Below are positions 1 through 64,000 of a stretch of 64,000 nt of DNA, piece after piece. Positions within the stretch are counted from its first letter, which is position 1. Each line of letters starts with the position of its first letter. Position numbers and translations under genes: made by a program. The notes under the pieces are model-generated. The model did no database searches. It saw only the letters and a list, made by a program, of their open reading frames with translations, and was not told the DNA's origin. Source of the DNA: Methanocorpusculum sp. (GTDB lineage Archaea > Halobacteriota > Methanomicrobia > Methanomicrobiales > Methanocorpusculaceae); assembly GCA_017399555.1 (NCBI GenBank), contig JAFQBW010000028.1, forward strand, positions 1 through 64,000, in the 5' to 3' direction.

Positions 1-391
1 GCGGAGGCGACAGCAAAAAAGACGGACGCGCCGAGCCGAAGGCGAAGGAGCGGTCGGAAGCAGAACTCCGCAATCCGCGACAGCGGATGGAGGAGGGATG
101 CGGTTTTTTGCAGCCGAAGCGGATGCACGCCAAATCCCAAACCCTTCCTGACCTCCTCCGCCGTTAAGCCCGCCGCGACAGCGTAGCGGGCAGGCGGAGC
201 AGTCAAATAACACAAAAAAACATTCAACAACCGCCAGGCCTGCTTCGCACGTCTCTTCGAGCCTTGCTCATGGCTTGAGCCTTCGGCTCGCGCCCTACGC
301 TGTCGCTTCGGGGAAACACAAAAACCCCGAAAAAAACCAAACCGGACTTAAGGAAACCTAATATCCTCACCCGTCAACATATAAAGACAAC
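1..391. other. GC-rich non-coding stretch with hairpins
   Basis: No convincing gene is seen on either strand; all frames break within about 165 bases. The octamer GCGACAGC occurs at 7-14, 77-84 and 175-182, and inverted at 299-306. A long stem pairs CTCCGCC (156-162) with GGCGGAG (193-199), enclosing GCCCGC (168-173) with GCGGGC (186-191). A smaller hairpin GAGCC-TTC-GGCTC lies near 277-289. The first ~160 bases could also be the 3' end of a gene whose start lies outside the window (one frame is open to about 163), but its composition does not look like a conserved protein. Confidence 0.5.
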
Positions 392-1303
392 ATGATTTGG
401 AAACGTGACTGGGGGCTTGTCGGACGCCAGGTTGTTGCCTGGATGGTCATGCTCGCCCTTTACGTGGCAATTATCGCCGTAGCATCGAGATTCCTCTCCG
501 GCACATGGTTCTACATGATTATCGGATTCGTCTTCATCTCCGCCTTTGTCCAGTTCTTCTTCTCGGACAAAATGGTACAGGTGACCATGAAAGTACGTGT
601 CGTCTCAGAAGATGAAGAACCGAAACTCTACAACATGATTCGCCGGCTGGCAGATGAAGCAGATCTCCCCATGCCGCGCGTTGGTATCATCGAACACCGC
701 GCAATGGCAAATATCCCGAACGCATTCGCAACCGGCAGAGGACCAAAACACGCACTTGTTGCCGTAACTCCCAAGATTCGCTACCTCTTAACCGATGAAG
801 AATTAGAGGCAGTCTTGGCACACGAACTCTCGCACGTCAAAAACCGCGACATGCTCACCATGACTATCGGCAGTTTTGCTGTCATGATTGCAGAAGTCAT
901 CCTCAACAACTCCTTCTTCATTGCGCTCTTCGGCGGAGACAATGAAAATAACGGTGGAGGCATGATTGCCTATGTTGTCATGCTCGCAGTAACCTTCGTA
1001 GTCTATATCCTTGGAACACTGGTAACCCAGGCAATCTCGCGCTACCGCGAATTCTCCGCAGACAGAGGAGCCGCCTACATCACCAGAAACCCGGACGCAC
1101 TCATTCGCGCGCTCAAGAAAATCAGCGGATCTGTTGATGCAGCTCCTGCCCGCGAGAAGCGGGAAGTATCCGGAGTCAACTCCTTCTTCATCATCCCGGC
1201 AATCTCCGGCGAGTCGATTATGGAGCTTTTCTCCACCCACCCAACCTTAGAAAAGCGTATTGAGAACCTCGAAAAGGTAAAAGAAGAAATCCAGGGGTAC
1301 TAA
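392..1303 (+). CDS. htpX: HtpX-like membrane zinc metalloprotease (M48)
   Basis: This is a 303-residue membrane-bound zinc protease of the M48 family, which degrades misfolded or damaged membrane proteins. Two hydrophobic segments at about residues 15-33 and 37-55 come before the catalytic HELSH motif (HExxH type) near residue 144. Two more membrane segments follow at about 160-210, and a downstream EFSAD motif near residue 222 supplies the third zinc ligand. Length and order match archaeal HtpX homologues. The gene stands alone ahead of two tRNA genes. The ATG at 392 is preceded by an AT-rich tract (catataaag) that is too close to be an ordinary TATA box for this start. Confidence 0.93.
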   Translation: MIWKRDWGLVGRQVVAWMVMLALYVAIIAVASRFLSGTWFYMIIGFVFISAFVQFFFSDKMVQVTMKVRVVSEDEEPKLYNMIRRLADEADLPMPRVGIIEHRAMANIPNAFATGRGPKHALVAVTPKIRYLLTDEELEAVLAHELSHVKNRDMLTMTIGSFAVMIAEVILNNSFFIALFGGDNENNGGGMIAYVVMLAVTFVVYILGTLVTQAISRYREFSADRGAAYITRNPDALIRALKKISGSVDAAPAREKREVSGVNSFFIIPAISGESIMELFSTHPTLEKRIENLEKVKEEIQGY

Positions 1304-1399
1304 ACCCCTGAGCATTTTTTCCGAATGAAAAATCGGAAAGTATTTATTCTCACAAGTCAACCTATGTAACGCAAAGCACACAAGTGCGAGCACAAACAG

Positions 1400-1470
1400 G
1401 CACTGATGGTCTAGAGGCATGACTTTGGCCTTCCAAGCCAATAGCCCGGGTTCGAATCCCGGTCGGTGCA
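1400..1470 (+). tRNA. tRNA-Gly (anticodon UCC)
   Basis: The acceptor stem pairs GCACTGA with TCGGTGC (one G-U pair) and the discriminator base is A. The anticodon stem TTGGC/GCCAA holds the loop CTTCCAA, giving anticodon TCC, which reads GGA. The T arm has the usual GGTTCGAATCC core. CCA is not encoded, so a CCA-adding enzyme is required. No intron is present. It lies 15 bases upstream of tRNA-Val and is probably cotranscribed with it. Confidence 0.95.
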
Positions 1471-1485
1471 CTTTTCTTTTCTCTT

Positions 1486-1557
1486 GGATTCGTGGTCTAG
1501 TGGTATGACGTCGCCTTCACACGGCGAAGGTCAGGAGTTCGAATCTCCTCGGATCCA
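1486..1557 (+). tRNA. tRNA-Val (anticodon CAC)
   Basis: The acceptor stem pairs GGATTCG with CGGATCC (one G-U pair), with discriminator A. The anticodon stem TCGCC/GGCGA holds the loop TTCACAC, giving anticodon CAC, which reads GTG. The T loop GTTCGAATC is canonical. CCA is not encoded and there is no intron. A T-rich run directly downstream (1561-1575) could end the transcript. Confidence 0.95.
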
Positions 1558-1622
1558 CTTATCCGTTTTTTTTTTCTGCCGCAAAGCAGAGTCCTTTATT
1601 TTCCCGCGAAAAATAATAAATC

Positions 1623-2513
1623 ATGAGCGCGCTTCGCCGGACAGTACTCACCGTCTTTGCCGTTTTCGCAGGATTTGCCGCCGGAATCTTTGTGGACAAC
1701 TTCTTCCTTGCACAAACCCCCCTTTCCCTTTGGGCAAAAACCATCAACACAGATTACGCAAACCTCCTCTCTTTTGGCGCGTCGCTTCTGCTGGTCATCG
1801 TCACAATCATTTATGCAGGATACACCTACCGGCAGGTAACCTATTCCCGAAAACAGTTCCTGCTCGACAAACAGCCCTATGTCATCCCCTCAGTTCTTAC
1901 CCGGAACTTCTCCGACTTTGAAGAGTCGGACACACAGCGCACCAGAACGCTTCGGCTCGAATACAAAATCGCAAACGTCGGAACAGAACCCGCATTCTCC
2001 GTCCAGCCGTTTGTCTCCTTTGCATACCCGGAAAACGACAGCAGAGAAGAACTGAAAAACTTCGGACTGGTACCATACTCCTATGCCTACCTGACCGCCG
2101 GCGAAGAAAAACAGGGAGCAGTATCACTCTACGAAAAAGGAACGGACGAAGAAAACGAAGGACTCGAAAAAATCTACCCTGCACTCGGATGCAGACTCAG
2201 CGAAACAGGAGACATCGTACCTGCAGACACCGCACGGGAAAAACAGTACCCGACCTTAACCCTGAGCGTCTACTACCGAAACCTCGTCGGGCAGTGGTTC
2301 GTATCAACCATCAAAGAAGACGTAACAGCAGTCACCAGACTCAGCGAAGCGGACACAAAAAGCCCCTATCCGCGTTCGGTAACCCGCTACCGGCTTGAAT
2401 CAGCACAGACCATCCAGCACCTCCCGCTCGAAATACGGGAGATAAGCGAAACAGAAATCAGAAAAATCTTCCGTCAGCACGGAAAAGACGGAGTACTCGC
2501 GGGAACAGAATAA
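1623..2513 (+). CDS. Membrane protein of unknown function
   Basis: I do not recognise this 296-residue protein. Two N-terminal membrane segments are visible, at about residues 8-30 and 47-68, followed by a basic stretch (YRQVTYSRKQF) and a soluble domain of about 220 residues. The soluble part is rich in beta-prone segments and charged residues, and is probably cytoplasmic given the positive residues after the second segment. No catalytic motif or cysteine cluster stands out. It is a single gene, converging on the minus-strand gene that ends at 2520, with a shared hairpin terminator between them. ATG at 1623 follows an AT-rich stretch without a clear ribosome binding site. Confidence 0.7.
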   Translation: MSALRRTVLTVFAVFAGFAAGIFVDNFFLAQTPLSLWAKTINTDYANLLSFGASLLLVIVTIIYAGYTYRQVTYSRKQFLLDKQPYVIPSVLTRNFSDFEESDTQRTRTLRLEYKIANVGTEPAFSVQPFVSFAYPENDSREELKNFGLVPYSYAYLTAGEEKQGAVSLYEKGTDEENEGLEKIYPALGCRLSETGDIVPADTAREKQYPTLTLSVYYRNLVGQWFVSTIKEDVTAVTRLSEADTKSPYPRSVTRYRLESAQTIQHLPLEIREISETEIRKIFRQHGKDGVLAGTE

Positions 2514-2519
2514 AAAAAA

Positions 2520-3092
2520 TCAGAAGGAGACCTCGTCTCCTTTTGCAAACTCTTTTAAGAATGCAGCGGCAGGGTATTCGTGGGTGCTTGCAAGATACAG
2601 CGTGCCGTCTCCAACCGGGCACTCAAGTAAGACCGGCTTTCCGGTCTTCTTCGACACGGCAACCGGCGTTCCTTCAAACTCCTCAAACCAGCCGTCGCAG
2701 GCGAAGTTTGCGGTATCATACCCCTCGAGAAGCAGTGCCGCAGAAGACTCGGCGACATCTAATTCGTGCTCCATGAACTCATAGTGATAGTCCGCTTTTA
2801 CCGGAAGCCAGTCGTAGCGGGCAGGACCTGCATCTGCCGCTCCATAGACCAGCATCTTTCCGCCGTCTTCGAGATAGTTCTCAATTCTTCCTGCACAGGC
2901 GCGAAGGGCCGGAAGCATCTTCGAGTAGCTGGTATTGCCAAAACCGGTCGGCACAATAATTCCCGAAAACTTCCCGCGGAAGAACGGTGCGGACAAAATC
3001 AGCGGAGTGACCGCTTCAACCGGCCCTGCGGCATCTTCCACCATCCGGTGGAACATCATCTCGGAATCCCAGAACACTGCAATCTTGCTCAT
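2520..3092 (-). CDS. Class I glutamine amidotransferase-like fold protein, function unknown
   Basis: This 190-residue protein has the layout of a ThuA/class I amidotransferase-like Rossmann fold: an N-terminal beta strand (KIAVFWDSE), a central GIIVPTGFGN segment, and later a YLEDGGKMLVYGAAD strand-turn of the type seen in gene families that share the GATase1 fold. A cysteine near position 65 (RACAG) is not in a nucleophile-elbow context, so amidotransferase activity is doubtful. It is the last gene of the DUF2551, archease, RtcB operon, 43 bases after rtcB, so a role tied to RNA repair is possible but unproven. Confidence 0.55.
   Translation of the reverse strand: MSKIAVFWDSEMMFHRMVEDAAGPVEAVTPLILSAPFFRGKFSGIIVPTGFGNTSYSKMLPALRACAGRIENYLEDGGKMLVYGAADAGPARYDWLPVKADYHYEFMEHELDVAESSAALLLEGYDTANFACDGWFEEFEGTPVAVSKKTGKPVLLECPVGDGTLYLASTHEYPAAAFLKEFAKGDEVSF
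2524..2544. terminator. Bidirectional hairpin terminator
   Basis: AAGGAGAC (2524-2531) pairs with GTCTCCTT (2535-2542) around a three-base loop. T residues follow on the plus side and an A run (2514-2520) precedes it, which reads as a T run on the minus strand. It serves two converging genes and overlaps the 3' end of the minus-strand gene. Confidence 0.7.
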
Positions 3093-3135
3093 CGTAAACT
3101 CTCCTTCTTTATTGGTTCTTCTCTGTTATCAGGTG

Positions 3136-4569
3136 TTATCCTTTAATCACGCCGAGCGGACGCAGGCGAACGGCAATCCGGGAAATTCCAGCATCTGAAA
3201 CCGTCTTTACAACCTCACTGCTCGGTTTGTACACATCCGGCGCTTCCTCGGCTATTGCCGCCGGATTCGAAGCGCGGACATAGATTCCATCCATTAAGAG
3301 CTCTGCGGCAACCGCGTCACCGGTTAAGGACTTCTTTGCAGAAGACCGGCTCTTGACTCTGCCGGCACCGTGACAGGTACTGCCGAAGGTTTTTTCCATC
3401 GCCCCGTCGGTTCCTGCAAGCAGATAGGAGGATGTTCCCATACTGCCTGGAATAATCACCGGCTGACCGACTGCGCGGAACTCCTGCGGAATCTCTGCTC
3501 TTCCCGGACCGAAGGCACGGGTAGCACCTTTTCGGTGGACGCAGACCTTACGGCGGACACCGCCTGCTTCGTGCTCCTCCCACTTTGCCACATTGTGCGC
3601 GACATCGTAGATGAGCGGCATCTCCTCGTAATCCACCTCAAAGCGCTTGACAAAAATCTCGCGGACGATATGCGTAATCACCTGACGGTTTGCCCATGCG
3701 TAGTTGGCAGATGCTGCCATTCCGCCGAAGTATGCCTTACCTTCCGGCGAATCGAGCGGCGCACAGGCAAGCTGTCTGTCCGGCAAATCGATTCCGTACT
3801 TCTTTACCGCCTCTTCGAGGACTTTTAAGTGGTCGGTACAGACCTGGTGACCGAGGCCGCGGGAACCGCAGTGAATCATCACACAGAGCTGTCCCTCCTT
3901 GACGCCGAAGGTCTTTGCCGTCTCTTCGTCCAAGACCTCCTCTGCGGTCTGCAGTTCCAGGAAATGGTTTCCGGAGCCGAGTGTTCCCATCTGCGGAACG
4001 CCTCTCTGGCGAGCCTTCTTACTGACCGCCGAGACGTCTGCGCCGGGCATTGCCCCGTTCTCCTCGCATCTGCCGACATCAGCCTCGCATCCGTAGCCGA
4101 GTTCCACTGCATGGCGTGCGCCTTCCTCGAGCATGAGCGTTAAGTCATTCTGCGAAAGGCGGATTGGACTCTTTGCACCGACGCCGGTCGGCACTGCCTC
4201 GAACAGCTCCTCGATTAAGCCCTGCTTGTCGGTTAAGTCCGCCTCGGTTAACGGCGTTGTTATCATGCGGACGCCGCAGTTGATGTCGAATCCGACACCG
4301 CCCGGAGAGATAATTCCCTCGGTTTCATCGAATGCGGCAACCCCGCCAATGGGAAAACCGTATCCCCAGTGGATATCCGGCATACCATAAGAGTTGTTCA
4401 GAATGCCTGGAAGACAGGCAACATTTGCAAGCTGGGTTAATGCCCCGTCCTCAATACCTTCGGCAAGCGTGTCGGATAAGAAAAACCGTCCCGAAACACG
4501 CATACCGGGAACAAAACCTTTCGGGATTTCCCACTCGGTTTCATTAATGCGCTGGATTTTTTCGTGCAT
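3136..4569 (-). CDS. rtcB: RNA-splicing ligase RtcB
   Basis: RtcB joins RNA 2',3'-cyclic phosphate (or 3'-phosphate) ends to 5'-OH ends using GTP and Mn2+, and in archaea seals tRNA exons after intron removal. The 477 residues carry the family signatures in order: MPDIHWGYGFPIGG, GGVGFDINCGVR with the metal-binding Cys, SGNHFLEL, HCGSRGLGHQ, YDVAHN, IPGSMGTSS and the guanylylated-histidine motif CHGAGR near the C-terminus. No intein is seen. It follows archease by only five bases, and archease is the known activator of RtcB. Confidence 0.97.
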   Translation of the reverse strand: MHEKIQRINETEWEIPKGFVPGMRVSGRFFLSDTLAEGIEDGALTQLANVACLPGILNNSYGMPDIHWGYGFPIGGVAAFDETEGIISPGGVGFDINCGVRMITTPLTEADLTDKQGLIEELFEAVPTGVGAKSPIRLSQNDLTLMLEEGARHAVELGYGCEADVGRCEENGAMPGADVSAVSKKARQRGVPQMGTLGSGNHFLELQTAEEVLDEETAKTFGVKEGQLCVMIHCGSRGLGHQVCTDHLKVLEEAVKKYGIDLPDRQLACAPLDSPEGKAYFGGMAASANYAWANRQVITHIVREIFVKRFEVDYEEMPLIYDVAHNVAKWEEHEAGGVRRKVCVHRKGATRAFGPGRAEIPQEFRAVGQPVIIPGSMGTSSYLLAGTDGAMEKTFGSTCHGAGRVKSRSSAKKSLTGDAVAAELLMDGIYVRASNPAAIAEEAPDVYKPSSEVVKTVSDAGISRIAVRLRPLGVIKG

Positions 4570-4574
4570 GATTC

Positions 4575-4988
4575 TCAGATATCAAAAATTATTTGCAGTT
4601 CAAAGCCTTCTGCGGTCTCTTCCAGGGAAAGACCGGAGTAGGATATTCCTTTCACGCAGATTCCGCCTGCGTGTTTCTTTCGGTCAAACTCAATTCCGGA
4701 AACTGTTCCAGAAACCCGCCCCTCCTCTGCGGTGAGGGAAAACGACAGCGGGACCAGATACTCAATCTCGGTCAGAAACAGGAGTTCGGATAGGAAATTT
4801 ACCGCAAGCTCCGCACGGTCTGCTCCTTCCGCCTCTATTTCGAGCGTCAGCGTCTCCGGCTCTTTCGCAAAGTCGCCGTAGAGAACCGCGGCGAGAGCAT
4901 GCCCGCTCTCACAAAGAAGTGCGGAAAAATCAGGTGCGGTAATCCGCATCTTTACGTCTGCCGTGTGTTCGAGTTCTTCAAAGGGCAT
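4575..4988 (-). CDS. Archease, RtcB activator
   Basis: Archease speeds RtcB turnover and guanylylation. The 137-residue protein starts with MPFEELEHTADVKM, the hallmark His-Thr-Ala-Asp motif of the metal-binding site, and ends in beta-rich sequence with the terminal aspartate (IIFDI). An upstream in-frame ATG at 5051 would add 21 residues unlike the family, so I take the ATG at 4988, which overlaps the upstream gene by 11 bases. Translational coupling with both neighbours is likely. Confidence 0.93.
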   Translation of the reverse strand: MPFEELEHTADVKMRITAPDFSALLCESGHALAAVLYGDFAKEPETLTLEIEAEGADRAELAVNFLSELLFLTEIEYLVPLSFSLTAEEGRVSGTVSGIEFDRKKHAGGICVKGISYSGLSLEETAEGFELQIIFDI

Positions 4989-5262
4989 ACTCGTCGTGAG
5001 AGAAGAAGAACCGCGGGACCATGTGCATGTTGATTTCGGAAATCCAGTCAAGCTGGTAGCGGGAGATGTAAATCGTGTGGTCTCCGGCTTTTATGGCGAT
5101 GTCGCTTGACTTCGGCGGTTTGACGGAAACAGACATTAACACCGGGCCGCTGCAGGAGGTGCTGACGCGGAAATCTCCTCCCCGCTCATCCATATACGCA
5201 ACAACATCCGGGGCAACCGGAATGACAAAATTAGCAGAACAATCCATACCTTCGAATTCCAT
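4978..5262 (-). CDS. Small conserved protein of unknown function next to archease
   Basis: I do not recognise a named family for this 94-residue protein. It is beta-rich with a central STSCSGPVLMSVSV stretch and two cysteines (EGMDCSAN near residue 8 and STSCSG near residue 37). Strand spacing resembles a small all-beta or IscA-like fold, but the cysteine triad of that family is missing. It sits between a DUF2551 protein and archease, overlapping archease by 11 bases, so it likely works with RNA ligation or tRNA splicing (inference). ATG at 5262 is chosen; a GTG at 5271 in the same frame is also possible. Confidence 0.7.
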   Translation of the reverse strand: MEFEGMDCSANFVIPVAPDVVAYMDERGGDFRVSTSCSGPVLMSVSVKPPKSSDIAIKAGDHTIYISRYQLDWISEINMHMVPRFFFSHDEYAL

Positions 5263-5282
5263 ATCAATCACAAAAAGAAAAA

Positions 5283-5597
5283 TTATGCGGTGGAAATGAC
5301 CCGCTCTACGAGTTCTGCATACTGCGGTTTCAGCTCATAGACTCCGAGATCCCCATCTTTTGCCTTCTTCATCGAAAGGATGCCGAATTTTGAGGCTATA
5401 GTTCCTACCATGGATGCGACGGAATGGATGCTCACCTCAAATGCGGTGGAAAGTGTTGCATGAATCTCCGGAACGGTTACCGTCTTCATTTCCACGATAA
5501 GACCAAGGAGCGCCTTTCTGGTTCCTGATTTGTCGCGGGAGAGGTAGGATCTCAGACGTGCCTCAATCTCCTTTTTCAAATCCGAAGGACTAATCAT
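5283..5597 (-). CDS. DUF2551 protein, winged-helix-like
   Basis: This 104-residue protein matches what I know of DUF2551, a small family confined to methanogenic Euryarchaeota. It begins with a basic amphipathic helix (LKKEIEARLRSYLSRDKSG), then a segment resembling a helix-turn-helix (TVPEIHATLSTAFEVSIHSVASMVGTI), and ends with a YELKPQY strand, so nucleic acid binding is plausible. It is the first gene of the RNA-repair operon, 20 bases or fewer before the next gene. The ATG at 5597 is followed upstream by an AT-rich promoter-like region (5610-5640, including ttatgatatttataag). Confidence 0.75.
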   Translation of the reverse strand: MISPSDLKKEIEARLRSYLSRDKSGTRKALLGLIVEMKTVTVPEIHATLSTAFEVSIHSVASMVGTIASKFGILSMKKAKDGDLGVYELKPQYAELVERVISTA

Positions 5598-5673
5598 AGT
5601 TCATGATTTGTCTTTTATGATATTTATAAGTGCTGTTGAAAGGAAACCCGCGGCATACAGCAGATGACCCGGG

Positions 5674-5712
5674 AAAACAAAATAAAAAAAGATTCTGAGA
5701 TAATCTCAGAAT
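5674..5712 (-). terminator. Terminator of the RNA polymerase operon
   Basis: On the minus strand a stem of ATTCTGAG/CTCAGAAT (5712-5705 with 5699-5692) with a five-base loop is followed by TCTTTTTTTATTTTG. The rpoA2 stop codon lies in the stem. This marks the end of the operon, with no nusA, L30e, S12/S7 or elongation factor genes after it. Confidence 0.75.
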
Positions 5713-7142
5713 TACTGCGGCGGAACTCTTCTGACCATGAGCTTCACATCACCGGTACCGAGCTGAATCGGCTGACCGACGATAACGTTCTCGGTAACAC
5801 CGGAAAGTTCATCGAACTCGTGGGCGATAGCTGCATCGAGTAAGTGATTGACGGTAACTTCGAAACTTGCACGGGAAAGAACCGATTCTTTCTCGCCGGC
5901 GATACCGTGACGACCAATCTGCTTGACTTCACCGTCCATACACATGATGTCAGCAACTAACATAATGTGTCTGCGGTCGACGCTGATACCCTGTTCCTTT
6001 AAGGTTGCGTATGCCTCGTCGATGGTTGCGGCACGGGCTGCCTCGATACCTAAGGTGGAGGCAATCTCTGCAATGTTGTTGGTCTTGGTTCTCTTACAGT
6101 CAACACCTTCGATTTCGAAGACGTCCTTTAAGTTCGAACCTTCCGTGTGGAGAATGTACTCATCGTTCTCCTTTCTGACCACAACACGGCGGATATCGTC
6201 AATACCCTGAACGATAACCTGTCTGACGTGCTCTGCAAGCTGGAAGAGGTTCTGGTAGGAGTCCTCATTCTTCGGGATGAACTTTAAGATACCCTCGACC
6301 TCATCAGTCTCAACCTCGAACTCACGGTAGTGACGCTTGTCGCGAATCTTCTGCGGAGCCTTTGCAAGAACCTCGGATACAGCAATCTTTCTCTTCTTGC
6401 AGACATCCTTGTTCACCTGAACTAAGACGCACATCTCTGCGATATCGGTCTCGATATCACCGAACTCGTGAAGCGGTGCTGCCTCAATCTTCCAGGAAAC
6501 CTCACGTGCCTTGTCACGGCTCTCGCGGTACTCTTCATCAAGGAAGATAGTCATCGTCGGCGTGGACGGCTCTTTTCTGGCGTCCATAATCTCGATGAGA
6601 CGCGGCAGACCGAGCGTAACGTTAATTTCAGCCACACCCGCGAAGTGGAACGTACGCATGGTCATCTGCGTACCCGGTTCACCAATCGAGTGGGCTGCGT
6701 TGATACCGACCGCCTCACACGGCTGGACACGGGTCATCTGGAACTCGCGGTTGATACGGGCGACAATCTCCTCGAACTGCTCGTCAGTGACATCCTTTCC
6801 GGCGTCGTGCTTGGAGGTTAAAATCTTCACCAGTTCAGTAGTGGTGGAGACCGGCATGTTCTCGTCGATTAAGCGCTGGATTCTCTTGCGGAGGTGGTCT
6901 AAGTCAAGCTCTTCAAGCTCTTCCTCGTTCTTTCCTTCTGCCCACTTCTTGGTTAACTCAAAGAGGGTTTTTGGAAGATTCCAGGACAGAATCTCGCGGG
7001 CAATCGGAGAAAGCTCAATCTCTTCCTCTTTCTTTGCCTTCTTGGCGCGGATCTTCTTCTCAGCGACCTCCGGAGTCTCCTCGACAACCGGGGCTTCCTC
7101 TAAGGCTGCGTTGACTTTTTCCTCTAAAGACTTCTCTGTCAT
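5712..7142 (-). CDS. rpoA2: DNA-directed RNA polymerase subunit A''
   Basis: This is the C-terminal part of the archaeal counterpart of bacterial beta', separated from A' as in most archaea. At 476 residues it is longer than the ~390 usual for A'', because of an N-terminal acidic and lysine-rich extension (about residues 1-50). Core motifs include [16 protein letters not shown] (bridge-helix/trigger-loop region), DKRHYREF and the C-terminal [11 protein letters not shown] and [13 protein letters not shown]. It starts two bases after rpoA1 ends and is the last gene of the operon. Confidence 0.97.
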
Positions 7143-7143
7143 C

Positions 7144-9822
7144 TTAGATCTCCTCCTTTAAGACAGACTCGGCGATACCCTTGACATCGACCGGCAGACC
7201 GGATGCGGACTTTGCCGGGTCGGTACCGTCTTCACCATAGACGAACTGAATAATCTTACCGCCGGTACTTCTGACCGTTCCGTCGTATGCGACCTTTAAG
7301 TCCTGCAGTGCGTTAATCATACGGCGCTGCAGATAACCGGACTGGGAAGTACGGACTGCAGTATCGACAAGACCTTCTCGACCTCCAATTGCGTGGAAGA
7401 AGAATTCAGTCGGGGTAAGTCCGGACTTGTAGGAGTTTCTGACGAAACCGTGTGCGCCTGCTCCCTTGTCTCCGCGTCTGAAGTGCGGAAGGGTTCTGTC
7501 CTCGTAACCTCTGGACAGACGCTCACCACGAACTGCCTGCTGACCGATACAGCCTGCCATCTGTGCCATGTTCAGCATAGAACCACGGGCACCGGATACG
7601 GCCATAACCACAGAGGAGTTCTCGAAACCTAAGTGTCTGGATGCGATATCACCAGTACGGTCACGAGCTTTACCGAGCTGACTCATGAGCTGTAACTCTA
7701 AGGTTTCTTCCGGAGTTCTTCCCGGCATCGGTTCTAAGTGTCCCTGTTCGAAGATGGCAATCTTCTGTGCTGCATCGGACTCTGCCTGATCTAAGACATC
7801 GCGAATCTGCTTGTGTTCGTTCTTTCCCAGATCAGTATCGTTGATACCGTAGCTGAAACCGTTGAGCATGATTGCACGAATGGACAGCTTGGTCAAGTCG
7901 TCAATGTAGTCGCGTGCTCTGCGGGTACCGTGCAGACGGATGATTCTGTTCAGAATAGTTCCATCCATAGCACCGACGGACTTCTTGTCGATAGTTCCGG
8001 AAAGGAGTTCTCCGTCAACGATTCTGACGAATGCGTCGTTCGGACATCCTGCTGCGGAGTCCTTAGTACACGGGTTGCAGTTCTGACAGCAGGTTGCCTT
8101 GTAGAACATGCTGACATCCTTCGGCAGAATGACCGAGAATGCCTGCTTGTTGCTCCAGTACGGAACGCCGTCAACAATCTTGCCCGGCTCGGGCATCTTG
8201 TCCATCTTGGTGTACTTTAAGAGGTACAGGAACTCGGACTTGGTGTACCATTTGGTCTGGTTGGTTAAGATGAAGATACCGGAGATGTGGTCGTGAAGAC
8301 CGCCGATAATCGGTGCTCCGAATCTCGGGGATAAAATGTTCTCCTGAACAGCGACCAGAAGCTCTGCTTCTGCACGGGCTTCTTCGGTCTGCGGAACGTG
8401 TAAGTTCATTTCATCACCATCAAAGTCTGCGTTATACGGTGGACATACTGCCGGGTTTAAGCGGAATGTTCTGCCGTTCATGACCTTGATTCTGTGGGAC
8501 ATAATGGACATTCTGTGCAGAGACGGCTGACGGTTGAAGAGAACGATATCGCCGTCACGCAGCTGCCGGTCAATCTTCCATCCCGGCTCAATCATCTCTG
8601 CAACGGTGTCACAGTTTCCTTCCGGTCCTGCAATCAGTCTGATTCTTCTGCCGTCAGGTCTGTTTACATAGTTTGCACCGCACGGATCGCGAAGGGTTGG
8701 TCTGTGCGGGCCAATGCGAATCATTGCACGGATATCTTCGATGTTCTGCTTGGTAACTCTGACCGGAACAGACATCTCGTTTGCGATAGCGAGCGGAACA
8801 CCGACCTCACCGACGGATAAGTTCGGGTCCGGGGAGATAACGGTACGTGCGGAGAAGTTGACACGCTTACCGGAGAGAGATCCTCTGAAACGTCCGTCCT
8901 TACCCTTTAATCTCTGGGATAAGGTCTTGAGCGGACGTCCCGAGCGGTGTCTTGCCGGCGGACAGCCTGCGACTTCGTTGTCGAGATAGGTTGTTACGTG
9001 GTACTGCAGTAACTCCCATAAATCCTCAATAATGAGCTGCGGAGCACCTGCATCCTGGTTTTCTCTGAAGCGCTGGTTGATTCTGATGATATCAACAAGC
9101 TTGTGGGTTAAGTCATCTTCAGAACGCTGACCGTTTTCAAGGATAATGGACGGGCGGACCGTTACCGGCGGGACCGGAAGAACGGTTAAGACTGCCCACT
9201 CCGGGCGTGCTACGTCCGGGTCGATTCCAAGGAGTCTGAGGTCATCGTCCGGGATACGCTCTAAGCGCTCGCGGATGTCTGCGGAGGTTAACTTCTGCTC
9301 GGTCTTGATGGTCTTTCCGGTGTTCTCGTCAACAACGGAGATGACTTCAACGAAAGAGGTCGGCTTTTCGAAGTTAATCTTGTACTGCTGTTCACCGCAG
9401 TACGGGCAGACGCGCTCCTTCTTGACGTCTTTCTCGCCGATGGTCTCAGCGGAGTACGGGTCGTCTTCTAAGGCAGAGAACTTTTCAATCTCTTCCTTGT
9501 CGAGAAGCAGTCTTCCGCAGTCACGGCAGGTGATACGGAGCAGTTTTCTGATTAAACGGGTGTATCCAACGTGGATAACCGGCTTTGCAAGGTCAATGTG
9601 ACCGAAGTGTCCCGGACAGTCTCCCTGCTTCTGACCGCAGGTCTTGCAGCGAAGACCAGGGTCGATAACACCAAGACTTGGATCCATTAATCCCTTCGGG
9701 TACGGGAATCCGTCATCATCATAGGTGTCCGGCCAGATGACCTTACAGACACTCATGTCACGAATCTGTTTCGGGGAAAGAAGACCGAACTCGATCTTTC
9801 CGATTCTCTTTGGCGAGGTCAT
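7144..9822 (-). CDS. rpoA1: DNA-directed RNA polymerase subunit A'
   Basis: This 892-residue subunit is the large catalytic part of archaeal RNA polymerase. The N-terminus has the clamp zinc motifs [17 protein letters not shown] and CRDCG/CPYCG. The active-site loop [10 protein letters not shown], with the three Mg-binding aspartates, lies near residue 460. A cysteine-rich insert ([11 protein letters not shown]) near residue 565 is of the sort found in related methanogens. It overlaps rpoB1 by four bases and is followed after one base by rpoA2. No intein is present. Confidence 0.98.
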
Positions 9823-11732
9823 ACCATATCCTCCAGTTTCAGTCTCGGGGCTATACCCATACTCTTCATCTCATCAAGCAGGAGCTTGAATGCGTAACTC
9901 ATCTCAACTTCGTAAATGTCAGTCTCGGCACCGCAGGCAAGACATCTGGTTGCCTTCTGCTTTGCGTCGTACATAGCAACCATACCGCAGCGGGCACAGA
10001 CGTACTGCTTGACTGCATCGGACTCGTCTAAGAGACGTTCCTTTAAGGCCATAGCTGCTCCGTGTCCAATCATGACATCACGTTCCATTTCTCCGAAACG
10101 AAGACCTCCTTCACGGGCACGTCCTTCGGTCGGCTGGCGGGTTAAGACCTGGACCGGTCCGCGGGATCTTGCGTGCATCTTGGTGGATACCATGTGGTAC
10201 AGCTTCTGGTAGTAGATAACACCGATGTAGATATCTGCGTGGAATCTGCGTCCGGTGATACCGTCGTACATGACTTCACGACCGGTGTGGGCAAATCCTG
10301 CCTGGTTTAACTGGTGACGGAGAACCTGTTCACGGGTTAAGGTGCTGTTCTTGACGTCCTTTCCGATTTCCTTGTCCTTTAACAGGCGTTCCTGTGCGAA
10401 CGGGGAGTCGAAGATCTTCTCAACAGAGGTCTTTCTGAAAGAGGTTGCGTTGACACGGGAACCTTCAAGAGAACCGGCTTTTCCGCCGATCATCTCGAGC
10501 ATGTGTCCGATAGTCATACGGGACGGGACTGCGTGCGGGTTGATGACTAAGTCCGGGGAGATACCTTCTGCGGTGAACGGCATGTTCTCCTGCATGGTGA
10601 TAAGACCGCAGACACCCTTCTGTCCGTGTCTGGATGCGAACTTGTCGCCGATTTCCGGAACACGAAGGTCACGGGTTCTGACCTTGACAAGGCGGGAGGA
10701 GTTCTCGGACTCCGTGACGATTACAGTATCGACGATACCGGTCTCGTTGCTTCTCATGGTAATCGAAGTGTCGCGGCGCTTTTCAACGGCTAAGAGTTCT
10801 CCGGTCGGCTCTTCGAGGAAACGCGGCGGAGAGGTCTTTCCGATTAAGACATCCTTTTCCTTGACGATGGTCTCCGGATTGATGATACCGTCAACGTCAA
10901 GGTTAACATAGGATCCAGGTCCGTGGGAACCGGTGATGTCGTCTTCCGGCTTTTCAATTCTGTCAACCTGTCCTCCAGGGTATCTGCGCTCTTCACCTTC
11001 ATAGGTTCTGAAGAAGTGGGAACGGCCGACTCCGCGTTCGACAGATGCCTTGTTGAAAATCAGTGCATCTTCAATGTTGTATCCTTCGTAGGAGATGATA
11101 GCGACACAGAAGTTCTGTCCCTGCGGGCGCTTGTCAGAACCGATTAACTCTGCTGCCTGGGTGTGCACCATTGGGACCTGTGCATAGTGGAGCATGTGCC
11201 CTCTGGTGTCCGGGCGGAGCTTCATGTTGGACTGGGCAAAACCTAAGGCCTGCTTAATCATACCTGCGCCCATAGTAACACGCGGAGATGCGTTGTGCTC
11301 CGGGAACGGAACATGTGCTGCTCCGATACCAAGGATTAAGGACGGATCGATTTCCAGGTGGGTGTGTTCCGGCTTTAAGTCCTCTTCCTGAACGGCGATG
11401 TATAAGTCGTCTTCTTCTTCTGCATCGATGAACTCAATCTTACCCATCTTGATAAGATCCATGAATTCATAGGTACCGTTTCTGACATTCTCAACATCTT
11501 CCGGGGTGACGGTCGGCACACCGTTTTCCACAACGATTAACGGTCTGCGTGCACGTCCTCTGTCGGTGTTGATGACAATTTCGTTACTGTAGTCCTTGTA
11601 GGAAATGTTGACTTCGGTGGAGACCTGTCCGGAACGTCTCATCTGACGGAAGTGACGGGTAAATCCTTCTGCATCGTCGACCTTTCCGATTAATGCTCCG
11701 TCAACGAATACACGGGCCATTTTCTTCTCCAT
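9819..11732 (-). CDS. rpoB1: DNA-directed RNA polymerase subunit B'
   Basis: This is the C-terminal half of the beta-like subunit, which is split in many methanogens. The 637 residues include [15 protein letters not shown], the [15 protein letters not shown] motif that contacts the active site, [16 protein letters not shown], and a C-terminal zinc ribbon ([10 protein letters not shown] then CLACG). The ATG at 11732 has a GGAG sequence nine bases upstream; a second ATG four codons in (11720) is also possible. It starts directly after the B'' gene. Confidence 0.97.
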
Positions 11733-11734
11733 AT

Positions 11735-13285
11735 TTACTCACTCCTGATTGGCTGGATATCCATACCCTGAATGACGTGAAGGATTTCTTCTTCGTCTGT
11801 TCCTTTGCTGATTTCAACAAGCTGTGCGAAGTTCTTTACTAAACCGCAGTTCGGACCTTCCGGAGTCTCGGACGGGCAGATTCTTCCCCACTGGGTCGGG
11901 TGAAGATCACGAGCTTCGAAGTGCGGCTGGGAACGGGAAAGCGGGGAGATGACACGGCGCAGGTGGGAAATGACAGACATGTGATCGATTCTGTCCATAA
12001 GCTGCGAGACACCGGTTCTGCCGCCAACCCAGTTTCCGGTTGCGAGCGGGTGGATTAAACGCTCGGTTAAGACATCTGCTCTGACAACAGTTCCGATAGC
12101 TAACTCTCTGTGGCGCATGCTGGCGCGTTCAAGCTGGTACTTGACATCACGGGTGAGTCTGTTTAAGGAGATACGGAAGAGATCTTCCATTAAGTCACCG
12201 GCGAGCTTTAAGCGCTTGTTGGAGTAGTGGTCTTTGTCATCGATTCTTCTCTTGCTTAATGCAAGGTCGAAACAGGCTTCTGCCATACGTCCGAGGAACT
12301 CTGCCTTTGCAACGCGGACATCGCGTGCATACTCTGCGTAACCCTCGTCTCCCGGTTTTAAGTTTGCCGGGATTAAGTAGTTTAAGTGCGGCAGGAGGTA
12401 GCTGTCAAGTACGAACTCGGCGCGCTTTCTCTGGTAGTCCTTGGTCTGGTTCGGTGCGAGCTTCTTTCCGACATACATGACACCTTCTTCTACGGTTGCA
12501 CACTCGCTTTCTTCGAGGTTCTGCATCATGTAGGTTAAGATGTCTTCGTCAAGGGAAACTGCGGACACGATTTCCTCATCAGACTCGAGACCTAATGCAC
12601 GCATTAAATCAGCGAATCTGAGGTGACCGGCAACGGACGGGAAGGAAACATCGAGGAGGTTCTTCTTGTTCTTCTCGACAACGACGAGTGCACGGTATCC
12701 TCTGAACTGGGAGAACACCTTTGCTACGTGAATCTGTTCGTTGTAGCGCTCGGTGTACTCAGTCATGATCTTGTTGGATGCTAAATCCTCTAAGGTCATT
12801 AAGACACGCTCAGTACCGTTTACAATGAAGTATCCTCCCGGATCGCACGGGTCTTCTCCCTGCTCGGTTCTCTCGTCAACGGAAAGACCGCAGAGGTTAC
12901 AGACCTTGGATCCAATCATTACCGGGAGCTGTCCGATAGTAGTCTCCTGAACCGGGAACACTTTGTCTCCCTGGTGGAGAGTCATCTCGAGGACCATGGG
13001 TGCCGCATAGGTTAAGTTTCTCAGGCGTGCTTCTGTCGGGTAGAGCTTGCTCTGGGAACCATCTGCTTCACGGACGATTGGCTTTTCCACGCGGATGTTT
13101 CCGAGTTCAACCCAGACCGGCTCCTGGTTCTTGCCGCGGTTGACGATTTCGGTTTCAACGATTCTCTGTTCGTTTACCACTTTCTGGAGGTTGTGCTCGA
13201 TGAAGTGGTTGTACGAATCAAGCTGGTGGCGGGCAACGTGTTCCTGAGAGAAATACGCGCCGGATAATACGCTTCTGTCGATCAT
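11735..13285 (-). CDS. rpoB2: DNA-directed RNA polymerase subunit B''
   Basis: This is the N-terminal half of the split beta-like subunit (about 516 residues). Visible motifs are [13 protein letters not shown] (protrusion), [26 protein letters not shown] and, at the end, [21 protein letters not shown] (fork/rifampicin-like region). I take the ATG at 13285 ([12 protein letters not shown]), 16 bases after the rpoH stop. A TTG at 13324 in frame would overlap rpoH and add a basic leader unlike the family. Confidence 0.96.
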
Positions 13286-13301
13286 GATTCTTCTTCCGTG
13301 G

Positions 13302-13550
13302 TTACTTCTTCGGCCGTCTGACAACTAAACGGTAGGACGTAGCCTCTCCTGCTGTCTGGCTTTTTCTGATAATACGAATGACATTTCCGGGTTTTCCGCC
13401 GCAGGCTTTGATAGCCGGGTCGTCGTGGTAAATCTTCGGAAGCTGGTCTTCGCTGATGTCGAAGGTCTTCAGAAGTTCTGTTACCTCCTCTCCGGTCATG
13501 ATCTGATGGTCCGGGACCATCTCATGCAGTAATACATTGAGTCGTGTCAT
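13302..13550 (-). CDS. rpoH: DNA-directed RNA polymerase subunit H
   Basis: Subunit H (RPB5 C-terminal-like) is a small assembly subunit; the 82 residues include [22 protein letters not shown] and the conserved [12 protein letters not shown] ... YRLVVRR ending. The ATG at 13550 is preceded by AGGAG at a good distance; the longer in-frame reading (to 13697) adds 49 unconserved residues. It is the first gene of the five-gene polymerase operon H-B''-B'-A'-A''. The 210 bases upstream to tRNA-Lys are non-coding and should hold the promoter. Confidence 0.95.
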
Positions 13551-13760
13551 ATAGCTCCTAATCAGATTCCTTTTCTTTGGATACTTTTTGTCTTGCTGCT
13601 GATTGTTCTGGTAGCTGTTTCTTCGAGTAAAAAGTGTGTTTCTTCGGCGTTTTTCGATGCCCCAATGGGCCGCCGGTGGAGTGAGTGTAAAAAGCACGCT
13701 CAGGATAAATGAGATAGCCTCCTCTTTTGAGTTGCTATTTCAAAAAATCCGGGCGTGAAG

Positions 13761-13834
13761 CGGGCCACGAGGGATTTGAACCCCCGACCTGCGGATTAAA
13801 AGTCCGACGATCTGCCTGACTGATCTAGTGGCCC
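13761..13834 (-). tRNA. tRNA-Lys (anticodon UUU)
   Basis: Read on the minus strand, the acceptor stem GGGCCAC pairs perfectly with GTGGCCC; the discriminator is G. The anticodon loop CTTTTAA gives anticodon TTT. The T arm GGGGGTTCAAATCCCTC is canonical. CCA is not encoded and no intron is present. It stands upstream of the polymerase operon. Confidence 0.95.
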
Positions 13835-13906
13835 GAGAGAGTTTCCTGCGAAACTGCCTAAATAAATTAGCTCTACATTGTTATAAAGATATCGGACAAG
13901 AGCAGA

Positions 13907-14611
13907 TTACCCTCTCGTAATCAGCCCTGCATCCACCTTTGCCGGAACAACCTTCGGCAAAACGCCGCACGTCCCAACCCAGTCGCCAGAGACTGCATAC
14001 ACCCCGCAAAGCGACGACTCTGTTGGAATCACATCCGAAAAATTCTCCGGCGTTATCACATTGCAAAGCGACGTTGCCCAGGCATCAGCGTGTGCCGGAT
14101 TTCGCGAAAAACAGACAACCGCATCCGCTGTTCCAAACGACACCGAAGGACCGACCGTCGCAGACGACGTGCAGATTCCAAGAATCTCCTTCTGCGGCGG
14201 AACAACAAACGCAAACTTCCCCGAACTCGGCGCATTCCCGGCAAAAATCCCGACCCGCACATCCCGGTTCGAGAAAAGAACAATATCTCCGCCGTTGTCA
14301 ATCAGCCCGAACTCGGCGCCGGCATCCCGCATCGCCTCAACGCCCGCCCATCCAATAGAGGCCGCAACCGCCGCCAGAGGACCAACGCCTGCCGCAAAGC
14401 CGGCATCCGCCATCCGGCGCACCGTAAGCGGTGCATCGTCTGAGACAGACAGCGGCTCATACGTCATCTGGAAATACGGCTCGGTCTGAATATATGCCTC
14501 AACCTCGGCGCGGGCAGAAAGAAGCCCCTGCTTTGCCGCCTCAATAAACTCTTTTGAATCCGCTAAAATAGTGGTGATAGTTTCGCGAAACGCGAAATGC
14601 TCGCGAAACAT
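13907..14611 (-). CDS. UPF0280 (COG2122) ApbE-like protein, homocysteine/sulfide metabolism
   Basis: UPF0280 proteins are distant relatives of the flavin transferase ApbE. In Methanosarcina work, COG2122 was linked to homocysteine formation from sulfide together with the two upstream gene families seen here. The 234-residue protein includes FAAGVGPLAAVAASIGWAGVEAM, a GLIDNGGDIVL strand and GTADAVVCFS, all typical of the family. ATG at 14611 overlaps the stop of the upstream gene (ATGA). The three genes 13907-16503 form one unit. Confidence 0.9.
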   Translation of the reverse strand: MFREHFAFRETITTILADSKEFIEAAKQGLLSARAEVEAYIQTEPYFQMTYEPLSVSDDAPLTVRRMADAGFAAGVGPLAAVAASIGWAGVEAMRDAGAEFGLIDNGGDIVLFSNRDVRVGIFAGNAPSSGKFAFVVPPQKEILGICTSSATVGPSVSFGTADAVVCFSRNPAHADAWATSLCNVITPENFSDVIPTESSLCGVYAVSGDWVGTCGVLPKVVPAKVDAGLITRG

Positions 14612-14997
14612 CACTTCAGAATACTCAGCGCACGCTGCGGGCAGAACTCCGCACAGCGTCCGCACAGCACACAGCGCTCCGGCTCAACACGAAGCTTCCA
14701 GTCCTCGTCAAACGAGAACACCTTCTTCTGACAGATGCTGATACACAGACCGCAGTCCACGCACTCGGTGACATTGTGCGAGACCGCATTCTTCTGAATC
14801 CGGATGGAAACTCCGGGGCGGGTAAGCGCAGCGATAAAGCGCTCCGTCTCCTCATCTGCGACACTGATAAGCGTCCAGCCCTCATCTCCGTCGATTACCG
14901 CACGCTCAATATTCGCGGCAATTCCGGTCTCCAGAATCGCCTTGGCAATGCTCGGCTCCTGAATGCCGACACGGTCAAACTCAACCTTCAGCTTCAT
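14611..14997 (-). CDS. NIL domain/4Fe-4S ferredoxin protein of homocysteine synthesis
   Basis: The 128-residue protein has an N-terminal NIL domain (about 1-72) followed by two [4Fe-4S] cluster motifs, CVDCGLCISICQKK near residue 78 and CVLCGRCAEFCP near residue 108. Together with DUF39 proteins it is needed for making homocysteine from aspartate semialdehyde and sulfide in methanogens (MA1822-type). It starts four bases after the DUF39-CBS gene ends and overlaps the UPF0280 gene, so the three are translationally coupled. Confidence 0.92.
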   Translation of the reverse strand: MKLKVEFDRVGIQEPSIAKAILETGIAANIERAVIDGDEGWTLISVADEETERFIAALTRPGVSIRIQKNAVSHNVTECVDCGLCISICQKKVFSFDEDWKLRVEPERCVLCGRCAEFCPQRALSILK

Positions 14998-15000
14998 GAC

Positions 15001-16503
15001 TTATCCCCTCCTGCCGACCAGGTCGCCTAAATCATACGAGTTTAAGAGACCAAGCACCCGGCGGTTCTTGTCCACAACAACTAATGAGCCGATGTTGTGC
15101 TTCTGCAGAGCACGGGCTGCGAAGTCAACCGGAGAGTCCGGGCTGATGGTGATGACATTTCTGGTCATAATCTCCGCAACGGATAAGTCCTGCTCGTCGT
15201 TTGCGAATGCTTTTGAAACATCGTAGGTCGTCACAATTCCGATAACCCGGTTTTCAGAGTCGATTACCGGAAGGTGGTTCGTCTCGCCGACTAACAGCCG
15301 CTTTGCCGCCTCTTTGACGCTTTCCTGCCCGGTGATGGTCACAAACTTGGTCTCCATCAGTTCGGAGACATAGACCGTGTTTCCTTTCTCAGCCATCGGG
15401 CGGTTGCGCTTTTCCGCATTGATTGGTCTCGTTGCAAGGCCCATCAGGAACGTACCGTTCTCGATTCTTCTGCCAAGCTCTGCTGCTACTTCGCGGGCCT
15501 TCTTGAAACTGGAAACCGGCGACGTTCTGACCTCTTCGCCGTCAATCTCAACAGAACCGCTCTTCAGTTCTGCGTAGGTGACCTTGCGGATGACCGGGCG
15601 GTCTCTGGACGGTGTGCCGTAGTCAATGATTTCTGTGACCAGATCCTCGTCGCGGACTGCGGTCTGCTTTACGATGTCCTCGTTTAAGAGCGGGATTGGA
15701 ATACCGATTCCCAGATACATCGTAACACCATATCCAGTCATGGTCGCGGCACGGACAAAGTCGGTTGACATCTCCTTCATATTTCCGGTGGTCATCAGCG
15801 TACCGAATCCGGCGCCCGGGGAGTGCTGGGTTCCTTCGCCGATTACGATACCGTTTGCTCCGCCGATAAAGAGCGGCGTTCCGGATCCGATAACCGAGTA
15901 GGTCGGGTCGTTTGGAAGCGGGGAGAGACATCCTGCACCGGAGTAGGTGATGTTCCGGTGTCCGGGGAGGAGATAGCCCATGTAGGTCTTAATCGGGCGG
16001 CTGCCCATATTGGTTGCGGCGGAATAACACTGATACGAGTTTCTCGGGTTCACCATGATTGCCTGGTTCAGCTCATCTAAGGTGAACTCGTTGGTAATTG
16101 TTTTTCTCGGATAGCAGTCCGTTCCTTTTGCCCGTGCTTCGAGCTCGACGGACTTTCCGCTGATGAAATCCTCAATAACGTGCGCTCCGCCGTAGTCCGA
16201 GTGAAGCGTTTCCGATTCCTGGGTAGCTCCCAGGTAACAGTCGACTGCGGCAACACCGGCATGTGCTTCGACTCCGTTTAAGTACATCTTCTCCATGCGG
16301 ATAGGAAGTTCCGGATGTCCGAAGTTGAAGAATGCTCCCGAAGAACACATAGCGCCGAAAGTACCCGTCGTAACAACGTCCACTTCCTTCAAAGCGCCAG
16401 CAGTGCCGAGTTCTTCGACAATGTCCGGCATTTCTTCAGCCGTTGCTACGCGAACACTTCCATCACGAATCCGTTCGTTAATTTCGTCGATGGACTTGTA
16501 CAT
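15001..16503 (-). CDS. DUF39/HcyBio homocysteine biosynthesis protein with two CBS domains
   Basis: This 500-residue protein has an N-terminal DUF39 (COG1900) domain, about residues 1-375, with VTTGTFGAMCSSGAFFNFGH and conserved cysteines, followed by a pair of CBS motifs (about 380-500) that often bind adenosyl ligands such as SAM or ATP. The family turns aspartate semialdehyde and sulfide into homocysteine (MA1821-type). The CBS pair suggests feedback control (inference). Upstream on the minus strand a TTTATATAG box lies about 35 bases before the ATG, consistent with a short or leaderless transcript. Confidence 0.93.
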   Translation of the reverse strand: MYKSIDEINERIRDGSVRVATAEEMPDIVEELGTAGALKEVDVVTTGTFGAMCSSGAFFNFGHPELPIRMEKMYLNGVEAHAGVAAVDCYLGATQESETLHSDYGGAHVIEDFISGKSVELEARAKGTDCYPRKTITNEFTLDELNQAIMVNPRNSYQCYSAATNMGSRPIKTYMGYLLPGHRNITYSGAGCLSPLPNDPTYSVIGSGTPLFIGGANGIVIGEGTQHSPGAGFGTLMTTGNMKEMSTDFVRAATMTGYGVTMYLGIGIPIPLLNEDIVKQTAVRDEDLVTEIIDYGTPSRDRPVIRKVTYAELKSGSVEIDGEEVRTSPVSSFKKAREVAAELGRRIENGTFLMGLATRPINAEKRNRPMAEKGNTVYVSELMETKFVTITGQESVKEAAKRLLVGETNHLPVIDSENRVIGIVTTYDVSKAFANDEQDLSVAEIMTRNVITISPDSPVDFAARALQKHNIGSLVVVDKNRRVLGLLNSYDLGDLVGRRG

Positions 16504-16603
16504 AATATTAGTATTAATTCTTTTTATTCTATATAAAATGACGTGTTCACATGCAGAGGGCAGAAGCTCTTTATTCTGTACCGGACAATAGTTAAGAATC
16601 TGT

Positions 16604-17533
16604 ATGTCAAATCGTTTTACACTGGGTGATGTTGCTTCTGCTGCCGCGCTGTGCGGGTTGTCTTCGGCAGAGGAAGAGGAGCTTTTGGTTCAGGTGAATA
16701 AGCTGGATGAGCACGTGTCTTTGGATTTGCTGAATCAGTATGCGGAGTTTATGACGAAGGCTTCGGGGGAGAATTTTGTTCCGCGGATTGATTCGTGCGA
16801 GATTCCTGCAGGCAGGCTCTGGTATATTGAGCCGTTCTGCGGAAGTACGACGTATGTTCTGGAGACGGCAGAGCGTCTGGTTGTGGTGGATTCCGGATTC
16901 CCGTGTTATGCGGAGGAGCTGAAAAAGACGCTTCGCTCGCTTTTCCCGGATTATGATTCCAGACAAAAGGACCAGATTCTGACACACATGGATATGGACC
17001 ATGCCGGTATTCTGGACGGTTTTGAAAATATCTGGATGAGTAAGACGTCATTTGAGGATTTCTTAGGCCGTGCGAAGGGGAAGCCGAATCTTCGCGAGCG
17101 ACATCCGGTCAGAACTCCGGTGTACCGCATCAGCAGTCTTCTGTCGCGGGATATTTCGGCGGATACAACACATATGCGCTCCATCAATACGTTTGACCCG
17201 GAGGAGGGACGTCCGCTTTCCTATATCGGGACGCTGAATATCGAGCCGTTTTCGTTTGCAGTGTATGAGACGTCCGGCGGGCATGTGGCAGGTTCTATTC
17301 TTCTGTACGAGAAGGAGAACCGTCTGGTATTCACCGGAGATACGCTGGTAAATCCTGCTGATATGGGAGACGGGCAGAAGGCGTTTATTGCTCTGGGCAC
17401 AGCCATGCTTGGTTCGATGAATGCAGATTCGGCAAAGGCGAAGGCGGAGCGTGCGGAGATGTTTGCTCTGCTGGATGCCGGCGGCTGGATTCTCTGTCCG
17501 GGACATGGATTCCCAATGCGATATACGGTCTGA
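16604..17533 (+). CDS. Metallo-beta-lactamase fold hydrolase with HxDxDH motif
   Basis: The 309-residue protein has an N-terminal helical domain (about 1-75, rich in Leu/Glu) ahead of a metallo-beta-lactamase fold. The metal motif reads THMDMDHAG, so the second histidine of the usual HxHxDH is an aspartate. Further ligands are SGGHVAGS, FTGDTL and the terminal PGHGFP. Substrate is unknown; the Asp variant occurs in several hydrolase subfamilies. It diverges from the homocysteine operon and is followed by a strong hairpin terminator. Confidence 0.8.
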   Translation: MSNRFTLGDVASAAALCGLSSAEEEELLVQVNKLDEHVSLDLLNQYAEFMTKASGENFVPRIDSCEIPAGRLWYIEPFCGSTTYVLETAERLVVVDSGFPCYAEELKKTLRSLFPDYDSRQKDQILTHMDMDHAGILDGFENIWMSKTSFEDFLGRAKGKPNLRERHPVRTPVYRISSLLSRDISADTTHMRSINTFDPEEGRPLSYIGTLNIEPFSFAVYETSGGHVAGSILLYEKENRLVFTGDTLVNPADMGDGQKAFIALGTAMLGSMNADSAKAKAERAEMFALLDAGGWILCPGHGFPMRYTV

Positions 17534-17560
17534 TTTCGATTCAGGGGCAGATTTTTGCCG

Positions 17561-17595
17561 CGCAGGGTTTCTGCCCTGCGGTTTTGTCTTTTTTT
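17561..17595 (+). terminator. Hairpin plus T-run terminator
   Basis: CGCAGGG (17561-17567) pairs with CCCTGCG (17574-17580) around a six-base loop, followed by GTTTTGTCTTTTTTTC. It ends transcription of the metallo-beta-lactamase gene. Confidence 0.75.
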
Positions 17596-17636
17596 CGTGG
17601 TGTTTGCCGGATTGGGCGGTTTCGGATGATTTCTGC

Positions 17637-17920
17637 TGTGAATTTATTAAATAAGAATAAAAAAAGTCCCCCTGGACGCATTTGTGTGTATGTGTGCAGC
17701 ACACAACCTCGTGCTCTGTGGTTATATAGTTTTAAAGATATAAATTAACAACAAGGAAACGCTGTTTTTAAAGAGTTTGGATTTCTCTGGAAAGGTAAAC
17801 TCTTTTCCGAAAAATTCTTTGTTAATCATTTTTAGTTGATTTTGGTTTTGTGTGCATATGCGCACAAATTTCTCCAGGGTTATCTTCTAAAATGTTATTA
17901 AATAATTAGGGGTGTGAATT
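17637..17920. repeat. Nested inverted repeat, MITE-like or structured RNA
   Basis: Outer arms of about 60 bases (17641-17707 and 17845-17908) are imperfect reverse complements, sharing CCCTGGA, ATTTGTG and GTGTGC/GCACAC cores. Inside them ATTAACAA (17744-17751) pairs with TTGTTAAT (17819-17826), and AAAGAGTTT (17770-17778) with AAACTCTTT (17797-17805). The octamer TGTGAATT at 17637-17644 and 17913-17920 could be a target-site duplication. No open reading frame of note lies inside. It fits a miniature inverted-repeat element, a structured RNA, or paired operators. Confidence 0.6.
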
Positions 17921-18025
17921 CTGCTGATTTTGGTGCGGTTTTTGGGGGGTGGATGAGTGATTTTCGGTGTGATGAGGTGTGTTTTAGGCGGTTTTGGCGT
18001 GTGTTTGAGAGGCTGTACGCCCCGC
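17921..18025. other. G/T-rich non-coding stretch
   Basis: This ~105-base stretch is strongly G/T-biased on the plus strand (few A or C between 17930 and 18010) and holds no supported gene. It lies at the 3' end of the minus-strand LysR gene, so it may serve as its C/A-rich transcript end, or be decayed sequence. Confidence 0.4.
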
Positions 18026-18892
18026 TCACCGGTAACTCAGATACTCCAAAAACCGCTTCACCGCAGGAGATGCCTCATCCTTGCTTCTTACCGCCGCTCC
18101 TATCGTCCTGAAGGCTGGAACATCCAGCTCTTTTGCCACAATACGGTACGGCGTTCTCCTAAGAATCAGCTGCGGCAGAATACCGATACCCATTCCGCTC
18201 TCTACCATATGCATAACCGCATAATCATCCCATGTTGTAAAATGCACCTTCGGCGAAATCCCGTACTGCTCAAACAGCTCGGAAATCTCCGCACACTTTC
18301 CCTTCTCCAAAAGAATAAACGGCTCATCAGCAAGATTTCTGATAGGGAAAAACTCGCACTCGCTTAAGGGATGCCCTTCCGGCAGAATAACCATCAGCTT
18401 ATCCTTCTCAAGAGGAATCGTCTCAATATCTCCCCCTGCCGGAACTTTCAGAAAACCGCAGTCCACTCTTCCCGACACAATCCACTCCTCAATCTCCGCA
18501 TAATCTCCTAACAGAAACTCATAATCAATATTGGGAAAATCCTTCTGAAACGCTGTAATGATATTGGGAAGCCAGTGCGTTGCCACACTGGAAAACGTAC
18601 CGATACGAATAACCCCGGATTCAACCCCGCAGAGTTCATCCGCACAGTTCTGCACGCCGTCAAATGCCCGCACAAGCTCGCGGATTTTGGGAAGCATCGC
18701 CTTTCCTTCTGCTGTTAGAGACACCGTCTTTTTCTTCCGGCTCAAAAGTGAAAAGCCGAACTCCGCTTCCAGGTCCTTAATCATCCGGCTCACCGCTGAC
18801 TGTGAACAGGACAGCGCGTCTGCGGCTTTGGTAAAACTCTGCAGATCCGCTGTTTTCAGAAAAGCAAGATACTTGAGGACACTGTACTCCAT
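18026..18892 (-). CDS. LysR-family transcriptional regulator
   Basis: The 288-residue protein has the N-terminal winged helix of LysR regulators (QSFTKAADALSCSQSAVSRMIKDLEAEFG, about 14-42), then a two-lobed periplasmic-binding-type effector domain (about 88-285). ATG at 18892 is chosen because the HTH starts a few residues later; the longer reading to 19045 runs through the divergent promoter. It is divergent from an EamA exporter, the usual position of a LysR regulator acting on its neighbour. LysR proteins are uncommon in archaea, so an origin by transfer is possible. Confidence 0.92.
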   Translation of the reverse strand: MEYSVLKYLAFLKTADLQSFTKAADALSCSQSAVSRMIKDLEAEFGFSLLSRKKKTVSLTAEGKAMLPKIRELVRAFDGVQNCADELCGVESGVIRIGTFSSVATHWLPNIITAFQKDFPNIDYEFLLGDYAEIEEWIVSGRVDCGFLKVPAGGDIETIPLEKDKLMVILPEGHPLSECEFFPIRNLADEPFILLEKGKCAEISELFEQYGISPKVHFTTWDDYAVMHMVESGMGIGILPQLILRRTPYRIVAKELDVPAFRTIGAAVRSKDEASPAVKRFLEYLSYR

Positions 18893-18906
18893 GTATCTGT
18901 TTTTGG

Positions 18907-18942
18907 AATCATAAATATTTGAATCATGCATATTTGTGATTA
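18907..18942. promoter_or_regulatory. Putative LysR operator
   Basis: The inverted repeat AATCA-(10)-TGATT at 18923-18942 fits the dyad expected for a LysR box, and GAATCAT is repeated at 18907-18913 and 18922-18928. It sits in the 82-base gap between the divergent LysR and EamA starts. Confidence 0.55.
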
Positions 18943-18974
18943 CATTAATATCCCGCGCCGGAAAACCAGATAGT

Positions 18975-19850
18975 ATGAATGCGGCGTTTGGAAAATATCT
19001 GGCGGCTCTGCTCCTCTTCGGCTCAAACGGTGTTGTCGCCTCCATGATTCTGCTTTCCAGCTACGACATCGTCCTGCTGAGAACCTGTATCGGCAGTCTG
19101 CTCCTGCTTATCCTCTTCTTCATAACCGGACAGCGTCTGGACTTCTTCAAAAACAAACGCTCCGCACTCTTCCTTGCCGCATCCGGTGCCTGCATGGGAG
19201 CATCCTGGATGTTCCTCTACGAAGCCTATCAGCAGATCGGCGTCAGCCTCTCCTCGCTTCTCTACTACTGCGGTCCGGTGTTGGTCATGATAGTATCTCC
19301 CTTCCTCTTTCAGGAAAAACTCACCGTCCGCAAAGTATCCGGCTTTCTCATCGTCCTTCTGGGACTCGTCCTTGTCAACGGACAGGCCGCCGTCCAGGGA
19401 ACCGCGCCGTTTGGTCTGTTCTGCGGGGCAATGTCCGCGGTTCTCTATGCGGTCATGCTCATCTTAAACAAGAAAGTAACCGGAATCTTCGGCAGGGAAA
19501 ACTCGATGATGCAGTTACTTTTCAGTTTCCTCGCGGTCGCAGCCTTTGTCGGCGTCAGTCGCGGATTTTCCTTCACGCTTACCGCCTCTGACTGGTTCTG
19601 GATTCTGGTGCTTGGTCTGATAAATACCGGAATCGGCTGTTATCTCTACTTCTCGTCAATCGGAAGCCTTCCGGTCCAGACGATATCCATCTTCGGCTAC
19701 TTAGAGCCGCTTTCCGCTGTGCTCTTCTCGGTGATTTTCCTTGCAGAAGTGCTGACGTTCCCGCAGGCCGTCGGGGCATGCTGTATTATCGGAGGAGCAA
19801 TATACGGGGGTACTGCGGTATCACTGAAGCTTTTTAAAAGAAGTGCGTGA
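18975..19850 (+). CDS. EamA/DMT-superfamily transporter
   Basis: This 291-residue protein has about ten membrane segments in two EamA repeats, typical of drug/metabolite exporters in the cytoplasmic membrane. A loop TGIFGRENSM separates the halves. The start at ATG 18975 (MNAAFGKYLAALLLFG) leads directly into the first membrane segment; the upstream start at 18936 adds a polar leader. The divergent LysR regulator probably controls it. Substrate cannot be told from sequence. Confidence 0.9.
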   Translation: MNAAFGKYLAALLLFGSNGVVASMILLSSYDIVLLRTCIGSLLLLILFFITGQRLDFFKNKRSALFLAASGACMGASWMFLYEAYQQIGVSLSSLLYYCGPVLVMIVSPFLFQEKLTVRKVSGFLIVLLGLVLVNGQAAVQGTAPFGLFCGAMSAVLYAVMLILNKKVTGIFGRENSMMQLLFSFLAVAAFVGVSRGFSFTLTASDWFWILVLGLINTGIGCYLYFSSIGSLPVQTISIFGYLEPLSAVLFSVIFLAEVLTFPQAVGACCIIGGAIYGGTAVSLKLFKRSA

Positions 19851-19900
19851 GGCAAACCCCTCGCGAAATCCTCATATCCTCGCACAGCAAACAAACACAC

Positions 19901-20245
19901 ATGACAAATCCGCCTGTTGAAGCCCAGCCGGTCATCCACTTAGACGAGACGAATTTTAACACCTTCACCCTCCAGATACCAAACGTTGTCGTTGACTTCT
20001 GGGCGGAATGGTGCGGACCGTGCAAATACTTCGCCCCCATCTTTGAAGAAACCGCAAAAGAGTATCCCGAAGTCCAGTTCTGCAAATGCAACACCGACGA
20101 AAACCGCTGGATTGCCCAGGAACTCTGCATCAGCTCGATTCCGACCATCATGTACATCCAAAACGGCACCGTCGTAAAACTCAGAGCAGGTGCTATCAGT
20201 CAGGAGAAATTCCGCGAAGAGTTAAACTCCGTATACCGTACATGA
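19901..20245 (+). CDS. trxA: Thioredoxin
   Basis: This 114-residue protein has the thioredoxin fold with the active site AEWCGPCKYF near residue 41 and the cis-proline segment SSIPTIMY near residue 83. It is a cytoplasmic disulfide reductase. The N-terminal ~18 residues form a short extension. ATG at 19901 is chosen; the frame reaches back to 19847 but runs over the EamA stop. The stop overlaps the ATG of the following helicase (ATGA), an unusual coupling of a thioredoxin to a helicase. Confidence 0.92.
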   Translation: MTNPPVEAQPVIHLDETNFNTFTLQIPNVVVDFWAEWCGPCKYFAPIFEETAKEYPEVQFCKCNTDENRWIAQELCISSIPTIMYIQNGTVVKLRAGAISQEKFREELNSVYRT

Positions 20246-22353
20246 GTACCTTTCAGGACCTGCACCCGGTATTACAGGAAATCCTCATCTCCGGCCTTCG
20301 CTGGGATGAACTCCGCGAAGTACAGGAGGCGTCCTTATCCGCCGTATCCTCCGGTGCAGACATCCTTGTCCTCGCGCCGACCGCCGGCGGAAAAACGGAG
20401 TCTGCATTCCTTCCGGTACTGGATGCGATTCTCAAAAGACCGACCGGAAAACTTTCCGCGGTCTATCTCTCCCCCTTAAAAGCCTTAATCAACGACCAGA
20501 CGGAGAGAATCGTCTCTCTGGCGAACCGGGCAGGGCTTTCTGTTGCCGTACAGCACGGCGATGTAAAAGGCGCTGACCGCTGGAAGTTTCAGGGCGGAGA
20601 AGAGCCGGACATTCTTTTAACCACGCCGGAATCCCTCGAAGTCCTCCTGGGAGATAAAGACGCAAATCAGGCGTTCTCTCGCCTTCGGTTCGTCATAATC
20701 GACGAAATCCATGCGTTTATTGAGACCTCCCGCGGCGTGCATCTCCGCTGTCTCTTAGACCGGCTCTCTTTTGCCTCGGCAGAACACATCATCAGAATCG
20801 GACTCTCGGCAACCGTCGGCAACCCGGAAGAACTCCTCTCCTGGATGTCAGCTCCCGAGCGGCAAAAACAGTTAGTCCGCGTACCCTCGCCGCCCGCTAA
20901 AAAGGCATTTACCTTCTGCGTAAACCCGGACTTCTTCTCCCGCATAGATGCCGCAGCAGACGCTGTCCGCGGCAGAAAATCCCTCATCTTTGTCGAGAGC
21001 CGAAGCCTTGCCGAACGGCTGGTCGAGCCGCTGAGAGAACGCTTGTCCTCCGTGCACATCCACCACTCCGCAGTCAGCCCCGAAGACCGCCGGGAAGCCG
21101 AAGCCGCGTTTGCTTCCGGCGGGGAGGCATGTGTTATCTGCACCAGTACGCTGGAACTCGGAATTGATATCGGCAATCTGGATTTGGTTGTCCAGTTCGG
21201 GCCGCCCTTGTCTGTCGCCTCCTTTCTTCAGCGGCTCGGGAGAACCGGACGGCGCGGAAAACCCGCACAGATGGCGTTCATCCTCCAGAACCCCTGCGAA
21301 CTGCTCGCCGCCGTATCTGCGGTTGAGTGCGCCATGCAGCACAAATCAGAGGACCTGCATCCGGCATCCTTTGCCGCGGATGTCCTCATTCAGCAGCTCT
21401 TCCTCCTGCTGAAACGAACCGCAGGTCTTGGAATGCCGCAGATTCGAGCCACACTCAAAGCGCTCTCTGCGTTTTCCGACATCCCGGATGAAACAGTTTT
21501 GCAGATTCTCTCCTTCTTAGAAGAACAGGGATACCTTTCCCGCTCCGGCGATTTGTATCTGCCCGGAACAAAGGCCGAGGCGGAGCTTGGAAAATCCCAC
21601 TGGAAGGCACTGCTTTCCGTAATCAACGACACCGGAGGCTACCTCGCGGTTCTTCCGGACGGCACCGTTGTTGGAACACTGGATGCCCGCTTTGTTGCCG
21701 GAGACCCGGGACGGGTGTTTACCTTCACCGGAAAGACCTGGCGGCTTCTCCACCGCGACGATGCACACCGGCGTGCTCTCATCGAGCCATCGTCTGCTTC
21801 CCGCGATATCAAACGCCCCTTCTGGGGAGGAAGCGGGGGAAGTAGCGGCATCAGCCCGCTTCTCTGCTTCCAGGCGGCAGAAATCATCGCCCGCGGACAC
21901 ACCCTTCTGCCGCTGCCGAAAGCCGAAGCGGAACTGCTCGACGACCTCATCCGAAGACTGCCGGATGATATCATCCCGGGAAAAATCCACCTCCGAACCG
22001 AGCCGGAGGTAAACGGCTGGTCGGTTGTCGCCGCAACCTTTGCCGGCGAGACCGCAAACCGCGTGCTGGCAACGCTTCTCAAAAACCGGATGTCCGGCGT
22101 GCATGAAGTCCGCGTAACTCCGTATGCCATCCGCATCTTCGGCTTCGCATCACCGGACGCCGGAGATGCGGTAGCACGTGCTCTTTCCGAAATCGCCGAT
22201 GACCCGCATGCATTCGAGGAACTCCCGCCGCTTCCGGACACTTTCTGGAAATTCGGCGCATACCTGCCGCCTGCCGTAAAAAAAGAAATGACGGACATCC
22301 GGTACTACCGGACAGCCGATATCAGAGCGCTTCTTCAGAACCGAGATTTTTGA
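20242..22353 (+). CDS. Lhr/BrxHI-like superfamily 2 helicase
   Basis: This 703-residue ATP-dependent helicase has Walker A APTAGGKTESA (near 48), DEIH box in VIIDEIHAF (near 154), SATVGNPEELL (motif III region), STLELGIDIG and QRLGRTGRRG (motifs V and VI). The motif spellings and length resemble the shorter Lhr-like helicases such as BrxHI of BREX defence loci more than full-length Lhr (inference from memory). The C-terminal ~300 residues would be the Lhr-type winged-helix and beta domains. ATG at 20242 overlaps the thioredoxin stop. Its last 32 bases overlap the converging FKBP gene. Confidence 0.88.
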   Translation: MSTFQDLHPVLQEILISGLRWDELREVQEASLSAVSSGADILVLAPTAGGKTESAFLPVLDAILKRPTGKLSAVYLSPLKALINDQTERIVSLANRAGLSVAVQHGDVKGADRWKFQGGEEPDILLTTPESLEVLLGDKDANQAFSRLRFVIIDEIHAFIETSRGVHLRCLLDRLSFASAEHIIRIGLSATVGNPEELLSWMSAPERQKQLVRVPSPPAKKAFTFCVNPDFFSRIDAAADAVRGRKSLIFVESRSLAERLVEPLRERLSSVHIHHSAVSPEDRREAEAAFASGGEACVICTSTLELGIDIGNLDLVVQFGPPLSVASFLQRLGRTGRRGKPAQMAFILQNPCELLAAVSAVECAMQHKSEDLHPASFAADVLIQQLFLLLKRTAGLGMPQIRATLKALSAFSDIPDETVLQILSFLEEQGYLSRSGDLYLPGTKAEAELGKSHWKALLSVINDTGGYLAVLPDGTVVGTLDARFVAGDPGRVFTFTGKTWRLLHRDDAHRRALIEPSSASRDIKRPFWGGSGGSSGISPLLCFQAAEIIARGHTLLPLPKAEAELLDDLIRRLPDDIIPGKIHLRTEPEVNGWSVVAATFAGETANRVLATLLKNRMSGVHEVRVTPYAIRIFGFASPDAGDAVARALSEIADDPHAFEELPPLPDTFWKFGAYLPPAVKKEMTDIRYYRTADIRALLQNRDF

Positions 22354-22765
22354 CCAGAGTTATCTGGTACGTAATCGTCTCGCCTGCCAACGGATGGTTT
22401 CCGTCCACCACAATTTTTGTCGGCGTCACCTCGGCTACCACAACCCGGCACTTCTGCCCGAACACCTCAACCGGAATGATATCGCCGACCGCCGGTTCCT
22501 TTTCCAGCTTCAGCTTCTTTCGCTTGATGGGGACCACTAACTGTTTCTTAAACTTCCCGTACGCTTTTTCCGGCGGAAGAACGACCGTTACCGTCTCTCC
22601 CTCCTCTTTCCCCAAAAGCGCCTCTTCGAAGGCAGGATTAATCTGCTGTTTTCCAAGCGTCACCTTCACCGGCTCGCCGGCTGTCGTATCCTCAAAAATC
22701 GCGCCGCCGGGTCTGATGCTTTGGAAATGGAGAAGCAGGGTATCCGTATTTTCTGCTCCGGACAT
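22322..22765 (-). CDS. slyD: FKBP-type (SlyD-like) peptidyl-prolyl isomerase
   Basis: The 147-residue protein has the SlyD-type split FKBP domain: an N-terminal strand set (DTLLLHF), the conserved VTLGKQQINPAFEEALLGKEEGE and VVLPPEKAYGKF motifs, an IF (insert-in-flap) chaperone domain (about 75-120), and the closing GNHPLAGETITYQI. It helps protein folding in the cytoplasm. No C-terminal histidine-rich metal tail is present. Its end overlaps the helicase gene on the opposite strand by 32 bases. Confidence 0.94.
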   Translation of the reverse strand: MSGAENTDTLLLHFQSIRPGGAIFEDTTAGEPVKVTLGKQQINPAFEEALLGKEEGETVTVVLPPEKAYGKFKKQLVVPIKRKKLKLEKEPAVGDIIPVEVFGQKCRVVVAEVTPTKIVVDGNHPLAGETITYQITLVKNLGSEEAL

Positions 22766-22845
22766 GGGATACTATATGCCGTTTCTGCATTTCAGTGTTT
22801 GCTCTATGCAGAATCCCCTTATAGTTTGAGAACCTATGATATAGT

Positions 22846-23571
22846 ATGAACAAAATATGGCCGACAGGACTTCCCGAACCTTCGGTCCGAACCGTTGCGG
22901 ATATGGAAAATGTATTTGCTGTCCGCCCGTCAAACCAGAACCCGGAAACACCGCTTTACTATATGTACCGGGATTTGTACAAGACGCACGGAGACCATAC
23001 CTGGCTTGAACGGCATCATCTGAGATATGATATCACCAGAATCCCCGCTGGTGTCATCAACGGCGAGTATACCAAAACCAAAGGTCACTACCACCCGAAA
23101 AACCCGGCAGGCGTTTCCTATCCGGAGGTCTACGAAGTACTTTCCGGATACGCCTACTATCTGCTCCAGAAGGCAGACCGGACTGATGTGATTGTTGTCC
23201 CGGCGCACGCAGGCGATGTGGTGCTGATTCCCTCCGGATACGGTCACGTAACGATTAATCCCGGACGCGAGGAGCTGGTGATGGCAAATCTGGTCTCCAC
23301 CGACTTCTCCTCCGAGTACGGCGAGATTAACGAGATGCACGGTGCGGCATACTACTATATGAAAAAAGGCGGATGGGTACCGAATCCAAACTACGGAGAA
23401 CCGATCCCCATCCACACCCTTCTGCCGTCACCGATTCCGGAGCTGGGACTGGTCGCCGGGCGGTCGCTTTATGAGATGGTGGGAACGTCTGATACGCTGG
23501 ATGTGATGAATCATCCGGAGAAGTATCAGGATGCGGTAAGCCGCTTCTGTTCCGAGAAGATTGGTCTCTGA
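22846..23571 (+). CDS. pgiA: Archaeal cupin-type glucose-6-phosphate isomerase
   Basis: This 241-residue enzyme interconverts glucose-6-phosphate and fructose-6-phosphate, and belongs to the cupin family that is unrelated to the bacterial enzyme. The metal-binding motif is TKGHYHPK (two histidines), then YPEVYEVLSG (glutamate), and the fourth ligand histidine in SGYGHVTIN. Length is slightly above the ~190 of some homologues because of a C-terminal extension. It is a single gene, with a TATA-like ttatag 25 bases upstream of the ATG. Confidence 0.96.
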   Translation: MNKIWPTGLPEPSVRTVADMENVFAVRPSNQNPETPLYYMYRDLYKTHGDHTWLERHHLRYDITRIPAGVINGEYTKTKGHYHPKNPAGVSYPEVYEVLSGYAYYLLQKADRTDVIVVPAHAGDVVLIPSGYGHVTINPGREELVMANLVSTDFSSEYGEINEMHGAAYYYMKKGGWVPNPNYGEPIPIHTLLPSPIPELGLVAGRSLYEMVGTSDTLDVMNHPEKYQDAVSRFCSEKIGL

Positions 23572-23614
23572 CCAACCCGAACTCTTTTTAATTCACACTG
23601 CATATTATTAGCAT

Positions 23615-24625
23615 ATGGCTAAGAAACGGCGTTCGAAGAAATCGCAGAAACAGATGAAGAAGATTATCAGTCTGATTCTGGGTCTGATTGTCGTAGTTGC
23701 AGTCGGATTTTTCGGTGTTGAGTCTGGTATCATCGGCGGCGAGAGTTCTCTTGTACCCCTGGTCGACGATGAGCATGCATTCTCCCTGCATGTAATTGAT
23801 ATGGGGCAGGGAGATTCGCTTCTTCTCTCCAAGGACGGGAAGTATGCGTTAATTGATGCGGGAGAGACGATGTCTCCTGGAGAGCGCGAGTCGCGGGAGG
23901 CGATTTTTGCCTATCTGGATTCGCTTGGCGTGAAGAAATTAGAGTTCCTGCTCTTAACGCATCAGGATTATGACCACATCGGTTCAGCGATTGATGTGCT
24001 GAAGCGCTATGATGTGGGTGTTGTCTATGACAACGGTGTTGAGCATACGTCAAAGACGTATGAGAATCTGATGACGTATCTGGCAGAGGAGGATGTTTCC
24101 TACAAGGTTGTCCGCGACGGTGATTTCATATCCTCTCCGTGGAGCGGAGTAAGTATCGAGGTTCTCTCCCCGCCGGAGGATTTGATTTACAAAGGAAAGA
24201 AGGCGGATGTGAATGAGAACTCGATTGTCTTAAAAGTCACCTACGGCGAGACGACGTATCTGTTAACCGGCGATGCGGAGACAGAGGCAGAGGAGTATAT
24301 TCTCTCGACCTATGCAGATATTGATGCGGATCTCTTAAAGGCGGGACACCACGGAAGTTCGTCCTCTTCAACCTATGATTTCCTGAGAGCAGTCACGCCG
24401 GATGTTATCCTTATCAGCTGCGGAGCGGATAATGATTACGGACATCCGCACATCGAGCCGCTCGAGAACTTTGCAAAGTTCACGACCGCGGATAAGATTT
24501 TCCGGACGGACATCGACGGCGATGTGGTGGTGACAACAGACGGCACTGAGTATTCGGTTGCGGTCAGAAACGCCCCGCATGATGCATCGAAAATTCTCAT
24601 CTCCGGAAACGGGGTGAAGGTTTGA
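23615..24625 (+). CDS. Membrane-anchored ComEC-like metallo-beta-lactamase protein
   Basis: The 336-residue protein has a basic N-terminus, one membrane segment (about 16-36), and an extracellular metallo-beta-lactamase domain like the C-terminal nuclease-type domain of competence protein ComEC/Rec2. The metal motif THQDYDHIG is an HxDxDH form; a second element is LTGDAETEAE, and AGHHGSSSSS follows. The related full-length competence channel has not been seen here, so DNA uptake is not implied. It overlaps the next gene (DUF3006), which commonly neighbours such proteins. Confidence 0.85.
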   Translation: MAKKRRSKKSQKQMKKIISLILGLIVVVAVGFFGVESGIIGGESSLVPLVDDEHAFSLHVIDMGQGDSLLLSKDGKYALIDAGETMSPGERESREAIFAYLDSLGVKKLEFLLLTHQDYDHIGSAIDVLKRYDVGVVYDNGVEHTSKTYENLMTYLAEEDVSYKVVRDGDFISSPWSGVSIEVLSPPEDLIYKGKKADVNENSIVLKVTYGETTYLLTGDAETEAEEYILSTYADIDADLLKAGHHGSSSSSTYDFLRAVTPDVILISCGADNDYGHPHIEPLENFAKFTTADKIFRTDIDGDVVVTTDGTEYSVAVRNAPHDASKILISGNGVKV

Positions 24626-24849
24626 AGCTCCTGGTAACGGTTGATTCCATCGAAGATGGCCTCGCAAACCTGCTTCTCCGAAGAGAAGACGATGAGAGAC
24701 CCCTTGGCGTCTTTCCGCTTGCGGCACTGCCCGACGGAGTAGCGGCGGGAGATATCCTCTCGCTTCACTTTGAGGCCGAGCCGGAAGAGACCGAGGCTGC
24801 CCGAAAGCGGGTTGCAGAGATTCGAAAGAGGCTGCTTAAAAAAGAATAA
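24622..24849 (+). CDS. DUF3006 protein
   Basis: This 75-residue protein fits DUF3006, a small beta-rich family often encoded next to ComEC-like metallo-beta-lactamase genes. It starts with a TTG codon at 24622 overlapping the preceding stop (TTGA), so translation is likely coupled. The first ~40 residues form the strand-rich core; the rest (ETEAARKRVAEIRKRLL) is a charged helix. Function unknown. Confidence 0.8.
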   Translation: MKLLVTVDSIEDGLANLLLRREDDERPLGVFPLAALPDGVAAGDILSLHFEAEPEETEAARKRVAEIRKRLLKKE

Positions 24850-24854
24850 AATTG

Positions 24855-24887
24855 GAAGAGAGCACGTTAAATACTGGTGTTCTCTTC
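24855..24887. terminator. Bidirectional hairpin between convergent genes
   Basis: GAAGAGAGCAC (24855-24865) pairs with GTGTTCTCTTC (24877-24887) with one G-T pair and an 11-base loop. It lies between DUF3006 and the converging C_GCAxxG_C_C gene and overlaps the 3' end of the latter. Confidence 0.55.
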
Positions 24888-25316
24888 AATAATTTTTTCT
24901 ACGATTTTGACTGCAGAAGCCACCATCTGCGGGCAGATGGCAGTAAACAGATTCTGTTCCTTTGCATATATTCTTCCCGCATTTTCTGCAAGGTTGCATC
25001 CGAGGATATCTTTACAGAGATACGAACCCTGTTCTTCTTTGAATGCATCAAGAAATTGCTCAGCAATCTGATTCGTTTTTGCCTTTCCTTCTGCATCACC
25101 GATATCTGAGTAGCCAAAAAGCATACCAAGAACCATCAACGCACCGGAACATACTCCGCAAACTTCTCCTTTGCACATACCCCCGCCAAAGCAGGCCCCG
25201 ATTTTGCGTGCCTGTGTTTCACTTATCCCTGTTTCTTCCGAGAATGCGGCAAAAACCGCCTGGGAACATTGGAAACCTTGTGCAAAGAATAGTAATGCCT
25301 TTTCTGTGTGTGTCAT
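24867..25316 (-). CDS. C_GCAxxG_C_C family (putative redox) protein
   Basis: This 149-residue protein matches the C-GCAxxG-C-C family: a helical protein with GFQCSQAVFAAF, then ARKIGACFGGGMCKGEVCGVCSGALMVLG, then a late cysteine pair (YLCKDILGC) and AICPQMV. The conserved cysteines may bind a metal cluster or do redox chemistry; the family is known from anaerobes and its role is unclear. It is a single gene between a convergent hairpin and NOG1. Confidence 0.88.
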   Translation of the reverse strand: MTHTEKALLFFAQGFQCSQAVFAAFSEETGISETQARKIGACFGGGMCKGEVCGVCSGALMVLGMLFGYSDIGDAEGKAKTNQIAEQFLDAFKEEQGSYLCKDILGCNLAENAGRIYAKEQNLFTAICPQMVASAVKIVEKIIEENTSI

Positions 25317-25359
25317 ATCCGTCCCTCTGAAAATAAATAGGAATGAGGAATTGAATATT

Positions 25360-26385
25360 TTAGTACGCGTCCTTCTTGGACTTCGTTCTTCCGCCGTGGC
25401 GTCTCATCTCCGGGACCGGAAGCTCGGAGCGGATATCCACGACCTCTTTTATCATATTCTCCTTGCGGATGCGCAGGAGCTCGGTTAAGACCTCCTCCAC
25501 GCCTTCGCCGGAGACGGTGGACATGTTGAAGAATCCCTCGTACTTCTTCACATCCGCCTTGTTGACCACTGTCACCATCGGGACAGAGGTAATCTCCTCG
25601 ATTTCCTCTCTCAGCTTGAACTGGGCCTCAATCGAGTATCCGCAGTTCTCGCTTGCGTCAATTACGAAGAGGACGATATCTGCCACATAGACTAAGGCGT
25701 TGAGTGCCTGCTTCTCGATAGCGTTTCTCTCCTCGCCTTCGCGGTCAAGCAGACCCGGGGTATCGATGAACTGAATCTTTCTTCTGCGCTCGGCAATCCG
25801 GTGGCCTACAATAATTCCCTTTGTGGTGAACGGGTAGGAGGCGATTTCCGGCTCGGCGGAGGAGACTAAACGGATGAACGAGGACTTTCCGACATTCGGG
25901 TATCCGGCAACGACAATCGTAAACTCATCCGGGTTTACGTGCGGCAGTTTGCGCAGCACATTTCTGACATCGTTTAAGTAGTGCAGAGCATCATCTGCGC
26001 GGTGAATGATAGAGGCAATTCTCGCAACTGCGCGGCGGCGTTCGACGAGAGTATCTGCCCGGCGCATTCCGGTAGAAATGAAGCGTCCGACATCGCGGAC
26101 ATTCTTTGCCGCCCAGCCGACCATGCCTAAGTTCATCTTCAGGTTGTCCATACCGAATAAGATGTCGCATAAGTCACGGTAAAACGGCGGAAGCTCCTCG
26201 AAATTCGGGAAACTCTGGATGATAGCCACAAGCTTGTCGTGGGATGCCTGCGTAATCGAGCGGACAAAGTCCTCATCTGCCCGGCGCTTATTGGTCTTTT
26301 CCCGCATCTTTTTTGCGGCACGGCGGAGGACGCGGTCTATTAGTTCATCCGCTGTCGGGACTGTTGGTATATCATCAAAATACAT
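25360..26385 (-). CDS. NOG1-family GTP-binding protein
   Basis: The 341-residue GTPase has an N-terminal helical domain (about 1-155), then a G domain with G1 AGYPNVGKSS, switch region SYPFTTKGI, G3 DTPGLLD and G4 VNKAD. This layout is the archaeal NOG1 type (Obg-related), involved in large ribosomal subunit maturation. A C-terminal ~30-residue basic tail ends in GRTKSKKDAY. It is transcribed away from the CBS regulator at 26438. Confidence 0.94.
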   Translation of the reverse strand: MYFDDIPTVPTADELIDRVLRRAAKKMREKTNKRRADEDFVRSITQASHDKLVAIIQSFPNFEELPPFYRDLCDILFGMDNLKMNLGMVGWAAKNVRDVGRFISTGMRRADTLVERRRAVARIASIIHRADDALHYLNDVRNVLRKLPHVNPDEFTIVVAGYPNVGKSSFIRLVSSAEPEIASYPFTTKGIIVGHRIAERRRKIQFIDTPGLLDREGEERNAIEKQALNALVYVADIVLFVIDASENCGYSIEAQFKLREEIEEITSVPMVTVVNKADVKKYEGFFNMSTVSGEGVEEVLTELLRIRKENMIKEVVDIRSELPVPEMRRHGGRTKSKKDAY

Positions 26386-26437
26386 GTTCTTCTAACCCAT
26401 TCCTTTATTAGTTTTGCAGTCAGACAAAATCCCTAAT

Positions 26438-27316
26438 ATGGATTTATCGCTGATACAAAAAGATATCCTTATTACTCTTATCTCGCTCTATCATCAATAT
26501 TCGCATCCAATCAAAGGCGAAGACATAGCCGAGATTATTAAGAGAAACCCGGGAACGGTCCGGAATCAGATGCAGGCGCTCAAAGTTCTGGGTTTAGTGG
26601 ACGGTGTGCCCGGACCCAAAGGCGGGTATCATCCGACTGCCCGCGCATACGGGGAGCTGAATATCACCAATGATTATTCGGAAAGCGATGTCCCGATTCT
26701 GAAAAACGACCGGGAGCTTGACGGCGTAAAAGTTTCAGAGATTGCCTTTACGACACTCACCCACGCCGACCTCTGCCATGCGCTGATTAAAATTATCGGC
26801 AATGTCCGCGCGTTTGAAATCGGAGACCGGATTACTGTCGGTCCAACCCCGGTAAACAAGCTTCTGATTAAGGGAGAGGTGTTCGGCAAGGATGAGGTGA
26901 ACAGTGCTCTGCTGATTTCCACCTCCGAGATGACGAGCCTTCCCAAAAAGCCGGTAAAGGATTACATGTCCATGCCGCTGATATCGTTAGAGCCGGATAT
27001 GACGATTGCCTATGCGATGAAGACGCTTCTGCAGAAGCGGATTCACGGAGCGCCGGTTATCGAAAACGGCGAGCTTGCGGGCATTGTCACGCTGACGGAT
27101 ATTGTTACGTCCATAGACCGCGGAATGACGGTGGAAAATCTTGTCCGCGAGATGATGGTAAAGGATGTTATCACGATTCCGGCAGACCGCAGACTCTACG
27201 AGGTTGTGCGGCAGTTTAAGGAACGCGGTATCGGCAGAGTGATTGTTCAGGAGGAGGGAAAGCCGGTTGGTATTCTGACGCATTCGGATATTCTCCGGGT
27301 GTTCCCTGCTCTTTGA
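26438..27316 (+). CDS. Transcriptional regulator with HTH and two CBS domains
   Basis: The 292-residue protein has an N-terminal winged helix (about 1-65, TVRNQMQALKVLGLV), a middle segment (about 70-165), and a pair of CBS domains (about 175-290; HGAPVIENGELAGIVTLTDIV). This is the COG2524-type archaeal regulator, likely sensing an adenosyl ligand. ATG at 26438 is chosen; a TTG at 26414 in the same frame would add eight residues. It is divergent from NOG1 by about 50 bases. Confidence 0.85.
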   Translation: MDLSLIQKDILITLISLYHQYSHPIKGEDIAEIIKRNPGTVRNQMQALKVLGLVDGVPGPKGGYHPTARAYGELNITNDYSESDVPILKNDRELDGVKVSEIAFTTLTHADLCHALIKIIGNVRAFEIGDRITVGPTPVNKLLIKGEVFGKDEVNSALLISTSEMTSLPKKPVKDYMSMPLISLEPDMTIAYAMKTLLQKRIHGAPVIENGELAGIVTLTDIVTSIDRGMTVENLVREMMVKDVITIPADRRLYEVVRQFKERGIGRVIVQEEGKPVGILTHSDILRVFPAL

Positions 27317-27363
27317 GCATACAAAACGGATATATAGTTTTCTGACCAACGAATATTCAGATT

Positions 27364-27615
27364 ATGCAGAGTGAGCAGTTTACCCACAATATCCGCAAGA
27401 AACGCGTCATGAGTACCGACGGAAAAATCATCGGTCAGATTAAGAATATCTCCTTTGATGCAAAGACCGGCCTTCTGCTGAAACTGGTTGTCCGCCCGGA
27501 TGCAGCATTTGATACAACCGGCTTTAGAATGGAGAATGATGCTATCGTTATCCCCTTCGATGCGGTAAAGGACATTACCGATTTCATCGTTGTGGACCGC
27601 TATATGCTTCACTAA
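27364..27615 (+). CDS. PRC-barrel domain protein
   Basis: This 83-residue protein is a single PRC-barrel: RVMSTDGKIIGQIKNISFDAKTG is the typical opening strand pair, ending with PFDAVKDITDFIVV. Archaeal standalone PRC-barrel proteins have been linked to cell division and ribosome maturation, but which applies here is not clear. It follows the CBS regulator gene after 47 bases. Confidence 0.88.
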   Translation: MQSEQFTHNIRKKRVMSTDGKIIGQIKNISFDAKTGLLLKLVVRPDAAFDTTGFRMENDAIVIPFDAVKDITDFIVVDRYMLH

Positions 27616-27730
27616 CCGGGATTATTTCCGGCTCACTCGTTCTTTTATTTTATTCAGATAGTTACCAATTTTTTCGCAGTCAAGGAGATGGTTATATCCT
27701 TGCAGGGCCAATAAGGTAGTACATTTACGT

Positions 27731-28309
27731 ATGCTGGAAGAAGAGAATGTCGTTGTTCTGGAGCAGGGGTCTGTTCCTGCCCAGAAGATTGCAAAGGCTA
27801 TGGCTTCGCCTACTGCAGGGGATTTGTTCAATACGCTCTCCGACGGTCCGCTGACAGCAACGGCTCTGGCGGAGCGGACGGGTTTTCCGCTGACGACAGT
27901 GAAATATCATCTGAATAATCTGCTGGATGCGGATTTGATTGAGGTTGTGGACAGCCGCTGGAGTGAGAAGGGGCGCGAGATGAAGATTTACGGAGTCAAG
28001 GACCAGGTTGTGGTTTTAGCTCCAAGAAAGCGCCCTGATGTGCGGCAGATTGTGGAGCGATACGGGGTTATTGCCGGGGCGGTTGCTGTGGGATGCGGGG
28101 TGGTTCTGGCAATTCCGAATATGCTTTCCCGATTCCTGCCGCAGACAAATCCGGGAGTTGCTGTTGCTCGCGAGATTACCGAGGTCGCACCGGTCTTTGA
28201 CTGGGCGGCTTTTGTGCAGAATGCGGTGCTGATTTTCTTTGTCGGGGCGGTTGTTGTCCTTGCCTGTATGATGGCGTATGAAATCTATCAGACAAAGAAG
28301 CGGCGCTGA
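27731..28309 (+). CDS. Membrane-anchored winged-helix (ArsR-like) regulator
   Basis: The 192-residue protein begins with a winged helix (about 23-75: TALAERTGFPLTTVKYHLNNLLDADLI) of the ArsR type, then a short linker and two membrane segments at about 113-132 and 158-180, ending in a basic tail (QTKKRR). A DNA-binding domain tethered to the membrane suggests sensing at the membrane with direct promoter contact (inference). It lies 115 bases after the PRC-barrel gene. Confidence 0.82.
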   Translation: MLEEENVVVLEQGSVPAQKIAKAMASPTAGDLFNTLSDGPLTATALAERTGFPLTTVKYHLNNLLDADLIEVVDSRWSEKGREMKIYGVKDQVVVLAPRKRPDVRQIVERYGVIAGAVAVGCGVVLAIPNMLSRFLPQTNPGVAVAREITEVAPVFDWAAFVQNAVLIFFVGAVVVLACMMAYEIYQTKKRR

Positions 28310-28417
28310 ATAGCAATATCTTTTTTTCTGTATCTCTTCTTTCTGATATTCGGCAAAAGATACATATACGCTAAGCAGTAAAATATCAGAACTATATTCC
28401 TGCGGGAAAATGGAGGT

Positions 28418-28774
28418 ATGATTTGGGGACTCGGATTTTTTGAATTGATAGACCTTGGCTTCTTTGAGGCGTTCTGGAACTGGGGAAATATCTATCTGAC
28501 GGTCGGAATTTATCTGTGTGTTCTGCTGGGAGCTGCTGTGCAGTATCTTCTCTGCAGAAAATGTCAGCGCCGGTCATCCCGCGGAGCGCTTGTCTGGTTC
28601 TGTCTTATTGGAATTCTTGTCAGTGAATACTCACTCCTGTTCATTACCGGCTGGGACCAGCTGCTCATTTACATCCTCTACGGATTTGATTTCTGTATTC
28701 TGCTTGGAGCAGTTCTTATGCTGATTATTCAGGCAGTCAGAAACAGAAGAAAACACGTCCCGGCGAGGGAATAA
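28418..28774 (+). CDS. Small three-segment membrane protein
   Basis: I do not recognise this 118-residue protein. Membrane segments are visible at about 25-45, 57-76 and 83-103, with a short CRKCQRR motif between the first two and a basic C-terminus. ATG at 28418 has a good ribosome-binding sequence (TGGAGG) just upstream. It follows the membrane-anchored regulator by 108 bases and may be its partner. Confidence 0.7.
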   Translation: MIWGLGFFELIDLGFFEAFWNWGNIYLTVGIYLCVLLGAAVQYLLCRKCQRRSSRGALVWFCLIGILVSEYSLLFITGWDQLLIYILYGFDFCILLGAVLMLIIQAVRNRRKHVPARE

Positions 28775-28828
28775 GAATACCTGGGACTGCCTGTACTTTT
28801 TTTTTTTGAAATGAGCTGCAAAAAAGAA

Positions 28829-28871
28829 AAGGGAGTTGAAAAAGGAAAAAGCTGAGTAACAGAAGTTACTC
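28829..28871 (-). terminator. Terminator of the por operon
   Basis: On the minus strand GAGTAAC/GTTACTC (28871-28865 with 28860-28854) forms a stem that includes the porB stop codon, followed by a T-rich run (28850 downward). Confidence 0.7.
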
Positions 28872-29756
28872 AATATCGATGCCGTACTTCTTGGCGTTCT
28901 TGTCTGCGATTGCCTGAATCTTTGCAATCTCAGCTTCGTTTCTCTCCGGTCTGAAGAGGTGGCGGAAACGCTTCTGAGCCTGGAGGTAGGCATCGACCGG
29001 GACACGCTTGACCTTCTTCTGGGATACAAGCTCGCCGTTTTCAATCTCATAGTTAACCCAGAGACCGCACTCAACAGCCATTCTTCCGATTTCCATCGTC
29101 TTTGCGCTGTCGAATCCCCATCCGGTACAGCATGGTGCGTGAACCTGGATGTAGCATGGTCCGGGGGTATTCATGGCCTTCTCGACCTTTTTCATGAGGT
29201 CCATCGGGTATGCCATGGTGGCGGTTGCGACGTACGGAGAACCGTGAGCGACTAAAATCTGCGGCAGGTCCTTCTTCGGGCGGTTGTTACCAGTGGAGCA
29301 GACGCCTGCCGGAGAGGTGGTGGTGTCTGCATCGTACGGGGTAGCACCGGAGCGCTGAATACCGGTGTTCATGTATGCCTCGTTGTCGTAGCAGATGTAG
29401 GTGAAGTCGTGTCCGCGCTCGAATGCACCGGAGATACAAAGCGTTCCGATATCAACGGTTGCGCCGTCTCCTCCAATGACTAAGATTTTTTCCTTGCCGA
29501 GTCTTCCCTGCTTCTTTAAGGATGCCTCAATTCCGGATGCAAGTGCAGATGCGTTCTCAAAGAGGGAGTGAATCCACGGAGTCTTCCATGCGGTTTCCGG
29601 GTACGGAGTGGAGAAAACCTCCAGACATCCGGTCGGAGAGACAACGATAGTGTTCTCTCCTGCACCCTTTAAGATCATACGGACAGCTGCAGATGCTCCG
29701 CATCCTCCGCATGCGCGGTGACCGCAGTCAAAGTTTTCCAGCTTTCTGTCAACCAT
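28866..29756 (-). CDS. porB: Pyruvate:ferredoxin oxidoreductase subunit beta
   Basis: The 296-residue subunit binds thiamine diphosphate and one [4Fe-4S] cluster. Visible are [11 protein letters not shown] near the N-terminus, the TPP motif [10 protein letters not shown] near 118, [11 protein letters not shown], and the later CCTGWGFD. With PorA, PorC and PorD it makes acetyl-CoA, CO2 and reduced ferredoxin from pyruvate, or runs in reverse for carbon assimilation in methanogens. It is the last gene of porCDAB. Confidence 0.97.
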
Positions 29757-30914
29757 TTAGAGCACCTCCTCGCGAAGTCCGTAGAACATATCGCCTTTGC
29801 CCTCTTCAGCGAGTGCAACGATGTTCTTGATGTCGGACTTTCTGACATCACGGCCTCCGAGACCTAAGATGTAGTCGTAGATTGGAAGGTCCATGCCGTA
29901 GCAGGCATCCTTCACTTCAAGAGCAACAGCGCCCTTTGCACCAAGGCTCACGTTCTTGTCGAGAACTGCGACACGCTTTGCGTTGCCTAAGAGTGCACGA
30001 AGGTCTTCGGACGGGAACGGGCGGAAACAGCGGATACCAAGAAGACCAACCTTCTTGCCTGCCTCGCGCATCTCGTCAATAGCGTCCTTGATAGTACCGC
30101 AGATGGAACCCATCGCGATAATAATCGTCTCGGCATCCTCAATCTTGTACTGGGTAACAAGCTCGGAGTAGTCGCGTCCGAACTTCTCGCCGAACTCTTT
30201 TCCGTACTTCTTGAATGCTTCTGCGGCACGCTTTACTGCCTGGTCGTGCTCGTATCTGAACTCAAGGTAGTACTCCGGGGTTGCGTACATACCAAAGGAG
30301 ATCGGGTCGTTACAGTCGAGCTTCTGGTACGGGTTGAATGGTCCAAGGAATGCGTCAACAGCTTCCTGGTCCGGAATGTCAACCGGCTCGTACACGTGAG
30401 AGAGGATGAATCCGTCGAAACAGACGAATGCCGGAAGCAGAATGTTGTGGTCTTCACAAATCTTGTATGCCAAGATGTGGAGGTCAACTGCTTCCTGGTT
30501 GTCCTCTGCGTAGAACTGGAGCCATCCGGAGTCTCTCATCATGATGGAGTCCTGCTGGTCGTTCCAGATGGAAAGCGGAGCAGAGATTGCACGGTTTGCG
30601 ATACCCATGACAATCGGGAGGCGCATACCGGCGGAGTTGAAGACGACTTCCGCCATTAAGGCAAGTCCCTGGGAGGTGGTTGCAGAGTAGACACGGCTGC
30701 CGGCAGCGGATGCACCGATACAGGCAGAGAGTGCGGAGAATTCGGACTCCACACAGATGTATTCTGCATCGAGTCTTCCGTCCGCGACGATAGATGCGAG
30801 ACCTTCAACGATGTGAGTCTGCGGGGTGATTGGATATGCGGAGATGACCTGCGGGCGGCAGAGACGAACGGTTTCTGCCACAGCGATAGATCCTTCCATA
30901 ATCTGCATTGTCAT
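29757..30914 (-). CDS. porA: Pyruvate:ferredoxin oxidoreductase subunit alpha
   Basis: The 385-residue subunit has the signature AYPITPQTHIVE near residue 25 and the TSQGLALMAEVV motif near residue 81. It binds the pyruvate-side of the active site together with PorB. The first two residues are M-T-M, so a start at the second ATG is also possible. It abuts porD upstream and porB downstream with no gap. Confidence 0.97.
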   Translation of the reverse strand: MTMQIMEGSIAVAETVRLCRPQVISAYPITPQTHIVEGLASIVADGRLDAEYICVESEFSALSACIGASAAGSRVYSATTSQGLALMAEVVFNSAGMRLPIVMGIANRAISAPLSIWNDQQDSIMMRDSGWLQFYAEDNQEAVDLHILAYKICEDHNILLPAFVCFDGFILSHVYEPVDIPDQEAVDAFLGPFNPYQKLDCNDPISFGMYATPEYYLEFRYEHDQAVKRAAEAFKKYGKEFGEKFGRDYSELVTQYKIEDAETIIIAMGSICGTIKDAIDEMREAGKKVGLLGIRCFRPFPSEDLRALLGNAKRVAVLDKNVSLGAKGAVALEVKDACYGMDLPIYDYILGLGGRDVRKSDIKNIVALAEEGKGDMFYGLREEVL

Positions 30915-31181
30915 TTATTTTTCCTCCAGGTGCATTGAGATTGCTTTTGCCTTGTCCGGGCATTCTTCAGCACACATGCCGCATCCCTTGCAGAAGTCGA
31001 GGTCGATTGCATAGGTTTTGTCCTCGTTCTGCGTGATACAGCCTTCCGGACAGATAAGCTGACAGGTTCCGCACTTGGTGCATTTTTCGGTGTCTAAAAT
31101 CGGGTAGTAGACACGCCACGAACCGGTTTTATTATTTCTGCTCTGTCCCGGTCTTGCGGTACAGCCAATTCCAAGCGGCAT
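30915..31181 (-). CDS. porD: Pyruvate:ferredoxin oxidoreductase subunit delta (ferredoxin)
   Basis: The 88-residue protein carries two [4Fe-4S] motifs, CTKCGTCQLICPEGC near 37 and CKGCGMCAEECP near 67. It passes electrons from the core enzyme to ferredoxin. It is preceded by porC (one-base overlap) and followed by porA. Confidence 0.97.
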   Translation of the reverse strand: MPLGIGCTARPGQSRNNKTGSWRVYYPILDTEKCTKCGTCQLICPEGCITQNEDKTYAIDLDFCKGCGMCAEECPDKAKAISMHLEEK

Positions 31182-31726
31182 TAGTATGCTCCCTCCTGAA
31201 TCATTTCATATGCACGTTTTGCTGCGGCAAAGTTGGTTGCGGCAAGTTTGCCCGGGAATCTTTCTTCGATAGCACCTTTGAGGGCTTCGAGGGTGATTTC
31301 TCCGCTTGCAGCGGCAAATGCTCCCATCAGAGTAGTATTGGTGATTGGAAGTCCGATTTCTTCGATAGCAATCTTGGTTGCATCAAAGGCAATGACTTTT
31401 ACTCCTGCCGGGACATTGTATTCTCCTTTCTTTTCAGTATTGATAAGGACAATTCCTCCTTCCTTCATTCCGGAGAAGACATTGACGTCGCGGATTAAGG
31501 TGCTGTCCTGAACGATTACGTAGTCCGGTTCATAGACCTGGCTTCTCAGGCGAATCTTTTCGTCGCTGAACCGCACGAATGCCTGGACCGGCGCGCCGCG
31601 GCGTTCTACACCGAACGCCGGAAAGGCCTGGGAAAAGACGCCTGCAGTAAACGCTGCTGTGGCAATAAGCTCAGCAGCAGTCACAGAACCCTGGCCGCCT
31701 CTTCCGTGGATGCGAAGTTCTCTCAT
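31181..31726 (-). CDS. porC: Pyruvate:ferredoxin oxidoreductase subunit gamma
   Basis: The 181-residue subunit opens with MRELRIHGRGGQGSVTAAELIA, the signature of the gamma subunit. ATG at 31726 is chosen over a GTG at 31744. It is the first gene of porCDAB; the region upstream (31727-31819) holds AT-rich promoter-like sequence shared with the divergent nreA. Confidence 0.96.
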   Translation of the reverse strand: MRELRIHGRGGQGSVTAAELIATAAFTAGVFSQAFPAFGVERRGAPVQAFVRFSDEKIRLRSQVYEPDYVIVQDSTLIRDVNVFSGMKEGGIVLINTEKKGEYNVPAGVKVIAFDATKIAIEEIGLPITNTTLMGAFAAASGEITLEALKGAIEERFPGKLAATNFAAAKRAYEMIQEGAY

Positions 31727-31819
31727 AACGCATATATTTATCACGATTAATCAATATGAATTTGCCGCCTCACTATCTTCGGAGAGTCTTTATTTCTGCT
31801 GCGCCAACATTGTTTATTC

Positions 31820-32989
31820 ATGCCTTCCAAGTGTGCGGTCTGTAAGGGAAAGGGGATGTGCGGCCTTCCGGCGTGTCCTATTACCCGCAGGTTTCATGCA
31901 CTGCGTGAGACGAAGCCGATTTCGGAATATATGGGCGCGTCGCCTTCGGTTTTTGTGGGAAGCTTCGGCTATCCGCGGGTGGTAGGCGGGCCGCTGATGA
32001 TTAATGATTCCGACAATCCCTTGGACTGGGTGCGCAATAAGTTTTCCATAGATGATATTGTCTCCATCCGCTCCCGGACGATTCGCGGAGGAAAGGAGCT
32101 GGATGTGAAGGTGCCGGATGTAGGAAAAGTGCAGGAGATTGCGCTGTCGTCCAAGCCGCTGGATGTGGAGGTGGCATTTACCAAGCCGATTCAGTTTGAT
32201 TTGTCATTTGACGGTGATGTAACACCGACAGGACTTTCCGGAGAGATGAAGCGCCTGGATGTTATTGATAATGCGAAGGTGTCGCGGATTGTTGATGCGT
32301 GTACGTCCGATACGGATTTGAAGGCAACGGAGGCGGCCCGGATTCTGTTTGAGAACGGGACGGATGTGTATAAGATTACGAATCTGCTGTCTGCCGGTCT
32401 GATGGGTATTGAGAAGAACCGGAAAGTCGTTCCAACCCGCTGGGCGATTACGGCAACGGATGATATGCTCTGCTCGTCGTACAAGGCAGAGGTTCTGCGG
32501 CTTCCGGCCCTTCCGGAGTTTGAGGTGTTCTGCGATACCCTGCATGGAAATACTCTGTGCTTTATTCTGATTCCATCCAATGACTGGCGCTTTGAGATGA
32601 TTGAGCGCTGGCAGAAGAAGTCGCTTTGGGCAGATGATGAGGAGACGATTATTATCGACGGGGAAAAAGGAAAGACGAAGCGGGAGTATTCGCCAATAGG
32701 CGGCGCGTATTATGCGGCACGTCTTGCAGTCTTAGAGTATCTGCACCGCAGGCGCTGCTGTGCCCGCGTTATCTGTATCCGGGATATTTCAGGAGAATAC
32801 TGGGCGCCTTTGGGCGTGTGGGTTATCCGCGAGGCATCACATGCGGCGCTTGCAAAAGAGCCAAAGCGTTTCGGCACGCTTTCCGAGGCAGTGAGCGCCG
32901 CATCTGTTCTGCTGGATACGAGTTTCTGGATTCCAAAAATGGGACTCCTGAAGGATATCCGGGAACAGAAGACGCTGTTTGATTTCTGA
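31820..32989 (+). CDS. nreA: DNA repair protein NreA
   Basis: NreA is an archaeal protein needed for repair of DNA damage such as mitomycin C lesions, acting with the sliding clamp PCNA. The 389 residues start with a zinc-binding region (CAVCKGKGMCGLPAC, 5-19). The C-terminus QKTLFDF matches a PCNA-interacting (PIP) box. Internal motifs VGSFGYPRV and SPIGGAYYAARL are typical of the family. It is divergent from porC and ends at a shared hairpin. Confidence 0.93.
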   Translation: MPSKCAVCKGKGMCGLPACPITRRFHALRETKPISEYMGASPSVFVGSFGYPRVVGGPLMINDSDNPLDWVRNKFSIDDIVSIRSRTIRGGKELDVKVPDVGKVQEIALSSKPLDVEVAFTKPIQFDLSFDGDVTPTGLSGEMKRLDVIDNAKVSRIVDACTSDTDLKATEAARILFENGTDVYKITNLLSAGLMGIEKNRKVVPTRWAITATDDMLCSSYKAEVLRLPALPEFEVFCDTLHGNTLCFILIPSNDWRFEMIERWQKKSLWADDEETIIIDGEKGKTKREYSPIGGAYYAARLAVLEYLHRRRCCARVICIRDISGEYWAPLGVWVIREASHAALAKEPKRFGTLSEAVSAASVLLDTSFWIPKMGLLKDIREQKTLFDF

Positions 32990-33003
32990 CCTCAAAGGAG
33001 GTC
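32988..33003. terminator. Bidirectional hairpin, nreA and peroxiredoxin ends
   Basis: GACCTC (32988-32993) pairs with GAGGTC (32998-33003) around a four-base loop. The stop codons of two converging genes lie in it. Confidence 0.6.
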
Positions 33004-33444
33004 TAAAACATCCTGTGCGTTGGTTTCCGGGTTTACTTTCCAGAGAACGTGTTCAATGATGCCGTTTTCATCAATGATGTAAGTGGAACGAATGAGACCA
33101 ACACCGATTTTTCCGAGAATTTTCTTTTCTTCCCAAATCTCATACTTGACTGCTGCGTCACGGTTTTTATCAGAGAGGAGAATAAACGGGAGACATTTTT
33201 TCTCGGCGAACTTCTGGTGGGATTCTTCCGAGTCCTGGCTGATTCCAATAACTACTGTATTCTTTTTCTGAAACTCTCCGTAAAGAGCCGCAAAGGCGGC
33301 TACCTGACGGGAACAGCCGGGCGTTCCGTCACTCGGGTAGAAATAGAGGACAACTTTTTTTCCACGGAAGTCTGAGAGCGATACCATGTTCCTGTCTTTG
33401 TCCGGGAGCGTGAAGGCCGGGGCTGTGATTCCTGATTCTAACAC
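32992..33444 (-). CDS. bcp: Bcp-type peroxiredoxin
   Basis: The 150-residue peroxidase has the LPDKDRNMVSLSDFRGKKVVLYFYPSDGTPGCSRQ region with the peroxidatic Cys, but the second cysteine five residues later found in typical Bcp enzymes is absent (SRQVAAF), so it would act as a 1-Cys enzyme or use a distant thiol. Further cysteine: KKCLPF near residue 85. GTG at 33444 gives the conserved VLESGITAP start; a TTG at 33501 is also in frame. Confidence 0.85.
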   Translation of the reverse strand: MLESGITAPAFTLPDKDRNMVSLSDFRGKKVVLYFYPSDGTPGCSRQVAAFAALYGEFQKKNTVVIGISQDSEESHQKFAEKKCLPFILLSDKNRDAAVKYEIWEEKKILGKIGVGLIRSTYIIDENGIIEHVLWKVNPETNAQDVLDLL

Positions 33445-33556
33445 AGATATATTTCTTGCCGGAGAGTTTAGTATGTTTGTGGTCGAAAGAGATTTTGTCA
33501 ACTATTTTTGATAATCACAAGACCAAAAATATCAGAAAAGGTAAATGAGGTACAAG

Positions 33557-33582
33557 AAAAAAAACGGGAGAGTAAATCTCTC
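33557..33582 (-). terminator. Terminator of fae-hps
   Basis: On the minus strand GAGAG-ATTTA-CTCTC (33582-33568) is followed by CCCGTTTTTTTTC, just after the stop codon. Confidence 0.7.
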
Positions 33583-33585
33583 GCG

Positions 33586-34797
33586 TTAGAAATCAGTCAT
33601 GACACGGAACTGGTCAATCTCTTCCGAGTCAAGTTCTGCGAGGAAACTCTCTGCAGCGTTCTTGATGTCTTTGCTTGCAGTGATTGCACGGCCGACAACA
33701 ACGATGTCTGCGCCTGCTGCGATTGCCTTCTTGACGACCGGCTGTCTGATACCGCCTGCGGTTGCGACGAGAATCTTTGCACCGTACTTCTGGCCGACTT
33801 CCTTAATCTTTAAGATGTCGCCCCAGCTGTACTCGCCGGATGCTTCCTTGTCAATTGCGCGGTGCATCTCAACATACTGCGGAAGGAGAGCCTTGCCGCC
33901 CATCTCGCCAAGCTTCTCGATGAGTTTTGCCGGTGCTTCGACGTTGAGCATGTCGATGATTGCGTAGATACCGCACTTCTTTGCTTCCTTAATGAAGGCT
34001 GCAATCGTCTCAATTGGTGCAAGACCGGAAACAACAGCTGCATCTCCGCCTGCGTTGGAGACCATGCGTGCCTCGAGGTTTCCAGTGTCTAAGGTCTTTA
34101 AGTCTGCAACAATGAAGCAGTTTGGTCTGATCTTTCTGATCTCACCAATGACAGAGAGACCGAACTGCTTGATGAGCGGAGTTCCTGCCTCGAAGATGAC
34201 GTGGTCGTTCTGCGGAACGCTGGTTAAAACGCGCTCGACCTGTTTCATGTCGACTAAGTCCATAGCGACCTGCAGGTACGGCGGGTTCCAGAGTCTGTGT
34301 ACCTTGAATCCCATAACACCGTGGGCTGCTCTGTCCTTCTCCTTTAAGACGGTTGCTGCGTCCGGGAACTTGTCCAGTGCACGGGAAAGTGCAAGACGGG
34401 TTGCTCCGTAGTTGAAGCGGTAGAGCTTGTTGAAGTCTTTTGCAGACGGGTCGATGAAAACGCTTGCGACAATAACGTTTTCTTCGATGTCGATTCCGTC
34501 AAAGACGCCGTCTTCGAGAGCGTCTGCGATTGCTTTGGAAACTGCTGCCTGTGCCGGGCCGAAGATCTGGGTAACCTGTTCGCCGTGCTTTAAGGTTACT
34601 TTCGGAACGATAAGGACTGCCGGCTTTGGCAGAAGGTTCGGGCGGATGACACCAAGCAGCGGAGTGTGTCCTGCGGAAAGCTGGGTTAATCCGTTTGCAA
34701 ATGCGGTTCCGACCGGTCCGTTCTTGTCGCCGATCATAAGGTCGATGTGAGCGAGTTCTGCTCCATCGCCAACGAGTGCTTCGCCAATTAAGAACAT
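33586..34797 (-). CDS. fae-hps: Bifunctional formaldehyde-activating enzyme/hexulose-6-phosphate synthase
   Basis: The 403-residue fusion has an Fae domain (about 1-160, with catalytic His17 in ELAHIDLMIGDKNGPVG) that joins formaldehyde to tetrahydromethanopterin, and an Hps domain (about 165-395, AMDLVDMKQV ... IVADLKTLD ... ATAGGI) that interconverts ribulose-5-phosphate plus formaldehyde with hexulose-6-phosphate. In methanogens lacking the oxidative pentose pathway it makes pentoses by running this reaction in reverse. It is divergent from the DUF47/PiT pair. Confidence 0.97.
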   Translation of the reverse strand: MFLIGEALVGDGAELAHIDLMIGDKNGPVGTAFANGLTQLSAGHTPLLGVIRPNLLPKPAVLIVPKVTLKHGEQVTQIFGPAQAAVSKAIADALEDGVFDGIDIEENVIVASVFIDPSAKDFNKLYRFNYGATRLALSRALDKFPDAATVLKEKDRAAHGVMGFKVHRLWNPPYLQVAMDLVDMKQVERVLTSVPQNDHVIFEAGTPLIKQFGLSVIGEIRKIRPNCFIVADLKTLDTGNLEARMVSNAGGDAAVVSGLAPIETIAAFIKEAKKCGIYAIIDMLNVEAPAKLIEKLGEMGGKALLPQYVEMHRAIDKEASGEYSWGDILKIKEVGQKYGAKILVATAGGIRQPVVKKAIAAGADIVVVGRAITASKDIKNAAESFLAELDSEEIDQFRVMTDF

Positions 34798-34951
34798 AAG
34801 AACAAATCTCTACAGTATGGTATGTCGTTTGAAATGATAAACCCAGTCATTCAATCGACCGGCAATCCACCATATAATCTAATGAATCTCTATAGAATAT
34901 AGAAGAAATCTTCATAGGACTATCAGACAAACAAAGAGGGTAGGTTCAATA

Positions 34952-35581
34952 ATGAGTTTCAAAGACCTCTTCACGCCGCAGGACACGGTGTTTTTCAACC
35001 TCTTTGAGGAACAGGCGGAAATTGCCTGCGAAGCATCCGCACAGCTTGTTACCATCTTCGAAGACTACACCAATGTTGAAGCAAAATACCGCGCATTAAA
35101 AGACATTGAACACAAAGGAGATGCAACCACACACAAAGCATTCGACGAACTCAACAGAACATTCATCACTCCGCTTGAGCCGGAGGAGATTTCCCGTCTG
35201 GTATCTTCCCTGGACAATGTCGTTGACTTCATCGACGAAGGCGCACGTCTTTTATTAACCTATAACATTACTCAGCCTGACCGTTTTATGCTTGATTTCG
35301 CAAAATGTATCCAGCAGGGAGCTGCAGAAATCAAGACCGGTGTCTCCTGTCTGCGCTCCTTAAAGGATCCGGAAATTGTCAAGGGATGCTGTATCGAGAT
35401 TAACCGTCTGGAAAATGTAGCAGATGAACTGCTGACTGCGGCATTAAAGAATCTCTTCCAGTCCAATGATGCTATCACCATCATCAAGCTCAAGGACATC
35501 TACGAACACTTCGAAGCCGCAGCAGATGCCTGTGAAGAAGTTGCAAACGTCTTAAGCGCAATTCTTATCCGCCACACATAA
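34952..35581 (+). CDS. DUF47 PhoU-like phosphate transport regulator
   Basis: The 209-residue all-helical protein fits DUF47 (PhoU-like): DTVFFNLFEEQAEIACEASAQL, KDIEHKGDATTH (metal-binding-type E/D/H cluster) and DNVVDFIDEGARLL. It probably regulates the adjacent phosphate transporter. The gene ends only two bases before the transporter starts. The upstream region with TATA-like tctatagaatatag (about 34891-34905) is shared with the divergent fae-hps. Confidence 0.93.
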   Translation: MSFKDLFTPQDTVFFNLFEEQAEIACEASAQLVTIFEDYTNVEAKYRALKDIEHKGDATTHKAFDELNRTFITPLEPEEISRLVSSLDNVVDFIDEGARLLLTYNITQPDRFMLDFAKCIQQGAAEIKTGVSCLRSLKDPEIVKGCCIEINRLENVADELLTAALKNLFQSNDAITIIKLKDIYEHFEAAADACEEVANVLSAILIRHT

Positions 35582-35583
35582 TC

Positions 35584-36783
35584 ATGGATGTTCTTTCAAC
35601 TGTACTGGTAGTCGCGGGAATTGTAATTGCTCTGGCATTCAACTTCTCCAATGGAAGAAATGATGCCGCAAATACGATAGCAACAGTTGTCGCGACCCAT
35701 GCCTTATCACCCAGGAAGGCGATTATTATCGCCTCTATCTGTTGTTTCTTAGGACCATTTGTGTTCTCAACAGCAGTTGCCAAAACGATTGGAAAAGGCA
35801 TTGTAAATCCTGAGTTCCTCACCCCGCTGATTTTATTTATCGGTCTCTGCGGTGCGGTTCTCTGGGTGAATATCTGCTCCAACTACGGAATTCCGGTATC
35901 TTCTTCCCACTCACTCGTCGGCGGTCTGTTAGGTGTCGGTCTTGCAGCAGGCGGGGCAGCATATATTAACTGGCCGACGGCAGAAATGTTCTTTGGAATG
36001 CTCAAGTACTTAGGAATCGGTGTTGTTATTGGCATTCTTGTAGGAATCCTTCTTGCAGTCCTCTGCAAAGATAAGATTCGTTCAATGGCGCTCCTTGGCG
36101 GTTTTGTCGGTTTTGTTTTGGCAGTACCGGTCGCGATGATTACTGTCGGCTTCCAGTTCTCCGGCATTCTTGCCATTCTGCTGTTCATCTGTGTCTCTCC
36201 GGTTCTCGGTCTGGTTGTGTCATTCCTGTTCACCTCCGTCTTAACCCGAATCTTAGCCCGCTTCTCCAAGCACCCGATGAAGCTGAATAAGTGGTTCCAG
36301 CGCGCACAGATTCTTGGTTCCGGTTTCCAGGCAATGAGTCTTGGCGGAAACGATGCACAGAATGCGATGGGTATGATTTTCGCAATCCTTGTCTCCGCAG
36401 GATTCCTCTCCTCTGGTGATGATCTGCCGCTCTGGGTTATTCTGACTTCTGCTCTGGCAATCACACTTGGAATTCTTTCCGGCGGATGGAAGGTTATCAA
36501 GAAACTCGGTTCCGGCATTACCCGCATTATGCCATATCAGGGATTCTCAGCAGCCGTCTCCGGCGGTGCGGTTCTTTCCTTTATGACCATGTTCGGTGTC
36601 CCGGTATCTACCACGCACTGTGCAGCAGGTTCTGTTATGGGAACAGGTGTCACCCGCGGTGTCGGGGCGGTAAACTGGAGAACTGTTCGTCAGATGGTAA
36701 CTGCATGGGTTATTACAATTCCCTGTGCAGGAGTTGTATCCTTTGTCGCCTACCTTCTGATTTCCTTAATCTTCGGATTATAA
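35584..36783 (+). CDS. Inorganic phosphate transporter (PiT family)
   Basis: The 399-residue membrane protein has about ten membrane segments in two halves, each with the PiT signature: NFSNGRNDAANTIATVVATHALSP at the N-terminus and SLGGNDAQNAMGM in the second half. Other motifs are PVSSSHSLVGGLLG and PVSTTHCAAGSVMG. It imports phosphate, coupled to H+ or Na+. It is cotranscribed with DUF47. Confidence 0.96.
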   Translation: MDVLSTVLVVAGIVIALAFNFSNGRNDAANTIATVVATHALSPRKAIIIASICCFLGPFVFSTAVAKTIGKGIVNPEFLTPLILFIGLCGAVLWVNICSNYGIPVSSSHSLVGGLLGVGLAAGGAAYINWPTAEMFFGMLKYLGIGVVIGILVGILLAVLCKDKIRSMALLGGFVGFVLAVPVAMITVGFQFSGILAILLFICVSPVLGLVVSFLFTSVLTRILARFSKHPMKLNKWFQRAQILGSGFQAMSLGGNDAQNAMGMIFAILVSAGFLSSGDDLPLWVILTSALAITLGILSGGWKVIKKLGSGITRIMPYQGFSAAVSGGAVLSFMTMFGVPVSTTHCAAGSVMGTGVTRGVGAVNWRTVRQMVTAWVITIPCAGVVSFVAYLLISLIFGL

Positions 36784-36855
36784 CCCAATCTTTTTTTCAG
36801 AGTATTCAGACGGCCATCAGCTTTATCCTCTCTGAGAGACCATATTGTCCCGCAT

Positions 36856-37455
36856 ATGACCCCCGACAAATTTCTCGCAGAACACCCGTACGTTGATTAT
36901 CACCACCCGGCAATCGACAATCTCTGCCGCGAGCTCTTCTCCGGTCTGACGGATGACGTCAGCAAGGCAGAGGCCGCATATCATTTTGTCCGCGACAAAA
37001 TTCCGCACTCCTTTGATATCGAGTCCGACCTTGTCCCGGCAAAAGCCTCGGATGTTCTGCTTTCGGGAACCGGCATCTGTCATGCAAAGGCAAACCTGCT
37101 GGCCGCCCTTCTCCGGCATGAAGGAATCCCTGCCGGCTTCTGTTTCGAGCACATCACTTTAGCCCGCGACGAAAAACTTGGATACTGTGTGCACGGGTTC
37201 AACGCAGTGTATCTTGGAAAATGGGTGAAACTTGATGCCCGCGGAAACAAAACCGGAATCCAGGCAGCGTTCTCTCTTGATGAATTCATCCCGGCATTTC
37301 CTCCGCGGGAAGGATTTGACGAATACTTCTATCCGGGAATCTACGCTGAACCGCTCGCTGATGCTATGCAGATGTTAGAAGCCGCAAACTCGCGTCAGGA
37401 CATTATTGAGACCATCACCCGCGACCTGCATGAAACACCGGATATTGCAGAGTAA
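36856..37455 (+). CDS. Transglutaminase-like domain protein
   Basis: This 199-residue protein has the transglutaminase/protease fold with Cys in SGTGICHAKANLLAALLR near residue 75, His in CVHGFNAVYL near 114 and Asp in VKLDARGNKTG near 126, so the catalytic triad is complete. The substrate is not known; the fold includes peptidases and amidases. It lies 72 bases after the phosphate transporter and is cytoplasmic (no signal peptide). Confidence 0.85.
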   Translation: MTPDKFLAEHPYVDYHHPAIDNLCRELFSGLTDDVSKAEAAYHFVRDKIPHSFDIESDLVPAKASDVLLSGTGICHAKANLLAALLRHEGIPAGFCFEHITLARDEKLGYCVHGFNAVYLGKWVKLDARGNKTGIQAAFSLDEFIPAFPPREGFDEYFYPGIYAEPLADAMQMLEAANSRQDIIETITRDLHETPDIAE

Positions 37456-37486
37456 CCTTAACCTGTCCCGATACCAACAATAGTAT

Positions 37487-38167
37487 ATGCGAATCGCTGT
37501 TACCCGTGTTGCCGAAAAAGCGAAGGATGATGCCGCACTCTTCGCCTCCTTCGGCCACGAAGCAAAAATCATCTCCCCCCTTTCTGCTGAACTGCACGCA
37601 AATATCGTCCAGCAGTTCATCCTCGCCGCCAATGACCGGCAGTTCGATGCGATTTTTTTCACGAGCGCATATCCCGCAGAAGTCTGTGCTCCGCTTCTGT
37701 CCCGCGACATCGCAAAAACATGCCGCATCACCGGCATTGGACCAAAAACCACATCCGTTCTCCACCGCTTCGGCATTGCCGCAGAAACGCTTCCCTCCTT
37801 CTACTCCCGCGACTACGTGCCGCACTTAGGAGATTGGATTGACGGCAAGGCCGTTGCCCTTCCGCGTGCCGCAGTTCCAAACCCGGAACTCATCCATGCA
37901 ATCGAAGACGCAGGCGGTATTGCCTATGAGTACCGGCTCTACTCGCTGAACCCGACAAATGAAGTTTTAGACATCGGAGACTGTGATGCCGTCCTGTTTA
38001 CCAGTGCGTACTCCTTCCGTTCGGCAAACATCGCAGACTACGGAAGAACACTCCCGCTTGCGATTGGAGACGTAACGGCCTGCGCTATGCGGGAAGCAGG
38101 TGTTGAACCGGCGGTTGTCGGGGACGGGTCTTTGGACGGAACCCTGTCCGCACTCAAAAATCTCTGA
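37487..38167 (+). CDS. hemD: Uroporphyrinogen-III synthase
   Basis: The 226-residue protein fits HemD: two alpha/beta domains with MRIAVTRVAEKAKDD at the start, IFFTSAYPAEV, GIGPKTTSVLHRFG, VALPRAAVPNPEL, EYRLYSLNP and VLFTSAYSFRSAN. It cyclises hydroxymethylbilane toward uroporphyrinogen III, feeding siroheme, cobamide and coenzyme F430. The rest of the pathway is not in this window. It stands alone between a transglutaminase-like gene and the DJ-1-like gene. Confidence 0.9.
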   Translation: MRIAVTRVAEKAKDDAALFASFGHEAKIISPLSAELHANIVQQFILAANDRQFDAIFFTSAYPAEVCAPLLSRDIAKTCRITGIGPKTTSVLHRFGIAAETLPSFYSRDYVPHLGDWIDGKAVALPRAAVPNPELIHAIEDAGGIAYEYRLYSLNPTNEVLDIGDCDAVLFTSAYSFRSANIADYGRTLPLAIGDVTACAMREAGVEPAVVGDGSLDGTLSALKNL

Positions 38168-38233
38168 AAACCCCTCCGCTTTTTTCCGGCACGAGCCAAA
38201 CACTTCTTCAACTCCAAACACTAACAGTATAGC

Positions 38234-38746
38234 ATGAAAGTTCTTCTCGCAATTGCATCAGACAGATTCATGGATGAAGCATACACCATCCCCAAGGCAG
38301 CACTCGAAGCAGCAGGTGCAGAATGCGTCACCGCATCGGTTGTCAAAGGAACCTGCTACGGTATGCACGGCGAAATCGTCGAGGCAGACCTTGCCTTCTC
38401 CGACGTCAACGCCGACGAGTTCGACGGAATTGTCATTGGCGGCGGTATCGGTTGTCAGGACCAGCTCTGGAGAAACGAAGAGCTGATTGACATCGCAAAC
38501 AAGATTGGAAACAACGGAAAGTTCGCCGCCGCAATCTGCTTAGCCCCGGTCATCTTAGGAGAAGCAGGTCTTTTAAACGGCAAGAAAGCAACCACCCTTC
38601 CGACTCCTGCATGTCTTCGCGTCTTAGAGCTTGACAATGCAGAAGTTCTCACAGACAATGTGGTCGTTGACGGCAACATCATCACCGCAAAATCCCCGTT
38701 CGATGCAAAAGCATTTGCAGAAGCCATCATCTCCGTAATTCAGTAA
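38234..38746 (+). CDS. DJ-1/PfpI family protein
   Basis: The 170-residue protein is of the DJ-1/PfpI family: KVLLAIASDRFMDEAYTIP start, DGIVIGGGIGCQDQLW, and a nucleophile elbow AAICLAPVILGEAG with the cysteine near residue 99. Family members are glyoxalases, deglycases, chaperones or peptidases; which applies is unclear. Only three bases separate it from the TPR gene, so it is probably the first gene of the 38234-42804 unit. Confidence 0.88.
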   Translation: MKVLLAIASDRFMDEAYTIPKAALEAAGAECVTASVVKGTCYGMHGEIVEADLAFSDVNADEFDGIVIGGGIGCQDQLWRNEELIDIANKIGNNGKFAAAICLAPVILGEAGLLNGKKATTLPTPACLRVLELDNAEVLTDNVVVDGNIITAKSPFDAKAFAEAIISVIQ

Positions 38747-38749
38747 TAT

Positions 38750-40588
38750 ATGGACAATACCGTACCGGACCCGGCGGCGCTTTCTGCCGCTCTGGAACTC
38801 TTCAACGCGGGAAAGTATGACGAAGTCATCAGCTTTTCCTCCGGCACTGCAGACCCGGCATTAATGCTTCTCTCAGCCCGAAGCTATGCGGCATGCGGCA
38901 AATATGATATTGCCGAGTCGCTCCTTCGCTCCCTTGTCCGAATCATGCCGGGGTCTTCTTATGTCCACAGCTACTTAGGCGACGTTCTGCTTGCCTGCGG
39001 AAAGGAAGAAGCGGAAGCCGAATATGCCCGCGCCATCAGCCTGGATGCGGAAAACATCCCGGCTGTCCGGCAGTACGCAGACTTAGTCATCAGCCGCGGA
39101 GACCTGCGGGGGGCAATTCCGGCTCTTCGGACTCTTGTTCGCCACAGCGGAGCAGAAGAAGACGTGCGAAAACTCATGCGCACACTGACAAACGTCGGCG
39201 AAGCAGAAGAAGCCGTTTCTATCCACCGCAGAAACTTCGGAGAAGATACCTGCAGTGTTGAATACATTGAAGCGCTCATGGCCGTCGGCGAATATCAGAA
39301 GGCGTTAAACCTTGCCCTTCGCGGCTGGACGGAGACAAAAGATACCGCATACCTCCGTCTGGATTTGGAATCGCTGTCTGCCATCGACAAAGATGCCGCA
39401 GAGAAAGCATACCGCTCGGCGCTCGACAGTTTTGAAGAGGCGGACATTGCAGACGACAACGTATCTGCTATCCGCTTCTCCTTCGTTCTTCTGGAAAAGT
39501 ACCGGGAAAACTATGATGCCGCAGAGTTTGAACTCTCTCAGCTCTTAGGTCCGGATGCAGACGCTGTGTATTATCTGCTTTCCGCAGAGATTGCCGCAAA
39601 GAAAGAGGACGGCGAGCGGGCATCTGCAATCTACCGCAGTCTGATTGAATCCCTGATGGCAAAGGATACCGACTGGGAAACGGCAGAGCTTGTCATCGAC
39701 CGCTACACAGCCTTCCTTTCCGCGGTCCGCTCCAAAGAGGAAGTTGCAGGCGTTATCAGCGTGGTGCTTTCGGTCTATCCGCAGGCAGTCTGTCTTGCCA
39801 AAATCGGCGAGGCATATGAAAATGCCGGCGCTTCCCTGCAGGCAAAGGACTGGTTCTACCGTGCCTACCGTGCGGACTATCTCCGCGGCGGCCTTGCCTA
39901 CGCCGGATATCTCAAGCGTTCCGGCGCAGGCCGCGAAGCAGATACGGTCATCCGCTACATTGTAACAAACGCCGCCTCCGTCTCTGATTTGGAGTATGCC
40001 GCAGATGTCATACTGAACGGAGACTCGGCACTTTATCAGCTCGAAAAGTCACGCGGACTCGTGCAGAAGAGTCTTGCCGGAGTCTCCGAGCGTCTGACCT
40101 CCAAAGGACGCGAGATGCTTGCGGCAGTCTATCTCTACTCTGCCGTGGATGCTCTGGAGTGCGGAAACTATGAGGACTGCAAATGGTTCTGTCTTTCCGG
40201 CATTGATGTGCTCCCCTGCTATCCGGAGACCATCAGCATTCAGGATTTCAGCGATATTTTAGCGCGGGTAAAGGGACGCGCCATCTCTGAACGCCCGATT
40301 CTGATGGAAAAAGCCGCAGAAGCATCCGGTGAGACGGAGGAAATTCCGCAGTCCGGCGAAGAGGAGATTCTGCCGAACTTGGACGAACGCGAGAAGAAAC
40401 TGCTTGCCTTCCTGCGCGAACACCGCGAGGCAACGGAGATGGACTTACGCAGTGTGCTCGACACCCGCCGGGTTGCCGGCATTGTAAACGGACTGCTTGC
40501 CAAAACCGCGGAGTTCGGCGTTACGCTGATTGAGAAACGCGGCGTCGGCGAACGGGGAGAGGTATACGGCTATGTCGGCCGCAGATGA
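38750..40588 (+). CDS. TPR-repeat protein with C-terminal winged-helix-like domain
   Basis: The 612-residue protein is built of helical TPR-like repeats (for example GKYDIAESLLRSLVRIMPGSSYVHSYLGDVLLACGKEEAEAEYARAI, about 44-90) up to about 490. A conserved-looking C-terminal part, about 545-612 (EKKLLAFLREHREATEMDLRSVLDTRRVAGIVNGLLAKT), resembles a winged helix. It probably serves as a scaffold, and overlaps the ATPase gene by 17 bases. No signal peptide or membrane segment is present. Named families could not be assigned. Confidence 0.75.
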   Translation: MDNTVPDPAALSAALELFNAGKYDEVISFSSGTADPALMLLSARSYAACGKYDIAESLLRSLVRIMPGSSYVHSYLGDVLLACGKEEAEAEYARAISLDAENIPAVRQYADLVISRGDLRGAIPALRTLVRHSGAEEDVRKLMRTLTNVGEAEEAVSIHRRNFGEDTCSVEYIEALMAVGEYQKALNLALRGWTETKDTAYLRLDLESLSAIDKDAAEKAYRSALDSFEEADIADDNVSAIRFSFVLLEKYRENYDAAEFELSQLLGPDADAVYYLLSAEIAAKKEDGERASAIYRSLIESLMAKDTDWETAELVIDRYTAFLSAVRSKEEVAGVISVVLSVYPQAVCLAKIGEAYENAGASLQAKDWFYRAYRADYLRGGLAYAGYLKRSGAGREADTVIRYIVTNAASVSDLEYAADVILNGDSALYQLEKSRGLVQKSLAGVSERLTSKGREMLAAVYLYSAVDALECGNYEDCKWFCLSGIDVLPCYPETISIQDFSDILARVKGRAISERPILMEKAAEASGETEEIPQSGEEEILPNLDEREKKLLAFLREHREATEMDLRSVLDTRRVAGIVNGLLAKTAEFGVTLIEKRGVGERGEVYGYVGRR

Positions 40589-41858
40589 CCGAAAACTCGA
40601 AAGCACCGCAGTAATCACTGCACTGCGCCGCGGCACCGTCCCGAATGCCGGCCTTTCCCGGCTTGCCGTCGGACTTGAAGCAGAGGAAAAAGTTCTCTCC
40701 GCACAGTTTGCCTTCTGTGCGGCAGGACATGCGGACTGCAAGTTTGTCCGCGGAGACTACGGCGCGGGAAAGACCTTCCTGATTGCCCGTGCAGCAGAGA
40801 TTGCCCTCTCGCAGAAGTTTGTCATCTCCCATGTCGTAATCTCGCCGGATACTCCGCTGCATAAACTGACCGCGCTCTATACAAAAATCTGTGCCGGCCT
40901 TTCAACGCAGACCGAAGAGCATGCGCTCAAAAGTATCATCGACACATGGATTTACGGCATCGAAGACCGCTTAATCGAGACCGGAATTGATGAAAACGAC
41001 GAGCGTCTTGCAGAGCTGACGGAAAAAGAGATTGAAGCCTCCTTAGAGCGGGTTTCCGGACTCAGCTCCGGTCTTGCCGCTGCGGTCCGCACCTACTATT
41101 CCGCAAACAACCGCGGGGATTTTGCAACAGCCCAGGCGGCGGTCGGCTGGATTTCCGGCGATGCAACGGTTGCGAACCGGAGCTTTAAGTCCCAGGCAGG
41201 CATCAAAGGTTCGGTCTCGGAAACCGATGCCCTGCTGTTCTTAAAAGGCATCGTCTATCTCATCCGGCAGGCAGGATTTGCCGGACTCTTTGTCAGCTTC
41301 GACGAAGCAGAAACTGCGCAGGCATTCCCGCGTCCCCAGCGGGAAAAGGGATACATCAACCTCCGCCAGTTAGTCGACATGACGGATAAAAACGAGATTC
41401 CCGGATGCTTCTTCCTCTTTGCCGGAACGCCGGCATTCTTCGAGAGTGCAAAAGGCATCCGATCGCTTCCGCCGCTGTATGACAGAATAGGCATCATCGC
41501 TGATGACGGCTTTGCCAATCCGATGCAGACGCAGATTGTGCTTGCCAAGTTTGACAGCGAAAAGCTGGAAAAGGCCGCCTACAAAGTATCCGAAATCTAC
41601 AGCGAAGGATTCGGAGAAGTTGATAAGTCCCGTGTCTCTCCGGCCTTTATCCGTGCGATGATTGCGAAGGTTACCGGCAGATTCGGCGGCAGAGTCGATG
41701 TTGTCCCGCGTCTTTTCCTCCGCGAGTTTGTGGATGTGCTGGACAAATGTGCGTTGTATGAGAACTATTCTCCGCAGGAGAAGTATGCCTTTACCCCTGG
41801 AAACGGCGATATGCCGCTGAAGGCGGAAGAAAAGGCTGTAATGGAAGTTTCCTGGTGA
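40572..41858 (+). CDS. BREX BrxD-like ATPase
   Basis: The 428-residue protein fits the BREX ATP-binding (DUF2791, BrxD-like) family. Walker A is GDYGAGKTF (61-69), followed by HVVISPDTPLHK; Walker B is LFVSFDEAE (239-247), and FLFAGTPAFFES then LPPLYDRI are typical of this family. BrxD-like ATPases occur in some BREX defence loci and in small standalone pairs with Lhr-like helicases. No pglZ, brxC or pglX is near. ATG at 40572 is used rather than a TTG at 40530; it overlaps the TPR gene by 17 bases. Confidence 0.85.
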   Translation: MSAADDRKLESTAVITALRRGTVPNAGLSRLAVGLEAEEKVLSAQFAFCAAGHADCKFVRGDYGAGKTFLIARAAEIALSQKFVISHVVISPDTPLHKLTALYTKICAGLSTQTEEHALKSIIDTWIYGIEDRLIETGIDENDERLAELTEKEIEASLERVSGLSSGLAAAVRTYYSANNRGDFATAQAAVGWISGDATVANRSFKSQAGIKGSVSETDALLFLKGIVYLIRQAGFAGLFVSFDEAETAQAFPRPQREKGYINLRQLVDMTDKNEIPGCFFLFAGTPAFFESAKGIRSLPPLYDRIGIIADDGFANPMQTQIVLAKFDSEKLEKAAYKVSEIYSEGFGEVDKSRVSPAFIRAMIAKVTGRFGGRVDVVPRLFLREFVDVLDKCALYENYSPQEKYAFTPGNGDMPLKAEEKAVMEVSW

Positions 41859-41862
41859 TACT

Positions 41863-42804
41863 ATGAAGAAAACTGTATATGTAAAAGATATTACGAACGG
41901 TACTGCTGTTGACGATGCATTCATGATTAAGCGTGCTGACCTGCGGGCAAAACGCGGAGAACAGTACATCCACCTGACGATTGCAGACAAGACCGGAGTT
42001 CTTGAAGCCAAACTCTACGGCGAGGAAGCACCGACGGTCGTCCGCGGAATCCAGACGGGACGCGTGTACCGGATTGTCGGAACAGGAAAAGTTCCGCAGG
42101 GCGGAAGCCTTCTCCTGCAGTCCGAGTCTCCGGAATCCTTAGAGGCACTGCTTGCAGGACCAATGCCGCTTGCCGCAGGAGAGGATGTTGAGTACATCTA
42201 CACCCCGGCAAAGATTGCCGAGAATGCCGCAGAACTCCAGAAACTGGTTGCATCCATCCAGAACCAGAACCTGCGCATCTTTGTTGCCTGCTGTCTGGAC
42301 AGCCGCTTCTACGAGTGCCCCGCAGCCATCCGCCGCCACCATGAGTATATCGGCGGTCTTTGCGAGCACACGTTAGAGACCGTAAAGATTGCGCTTGCTA
42401 TCATGGATACCATGCCGCGGACAAAGATTAACCGCGATATGGTAATCGCCGGCTGTGTTCTCCACGACATTGGAAAGATTTTCTGCTTCGACAAAGTAGG
42501 CCAGTCTTATGTGCCAAACGACACCTACAACTTAATCGAGCATATTACTATGGGAATCATGTACATCGACGAGTACACCTCCCTCCTGACTGACTCCCAG
42601 ATTCTGCAGATTCGCCACATCATCCAGTCCCACCACGGAATCTACGGAGATGTTGTCCCGCTGACCGCAGAAGCATGGCTGGTCAACGAAGCAGACGGTG
42701 CAAGCTCGCGCCTTCGTTCAATTGTAGACGACCTGGAAGCAATTCCTGCCGGACAGAAGAAGAAGGGCGTACACTCCGAGAAATTCCTCTGGAAAGCAAT
42801 CTGA
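41863..42804 (+). CDS. OB-fold/HD-domain nuclease-like protein (YhaM type)
   Basis: The 313-residue protein has an N-terminal OB-fold (about 1-95, YIHLTIADKTGVLEAKLYG) and an HD domain (about 145-290) with HHEYIGGLCEHT, VLHDIGKI and HHGIYGD. This architecture matches YhaM/CBF1-type 3'-5' exonucleases acting on RNA or single-stranded DNA. It starts four bases after the BrxD-like ATPase gene and ends before a T-run terminator (42811-42822), so the unit ends here. Confidence 0.82.
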   Translation: MKKTVYVKDITNGTAVDDAFMIKRADLRAKRGEQYIHLTIADKTGVLEAKLYGEEAPTVVRGIQTGRVYRIVGTGKVPQGGSLLLQSESPESLEALLAGPMPLAAGEDVEYIYTPAKIAENAAELQKLVASIQNQNLRIFVACCLDSRFYECPAAIRRHHEYIGGLCEHTLETVKIALAIMDTMPRTKINRDMVIAGCVLHDIGKIFCFDKVGQSYVPNDTYNLIEHITMGIMYIDEYTSLLTDSQILQIRHIIQSHHGIYGDVVPLTAEAWLVNEADGASSRLRSIVDDLEAIPAGQKKKGVHSEKFLWKAI

Positions 42805-42867
42805 ACACTTTACTTTTTTTTCCTTTCAATCCGTAATCTACATATCATCTGCCGCCAACATCATTGT

Positions 42868-43785
42868 ATGATTACTGTGTTCTCCGGCGGAACGGGAACG
42901 CCGAAACTGATTCGCGGTCTCCGTCAGATTCTCCGGGATAATGAAATAACGGTTGTGGTAAATACTGCTGAGGATTTACACATGTCCGGGCACTATGTAT
43001 CGCCGGATGTGGATACCGTCACCTATCTTTTTGCGGGCATCCTCAACACAGACACCTGGTGGGGAATCAAAGGAGATACGCTTGACACCTACCACATGAT
43101 GGAAAAGCTCGGATATAAAGAGCCGCTGCCGCTCGGCGAACGGGACCGTGCAACAAACATTGCCCGGACTTCCTTCATGCAGTCCGGCATGACGCTGACA
43201 GAAGCAACGCAGAAAATCTGCGAAGGCTACGGCATCTCCGCAAAAATTCTGCCGATGTCTGACCAGGAAGTAACCTCCTACGTGGTAACTGAAGACGGAA
43301 GTCTCATGCATTATCAGGAGTACTGGGTTGGAAAACGCGGCAATGTTCCAATCACGGGCATTCGCCGGGTGACCGCAGACGGCGCGCCGCTTCAGGCAAC
43401 CGAACAGGTCATTTCCGCAATTGAGGAAAGCGATGCAGTTATCATTGGACCGTCCAATCCGGTAACCAGCATTGGACCAATTTTAGAATGCGGCGGTGTC
43501 AGAGAAGCGCTTGCGGATAAATTCGTTGCCGCTGTCAGCCCGTTCATCGGAAACCGCCCGGTAAGCGGACCTGCCGCAGCCCTCATGACCGCGTGGGGAT
43601 ATGAACCAAACTCTGCCGGAACCCGCAAAGTTTACGGAGATGCAGTAAATGTCTTCATCCAGGATATCAAAGATACCGTGGAAGTGGAACAGGCAGTCCG
43701 CCTTGACACCATGATGACCAACCTCAAAAAAGCAGAATCCCTTGCCTGGGACATCTTATCCTTCATGCCGGAAAACCGGCACTGA
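42868..43785 (+). CDS. cofD: 2-phospho-L-lactate transferase CofD
   Basis: CofD moves the lactyl phosphate moiety onto FO in making coenzyme F420, the hydride carrier of methanogenesis. The 305 residues begin with MITVFSGGTGTPKLI, the family hallmark, and include NTAEDLHMSGHYVSPDVDT and IGPSNPVTSIGPIL. The cofH gene of the same pathway lies at 59618. It stands alone between a T-rich terminator and the DUF2975 module. Confidence 0.97.
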   Translation: MITVFSGGTGTPKLIRGLRQILRDNEITVVVNTAEDLHMSGHYVSPDVDTVTYLFAGILNTDTWWGIKGDTLDTYHMMEKLGYKEPLPLGERDRATNIARTSFMQSGMTLTEATQKICEGYGISAKILPMSDQEVTSYVVTEDGSLMHYQEYWVGKRGNVPITGIRRVTADGAPLQATEQVISAIEESDAVIIGPSNPVTSIGPILECGGVREALADKFVAAVSPFIGNRPVSGPAAALMTAWGYEPNSAGTRKVYGDAVNVFIQDIKDTVEVEQAVRLDTMMTNLKKAESLAWDILSFMPENRH

Positions 43786-43804
43786 TACTTTTTTCAATAA
43801 CGCC

Positions 43805-43853
43805 AAACGAATATTATATATCGTTTAACGATAACTTATTATTGTGAAACGAT
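43805..43853. promoter_or_regulatory. Promoter with repeated AAACGA-type operator
   Basis: A near-palindrome ATCGTTTAACGAT (43820-43832) is flanked by AAACGA (43805-43810) and GAAACGAT (43846-43853). The TATA-like attatata at 43812-43819 lies between. These sites lie just before the DUF2975/XRE gene pair and could be bound by that XRE regulator. Confidence 0.55.
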
Positions 43854-43857
43854 ACGT

Positions 43858-44412
43858 ATGAGCGGAATTGATACAGTTACCAAAATCATCGCAAAAGTTC
43901 TGGAAATCGTCCACTGGGTAGCATCTGCCCTGATGGGAGCCTCTGCTGTTTGTGCATTTGCCGCTCCGCATCTTCTGCACTATCTGGTAGGCTTTGAACC
44001 GTCAGGAAGCACAGTTGTTCTGGAAACCTATGGATTCGAAGTAATCACCCCGGTCTTAGACGGGGTTCCTGACATGACTGTCTATGGACTGTTTGCCGCA
44101 GGTTCGACGGTAATTCTGATTCTCATGGCAATGGTATTCCGCAACCTTTCCCTGATTCTCAAAAAATCCGCCGAAACAACACCGTTCCAGAAAGACAATG
44201 TTCGCATGCTTAAGGAGATTGGCATCTTCTCTATCGCTGTCCCGGTTATCGGATGGATTATGGGATTTGTCATCCAGCTTGCCGCAGGATTTGACAGTGT
44301 GGAAATCAGCAACAGCATGAGCGGATTTATCATGGGAATTCTTGTTCTCTGCCTGACGCAGTTCTTTGCCCACGGTATGGAACTGGAAGATGATGTGGAA
44401 GGACTGCTCTAA
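43858..44412 (+). CDS. DUF2975 membrane protein
   Basis: The 184-residue protein has four membrane segments (about 13-38, 75-98, 117-140, 148-167), the layout of DUF2975. Its family often sits beside a short XRE regulator (YozG-like), as here, where the regulator begins 10 bases after this gene. Function unknown; a membrane-linked stress or toxin-like role has been guessed for related pairs. Confidence 0.82.
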   Translation: MSGIDTVTKIIAKVLEIVHWVASALMGASAVCAFAAPHLLHYLVGFEPSGSTVVLETYGFEVITPVLDGVPDMTVYGLFAAGSTVILILMAMVFRNLSLILKKSAETTPFQKDNVRMLKEIGIFSIAVPVIGWIMGFVIQLAAGFDSVEISNSMSGFIMGILVLCLTQFFAHGMELEDDVEGLL

Positions 44413-44422
44413 GGAGAAAGTC

Positions 44423-44632
44423 ATGGGAAAAATCGTCCTGCATCTTGACCGGATGATGGTTGAGAGAAAAATGCCGCTGAATGAACTCTCTGAGTTAGTC
44501 GGCATCTCCAATGTCAATCTTTCAAAAATTAAAAACAACAAAGTAACTGCGGTCCGCTTCTCAACACTTGCGGCAATCTGTGAAGCGCTTGACTGCACTC
44601 CGGGAGATATCCTGGAATATCAGAAAGACTGA
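44423..44632 (+). CDS. Short XRE-family (YozG-like) regulator
   Basis: This 69-residue protein is nearly all helix-turn-helix: LNELSELVGISNVNLSKIKNNKVTAVRFSTLAAICEALDCTPGDIL. ATG at 44423 has AAGGAG nine bases upstream; a longer reading from 44366 would overlap DUF2975. It likely controls its own operon via the repeated sites at 43805-43853. Its last 13 bases overlap the converging RPA gene. Confidence 0.88.
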   Translation: MGKIVLHLDRMMVERKMPLNELSELVGISNVNLSKIKNNKVTAVRFSTLAAICEALDCTPGDILEYQKD

Positions 44633-45903
44633 GACTGCTGCAGAATCGAAAGAATTTCGGAAGCATCTGCCGGATTCAGCCATCCTTCCTGTACCCGGAG
44701 ACGAACTCCCTGCCGCATTCCGGAGATGGTTACAGACATCCCTGGCTCCGGCAGATTGTCTCCGGTCAGCACGAAGACCTCATCCGCATTTTCGAGCGTC
44801 AGTCCTATTGGACGGAGCACGACTCTTCCGGAAATCTGAACCGGCTCTTCTTCGTCGGAAAGGATGCGGATTACCGAGCCGTGACCAACCGACAGTTCCA
44901 GACCGGAAAAACGCGACGGCTTTGCAACGGCGTTGATAATCTCCACGAAGTCTCCTGGAAGAAGCAGTTTTTCTGCTTCGTCCTTCCAGAGAGATACGGC
45001 AAGCACATCGCCGTCCTCACCCTGGATTTTGATGTTTCGCACCTTGGACTCGGTGTTTCTCCGGTTGATGAATGTCCGAACCTCGGATACCGAGACAACC
45101 GTTCCGGCAACAACCGGGCACTGCCCCTCTTCAACATCGCCCGCATCTATTTTCAGAACAGGGATTGGTGTCGGGTGCGGAGTAATAACTGCGGTATTCA
45201 GTGCCTGATACTCCACAATTCCGTCATCCTCCTTGCGGGATACTCCAGTGATGGAAACAGTTGCTCCTTCCTCAACATCGGAGAAGGTTTCCGGCGCCCA
45301 GGTTGTCAGAAGCGTTGTTCCGCTCTCGTCTCCTACCAGAATCTCCTGCAGGTAGGCAAGGTCTCCATTCCGGCGCTCAATCTCCCGGACTGCAGACATA
45401 TGCAGAATCCGCACGACAAACGGTTTTGCAAGAATCTCTGATGTCGGCGGCTTTTTGGTTTCCACAATCTCCACCGAACTTTCCCGAAGCGCAACAAACG
45501 AGACCTCTTTTCTGCCGAACCGGGGCTTGGCAATTACCTCTACTACTGAATCGACTGCAAGCTCAGAGACCGCAGCCGCCTGTTCATCCCAGAGCGTAGT
45601 CTTCGTGGTTCCGGTGGGATCTCCTAAAACAAGAGATGCAACAAGCCCCGGCGTTGATTCACCCTCACGGGTAAACTCCCGCGGACCTTCGATAGATAGG
45701 ATTTTTCCGAAAAAAGAAACGACGGCGGCAGTCGCTTTCGGAATATCTCCGATTTTTACATGACTGCGCCCTAAATCTTCCACCACCAGCATGGCGGCGG
45801 TAATTTCGTCCACAATACCGCCAAGTGACTCGGCCTTCTCTTCCACACGCTGTTCAAACTCCTCTCTCGTCAGAAGATCAGATACCAGCGCGTAGTGCAT
45901 CAT
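44620..45903 (-). CDS. rpa: Archaeal replication protein A (OB-fold ssDNA-binding protein)
   Basis: The 427-residue protein has three OB-fold repeats, about 63-155, 165-250 and 265-345, each with a VxISGxVSxxxE-type strand set and a shared LWxxxAxxV motif (TTLWDEQAAAV, TTWAPETF, VSLWKDEAEKL), followed by a fourth partial OB region. It binds single-stranded DNA in replication and repair. No C-terminal zinc finger is seen, unlike some euryarchaeal RPAs. It is followed upstream by lysA on the same strand. Confidence 0.9.
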   Translation of the reverse strand: MMHYALVSDLLTREEFEQRVEEKAESLGGIVDEITAAMLVVEDLGRSHVKIGDIPKATAAVVSFFGKILSIEGPREFTREGESTPGLVASLVLGDPTGTTKTTLWDEQAAAVSELAVDSVVEVIAKPRFGRKEVSFVALRESSVEIVETKKPPTSEILAKPFVVRILHMSAVREIERRNGDLAYLQEILVGDESGTTLLTTWAPETFSDVEEGATVSITGVSRKEDDGIVEYQALNTAVITPHPTPIPVLKIDAGDVEEGQCPVVAGTVVSVSEVRTFINRRNTESKVRNIKIQGEDGDVLAVSLWKDEAEKLLLPGDFVEIINAVAKPSRFSGLELSVGHGSVIRILSDEEEPVQISGRVVLRPIGLTLENADEVFVLTGDNLPEPGMSVTISGMRQGVRLRVQEGWLNPADASEILSILQQSQSF

Positions 45904-47211
45904 TTATTTTCTGTGCCAGGAAGGAATAACAACCGTTCTGACAATGTCAGCGTAGGTCTCCGCACGGCGCATGAGTTCTGCCTGTCCGTCGCGGACAAGG
46001 ACCTCTGCACAGCGCGGGTGGGAGTTGTACTGGGAAGACATTGCATATCCATATGCGCCTGCGTCAAGGACTGCGATAAGATCTCCGGCAGCAACCGTCG
46101 GGAGTTTGCGGTCTGCGGCTAAGATGTCTCCGGTCTCGCAGATCGGGCCGGTAACCGTATAGACACCGGTATCTTCGTCATCAGCCTTGTTTGCGACCAT
46201 GACCTCATGCCAGGAGTCATACATGGCAGGTCTGATTAAGAGGTTGAATCCCGCATCCACATTGACAAAGGTCTTGTGGACCTTCTTGACGGAGTTGACC
46301 TTCGTTAAGAGAACCGTGGACTCGCCAACCATCCAGCGTCCCGGCTCAACCCAGAATGCCGGGCTGATACCGTTTTCCTCGCAGGCGGCAACAAAGACCG
46401 GCATAACGGCTGCGGCATACTCTTCCGGCGTTGGTGCAGCATCCTTTTCCTCTCCACGGTGGTACGGGATTCCAAGGCCTCCGCCGAAGTCCACGAACTC
46501 TAACTTGACGCCGAGCTTCGTGATTTCAGCGGCAACTTTCATGATGACACCGCAGGCAATGCCGAACGGCTCGACCTCTAAAATCTGGGAACCGATGTGG
46601 CAGTGCATACCGACCGGCTCGACAAACTCCATCGAGAGCGCTTCGCGGTAGGCATCCAGAATCATCTCTGCCGGAATACCGAACTTGCTGTTCTTGATTC
46701 CGGTGGCAATCTTCGGGTGGGTCGGGACATCAATTTCCGGGTTGCAGCGGAAACCGATTTTCACCGTCTTCTGCATCTCGCGGCTGATGAGGTCAATCTG
46801 GCGAAGCTCATCGACCGAGTCCACAGAGATTTTAATGCCTTTCTCAATAGCTGCGCGAAGGGCTGCCTCGGTCTTGGAGCTTCCGTTGAAGAGGAGCTTT
46901 TCTGCCGGCATGCCGGAGTCAAGGGCTGCCTGCATCTCGCCAAGGGAGAAAACATCAGCGCCTGCGCCTTCCGCGGCTAAGGTCTGCATGATAACCGGGT
47001 TCTCGTTTGCCTTTGCGGCGTAGAGAAGCTGGACCTTGTCGGTGTACTGCTTTAAGGCTGCTTCATAGCGGCGGAAGTTTTCCACGATGTGGAGTTCGTC
47101 TGTTACATAGAGCGGAGTACCGAACTTCTCGGCAAGCTCAACACAGTCTGCGCCGCCGCAGAAGAGGTGTCCGTCCTTGACGGAAAGGGAGGAAGGAAGA
47201 GAGAGATTCAT
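45904..47211 (-). CDS. lysA: Diaminopimelate decarboxylase
   Basis: This PLP enzyme (435 residues) converts meso-diaminopimelate to lysine. The PLP lysine is in LLYAAKANENP near residue 67; HCHIGSQ, VDFGGGLGIPYHRGE and CETGDILAADR are the other hallmarks of the family. It is cotranscribed with dapL, whose stop lies one base upstream, so the two last steps of the aminotransferase lysine pathway are together. Confidence 0.97.
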   Translation of the reverse strand: MNLSLPSSLSVKDGHLFCGGADCVELAEKFGTPLYVTDELHIVENFRRYEAALKQYTDKVQLLYAAKANENPVIMQTLAAEGAGADVFSLGEMQAALDSGMPAEKLLFNGSSKTEAALRAAIEKGIKISVDSVDELRQIDLISREMQKTVKIGFRCNPEIDVPTHPKIATGIKNSKFGIPAEMILDAYREALSMEFVEPVGMHCHIGSQILEVEPFGIACGVIMKVAAEITKLGVKLEFVDFGGGLGIPYHRGEEKDAAPTPEEYAAAVMPVFVAACEENGISPAFWVEPGRWMVGESTVLLTKVNSVKKVHKTFVNVDAGFNLLIRPAMYDSWHEVMVANKADDEDTGVYTVTGPICETGDILAADRKLPTVAAGDLIAVLDAGAYGYAMSSQYNSHPRCAEVLVRDGQAELMRRAETYADIVRTVVIPSWHRK

Positions 47212-47212
47212 C

Positions 47213-48370
47213 TCAGTTTCCCCGGATTCCGCATGCCTTCATGCGCTCGATTGCCTCGTTGATGCGGTCAACGGTTCTGGTGATAGCGAAGCGGACGTAG
47301 CCTTCACCGTTCGGACCGAATCCGTTTCCAGGCGTTACGACAATTCCTGCTTCGTTAATCATCTTCTCGGTAAATGCCGCGGAGTCATCAACCTTCATCC
47401 AGACATAGAAGGTTGCTTTCGGGACAAAGACATTGAATCCGAGAGAGCGCAGACCGGAAACCAGTGCATCACGGCGCTCCTGATAGACTGCACAGGCGTT
47501 TTTAACACAGTCCTGCGGTCCGGTTAAGGCAGTGATAGCTGCTTTCTGGACTGCATCGAAGACACCGGAGTCAATGTTGGTCTTGACGCGGCCGAATGCG
47601 GAGATTAAGTCCTTGTTACCGCAGGCCATGCCGACACGCCATCCGGTCATGTTGTAGGTCTTGGATAAGGAGTGACACTCGATACCTACATCCATAGCAC
47701 CGGATGCCTGAAGGAAGGACGGAGCAACATATCCGTCGTAGGAGATTTCCGAGTATGCGTTGTCATGGACAACAATGATATCATTATTCTTGGCAAACTC
47801 AACGGTCTCATCGAAGAACTTCATCGGGGCAACTGCTCCGGTCGGGTTGTTCGGGTATCCGATAAACATCAGTTTTGCATCGCGGACAACGTCTTTGGGG
47901 ATGGCGTCATAGTCCGGGAGGAAGTTGTTCTCCTCTAACAGCGGCATTAAGTGGCACTTTCCTTCGGCAAAGAGCGTGGAGGTCTTATAGACCGGGTATC
48001 CGGGGTCAGCAGCTAAGACATACTCTCCCGGGTTTACGAATGCTTCCGGAATATTTGCAATACCTTCTTTGGAACCGATAAGCGCTAAGACCTCGGACTT
48101 CGGGTCGAGTTTGACGCCGAAGCGGGTATCATACCACTGGGCAACAGCCTGACGGTACTCGAGCATTCCAAGGTAATCCGGGTAGTGGTGGTTTGCCGGG
48201 TCACGGGCAGCTTCGCATAACGCATCGACAATGTGCGGCGGGGTCGGAAGGTCCGGGTCTCCGACACCAAGGTCGATTAAGTCAACACCTTCAGCACGCT
48301 TCTGTGCTTTGATAGCATCGATACGTGCGAATAAGTACGGGGGTAAATTGTCAAGACGTTTTGCGTACAT
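47213..48370 (-). CDS. dapL: LL-diaminopimelate aminotransferase
   Basis: This 385-residue PLP aminotransferase makes LL-diaminopimelate directly from tetrahydrodipicolinate, bypassing the succinylase route. The PLP lysine is in HSLSKTYNMTGWRVG near residue 236; LGVGDPDLPTPPHIV, SKEGIANIPEAFV and GYPNNPTGA fit the DapL group. It is directly upstream of lysA. Confidence 0.95.
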   Translation of the reverse strand: MYAKRLDNLPPYLFARIDAIKAQKRAEGVDLIDLGVGDPDLPTPPHIVDALCEAARDPANHHYPDYLGMLEYRQAVAQWYDTRFGVKLDPKSEVLALIGSKEGIANIPEAFVNPGEYVLAADPGYPVYKTSTLFAEGKCHLMPLLEENNFLPDYDAIPKDVVRDAKLMFIGYPNNPTGAVAPMKFFDETVEFAKNNDIIVVHDNAYSEISYDGYVAPSFLQASGAMDVGIECHSLSKTYNMTGWRVGMACGNKDLISAFGRVKTNIDSGVFDAVQKAAITALTGPQDCVKNACAVYQERRDALVSGLRSLGFNVFVPKATFYVWMKVDDSAAFTEKMINEAGIVVTPGNGFGPNGEGYVRFAITRTVDRINEAIERMKACGIRGN

Positions 48371-48426
48371 TTTCAGTATAGATATTGTATCTCCATGAAA
48401 TTAATTCCTGCTGTAAGGCGTTGGGT

Positions 48427-48465
48427 AAAAAAGATTCAAAGGGAGCGGCAGGGGTTTGCTGCCGC
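48427..48465 (-). terminator. Terminator of the small HTH gene
   Basis: On the minus strand GCGGCAG/CTGCCGC (48465-48459 with 48451-48445) is followed by CTTTGAATCTTTTTTACC. It separates the HTH gene from dapL. Confidence 0.65.
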
Positions 48466-48516
48466 CCCTCTTCTGCAGGTTTCAGGATGAAAGGAGGGAT
48501 TGGAAGAGGAAAAAAT

Positions 48517-48759
48517 TTAGGCGGATGCCTGCTGTGGAGCTGCGGCAAGCGTATTTGGGAAGTAGAGCATCTGTCTTGCGTCGCGGAAGTTGAACTTCTC
48601 GATGATTAAGCCGTTCTCCTTTAAGCGGCGGAGCGCATATCTGACCGTACGCGGTGCAAGTCCGGTGGCCAGAACAAGGTCCTTGTGCGTCTGGGATCCG
48701 GTAACTTCCAGGTGTCTCAGGATGGTTATACAAGATTGGGGCATGTTTCTTCTCTGCAT
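48517..48759 (-). CDS. Small winged-helix regulator
   Basis: This 80-residue protein is almost entirely a MarR/TrmB-type winged helix: ILRHLEVTGSQTHKDLVLATGLAPRTVRYALRRLKENGLII, then a wing and a short tail. ATG at 48759 is used; an internal ATG five codons in is an alternative. The divergent spacer carries repeated TTGTTCGT/ACGAACAA sites, probably its operators. Its targets may include itself and the gene at 48910. Confidence 0.88.
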   Translation of the reverse strand: MQRRNMPQSCITILRHLEVTGSQTHKDLVLATGLAPRTVRYALRRLKENGLIIEKFNFRDARQMLYFPNTLAAAPQQASA

Positions 48760-48799
48760 ACATAATAGTCGTCGTTAAAGTATAAAAAAGTATCGCAGA

Positions 48800-48866
48800 T
48801 TGTTCTATACAACACGAACAACACACCTGTTTTTCAGAAGTTGTTCGTATCATCTAAGACGAACAA
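48800..48866. promoter_or_regulatory. Repeated TTGTTCGT/ACGAACAA operator sites
   Basis: Two inverted pairs of an octamer are present: TTGTTCTA (48800-48807) with ACGAACAA (48814-48821), and TTGTTCGT (48841-48848) with ACGAACAA (48859-48866). They sit between the small HTH gene and the divergent gene at 48910. A TATA-like atactttaa element serves the HTH gene on the minus strand. Confidence 0.6.
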
Positions 48867-48909
48867 AGCCCCAGACAGGTTAATATCTCCTGCAGTCAAA
48901 TAAGGACAT

Positions 48910-49272
48910 ATGCTGACGAAAACAGAGAAAAAATCGCTCCTTGTCCTTCTTGCGGTAACGCTCATACTTACCGGATTTTATCTCTGTTTCGGCGTCTTAT
49001 TTCCGGATGCAGGACTTGTCCCCTACACCGATTCAGTCCCGGACAAAACGCGCGTAACATTTACCGGAGAAATCATTTCGGTAAAGCTTACATCGACGGG
49101 AGGACACGCACTCCTCAATGTCTCCGGAGTAACCGTATTTGCTGAAGAAGGTGCGGAGAACCTGTTCTATAAAACCGGAGACACAATCCGGGTTGTCGGA
49201 ATTGCTGACACCTATGCAGGGCAGCGGGAAATCGTCGTCGGAACATCCGGAACGCTTGAACTCATAAAATAA
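48910..49272 (+). CDS. Membrane-anchored OB-fold-like small protein
   Basis: The 120-residue protein has one N-terminal membrane segment (about 9-30) and a beta-rich outer domain (VTFTGEIISVKLTSTGGHALLNVSGVTVFA) with the strand spacing of an OB-fold. It is probably exposed outside the membrane. Function is unknown. It is divergent from the small HTH regulator across the repeated operator. Confidence 0.68.
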   Translation: MLTKTEKKSLLVLLAVTLILTGFYLCFGVLFPDAGLVPYTDSVPDKTRVTFTGEIISVKLTSTGGHALLNVSGVTVFAEEGAENLFYKTGDTIRVVGIADTYAGQREIVVGTSGTLELIK

Positions 49273-49308
49273 CCAAGATTATTTATCAGCAGAAACCAAT
49301 CCCTATGT

Positions 49309-49716
49309 ATGAGTGAATATCCATCCCCCGGAGAAACCGTTGACCTTCTGGTACTGCGTGACCTGCGCATCCGGGAAAAAATCAATGTATATCTCTACAT
49401 GGATGAGGAAATCGCAAAGACCTCCACAGTAGAAGAAGACATCAAAAAATACCGCTTTACCGATATGGACTTCCGGCCGGTCCTGGAAATTGAAGACTGG
49501 TTTAAGAATATGCAAAAGCAGATGAAACAGATTGCAGGACCATCTGCAAACGTAGAACAGATGCTCAAAGAGCAGCCGCTGTCAGCAGAAATCCTCGACA
49601 CCGGTGTTCTGGAAACCCCGGTGGGTCTTCGTCCATACCTCAAATGTCTGCTCCCCTTCCTCGACGAAATGGAGGAAATCGAAGTCCGCCAGGCAACCGG
49701 GATTAAAAATCAATAA
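49309..49716 (+). CDS. Conserved protein of unknown function
   Basis: The 135-residue protein is acidic and mostly helical, with a middle KNMQKQMKQIAG coiled-coil-like stretch and a C-terminal LKCLLPFLDEMEEIEV helix. I do not recognise the family. No membrane segment or signal peptide. It lies 36 bases after the OB-like gene and 40 bases before an HTH regulator, so it may be cotranscribed with them. Confidence 0.62.
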   Translation: MSEYPSPGETVDLLVLRDLRIREKINVYLYMDEEIAKTSTVEEDIKKYRFTDMDFRPVLEIEDWFKNMQKQMKQIAGPSANVEQMLKEQPLSAEILDTGVLETPVGLRPYLKCLLPFLDEMEEIEVRQATGIKNQ

Positions 49717-49756
49717 TAATTTATAGAACAGTAATCCATATTGTTTTTATAAATCC

Positions 49757-50704
49757 ATGTCCTCCGACAGACTTCTCCAGAACGTAGTCAGCATCCTTCT
49801 GATGACCGGCTACAATGTCTCTGAACGCTGTGAGATACGTCCCCGCAGTTTTGATCTGATGACATCCAACGGAGAACACCTGTTCGTAATAAAAGTTGTA
49901 TCCCAGATAGACAGTGTCAACGAGGATGTGGCATGGGATCTGGATAAAATTGCCCGCCACCTCCATGCAGTCCCCTTAATCATCGGAGAACGTGCAAGAG
50001 ACATACCCCTGGAACGCGGAGCAATCTATGTCCGCTACGGAATCAATGCAATATCTCCTGCCACCCTCTATGATTATCTTGCGGAAGGAGAACTCCCCTT
50101 AGTATATGCATCCCCCGGCGGACTCTATGTAAATATCGACGCCGACCGTCTGCGGGAACTGCGGGAAAACATGGCGATGTCTTTAGGAGACCTTGCCCAT
50201 GCGCTCGGCGTCTCGCGGCGTACCGTCAGTAAATACGAAAGCGGCATGGGGACAACCCTGGAGATGGCAATGCGCCTTGAAGAGTTCTTCGACGACGACA
50301 TCGTAATGCCTATCGACCTCTTAAACTACGTCCCGGTCGAAGAAGAACGCGTTCCGGCATCGCTTCCATCCGCCCGTACCGAAGGAGAAAGTCAGGAAAA
50401 GCCCGAAGAACACCTGCGCTCGATTGGAATCAGCGTCCACGAACTCAGGCGGGCACCATTCCATGCGTTTGCCGTCTTCGAGAACGAAACAATCCTTACC
50501 TGCTACGGAACACCGCAGAAAACCGTTCAGCGGGCAGAACTCTTAGGAAACATCTCCCAGATTTCCGGCACACACTCTCTTTGTGTGGTAACTGATTACA
50601 GCAAGGAAAAGAAGATTGGAAAGACGCTCGTTATCGGTGACAAACGGCTCAAAGATGTTGAGGACGGAGAGGACCTCCTCTCCATGGTTGCAGAACGCTC
50701 ATAA
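49757..50704 (+). CDS. Archaeal XRE-type transcriptional regulator (COG1395-like)
   Basis: The 315-residue protein has an N-terminal alpha/beta domain (about 1-120, endonuclease-like layout with SFDLMTSNGEHLFVIKVVS) and a central XRE helix-turn-helix (about 128-185, MSLGDLAHALGVSRRTVSKYESGM), then a further ~120-residue C-terminal domain. The layout fits the archaeal COG1395 regulators, whose targets are unknown. No clear ribosome binding site; the AT-rich stretch just before the ATG suggests a leaderless transcript. Confidence 0.82.
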   Translation: MSSDRLLQNVVSILLMTGYNVSERCEIRPRSFDLMTSNGEHLFVIKVVSQIDSVNEDVAWDLDKIARHLHAVPLIIGERARDIPLERGAIYVRYGINAISPATLYDYLAEGELPLVYASPGGLYVNIDADRLRELRENMAMSLGDLAHALGVSRRTVSKYESGMGTTLEMAMRLEEFFDDDIVMPIDLLNYVPVEEERVPASLPSARTEGESQEKPEEHLRSIGISVHELRRAPFHAFAVFENETILTCYGTPQKTVQRAELLGNISQISGTHSLCVVTDYSKEKKIGKTLVIGDKRLKDVEDGEDLLSMVAERS

Positions 50705-50747
50705 ATGAACCAGAAACTATTACCTTCTGTATGACAAATAAATAAGC

Positions 50748-51014
50748 ATGGCTTCAGGAAAAACATTACTCGCGGCAGGTATCCTTGTCGGATGGATGTT
50801 TTGCGTTGCCTTTGTCATGATTCTGGCACGGCTGATTAACATCGAAATTTTCTTCGTGCTCTGGCTGATTGGTGCTCTGATTATCACGGAGTTTGTTTCA
50901 CTATCAACGCTTCGTCCACGCTGGAGAACCTATCAGATGACACTGCTGGCAACCGGTGTTGCGGTATTTGGCATCATCCTCCTGAAAAAAGTCCTTGACA
51001 TTATTCTTCTATGA
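50748..51014 (+). CDS. Small three-segment membrane protein of the MoxR operon
   Basis: The 88-residue protein has three membrane segments (about 8-28, 33-52 and 64-86) and no other motif. It is the first gene of a nine-gene unit and overlaps the next gene by four bases. I do not recognise its family. Confidence 0.68.
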   Translation: MASGKTLLAAGILVGWMFCVAFVMILARLINIEIFFVLWLIGALIITEFVSLSTLRPRWRTYQMTLLATGVAVFGIILLKKVLDIILL

Positions 51015-52687
51015 AGTCTTCGGCTGTTCTTCCGGCTGTCCTTGCGGGACTGGGGCTTGTTCTGTTTGCCGTAGTGCTGGTGCTCGGCGGCGGAACGGTT
51101 CTGTATGAAGCAGCAGATGACGCCTACTCTGCTTCGCATAAAGATGTCAATGCTGTGTCAGTAATGACCACAGAAGAAGCAGAGACCATCACGCCCCTGA
51201 TGGAAAAGATTATGCTCCAGAGTCTGAAAGCATCTTTGGAGATTGATTCCAAGGATTTCGAGTACTCGGAGCGCGAACTGAAGGAGTTTGAAAACCTCGT
51301 CAACCGGCTGAAAACAAACAACGGTAAGATTAAACTCGGAAACACCGAAATTAATGACTTCCGCCTCTCTTCCGAGGAGTTGGAGATTGCCCTGTCTGTT
51401 CTGAACTCGGATGTTGCACGGGTCGAAGAGATTAAGCAGAGTATCCGGAAAGGGTCTCTGAGTGCAGCAGATATTTCGGCTCTGTATGCAGAACTTCAGC
51501 TGCTGTCAAAAGAGATTTCGCTTACCGCAGACACCTATTCTTCCGCGGCAGAGACAATGATTGGCGTTGCAGAGAACCAGAATCTGGACACATCATCTCT
51601 GAAAGAATCCATAGATGTGGTAAAGAAATTTGCTGACGCATCTCTTTCCAGTATCGGTTCGATGAGACCGAAACCGGGAACGTCGGATTTACAGATTCTC
51701 TTTACTCTCTCCGGAGATACCTTTGCCTACGGCGACACCCTGAGAATTGACGGAACGTCCCGGTTATCCGGTGTGCATTCGATTTATCTTGACACCCGTG
51801 TCTGGAGTTCAGTTACCTTATCTGAACCGGGCTCTTTTTCCAAGAGCATCAGGATTACGAATGTCTCCAAAGGACAGCACACCGTCTCTATTCAGAGTCA
51901 GGGGCACGTATCCAAACAGGACACCATCAGGGTTGTTACCACCAACACGACTCTGTTCATTGACTCGGCAAAGGTAAGCGGAAATACCGTGACCGTCACC
52001 GGCGCTCTGCAGACAGAAAACGGCCTCTCCGTCTCCGGAGCAAAAGTTGATGTGTATGCAGACGGTGTCGGACTCCTTGGAACAGGCATTACCAACAAAA
52101 ACGGTGTCTTTTCCATCCAGAGTGATCTGGAAGACGGAGAATACCTGGTGTATGCAGAGTTCTCTGACTTTTCCTTCCCGCTTGAAGAGAGCGTGAGTGA
52201 ACCGGTAGATGTGAAGATTTCCGGCTCCTTCCTGCTTCCGCTGCTGGGCGCTGCAATCCTTGGTGTTGCCGCATTTATCGGTGTGAGGGTTTTCCGGAAG
52301 AGAAAGAGTTTCGCAGTATCTGCAGAAACAGAAACTGAATCAGAATTACTGCAGACAGTAAAACCATCCCCGGCAAAGGGAATTGCAAAGGCAATCAGAA
52401 AAATTATCGGCAGTCCGGCAAAGACCGAGGACTCCAACAAACTGCGTGTTCTCTACCGCGAGACTATCGCCCATATCGCCGTATATGAAGGCATCAGGAA
52501 CACTCCGGTAAAGACTCCGCGCGAGATTCAGCAGGATATTTCCAATCCCTGCACAGAGGTTACCACCTTCCTGACTGAGTATGAGTACCTGCACTATGCA
52601 GATGTTTCAGTATCAGAAACTGACTTAGAGAAGATGAAAACACTTTCCGCAAAAATTCTGGAGAGATATCATGAAAAAAACAACTAG
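51011..52687 (+). CDS. Membrane protein with Ig-like and DUF4129 domains
   Basis: The 558-residue protein has an N-terminal membrane segment (about 8-30), a long helical, likely coiled-coil region outside the membrane (about 50-215), Ig-like beta domains (about 230-405, including a carboxypeptidase regulatory-like fold KVDVYADGVGLLGTGITNKNG), a second membrane segment (about 412-430), and a cytoplasmic DUF4129-like C-terminus (about 470-555, TPREIQQDISN). Such proteins accompany MoxR ATPases. Its end overlaps the next gene by 17 bases. Confidence 0.78.
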   Translation: MKSSAVLPAVLAGLGLVLFAVVLVLGGGTVLYEAADDAYSASHKDVNAVSVMTTEEAETITPLMEKIMLQSLKASLEIDSKDFEYSERELKEFENLVNRLKTNNGKIKLGNTEINDFRLSSEELEIALSVLNSDVARVEEIKQSIRKGSLSAADISALYAELQLLSKEISLTADTYSSAAETMIGVAENQNLDTSSLKESIDVVKKFADASLSSIGSMRPKPGTSDLQILFTLSGDTFAYGDTLRIDGTSRLSGVHSIYLDTRVWSSVTLSEPGSFSKSIRITNVSKGQHTVSIQSQGHVSKQDTIRVVTTNTTLFIDSAKVSGNTVTVTGALQTENGLSVSGAKVDVYADGVGLLGTGITNKNGVFSIQSDLEDGEYLVYAEFSDFSFPLEESVSEPVDVKISGSFLLPLLGAAILGVAAFIGVRVFRKRKSFAVSAETETESELLQTVKPSPAKGIAKAIRKIIGSPAKTEDSNKLRVLYRETIAHIAVYEGIRNTPVKTPREIQQDISNPCTEVTTFLTEYEYLHYADVSVSETDLEKMKTLSAKILERYHEKNN

Positions 52688-53798
52688 AATAATCCCAGTG
52701 CTGTTTCTGGTCATGCTGCTTTCAGCAGGATTTGTTTCTGCTGTATCTGCAGATGACATGGAACCCTGGGAAGAGGAATTCTTAGACAAGTACGGCGAGT
52801 ACTGGATGTACGAGGAGTATGGAACCGTCTGGTTTGATTACTACTTCTACGAAGGAGAGGAAGACATCTACAATGACCTCCTGCTGAAATACCAGAATCT
52901 GTGGGATTTGTACAACAGATTCTCCAATACCTCTGCCCCATTGGAGTTCTGGGAAGCAGAGTTCCTGCTGGAATACGGCACCCCGGAGATGTATGAAAAA
53001 CACGGGGAACACTGGTATGACTATTTCCTGTATGAGGAATACAATCCGGAACGCTATGCTGAACTTTCCCGAATGTATAAGGAACTGAGTGCAGAGCATG
53101 AAAAACCGGCGGTTAGTGACAACCCGATTCAGAATGTTACCAATACCACTGCTTTAAACACCACAAACACCTCAGTACTGAACCCGACAAATACATCCAC
53201 TCTGAATACTACCAACACCTCAGTGCTGAATCCGGTAAATACCACCACCCAGAATACAACAACATCCACCCCGGTCACAAATGTCACCGAAAAACCGGAA
53301 CAGAACACCTCAGTAACTCCGGGACCCGAGCCGGAAACCGGAGCGCCAATCATCCCGGTTATAATTGTCGTAGTTGTCGTGCTTGTTGCCGCAGGTATCG
53401 CCATTCTGGTAATTCAGAAACGCGCTGCATCTGACGCCGGCAAAGTATCAGCCCCTGCTCCGGCAGAAGAGCCGGCCGCAGAAGAAAAACCGGCACCTGC
53501 TGTTGTTTCAGAGGAAGAAAAACAGCCTGCAGAAGTCCCAGTGGTAAAACCAAAAGCAGACCTTCCGCTTACTACGCCGAAGGAGTGTTACGCTGCTGTC
53601 TTAGAACACCTCGAGGACAAATACGGCATCCAGCACGGAACTGCCCTTACCCCAAGACAGCTCCTTACCTTCGGAGAACCAACCGCAGAACTGAAAGAGT
53701 TTATCCGGTTCTACGAACAGGTCCGCTATGCACCAAAGACCGAAGCAGAAGATACCGCAAAACTTGCAGAACTTGCCAGAGTAATCCTTAAACAGTAA
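52671..53798 (+). CDS. Secreted-type membrane protein with duplicated Trp/Tyr-rich domain and DUF4129
   Basis: The 375-residue protein starts with a signal peptide (about 1-27), then two tandem ~52-residue repeats rich in Trp, Tyr, Glu (about 31-82 and 91-142), a Thr/Asn-rich stalk (about 155-216) full of N-glycosylation sequons, a membrane segment (about 226-248), a Pro/Ala/Glu-rich linker, and a cytoplasmic DUF4129-like end (about 300-370). The duplicated domain is not one I recognise. It follows the Ig-like DUF4129 protein. Confidence 0.78.
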   Translation: MKKTTRIIPVLFLVMLLSAGFVSAVSADDMEPWEEEFLDKYGEYWMYEEYGTVWFDYYFYEGEEDIYNDLLLKYQNLWDLYNRFSNTSAPLEFWEAEFLLEYGTPEMYEKHGEHWYDYFLYEEYNPERYAELSRMYKELSAEHEKPAVSDNPIQNVTNTTALNTTNTSVLNPTNTSTLNTTNTSVLNPVNTTTQNTTTSTPVTNVTEKPEQNTSVTPGPEPETGAPIIPVIIVVVVVLVAAGIAILVIQKRAASDAGKVSAPAPAEEPAAEEKPAPAVVSEEEKQPAEVPVVKPKADLPLTTPKECYAAVLEHLEDKYGIQHGTALTPRQLLTFGEPTAELKEFIRFYEQVRYAPKTEAEDTAKLAELARVILKQ

Positions 53799-53803
53799 TC
53801 CGC

Positions 53804-54658
53804 ATGAGAAAACTTACCGTCGTTGCCATACTCCTCCTCATCCTCACCGCCGCCGTGATGCTTGGACAGTTTGCCGGTTCGTCAGACGAGTACTCGCGCT
53901 ACAACACCGGATGGAACGGCACATCATCCTTCTTCGGTCAAATCCCGGATAGTCAGTGTATCTGGGATGCGGATTCTCTCACCGGAAAAACCGGAACACT
54001 GCTTCTGGTAATTTCCCCGTCTCATGACTTTATCGGCGAGGGATTATCCGCATACCTGAGAGCCGGAAACACCATCCTCCTCTTCGACCAGGCAGGAAAC
54101 GCAAACGCCTTCTTATCCACGCTTGGAAGCAGCATCACAGTCCACGATGCGGAAGTCCGCTCACCCAACATGGAATACAAAGACGCCGGTCTGTTCCGTG
54201 CTGATGTTCTGGAAAACCTGTTTGGAACAAATGTAACCCATCTCTTCTTCAACTATCCGGGATATGTTACCGGCGGAGAAACGGTCATTCAGACGTCATC
54301 GCTTTCCTGGGTTGATTTGGATGGAGACAACACCGCGGATGCAAACGAGCCACTGAAAGTTTATTCCCTTGCGGCATCAGATACTATTGGCAACGGAAGA
54401 ATAGTTGTTGTTGCCGACCCGTCGCTTTTTGTCAACAGCATGCTTGACAGAAAACACACACAGAACATGGCGGTTCTCGAAGCCCTCCTGCAGGAAGAAC
54501 CGTACATCTACTTAGCAGGAACTGACGTTGAAAACGGCAGCGGTATTACCGGACTGCTCTCGCTCCTTCACCGCTACCCCGGTGCAGGAGTTGGACTGTT
54601 TGGCATTCTCTTCCTTTGCGGAGGAGGAATTTACCTTTGGAGAAGGAACAAATTATGA
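53804..54658 (+). CDS. DUF4350 membrane protein
   Basis: The 284-residue protein has an N-terminal membrane segment (about 4-22), a large outer domain with LLVISPSHDF, AYLRAGNTILLFDQAG and GRIVVVADPSLFVN, fitting DUF4350 (a GATase1-like fold), and a C-terminal membrane segment (about 263-280). The partner set DUF4129, DUF4350, MoxR, DUF58 recurs in archaea. It overlaps the MoxR gene (ATGA). Confidence 0.85.
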   Translation: MRKLTVVAILLLILTAAVMLGQFAGSSDEYSRYNTGWNGTSSFFGQIPDSQCIWDADSLTGKTGTLLLVISPSHDFIGEGLSAYLRAGNTILLFDQAGNANAFLSTLGSSITVHDAEVRSPNMEYKDAGLFRADVLENLFGTNVTHLFFNYPGYVTGGETVIQTSSLSWVDLDGDNTADANEPLKVYSLAASDTIGNGRIVVVADPSLFVNSMLDRKHTQNMAVLEALLQEEPYIYLAGTDVENGSGITGLLSLLHRYPGAGVGLFGILFLCGGGIYLWRRNKL

Positions 54659-55617
54659 GTGAAAAACCCGATATGAAAGAAGTACGCGAATTCTATGAGA
54701 ACATGCAGGCAGCTCTGCAGAAGTTCATCGTAGGATATGAAGACCTCATTGACACGTTAACTATTGCCCTGTTAAGCAACGGTACGGTAATTATTGAAGG
54801 TGTGCCTGGAACTGCAAAGACCAGTGCCTGTAAACTGTTCGCCAAAAAAATCGGCGGAACCTTCGGCCGTCTCCAGGGTGCAGTCGATATTCAGCCAATC
54901 GACATTCTGGGAATGAAAACCTATTCCAAGGAAGCAGGATTCAAGTTCGTTAAAGGCCCGGTCTTTTCCAACATCTTCTTAGTTGATGAAATGAACCGCC
55001 TGACCCCGAAAGCACAGGGAGCACTGCTCGAAGCAATCGCCGAGCGTCAGGTTACCATCGACAACGAACGCTACCACCTTGCTTCTCCCTTTATGGTGAT
55101 TGCCACGCAGAACCCGTACGAAATGGAAGGAACCTTCATGCTGATTGAGGCGCAGAAAGACCGTTTCACCTACAGCGTACAGGTAAATCCGCTTTCCGCA
55201 GAGGAAGAGATGAAGATTCTTGCACGCGATATGAACCGCGAGCTTGACTTAAAAGAGATGCTTGCCAAAGAGACCGAGATTACCACGCCGGAAAACATCA
55301 CCCGGATGCAGGAATCCATCCGTTCCGTCTATGCAAGTGATGATATCCTTGGATACATCGCAGACCTTGTCTCTGCCACCAGAAAGCACAGCGATGTCAG
55401 ACTTGGTGTCAGTACCCGCGGATCTCTGGCACTTCTGCGCGGATCACAGGCATATGCCGCCATTCAGGGAAGAGGATACATCATCCCGGATGATGTCAAG
55501 CACCTGGTGCCGTATGTCTTATCCCACCGTATCATGCTGAAACGTGAGGCAAAGCTGACCGGTGTTACCGTAGAGAATGTTATCAGCAGTATCCTGGAAA
55601 CTGTTCCGGTGAGATAG
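54655..55617 (+). CDS. moxR: MoxR-type AAA+ ATPase
   Basis: The 320-residue AAA+ protein has Walker A EGVPGTAKTSACK near residue 44, Walker B FLVDEMNRLTPKAQGALLEA near 105, and IATQNPYEMEGTFMLIEAQKDRF, characteristic of MoxR. It is thought to act as a chaperone for protein complexes built by DUF58 partners. ATG at 54655 is chosen (overlaps the DUF4350 stop) over the upstream reading to 54616. Confidence 0.94.
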   Translation: MSEKPDMKEVREFYENMQAALQKFIVGYEDLIDTLTIALLSNGTVIIEGVPGTAKTSACKLFAKKIGGTFGRLQGAVDIQPIDILGMKTYSKEAGFKFVKGPVFSNIFLVDEMNRLTPKAQGALLEAIAERQVTIDNERYHLASPFMVIATQNPYEMEGTFMLIEAQKDRFTYSVQVNPLSAEEEMKILARDMNRELDLKEMLAKETEITTPENITRMQESIRSVYASDDILGYIADLVSATRKHSDVRLGVSTRGSLALLRGSQAYAAIQGRGYIIPDDVKHLVPYVLSHRIMLKREAKLTGVTVENVISSILETVPVR

Positions 55618-55622
55618 ACGAA

Positions 55623-56915
55623 ATGCGTCCAACTCCGCTCACCACACTCCTTCTCCTTTTTGCCGTGCCGGCATTTGTCTATGCCTGGCTTATGAACAGT
55701 ACGCCTGCCGCAGCCGCAGGCTTTGTTATCATCTCCTTTCTTCTGATTCGCGGACTGTCTTTCCTGCAGGCACTCCGCGGATATGCAGAATCCCTGCAGA
55801 TTTCCCGGTCCACGGATTCCACGATTCTGACCCAGGGAGGACAGATTCTCGTGCAGACAACTGTGTCAGCAAAAAAGACGGATCTCAAAATATCGCTCTC
55901 TGATATCCCGCCGAAAGGAGCATCAGTTATCCGGGGAAGTACCGTCTTTTCCGCAGGAACTGCCGAGTATATGCTCCGGATTCCGGTGGTCGGCAAATCC
56001 GCTTTCGGCGGCATTCTGGTATCTGCATCCGATTGGTTCTTTACCGCAGAACTTCCGGTTTCCTATGCAGTCTCTCCGGAACTGACCGTCTATGCCGCAG
56101 GAATTGCCGCGACCTTTAATCAGGACGGATTTTCTCCGCTCAATGATTCTCAGGAACGCGACCGCCATGCAATTATCGCCGGAACAGAAGCCCGCTACTT
56201 CCGCCCCTATGCTGCAGGAGACAATGTCTCAGACATTAACTGGAAGCTCTCGGCAAAGTATGACGAACTGTACGTACAGATGCGCACGGATTCTTCCGGC
56301 GTAAACCCTGTTCTGATTCTTGACCTGCCGGAAGAGGGAACTTCCGCAGACTCTGTGTCCGCATTTGCCGAGGCCGCATCCGGTGCGCTGGAACGCCTGC
56401 AGAGACGTGATTCCTATCCGGTAATTGCCTACAGCGGAGCTGACTGTATCTGGATTGGCAACTCAAAACAGGAAGAGGAAATCTTTGCCCGCCTCAGCCT
56501 TGCCGGAAAAGTCCGCCGGGAAACAACGCTCTTCCGCCACCGGCACATCTCCCGTCTCATGAAGGAAGCAGCAGACCTCACAGATACCAATACCTTCTCC
56601 CGCAATATCCGCTCAGCCCTTTCCATGTCGAAAAACCGGTACAGAAACAGTTTCGAGCAGAACATCAAACACATCACCGCAGAGACGGCAGTATCCGACA
56701 GTGCAGAGCGGACATCGATGGATGATACCAACATCTATGTTGTCTCCTGTGCTCTGGGTGACATCAGCAACCTGTCCTATCTGACAGCTGATGCGGAAAT
56801 TCAGCAGCGCGGCGTTGTCTTTATTCTGGCAGGTATTCGCGGAACAGAGCGGGAAAAATCCGTTGTCTCCAAACTGTACGCCGCCGGAGCTTCTGCTGTG
56901 GAGGTGCTGTCATGA
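55623..56915 (+). CDS. DUF58 protein (MoxR partner)
   Basis: The 430-residue protein has two N-terminal membrane segments (about 7-45), a beta-rich domain, then the DUF58 signature (YFRPYAAGDNVSDINWKLSAKYDELYVQ, about 188-215) and a von Willebrand A-like part (LILDLPEEGTSADSVS). It is the usual partner of MoxR. Its end overlaps the next gene by four bases. Confidence 0.9.
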   Translation: MRPTPLTTLLLLFAVPAFVYAWLMNSTPAAAAGFVIISFLLIRGLSFLQALRGYAESLQISRSTDSTILTQGGQILVQTTVSAKKTDLKISLSDIPPKGASVIRGSTVFSAGTAEYMLRIPVVGKSAFGGILVSASDWFFTAELPVSYAVSPELTVYAAGIAATFNQDGFSPLNDSQERDRHAIIAGTEARYFRPYAAGDNVSDINWKLSAKYDELYVQMRTDSSGVNPVLILDLPEEGTSADSVSAFAEAASGALERLQRRDSYPVIAYSGADCIWIGNSKQEEEIFARLSLAGKVRRETTLFRHRHISRLMKEAADLTDTNTFSRNIRSALSMSKNRYRNSFEQNIKHITAETAVSDSAERTSMDDTNIYVVSCALGDISNLSYLTADAEIQQRGVVFILAGIRGTEREKSVVSKLYAAGASAVEVLS

Positions 56916-57355
56916 AAACCCGTATTCTCTCCGTTCTCTTTGCTCTGGCTTCCGTCCTCTGTGCCGGCAACGCAGAGCGTATTCCGGCAGTTATCCTTGC
57001 GGTGCTGTATCTGGTATTCTTCTTCCTTCTGCAGAAGGATATCACCGTGCGCTTCCTTCTCCTTTCTGCCGCCGGCTTCCCGCTTGTTCTTGCCGCAGGA
57101 AACCCCGTCTTTACCGGAATCGTTTCCCTTCTCCTCCTTGCATCACTGCTTTCCCTCTTCGGGGAACTCAGCAGTAAAATCCTCATCCCTGCAGTAATTG
57201 CCGCCCTTTGTGCTGCACTCTGCGCATTTATCTCCTCAGCGATTACGGCAATTATTCTCGCCGCCGTCCTTGTCCTGATTGGAATCTATATTCTCTTCAT
57301 CACAGAGTACCGCCTCCGCAAAACCCTCAAGGTGAACCCTCATGACCGTACGTAA
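56912..57355 (+). CDS. Polytopic membrane protein of the MoxR operon
   Basis: The 147-residue protein is hydrophobic with about five membrane segments and a basic end (YRLRKTLKVNPHDRT). I do not recognise its family. It overlaps DUF58 (four bases) and the next gene (14 bases), so it is translated as part of the operon. Confidence 0.72.
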   Translation: MKTRILSVLFALASVLCAGNAERIPAVILAVLYLVFFFLLQKDITVRFLLLSAAGFPLVLAAGNPVFTGIVSLLLLASLLSLFGELSSKILIPAVIAALCAALCAFISSAITAIILAAVLVLIGIYILFITEYRLRKTLKVNPHDRT

Positions 57356-58118
57356 AAATCCAACCTACCTTGCATCCGGCATCCTCTTTGCCGCATCTGT
57401 TGCCGTATTCATTATAACCGCGCTTACCAACCGCGGAGATATGACCAGTGCTGTTCTTGTCCTCTGCGGATTCATGCTCCTCGTAACCGGAGTGTTCATT
57501 CTCCTGACCGCAGAACGTGCACCGCTTCCGGCATTCTTAACTGAACTGATGCCGGTTCAGGGAAGTATCAACCTCGCCCGCGCCTTCGCAGACTTAGGAG
57601 TTACCAGCAACACCATCCACCGCTGCCGCAAAGAAACCGGTGATGTTATCCAGATAAACCCGGTAACCGGAGGACGCATTCCGGAACTTCCGGAAGATAC
57701 CACCTTCGTTACGGTCGGCGAGTGGAATGGTGTTGCGTATCCTGCAGTATGCACCCCGCTTCTGCAGAAACTGAAAAAAGAGGACCACTTAGTCATCCCG
57801 AAACACAACTTCGAGATGCTTGGAACCTGCTTATCGGAAGTCTTTGCTGACTACCTCGCGGTTGCCGCAAAAGTCTCTGCGGTTCGAAACGACAAATCGG
57901 TGGTAATTACCTTTGAACAGTTCTCCCCGGTCGCGCTTTGCCGGACCATGCAGGAAGTATCGCCGAAATGCTGTACCATGGTTGGATGTCCTCTCTGCAG
58001 TCTTGCCGCGGCAATTCTTGCAGAAGGAGAAGAGATGGACGTCTTATCCGACAGTGCGGTTCTGGAAAAAGACACGTTAACCCTCTCCTTTAGTCTCTAT
58101 GCAGGAGTGCGCGTATGA
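57342..58118 (+). CDS. Membrane protein with cysteine-rich soluble domain
   Basis: The 258-residue protein has two N-terminal membrane segments (about 11-30 and 36-55), then a soluble domain of ~190 residues with cysteines at CRKETG, VCTPLL, GTCLSEV, ALCRTMQ and a close run SPKCCTMVGCPLCSL (about 208-222), which could hold a metal. I do not recognise the family. It overlaps the 59-codon gene at 58115 by four bases. Confidence 0.75.
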   Translation: MTVRKNPTYLASGILFAASVAVFIITALTNRGDMTSAVLVLCGFMLLVTGVFILLTAERAPLPAFLTELMPVQGSINLARAFADLGVTSNTIHRCRKETGDVIQINPVTGGRIPELPEDTTFVTVGEWNGVAYPAVCTPLLQKLKKEDHLVIPKHNFEMLGTCLSEVFADYLAVAAKVSAVRNDKSVVITFEQFSPVALCRTMQEVSPKCCTMVGCPLCSLAAAILAEGEEMDVLSDSAVLEKDTLTLSFSLYAGVRV

Positions 58119-58294
58119 CGGATGCCGAACACATTGACCACCCGCGGTTAATTCTCGGAGCAGTCGGTCTGGCTCTGGGTGTTGCAACCTTTGTCCTTTC
58201 CCTGCTTGATGCAGTCAACCCAGAGACTGCTGTCCTCTTCCTTTCCATCAGCGTCATCTGCTTTGGCGTATCTGCTCTGCTTCCAAAACGGTAA
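58115..58294 (+). CDS. 59-residue two-segment membrane protein
   Basis: This short gene starts with ATG at 58115, overlapping the preceding stop (ATGA), and stops at 58292-58294. The 59 residues begin MTDAEHIDHPRLILG and hold two membrane segments (about 12-28 and 40-54), ending LLPKR. It has the same coupling as its neighbours, which supports it as a real last gene of the MoxR unit. A gap and promoter-like cacatataa at 58311-58320 follow. Confidence 0.75.
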   Translation: MTDAEHIDHPRLILGAVGLALGVATFVLSLLDAVNPETAVLFLSISVICFGVSALLPKR

Positions 58295-58334
58295 CAGTTA
58301 ATACCGGGATTCACATATAAGAGAATACTTGAAC

Positions 58335-58922
58335 ATGCTGTACGAACTCTATGAAAAACGGATTAAATCCGGTCTCTCCCTCTTCCCCGAAGAGCTCTGC
58401 TTCATGCTCTCCGGAGAGGAGGTTTCCTCAGAGCCGGCAAAGCTCTTAGCCGTTCTGCAGTGGGTAAAGGAGTTTCCGGCAATTAAACGGTGCATCATTC
58501 ACATCAGCACCGACACGCCGGAGAGTATCACCATCCCGTTTGAAGAGATGGCAAAACTCTCCGCAGTCCGGGTGAGCACAGCAGAAAAGGACATCTCTGC
58601 CGGATGCGGAACGCCTGAGGTTCTGATTGTGATCGGAAGATGCGGACGGCAGGAAATCTGCAAAGCAGTCGCAGATATTGCCGCATCCGGTATTTCTCCG
58701 GATGCTGTTACCGAAGATACCATCGAAGAGCATCTGCTCTACCAGGTAACACCGGACTTCGTCATCAAAACCGGCGGAAACCATCTGACAGACTTTCTTA
58801 TCTGGCAGTCCGTGTATTCGGAACTCTTCTTTACTGACGTCAACTGGGATAAATTCCGGTACGTTGACTTCCTGCGGGCTCTTCGGGATTTCCAGTCCCG
58901 TCAGCGCCGCTTCGGCAAGTGA
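58335..58922 (+). CDS. Truncated cis-prenyltransferase (UppS-like) protein
   Basis: The 195-residue protein ends with the distinctive C-terminal motifs of cis-prenyltransferases: FVIKTGGNHLTDFLIWQ, SELFFTDVNWDKF and a closing RQRRFGK. The N-terminal part lacks the catalytic DGNRRxA aspartate region of UppS, and the middle is shortened; family members are 230-260 residues. Activity is therefore doubtful unless it pairs with another subunit, as known for heteromeric cis-prenyltransferases. ATG at 58335 is chosen over a TTG at 58329. Confidence 0.8.
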   Translation: MLYELYEKRIKSGLSLFPEELCFMLSGEEVSSEPAKLLAVLQWVKEFPAIKRCIIHISTDTPESITIPFEEMAKLSAVRVSTAEKDISAGCGTPEVLIVIGRCGRQEICKAVADIAASGISPDAVTEDTIEEHLLYQVTPDFVIKTGGNHLTDFLIWQSVYSELFFTDVNWDKFRYVDFLRALRDFQSRQRRFGK

Positions 58923-58925
58923 GAA

Positions 58926-58940
58926 CTCTTATATATTCTC
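58926..58940 (+). promoter_or_regulatory. Promoter-like TATA element before signal peptidase
   Basis: The stretch TCTTATATATTC lies about 25-30 bases ahead of the ATG at 58962, as expected for an archaeal promoter with a leaderless or short-leader transcript. Confidence 0.4.
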
Positions 58941-58961
58941 ACAGCAAACCCCTTTTTGCCT

Positions 58962-59615
58962 ATGTCGTTTCGAGACCTTCTTCATCCAAAAAGCGAAGGC
59001 GCATCATTTGTACGGGATATCCTGCTGATTCTCCTGATTGTTGCGGGAATTGGTCTTGTCCTCTTTGGTGTGTCCGGAACCTGGCCCGCGCTGGTTGCTG
59101 TTGAATCCGGAAGTATGGAACCCAATCTTCCGACCTACAGTCTGGTTTTCGTTGTTGATGAAAACCGCTTCGGCGGATGGATGACGCAGGAAGAAGCGAA
59201 AGCATCAGGTGCCTCAAAGATTTTCAATGAGTATGGCGATGTAATTGTGTACCAGCCGAATGGTATGACCGGCGTTACCCCGATAATTCACCGGGTAATA
59301 GCCGAAATTACGAAAGAAGAGTCCGCAGCTATCGGTTTTTCCGGAGATGCCGCACATGCAGGCGTTATCACGAAAGGTGACAACAACGTGACAAACCCCT
59401 ATCCCGACCAGTTCGGCAGTTTCCCGGGATATGGAATCTCCCGTATGGAGCCGGTCAAGGAAGAGTGGATTGTCGGCAAAGCTGTCTTTGCAATTCCGCT
59501 TATCGGGTGGGTGCCCCTCCACCTGATCGAAAGTATCCTGATTGCTGCGGTAATTATTGTCTGCATTGAGGTTGTAAGCAGGGTTCTTGCAAAACGCAAG
59601 AACCGGAAGAGGTAA
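58962..59615 (+). CDS. Archaeal signal peptidase I (S26B)
   Basis: The 217-residue enzyme cuts signal peptides outside the membrane. It has an N-terminal membrane segment (about 18-40), catalytic Ser51 in ESGSMEPNL, His110 in TPIIHRV, the TKGDNN region with Asp near 140, and a C-terminal membrane segment (about 186-205). The Ser-His-Asp set is that of the S26B family (archaeal and ER type). ATG at 58962 is used. The next gene, cofH, follows within three bases. Confidence 0.93.
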   Translation: MSFRDLLHPKSEGASFVRDILLILLIVAGIGLVLFGVSGTWPALVAVESGSMEPNLPTYSLVFVVDENRFGGWMTQEEAKASGASKIFNEYGDVIVYQPNGMTGVTPIIHRVIAEITKEESAAIGFSGDAAHAGVITKGDNNVTNPYPDQFGSFPGYGISRMEPVKEEWIVGKAVFAIPLIGWVPLHLIESILIAAVIIVCIEVVSRVLAKRKNRKR

Positions 59616-59617
59616 TC

Positions 59618-60703
59618 ATGAACGTCAATACAATTCTGTCAGACGTCCTTTCCGGGGCAAGAATGACTGAAGAGGAGGCAGCGTTTCTTTTCAGCCTGAA
59701 AGGACGCGATGTCTGGAAGGTCGCGGATGCGGCAGATGAACTGCGCGAGAGAAAAGTCGGAGACGCAGTAACGTATGTCCGCAACATGAACATTCACTTA
59801 ACCAACATCTGTAAAAACCGGTGCGGTCTGTGCGGATTCGGCAGAAAGCCGACCGAGCCTGACGCATTCTGTTTTACGGATGAAGAGTTCCGTGAACACT
59901 GCCGCGACGCACTTTCCAAAAATGTCACCGAAGTCTGCTATCTTGCAGGAATCCATCCGGCATTCACCATTGAGAACTACGAGAATATCATCCGTACGTT
60001 CCATGAAGTAATTCCGGGAGTCCATGTGCACGGATGCAGTCCGGACGAGATTTTATATGCGGCAGAAAGAAGCGGCATTACGACAAAGGAAGCACTTATC
60101 CGTCTGAAGGAGGCAGGGCTCGGCTCGGTGCAGGGAACGGCCGCCGAGATTCTGGTCGACAGAGTCAGAAAGATTATCTGCGAGAAAAAGCTTCCGACCG
60201 CAGAGTGGGTGAGAATCATCCGCGAGGCGGCAGACTTAGGATTCAAGGCAACGTCCACTATTATGTACGGCTCGGTGGAGACGGATGCAGAACGTGCTGA
60301 GCACTTACGCATTCTCCGCGACCTGCAGGACGAAACCCATGTCTTCGAAGAGCTGGTCCCGCTTTCCTTCCTGCACAAGAATACCCCCTTGGAACAGGCG
60401 GGCATCGTCAGCCATGGGGCTACCGGACGCCAGGATGTTTTACTCGTTGCCGTGTCGCGTCTTTTCATGGACAATGTAAACAACATCCAGGTTCCCTGGT
60501 CCAAGATTGGCCAGAAGATGACCGAGGTCTGTTTAATGGCAGGAGGAAACGATGTGGGCGGAACCATGTTTGTGGATTCCTTATCCCGCGAGGCAGGAAC
60601 CGCAGAAGGTACCGACTACTTTAGCCCCGAAGACATGCAGATTATGTGCGAGGATATGGGGCGCGTGTTAAAACAGAGAGACACGCTCTACCACATTCTC
60701 TAA
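59618..60703 (+). CDS. cofH: FO synthase subunit 2 (radical SAM) CofH
   Basis: CofH joins 5-amino-6-ribitylamino-uracil to tyrosine, the first step of FO, precursor of coenzyme F420. The 361 residues have the radical SAM cluster motif CKNRCGLCGF near residue 67, HGCSPDEI, YGSVETDAERAEHL and GGNDVGGT. CofG, the second half, is not in this window. It follows the signal peptidase gene by two bases, sharing its transcript; a T run (60705-60713) follows the stop. Confidence 0.95.
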   Translation: MNVNTILSDVLSGARMTEEEAAFLFSLKGRDVWKVADAADELRERKVGDAVTYVRNMNIHLTNICKNRCGLCGFGRKPTEPDAFCFTDEEFREHCRDALSKNVTEVCYLAGIHPAFTIENYENIIRTFHEVIPGVHVHGCSPDEILYAAERSGITTKEALIRLKEAGLGSVQGTAAEILVDRVRKIICEKKLPTAEWVRIIREAADLGFKATSTIMYGSVETDAERAEHLRILRDLQDETHVFEELVPLSFLHKNTPLEQAGIVSHGATGRQDVLLVAVSRLFMDNVNNIQVPWSKIGQKMTEVCLMAGGNDVGGTMFVDSLSREAGTAEGTDYFSPEDMQIMCEDMGRVLKQRDTLYHIL

Positions 60704-60713
60704 ACTTTTTTTT

Positions 60714-60730
60714 CAGGAGTATTACTCCTG
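60714..60730. terminator. Hairpin between cofH and XRE gene
   Basis: CAGGAG (60714-60719) pairs with CTCCTG (60725-60730) with a five-base loop, right after the T run that ends cofH. It overlaps the last codons of the converging XRE gene. Confidence 0.5.
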
Positions 60731-60922
60731 CGGTTCATACACAAACAGCTCTTCTACTGTTGTGTTAAAGTACCGTGCCATCTTGAAGGCGAGTTCTAAG
60801 GACGGGTCATACTTCCCCTTCTCAATCGCCAGAATCGTCTGACGGGTAACCCCGAGTGCCTGTGCAAGATTATCCTGCGTCAGGTCATGCATTGCACGAT
60901 AGACTTTGATTTTATTCTTCAT
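60722..60922 (-). CDS. Short XRE-family regulator
   Basis: The 66-residue regulator starts MKNKIKVYRAMHDLTQDNLAQALGVTRQTILAIEKGKYDPSLELAFKMARYF, a canonical XRE helix-turn-helix. ATG at 60922 overlaps the end of the DUF2178 gene by 11 bases; a longer reading from 60973 is unlikely. DUF2178 with an XRE regulator is a repeated archaeal pair. Confidence 0.9.
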   Translation of the reverse strand: MKNKIKVYRAMHDLTQDNLAQALGVTRQTILAIEKGKYDPSLELAFKMARYFNTTVEELFVYEPQE

Positions 60923-61370
60923 CCTCGTCATCCCCGCCGTATTTCTTCGCATAGTACACATGGAATCCCACATAGATGAACAGAACCGCCGCTAACAGAA
61001 CCAGCTCAATCAGTGCCACAGAACCAAGAGACACTAAGGGGATGGAGACCGGCGGCACAGGGAAATGTGGAGGCGGCAGAATCATCTGCGGGAAACTAAA
61101 CGCATACACTGCAAGCGGAATATTTACTGCCAGATAGACAACTGCTGCTGCTTTCAGCGTGGCAGACGCAGTCTTCATATCAATCAGCATCTCGCGTTCA
61201 TCACCGGAAATTCCGGCAATCTTTTTCCGGCAGATTATATATGCCACAACCGCGGCCACGATTCCAAAAAAGATAAGCCACGGCAATTTTAGCTCTACCG
61301 AGAGGTAAAACAGGAGAACAAGGAGAATCGCTGCCGCGCCGCATAAAAGATAAAAGGTATTCTTCTTCAT
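60912..61370 (-). CDS. DUF2178 membrane protein
   Basis: The 152-residue protein has four membrane segments (about 5-24, 29-47, 70-90 and 113-134) with ISGDEREMLIDMKTASA in the cytoplasmic loop, as in DUF2178. The C-terminus is acidic (GGDDEDEE). Function unknown. It is the first gene of a two-gene unit with the XRE regulator. Confidence 0.85.
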   Translation of the reverse strand: MKKNTFYLLCGAAAILLVLLFYLSVELKLPWLIFFGIVAAVVAYIICRKKIAGISGDEREMLIDMKTASATLKAAAVVYLAVNIPLAVYAFSFPQMILPPPHFPVPPVSIPLVSLGSVALIELVLLAAVLFIYVGFHVYYAKKYGGDDEDEE

Positions 61371-61434
61371 GAAATAGTTTTGTTACTTTTGTCCGTTGTA
61401 CTTCTAATACTTTTCCGTAAATGATGGTGGTTTT

Positions 61435-61466
61435 CTCCTCCCGTTATCTGGCTTATTCGGGAGGAG
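61435..61466. other. Hairpin in the intergenic stretch 61371-61668
   Basis: CTCCTCCCG (61435-61443) pairs with CGGGAGGAG (61458-61466) around a 14-base loop. The 298-base gap between the divergent DUF2178 and VTC genes is otherwise AT-rich with no supported gene. The stem is not followed by a clear T run, so it may be a leader or binding site. Confidence 0.45.
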
Positions 61467-61634
61467 GAAGAAAGTATTTGATGAAAAAACATCTTTGCTG
61501 CTTGCTGTCTGGATAGCTGTTCTGATATGCAGGATACCCTGTCCTGCACACCATAATGGTACATCGTGTATGAATAAATAGTTTGTCATTTTGTAAAATA
61601 ATTATTTACTAATTGTTTTTAAAGCACAACATAA

Positions 61635-61648
61635 TGTTAATATAACTT
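61635..61648 (+). promoter_or_regulatory. TATA-like promoter of the VTC/DUF4956/CotH cluster
   Basis: TTAATATAAC lies about 25 bases ahead of the ATG at 61669, the spacing expected for a leaderless archaeal transcript. Confidence 0.45.
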
Positions 61649-61668
61649 TACATCAAACATATACGCGT

Positions 61669-62364
61669 ATGCAAACCGCAGACAAAAAACTGAAATTCAG
61701 GCATGAACTCAAGTACTACCTGAACACAGCGGATTATTATACCATCCGTTCACGGCTGATGCAGATTTGTGCGTTTGACAGCCATGCAGACGAAGAGGGA
61801 AAATATCTCATCCGCAGTCTCTATTTTGAAACACCAACAGACACTGCACTGCAGGAAAAGCTCACTGGAATTATGGAACGGGAAAAGTTCCGCATCAGAT
61901 TCTATAATCACGATGCGTCCTTTATCCGTCTGGAAAAAAAGATGAAGATAAACAGCATGACAAGCAAACTCTCCTGTCCGATTACCCGGACAGAGGTGGA
62001 TAGGATTCTTGCAGGTGATCTTGAGTGGATGAAAACCTCGGAGCGTGCACTGCTTATCGAACTGTATGCAAAGATGCAGTATCAGCAGCTTCGCCCGAAA
62101 ACCATCGTTGACTACACCCGCGAGTGCTTCATCTATGCACCGGGAAATGTACGGGTTACTCTTGACACAGATATCAGAACTGGAATTTCCTCCACGGACC
62201 TCTTTTCAGAGACACCAGTTATCAAAACCAATCGTGAACCGGTGATTATCATGGAAGTAAAGTATGACAGTTTCCTGCCGCAGGTAATCAAATGCCTGCT
62301 TCAGATGCCGAACAGACGCGTCACCGCGTTCTCCAAATATGCAGTAGCAAGGATTTTCGGGTGA
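61669..62364 (+). CDS. VTC-domain protein (polyphosphate polymerase-like)
   Basis: The 231-residue protein has the VTC fold: FRHELKYYLNTADYYTIRSRL, SLYFETPTD, KFRIRFYNHDASFIRLEKKMK, VDYTRECFIY and EPVIIMEVKYDSFLPQVIK, the set of basic and acidic residues lining the triphosphate tunnel. Related domains make polyphosphate in yeast VTC. It leads a DUF4956 and a CotH gene, a recurrent combination. Confidence 0.92.
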   Translation: MQTADKKLKFRHELKYYLNTADYYTIRSRLMQICAFDSHADEEGKYLIRSLYFETPTDTALQEKLTGIMEREKFRIRFYNHDASFIRLEKKMKINSMTSKLSCPITRTEVDRILAGDLEWMKTSERALLIELYAKMQYQQLRPKTIVDYTRECFIYAPGNVRVTLDTDIRTGISSTDLFSETPVIKTNREPVIIMEVKYDSFLPQVIKCLLQMPNRRVTAFSKYAVARIFG

Positions 62365-62369
62365 GATAA

Positions 62370-63050
62370 ATGGCGACAGTAACATTCAATGATATTTTAT
62401 CCTCTAACTTCTTAGCAGGAGTAACCGAGTTTTCGCTTACAGACATGGTTATCAGTCTGGCGCTTTCTCTGGTTCTTGGATTGTTCATTCTCTTTGTGTA
62501 CAAAAAGAGTTTTGCAGGTGTAGTGTATTCTTCAGGATTTGCGATTTCCCTTATTGCCATGGCGATGATTACAACCATGATTATTCTCGCGATTGGTTCC
62601 AACATCATCCTCTCACTTGGTATGGTCGGAGCGTTGTCTATTGTCCGCTTCCGCTCGGCAGTAAAAGACCCGATGGATATCGCGTATCTTTTCTGGGCAA
62701 TCTCGGTCGGTATCGTTCTCGGCGCAGGATTCATTCCGCTTGCGGTCTTCGGCTCTATCTTTATTGGTGTCGTCTTATACCTCTTCTCTATCAAAAAGCC
62801 GAGCCACAAGCCGTACATCTTTATCGCTGACTGTGTTGACGATACGGCAGAACAGGCTGTCATTTCTGCAGTACAGAAGTCAGTGAAGAAGTATGTGCTT
62901 CGTTCAAAGACCGTAAGCCCTTCCGGAATTGAGCTGACGCTTGAGGTTCGCTTAAATGGTCAGGAAGGAGAATTTGTCAATGCTGTCTCCCGTATCAGCG
63001 GCGTTTCCAAGAGTGTTCTGGTCAGCTACAACGGAGAATACATGACATAA
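62370..63050 (+). CDS. DUF4956 membrane protein
   Basis: The 226-residue protein has about four N-terminal membrane segments (about 25-45, 50-75, 83-105, 112-142) with the conserved MVGALSIVRFRSAVKDPMDIAYLFWAI stretch, typical of DUF4956, and a ~80-residue soluble C-terminal domain. It sits between VTC and CotH genes, its usual context, and overlaps CotH by one base. Confidence 0.92.
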   Translation: MATVTFNDILSSNFLAGVTEFSLTDMVISLALSLVLGLFILFVYKKSFAGVVYSSGFAISLIAMAMITTMIILAIGSNIILSLGMVGALSIVRFRSAVKDPMDIAYLFWAISVGIVLGAGFIPLAVFGSIFIGVVLYLFSIKKPSHKPYIFIADCVDDTAEQAVISAVQKSVKKYVLRSKTVSPSGIELTLEVRLNGQEGEFVNAVSRISGVSKSVLVSYNGEYMT

Positions 63051-64000
63051 TGAAGGCTATCAACGCGATTACGCTGATTCTGCTTGCAGCTGCGGTGATT
63101 TTCACCCTTATCTTTCTGTTCTCACCAGGAGCTCTGGGAATTTCCGAGCGGGGAACGGCGTATGAGAAGTACTTCGATTCAGAGGCGGTGACGACAGTCA
63201 ATATCACAATTTCTGCTGATGAGTGGAATGATATTCTGGAAAATCCGCTTGCCGAGGAGTATCATACGGCAGATATTGAAATCAACGGTGATTTCTATTC
63301 CGGTGTTGGAATCCGGACAAAAGGCATGACGAGTCTGACCTCGGTTGCGTCAAGTGATTCAGACCGGTACAGTTTCCGGATTCAGGCTGACGAGTATGTT
63401 TCAGGACAGAGCTTTGCCGGGCTGAATGAGTTTGTCCTGAACAACAACTATCAGGACCCGACCTACATGAAGGAGTTCCTGTCGTATGAGCTGATGGAAG
63501 AGCTTGACGTCCCGACACCGCTGCATGCATATGCGGCTGTCTACATCAACGGCGAGTACCGGGGTCTGTACCTTATGGTCGAAGCAGTGGAAGAGGATTT
63601 TGCCCTGCGCAGTTTCGGTGCGGATTACGGGGAGCTGTACAAACCGGAAACGATGAACATGGGCGGAGGTGACAGAGCTGAAGGCGGTATGCCTGACTTT
63701 GGCGGGGAGTTCAGTATGCCCGAAGGATTCAGCGGAACAATGCCGAACAGGGGAGGACAGACTGGTGGAGAGTTCAGTATGCCCGAAGGATTCGGCGGAA
63801 CGATGCCGAACAGGGGAGGACAGACCGGTGGAGAGTTCAGTATGCCCGAAGGATTCGGCGGAACGATGCCGAACAGGGGAGGACATACCGGCGAAGAATT
63901 CAGCATGCCTGAAGGATTCGGAGGAGTGATGGCTGACTTTGGCGGCTTTGGAGGATTCAGTTCCGGCGGAGGAGCTGACCTTGTCTATACCGACGATTCT
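63050..64000 (+). CDS. CotH-kinase-family protein with tandem repeats (runs off window)
   Basis: This gene starts at ATG 63050 (overlapping the DUF4956 stop) and continues past the end of the window, so only the first ~317 codons are seen. It has an N-terminal membrane segment (about 5-26), then the CotH domain start (VNITISADEWNDILENPLAEEYHTADIEING, GIRTKGMTS, FVLNNNYQDPTYMKEFLSYELME, YRGLYLMVE). From about residue 219 the sequence has tandem 21-residue repeats rich in Gly, Met, Pro, Phe. Extracellular protein-kinase-like role is inferred from family only. Confidence 0.9.
   Translation, partial: MKAINAITLILLAAAVIFTLIFLFSPGALGISERGTAYEKYFDSEAVTTVNITISADEWNDILENPLAEEYHTADIEINGDFYSGVGIRTKGMTSLTSVASSDSDRYSFRIQADEYVSGQSFAGLNEFVLNNNYQDPTYMKEFLSYELMEELDVPTPLHAYAAVYINGEYRGLYLMVEAVEEDFALRSFGADYGELYKPETMNMGGGDRAEGGMPDFGGEFSMPEGFSGTMPNRGGQTGGEFSMPEGFGGTMPNRGGQTGGEFSMPEGFGGTMPNRGGHTGEEFSMPEGFGGVMADFGGFGGFSSGGGADLVYTDDS
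63705..63940 (+). repeat. In-frame 63-bp tandem repeat within the CotH gene
   Basis: The unit encoding GEFSMPEGFGGTMPNRGGQTG repeats with a period of exactly 63 bases (21 codons): about 63705-63767, 63768-63830, 63831-63893, and a partial fourth copy to about 63940. Copies differ at few positions (for example agcggaacaa in the first), so expansion is recent. Confidence 0.85.

What the first reader, a model, noticed from the sequence alone, without database searches (positions are those of the whole stretch)
38234..42804. DJ-1, TPR, BrxD-like ATPase, OB/HD nuclease operon: candidate new defence or repair system
Seen: four genes on one strand with gaps of 3, -17 and 4 bases, ended by a T run. 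The third encodes a BREX-type ATPase (Walker A GDYGAGKTF at 61-69, Walker B FVSFDEAE, and FLFAGTPAFF). The fourth has an OB-fold plus HD domain like YhaM-type 3'-5' exonucleases. The second is a TPR scaffold with a winged-helix-like end. Known: BrxD ATPases belong to BREX loci, but pglZ, brxC and pglX are absent here. Inference: a compact nucleic-acid surveillance or phage-defence unit not among the named types. The neighbours are housekeeping genes, so a core repair role is equally possible.
Basis: partly seen in the sequence, partly recalled or inferred. Interest (0 to 1): 0.8.

Follow-up and report, generated by a model that had tools for sequence, protein, structure and literature searches.

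The report
Archaeal BrxD–TPR pair with distant helicase
In one order of methane-producing archaea, an ATPase from a bacterial virus-defence system always sits beside a TPR scaffold protein and always occurs with a matching helicase encoded elsewhere in the genome; this looks like a defence-type DNA machine inherited as an ordinary chromosomal part.

Summary
In a survey of 393 genomes of the same phylum, the TPR gene and the BrxD-like ATPase gene form an obligate adjacent pair: 55 genomes have the ATPase, the same 55 have the TPR gene, always side by side. The same 55 also carry a BrxHI-type helicase encoded in trans. DJ-1 and the YhaM-like OB-HD gene are old syntenic neighbours: the HD gene occurs without the pair in two families and is absent where the pair is present in a third. 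ATPase and helicase are closest to the BrxD-BrxHI dyad of type-2 BREX. PglZ and BrxC are absent and both loci are stable housekeeping neighbourhoods. Shango is also excluded (no TerB; TPR-wHTH instead). Most likely this is a vertically inherited ATPase-scaffold-helicase DNA machine. BrxD-driven loading of BrxHI is inferred, and whether it serves genome maintenance or fixed innate immunity is open. The phyletic match rests on about 2-3 evolutionary events, not 55 independent ones. New variant of a known kind.

The parts
38750..40588 (+). TPR superhelix protein (612 aa) with disordered linker and C-terminal winged helix; obligate neighbour of the ATPase
   Evidence: adjacent to the ATPase in 55 of 55 genomes
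40385..40576 (+). winged-helix region of the TPR protein (residues 546-609), among its best-conserved parts
40572..41858 (+). BrxD-family AAA+ (ORC/Cdc6-type) ATPase, 428 aa
   Evidence: PF10923 415 bits, NF033438 386 bits over cut-off 350, PADLOC BrxD 393 bits versus SngB 152
40752..40778 (+). Walker A motif GDYGAGKTF (residues 61-69)
41289..41312 (+). Walker B motif FVSFDEAE
20242..22353 (+). BrxHI-type SF2 (Lhr-like) helicase, 703 aa, third co-inherited component encoded in trans
   Evidence: PADLOC BrxHI 525 bits versus SngC 357; present in exactly the 55 pair-bearing genomes of 393
38234..38746 (+). DJ-1/PfpI protein; syntenic neighbour, not an obligate part
41863..42804 (+). OB-HD YhaM-like 3'-5' exonuclease; syntenic neighbour, not an obligate part
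42814..42821 (+). T run after the four-gene stretch (archaeal-terminator-like)
   Evidence: read directly

Best explanation
The working unit is three proteins, not four adjacent ones: the TPR-winged-helix protein, the BrxD-like ORC/Cdc6-type ATPase and a BrxHI-like helicase encoded 18 kb away. Shown: strict pairing, co-inheritance, intact catalytic motifs, purifying selection, fixed housekeeping loci, no BREX core. Inferred: the TPR-wHTH protein is a DNA-binding adaptor that holds the ATPase, and the ATPase uses ATP to load or activate the Lhr-like helicase on DNA, as has been proposed for BrxD-BrxHI in type-2 BREX. Also inferred: in these archaea the machine works in genome maintenance or surveillance as a lineage-specific chromosomal function, not as a mobile defence cassette.
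For:: of 393 phylum genomes the same 55 carry ATPase, TPR gene and helicase, with a score gap to the next relatives (ATPase 588 vs 245 bits; helicase 535 vs 490); TPR and ATPase adjacent in 55/55; among 61 relatives the helicase follows the pair family by family, while canonical Lhr is near-universal. ATPase tree and helicase tree each put the Methanomicrobiales proteins in one clade with 100% support, with matching subgroups. In 20 of 20 other loci examined (8 BREX, 8 Shango, 3 from family f12, 1 Deinococcus) a BrxHI-like helicase was found in the same locus as the BrxD-like ATPase. PMC12839542 proposes that BrxD loads or activates BrxHI. ATPase locus among DJ-1, glycosyltransferase, pyrG, guaA, hisC, hisD; helicase locus among thioredoxin, purF, tRNA-Met; no PglZ in the own genome; dN/dS 0.04-0.06 for the ATPase. 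ATPase identity between families 56-62%, near hisD (63-67%).
Against: No direct evidence of physical contact between the three proteins. Genomes are not independent: presence/absence needs only about 2 changes on an RNA-polymerase tree. All well-studied relatives are defence genes, and Shango is shown to be antiviral (PMC10250203). Three whole families (f2, f3, f5) live without the set, so it is not essential for the order. TPR (35-39%) and helicase (39-45%) diverge faster between families than housekeeping proteins. Fold matches of the ATPase model were weak (best ORC/Cdc6 E about 6e-3).
Confidence: 0.5

Rival explanations
1. The same three-part machine is a resident antiviral system: it works like Shango or the BrxD-BrxHI arm of BREX-2 against invading DNA, but is inherited vertically at fixed loci.
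For: Closest homologues are defence proteins; Shango (TerB, ATPase, helicase) protects Pseudomonas from phages (PMC10250203); loss in whole families and faster change of the TPR protein fit a dispensable sensor.
Against: No defence-island neighbours in 20-kb stretches around the pair or the helicase; no nuclease co-inherited with the set; none found on plasmids for the TPR gene, nor in phage records or viral contigs for the ATPase, though methanogen viruses are few in these collections; presence is uniform within families, unlike patchy defence genes.
Confidence: 0.3
2. A split transcription or signalling regulator: the ATPase and TPR-winged-helix protein act like the NTPase and TPR-HTH halves of MalT/AfsR-type regulators, and helicase co-occurrence is incidental.
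For: TPR plus C-terminal winged helix; weak BTAD match (E 0.002); in family f4 a large PAS histidine kinase lies directly upstream.
Against: The ATPase is much closer to BrxD than to STAND regulators; helicase phyletic match is exact; the kinase is confined to f4.
Confidence: 0.1
3. One reading: the four adjacent genes, with the HD protein as nuclease effector, form one defence or repair system.
For: Tight spacing here; HD gene also within 3-45 bases of the ATPase in five of six f4 genomes.
Against: HD gene present at the same site without the pair in f2 and f5, absent with the pair in f6, and on a different contig in G017 and G019; DJ-1 likewise neighbours the site without the pair.
Confidence: 0.07

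Closest known systems
BrxD-BrxHI dyad of type-2 BREX (Pgl)
   Same: ATPase over the NCBIfam BrxD cut-off and about 38% identical; helicase best matches PADLOC BrxHI; same two enzymes always together
   Different: No PglZ or BrxC; helicase encoded at another locus; a TPR-wHTH partner takes their place; type-2 BREX is reported from no archaea (PMC12839542)
Shango (SngABC)
   Same: Upstream scaffold-type protein, PF10923 ATPase, SF2 helicase
   Different: SngA is a TerB_N/TerB_C protein with no detectable similarity to the TPR protein; ATPase only 24-28% identical; Shango genes are contiguous; some of these genomes carry Shango in addition
258-aa protein/BrxD/helicase triad of archaeal family f12, and the Deinococcus BrxD-helicase loci
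   Same: BrxD-like ATPase directly followed by a BrxHI-like helicase, without PglZ nearby
   Different: Different first protein, contiguous locus, separate clades in both trees; one of the f12 loci lies beside restriction-modification genes
Lhr helicases
   Same: SF2 core and Lhr-like layout
   Different: The window helicase is not among the PF08494 (DEAD_assoc) matches of its genome; a separate Lhr is on contig C40

Membership tests
BREX (type 2) | PglZ phosphatase/nuclease | tested here: not met
   No PF08665 match in the own genome; of the pair-bearing relatives only G050 has a strong one
BREX (type 2) | BrxC ATPase | tested here: not met
   PF10923 (BrxC_BrxD) finds only the one BrxD-like protein in the own genome
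BREX (type 2) | BrxD ATPase | tested here: met
   NF033438 385.7 bits, cut-off 350
BREX (type 2) | BrxHI helicase | tested here: met
   PADLOC BrxHI 525 bits, but at another locus
BREX (type 2) | brxD and brxHI adjacent in one locus | tested here: not met
   18 kb apart here, unlinked in relatives
BREX (type 2) | PglX methyltransferase and PglW | not tested
   No search made; the 20-kb neighbourhoods of the pair and the helicase show no BREX gene cluster
Shango | TerB-domain first protein | tested here: not met
   TPR protein has no TerB match and no profile similarity to Shango TerB proteins
Shango | SngB-clade ATPase and SngC-clade helicase, contiguous | tested here: not met
   BrxD and BrxHI models score far higher; separate clades; not contiguous
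Lhr core helicases | DEAD_assoc (PF08494) domain | tested here: not met
   The only PF08494 match of the own genome is on contig C40, not the window helicase
ORC/Cdc6-type AAA+ ATPases | Walker A/B conserved, ORC-like fold | tested here: inconclusive
   Motifs invariant; ORC/Cdc6 chains among the top fold hits but with weak E-values
YhaM 3'-5' exoribonuclease (gene 4) | OB plus HD architecture over the equivalog cut-off | tested here: inconclusive
   Full-length match to NF010007, 89.5 bits against a cut-off of 460; PDB YhaM E 7e-21

The most novel reading that the evidence does not exclude
A BrxD-BrxHI ATPase-helicase module, elsewhere known from phage-defence cassettes, has become a fixed chromosomal machine of Methanomicrobiales with its own TPR-winged-helix adaptor, split over two loci, and does non-defence work such as replication restart, repair or chromosome maintenance.
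Probability: 0.4. Interest if true: 0.75.

Novelty: new variant of a known kind. Interest (0 to 1): 0.58.

Why it matters
BrxD and BrxHI have no assigned activity beyond the proposal that one loads the other. Here nature offers a minimal version without the rest of BREX, so the ATPase-helicase partnership can be tested alone. It also shows that NCBI-style naming would label these genes 'BREX BrxD' in genomes with no BREX. There is a precedent for archaea using defence-type ATPases for core work: Cran1, an OLD-family ATPase, acts in the cell cycle (PMC12796447).

Tried and rejected
Canonical Lhr as the helicase partner: near-universal in the order, so no phyletic signal. Thioredoxin upstream of the helicase as a fourth part: its orthologue is in all six families, including those without the set. 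A conserved peptide upstream of thioredoxin turned out to be an antisense-oriented tRNA gene. TerB-TPR homology: none found. HD and DJ-1 as obligate parts: rejected. Solved structures for the ATPase by sequence: none. Pfam on the isolated winged helix: nothing significant. ATPase in viral contigs and phage records and the TPR protein on plasmids: none. Literature search for DUF2791, and for BrxD with TPR in archaea: no paper.

Full report
Observation. The window comes from a Methanocorpusculum-like methanogen (order Methanomicrobiales; nearest named records; own genome 2.02 Mb). Families: DJ-1/PfpI, TPR, BrxC_BrxD (PF10923, 415 bits) and OB-HD. All four are under strong purifying selection (dN/dS 0.04-0.10 against four close relatives).

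What belongs together. In 61 relatives, the ATPase and TPR genes follow each other family by family: present in f1, f4 and f6, absent from f2, f3 and f5 (distant Shango-type homologues of the ATPase apart), and next to each other wherever both lie on an unbroken contig. In 393 genomes of the phylum 55 have the ATPase orthologue and the same 55 have the TPR orthologue; the two profile matches are 4-28 bases apart in all 55. The HD gene behaves differently. It is adjacent here and in five of six f4 genomes, is 0.5-6 kb away in the second genus of f1, occurs without the pair in f2 and f5, and is absent from f6, which has the pair. DJ-1 and a glycosyltransferase flank the same site in f2 and f5 without the pair. 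The order around the site (hisC, an aminotransferase, guaA, pyrG, DJ-1, glycosyltransferase, [TPR-ATPase], HD, hisD) is an old housekeeping neighbourhood, not a defence island.

The missing partner. BrxD homologues elsewhere are linked to an SF2 helicase. In all 20 loci examined (8 BREX, 8 Shango, 3 from archaeal family f12, 1 Deinococcus) a BrxHI-like helicase lies in the same locus. A search with a BREX-2 BrxHI found an orthologue, 34-40% identical, in the pair-bearing families and only canonical Lhr-type and other lower-scoring helicases in f2, f3 and f5. In this genome it lies inside the window at 20242-22353, where it matches PADLOC BrxHI at 525 bits against 357 for Shango SngC. A profile search of the 393 genomes put the top 55 helicases in exactly the 55 pair-bearing genomes. 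Canonical Lhr (PF08494) is near-universal in the order and gives no such signal. The helicase locus is also stable, with thioredoxin and often purF and tRNA-Met beside it. The thioredoxin is present in all families and so is not part of the set.

How strong the link is. The genomes are related. On an RNA polymerase A' tree all six families are single clades and presence of the set needs 2 changes (786 of 1000 bootstrap trees; 3 in 167, 1 in 47). So the exact match reflects two or three joint gains or losses plus long joint retention, not 55 independent observations. The second line of evidence is the constant BrxD-helicase association in every other lineage examined. The third is that the ATPase tree and the helicase tree each give one Methanomicrobiales clade with 100% support and matching subgroups.

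Mechanism. Shown: motifs intact and invariant; TPR superhelix, disordered linker and winged helix in a confident model (pLDDT 89; fold matches are TPR superhelices such as OGT, Naa15 and Ski3); ATPase model of moderate confidence (pLDDT 81) with ORC/Cdc6 chains among weak top hits. From the literature: BrxD is classed as an ORC-Cdc6 AAA+ ATPase and may load or activate BrxHI (PMC12839542). Inferred: the TPR-wHTH protein brings the ATPase to DNA and the ATPase loads the helicase. Whether the purpose is maintenance or immunity cannot be settled here. Fixed loci, uniform presence within families and slow ATPase evolution (56-62% identity between families, near hisD at 63-67%) favour a resident chromosomal function. 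Descent from defence proteins, family-wide loss and a faster-changing TPR protein keep immunity open.

Comparison. It is not BREX: PglZ and BrxC tested and absent, and type-2 BREX was found in no archaea (PMC12839542). It is not Shango: no TerB protein, different clades, not contiguous. It works, by homology, like the BrxD-BrxHI arm of BREX-2 with a new adaptor. I found no paper describing it, within the open-access library only.

Noticed in passing
window 40572-41858: NCBIfam NF033438 is passed (385.7 over 350 bits), so public annotation would name this 'BREX system ATP-binding protein BrxD' although PglZ and BrxC were not found in the genome: a likely misleading label across Methanomicrobiales.
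   Followed up: yes
L053-L055, L057, L058 (family f4), upstream of the TPR gene: A 1,600-1,850 aa PAS-domain sensor histidine kinase sits directly upstream of the TPR gene in family f4 only.
   Followed up: partly
L159, L160, L161, L158: Complete Shango-type triads (TerB-like protein, ATPase, helicase) in some Methanomicrobiales and one other archaeal family; in L158, L159 and L161 next to SbcC/SbcD-like genes.
   Followed up: partly
L155-L157 (family f12): An undescribed contiguous triad: 258-aa protein without Pfam match, BrxD-like ATPase, BrxHI-like helicase; in L155 beside restriction-modification genes.
   Followed up: partly
G015 contig C18; G001 contig C7; G407 contig C4: Copies with broken frames (ATPase in three pieces in G015, stops in the TPR and HD genes of G001, a stop in the helicase of G407): assembly errors or decay, not resolved.
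   Followed up: no
L117 6608-7963: The 451-aa protein before BrxD in Deinococcus psychrotolerans has a weak TPR_22 match (E 0.019), so a helical-repeat partner of BrxD may exist outside archaea.
   Followed up: no
L126, L137, L138, L140 upstream of thioredoxin-BrxHI: A tRNA gene lies just upstream of the thioredoxin-helicase pair in several families (a tRNA-Met by its CAT anticodon, as read); tRNA genes are common integration sites, which may hint at how the helicase first arrived.
   Followed up: partly
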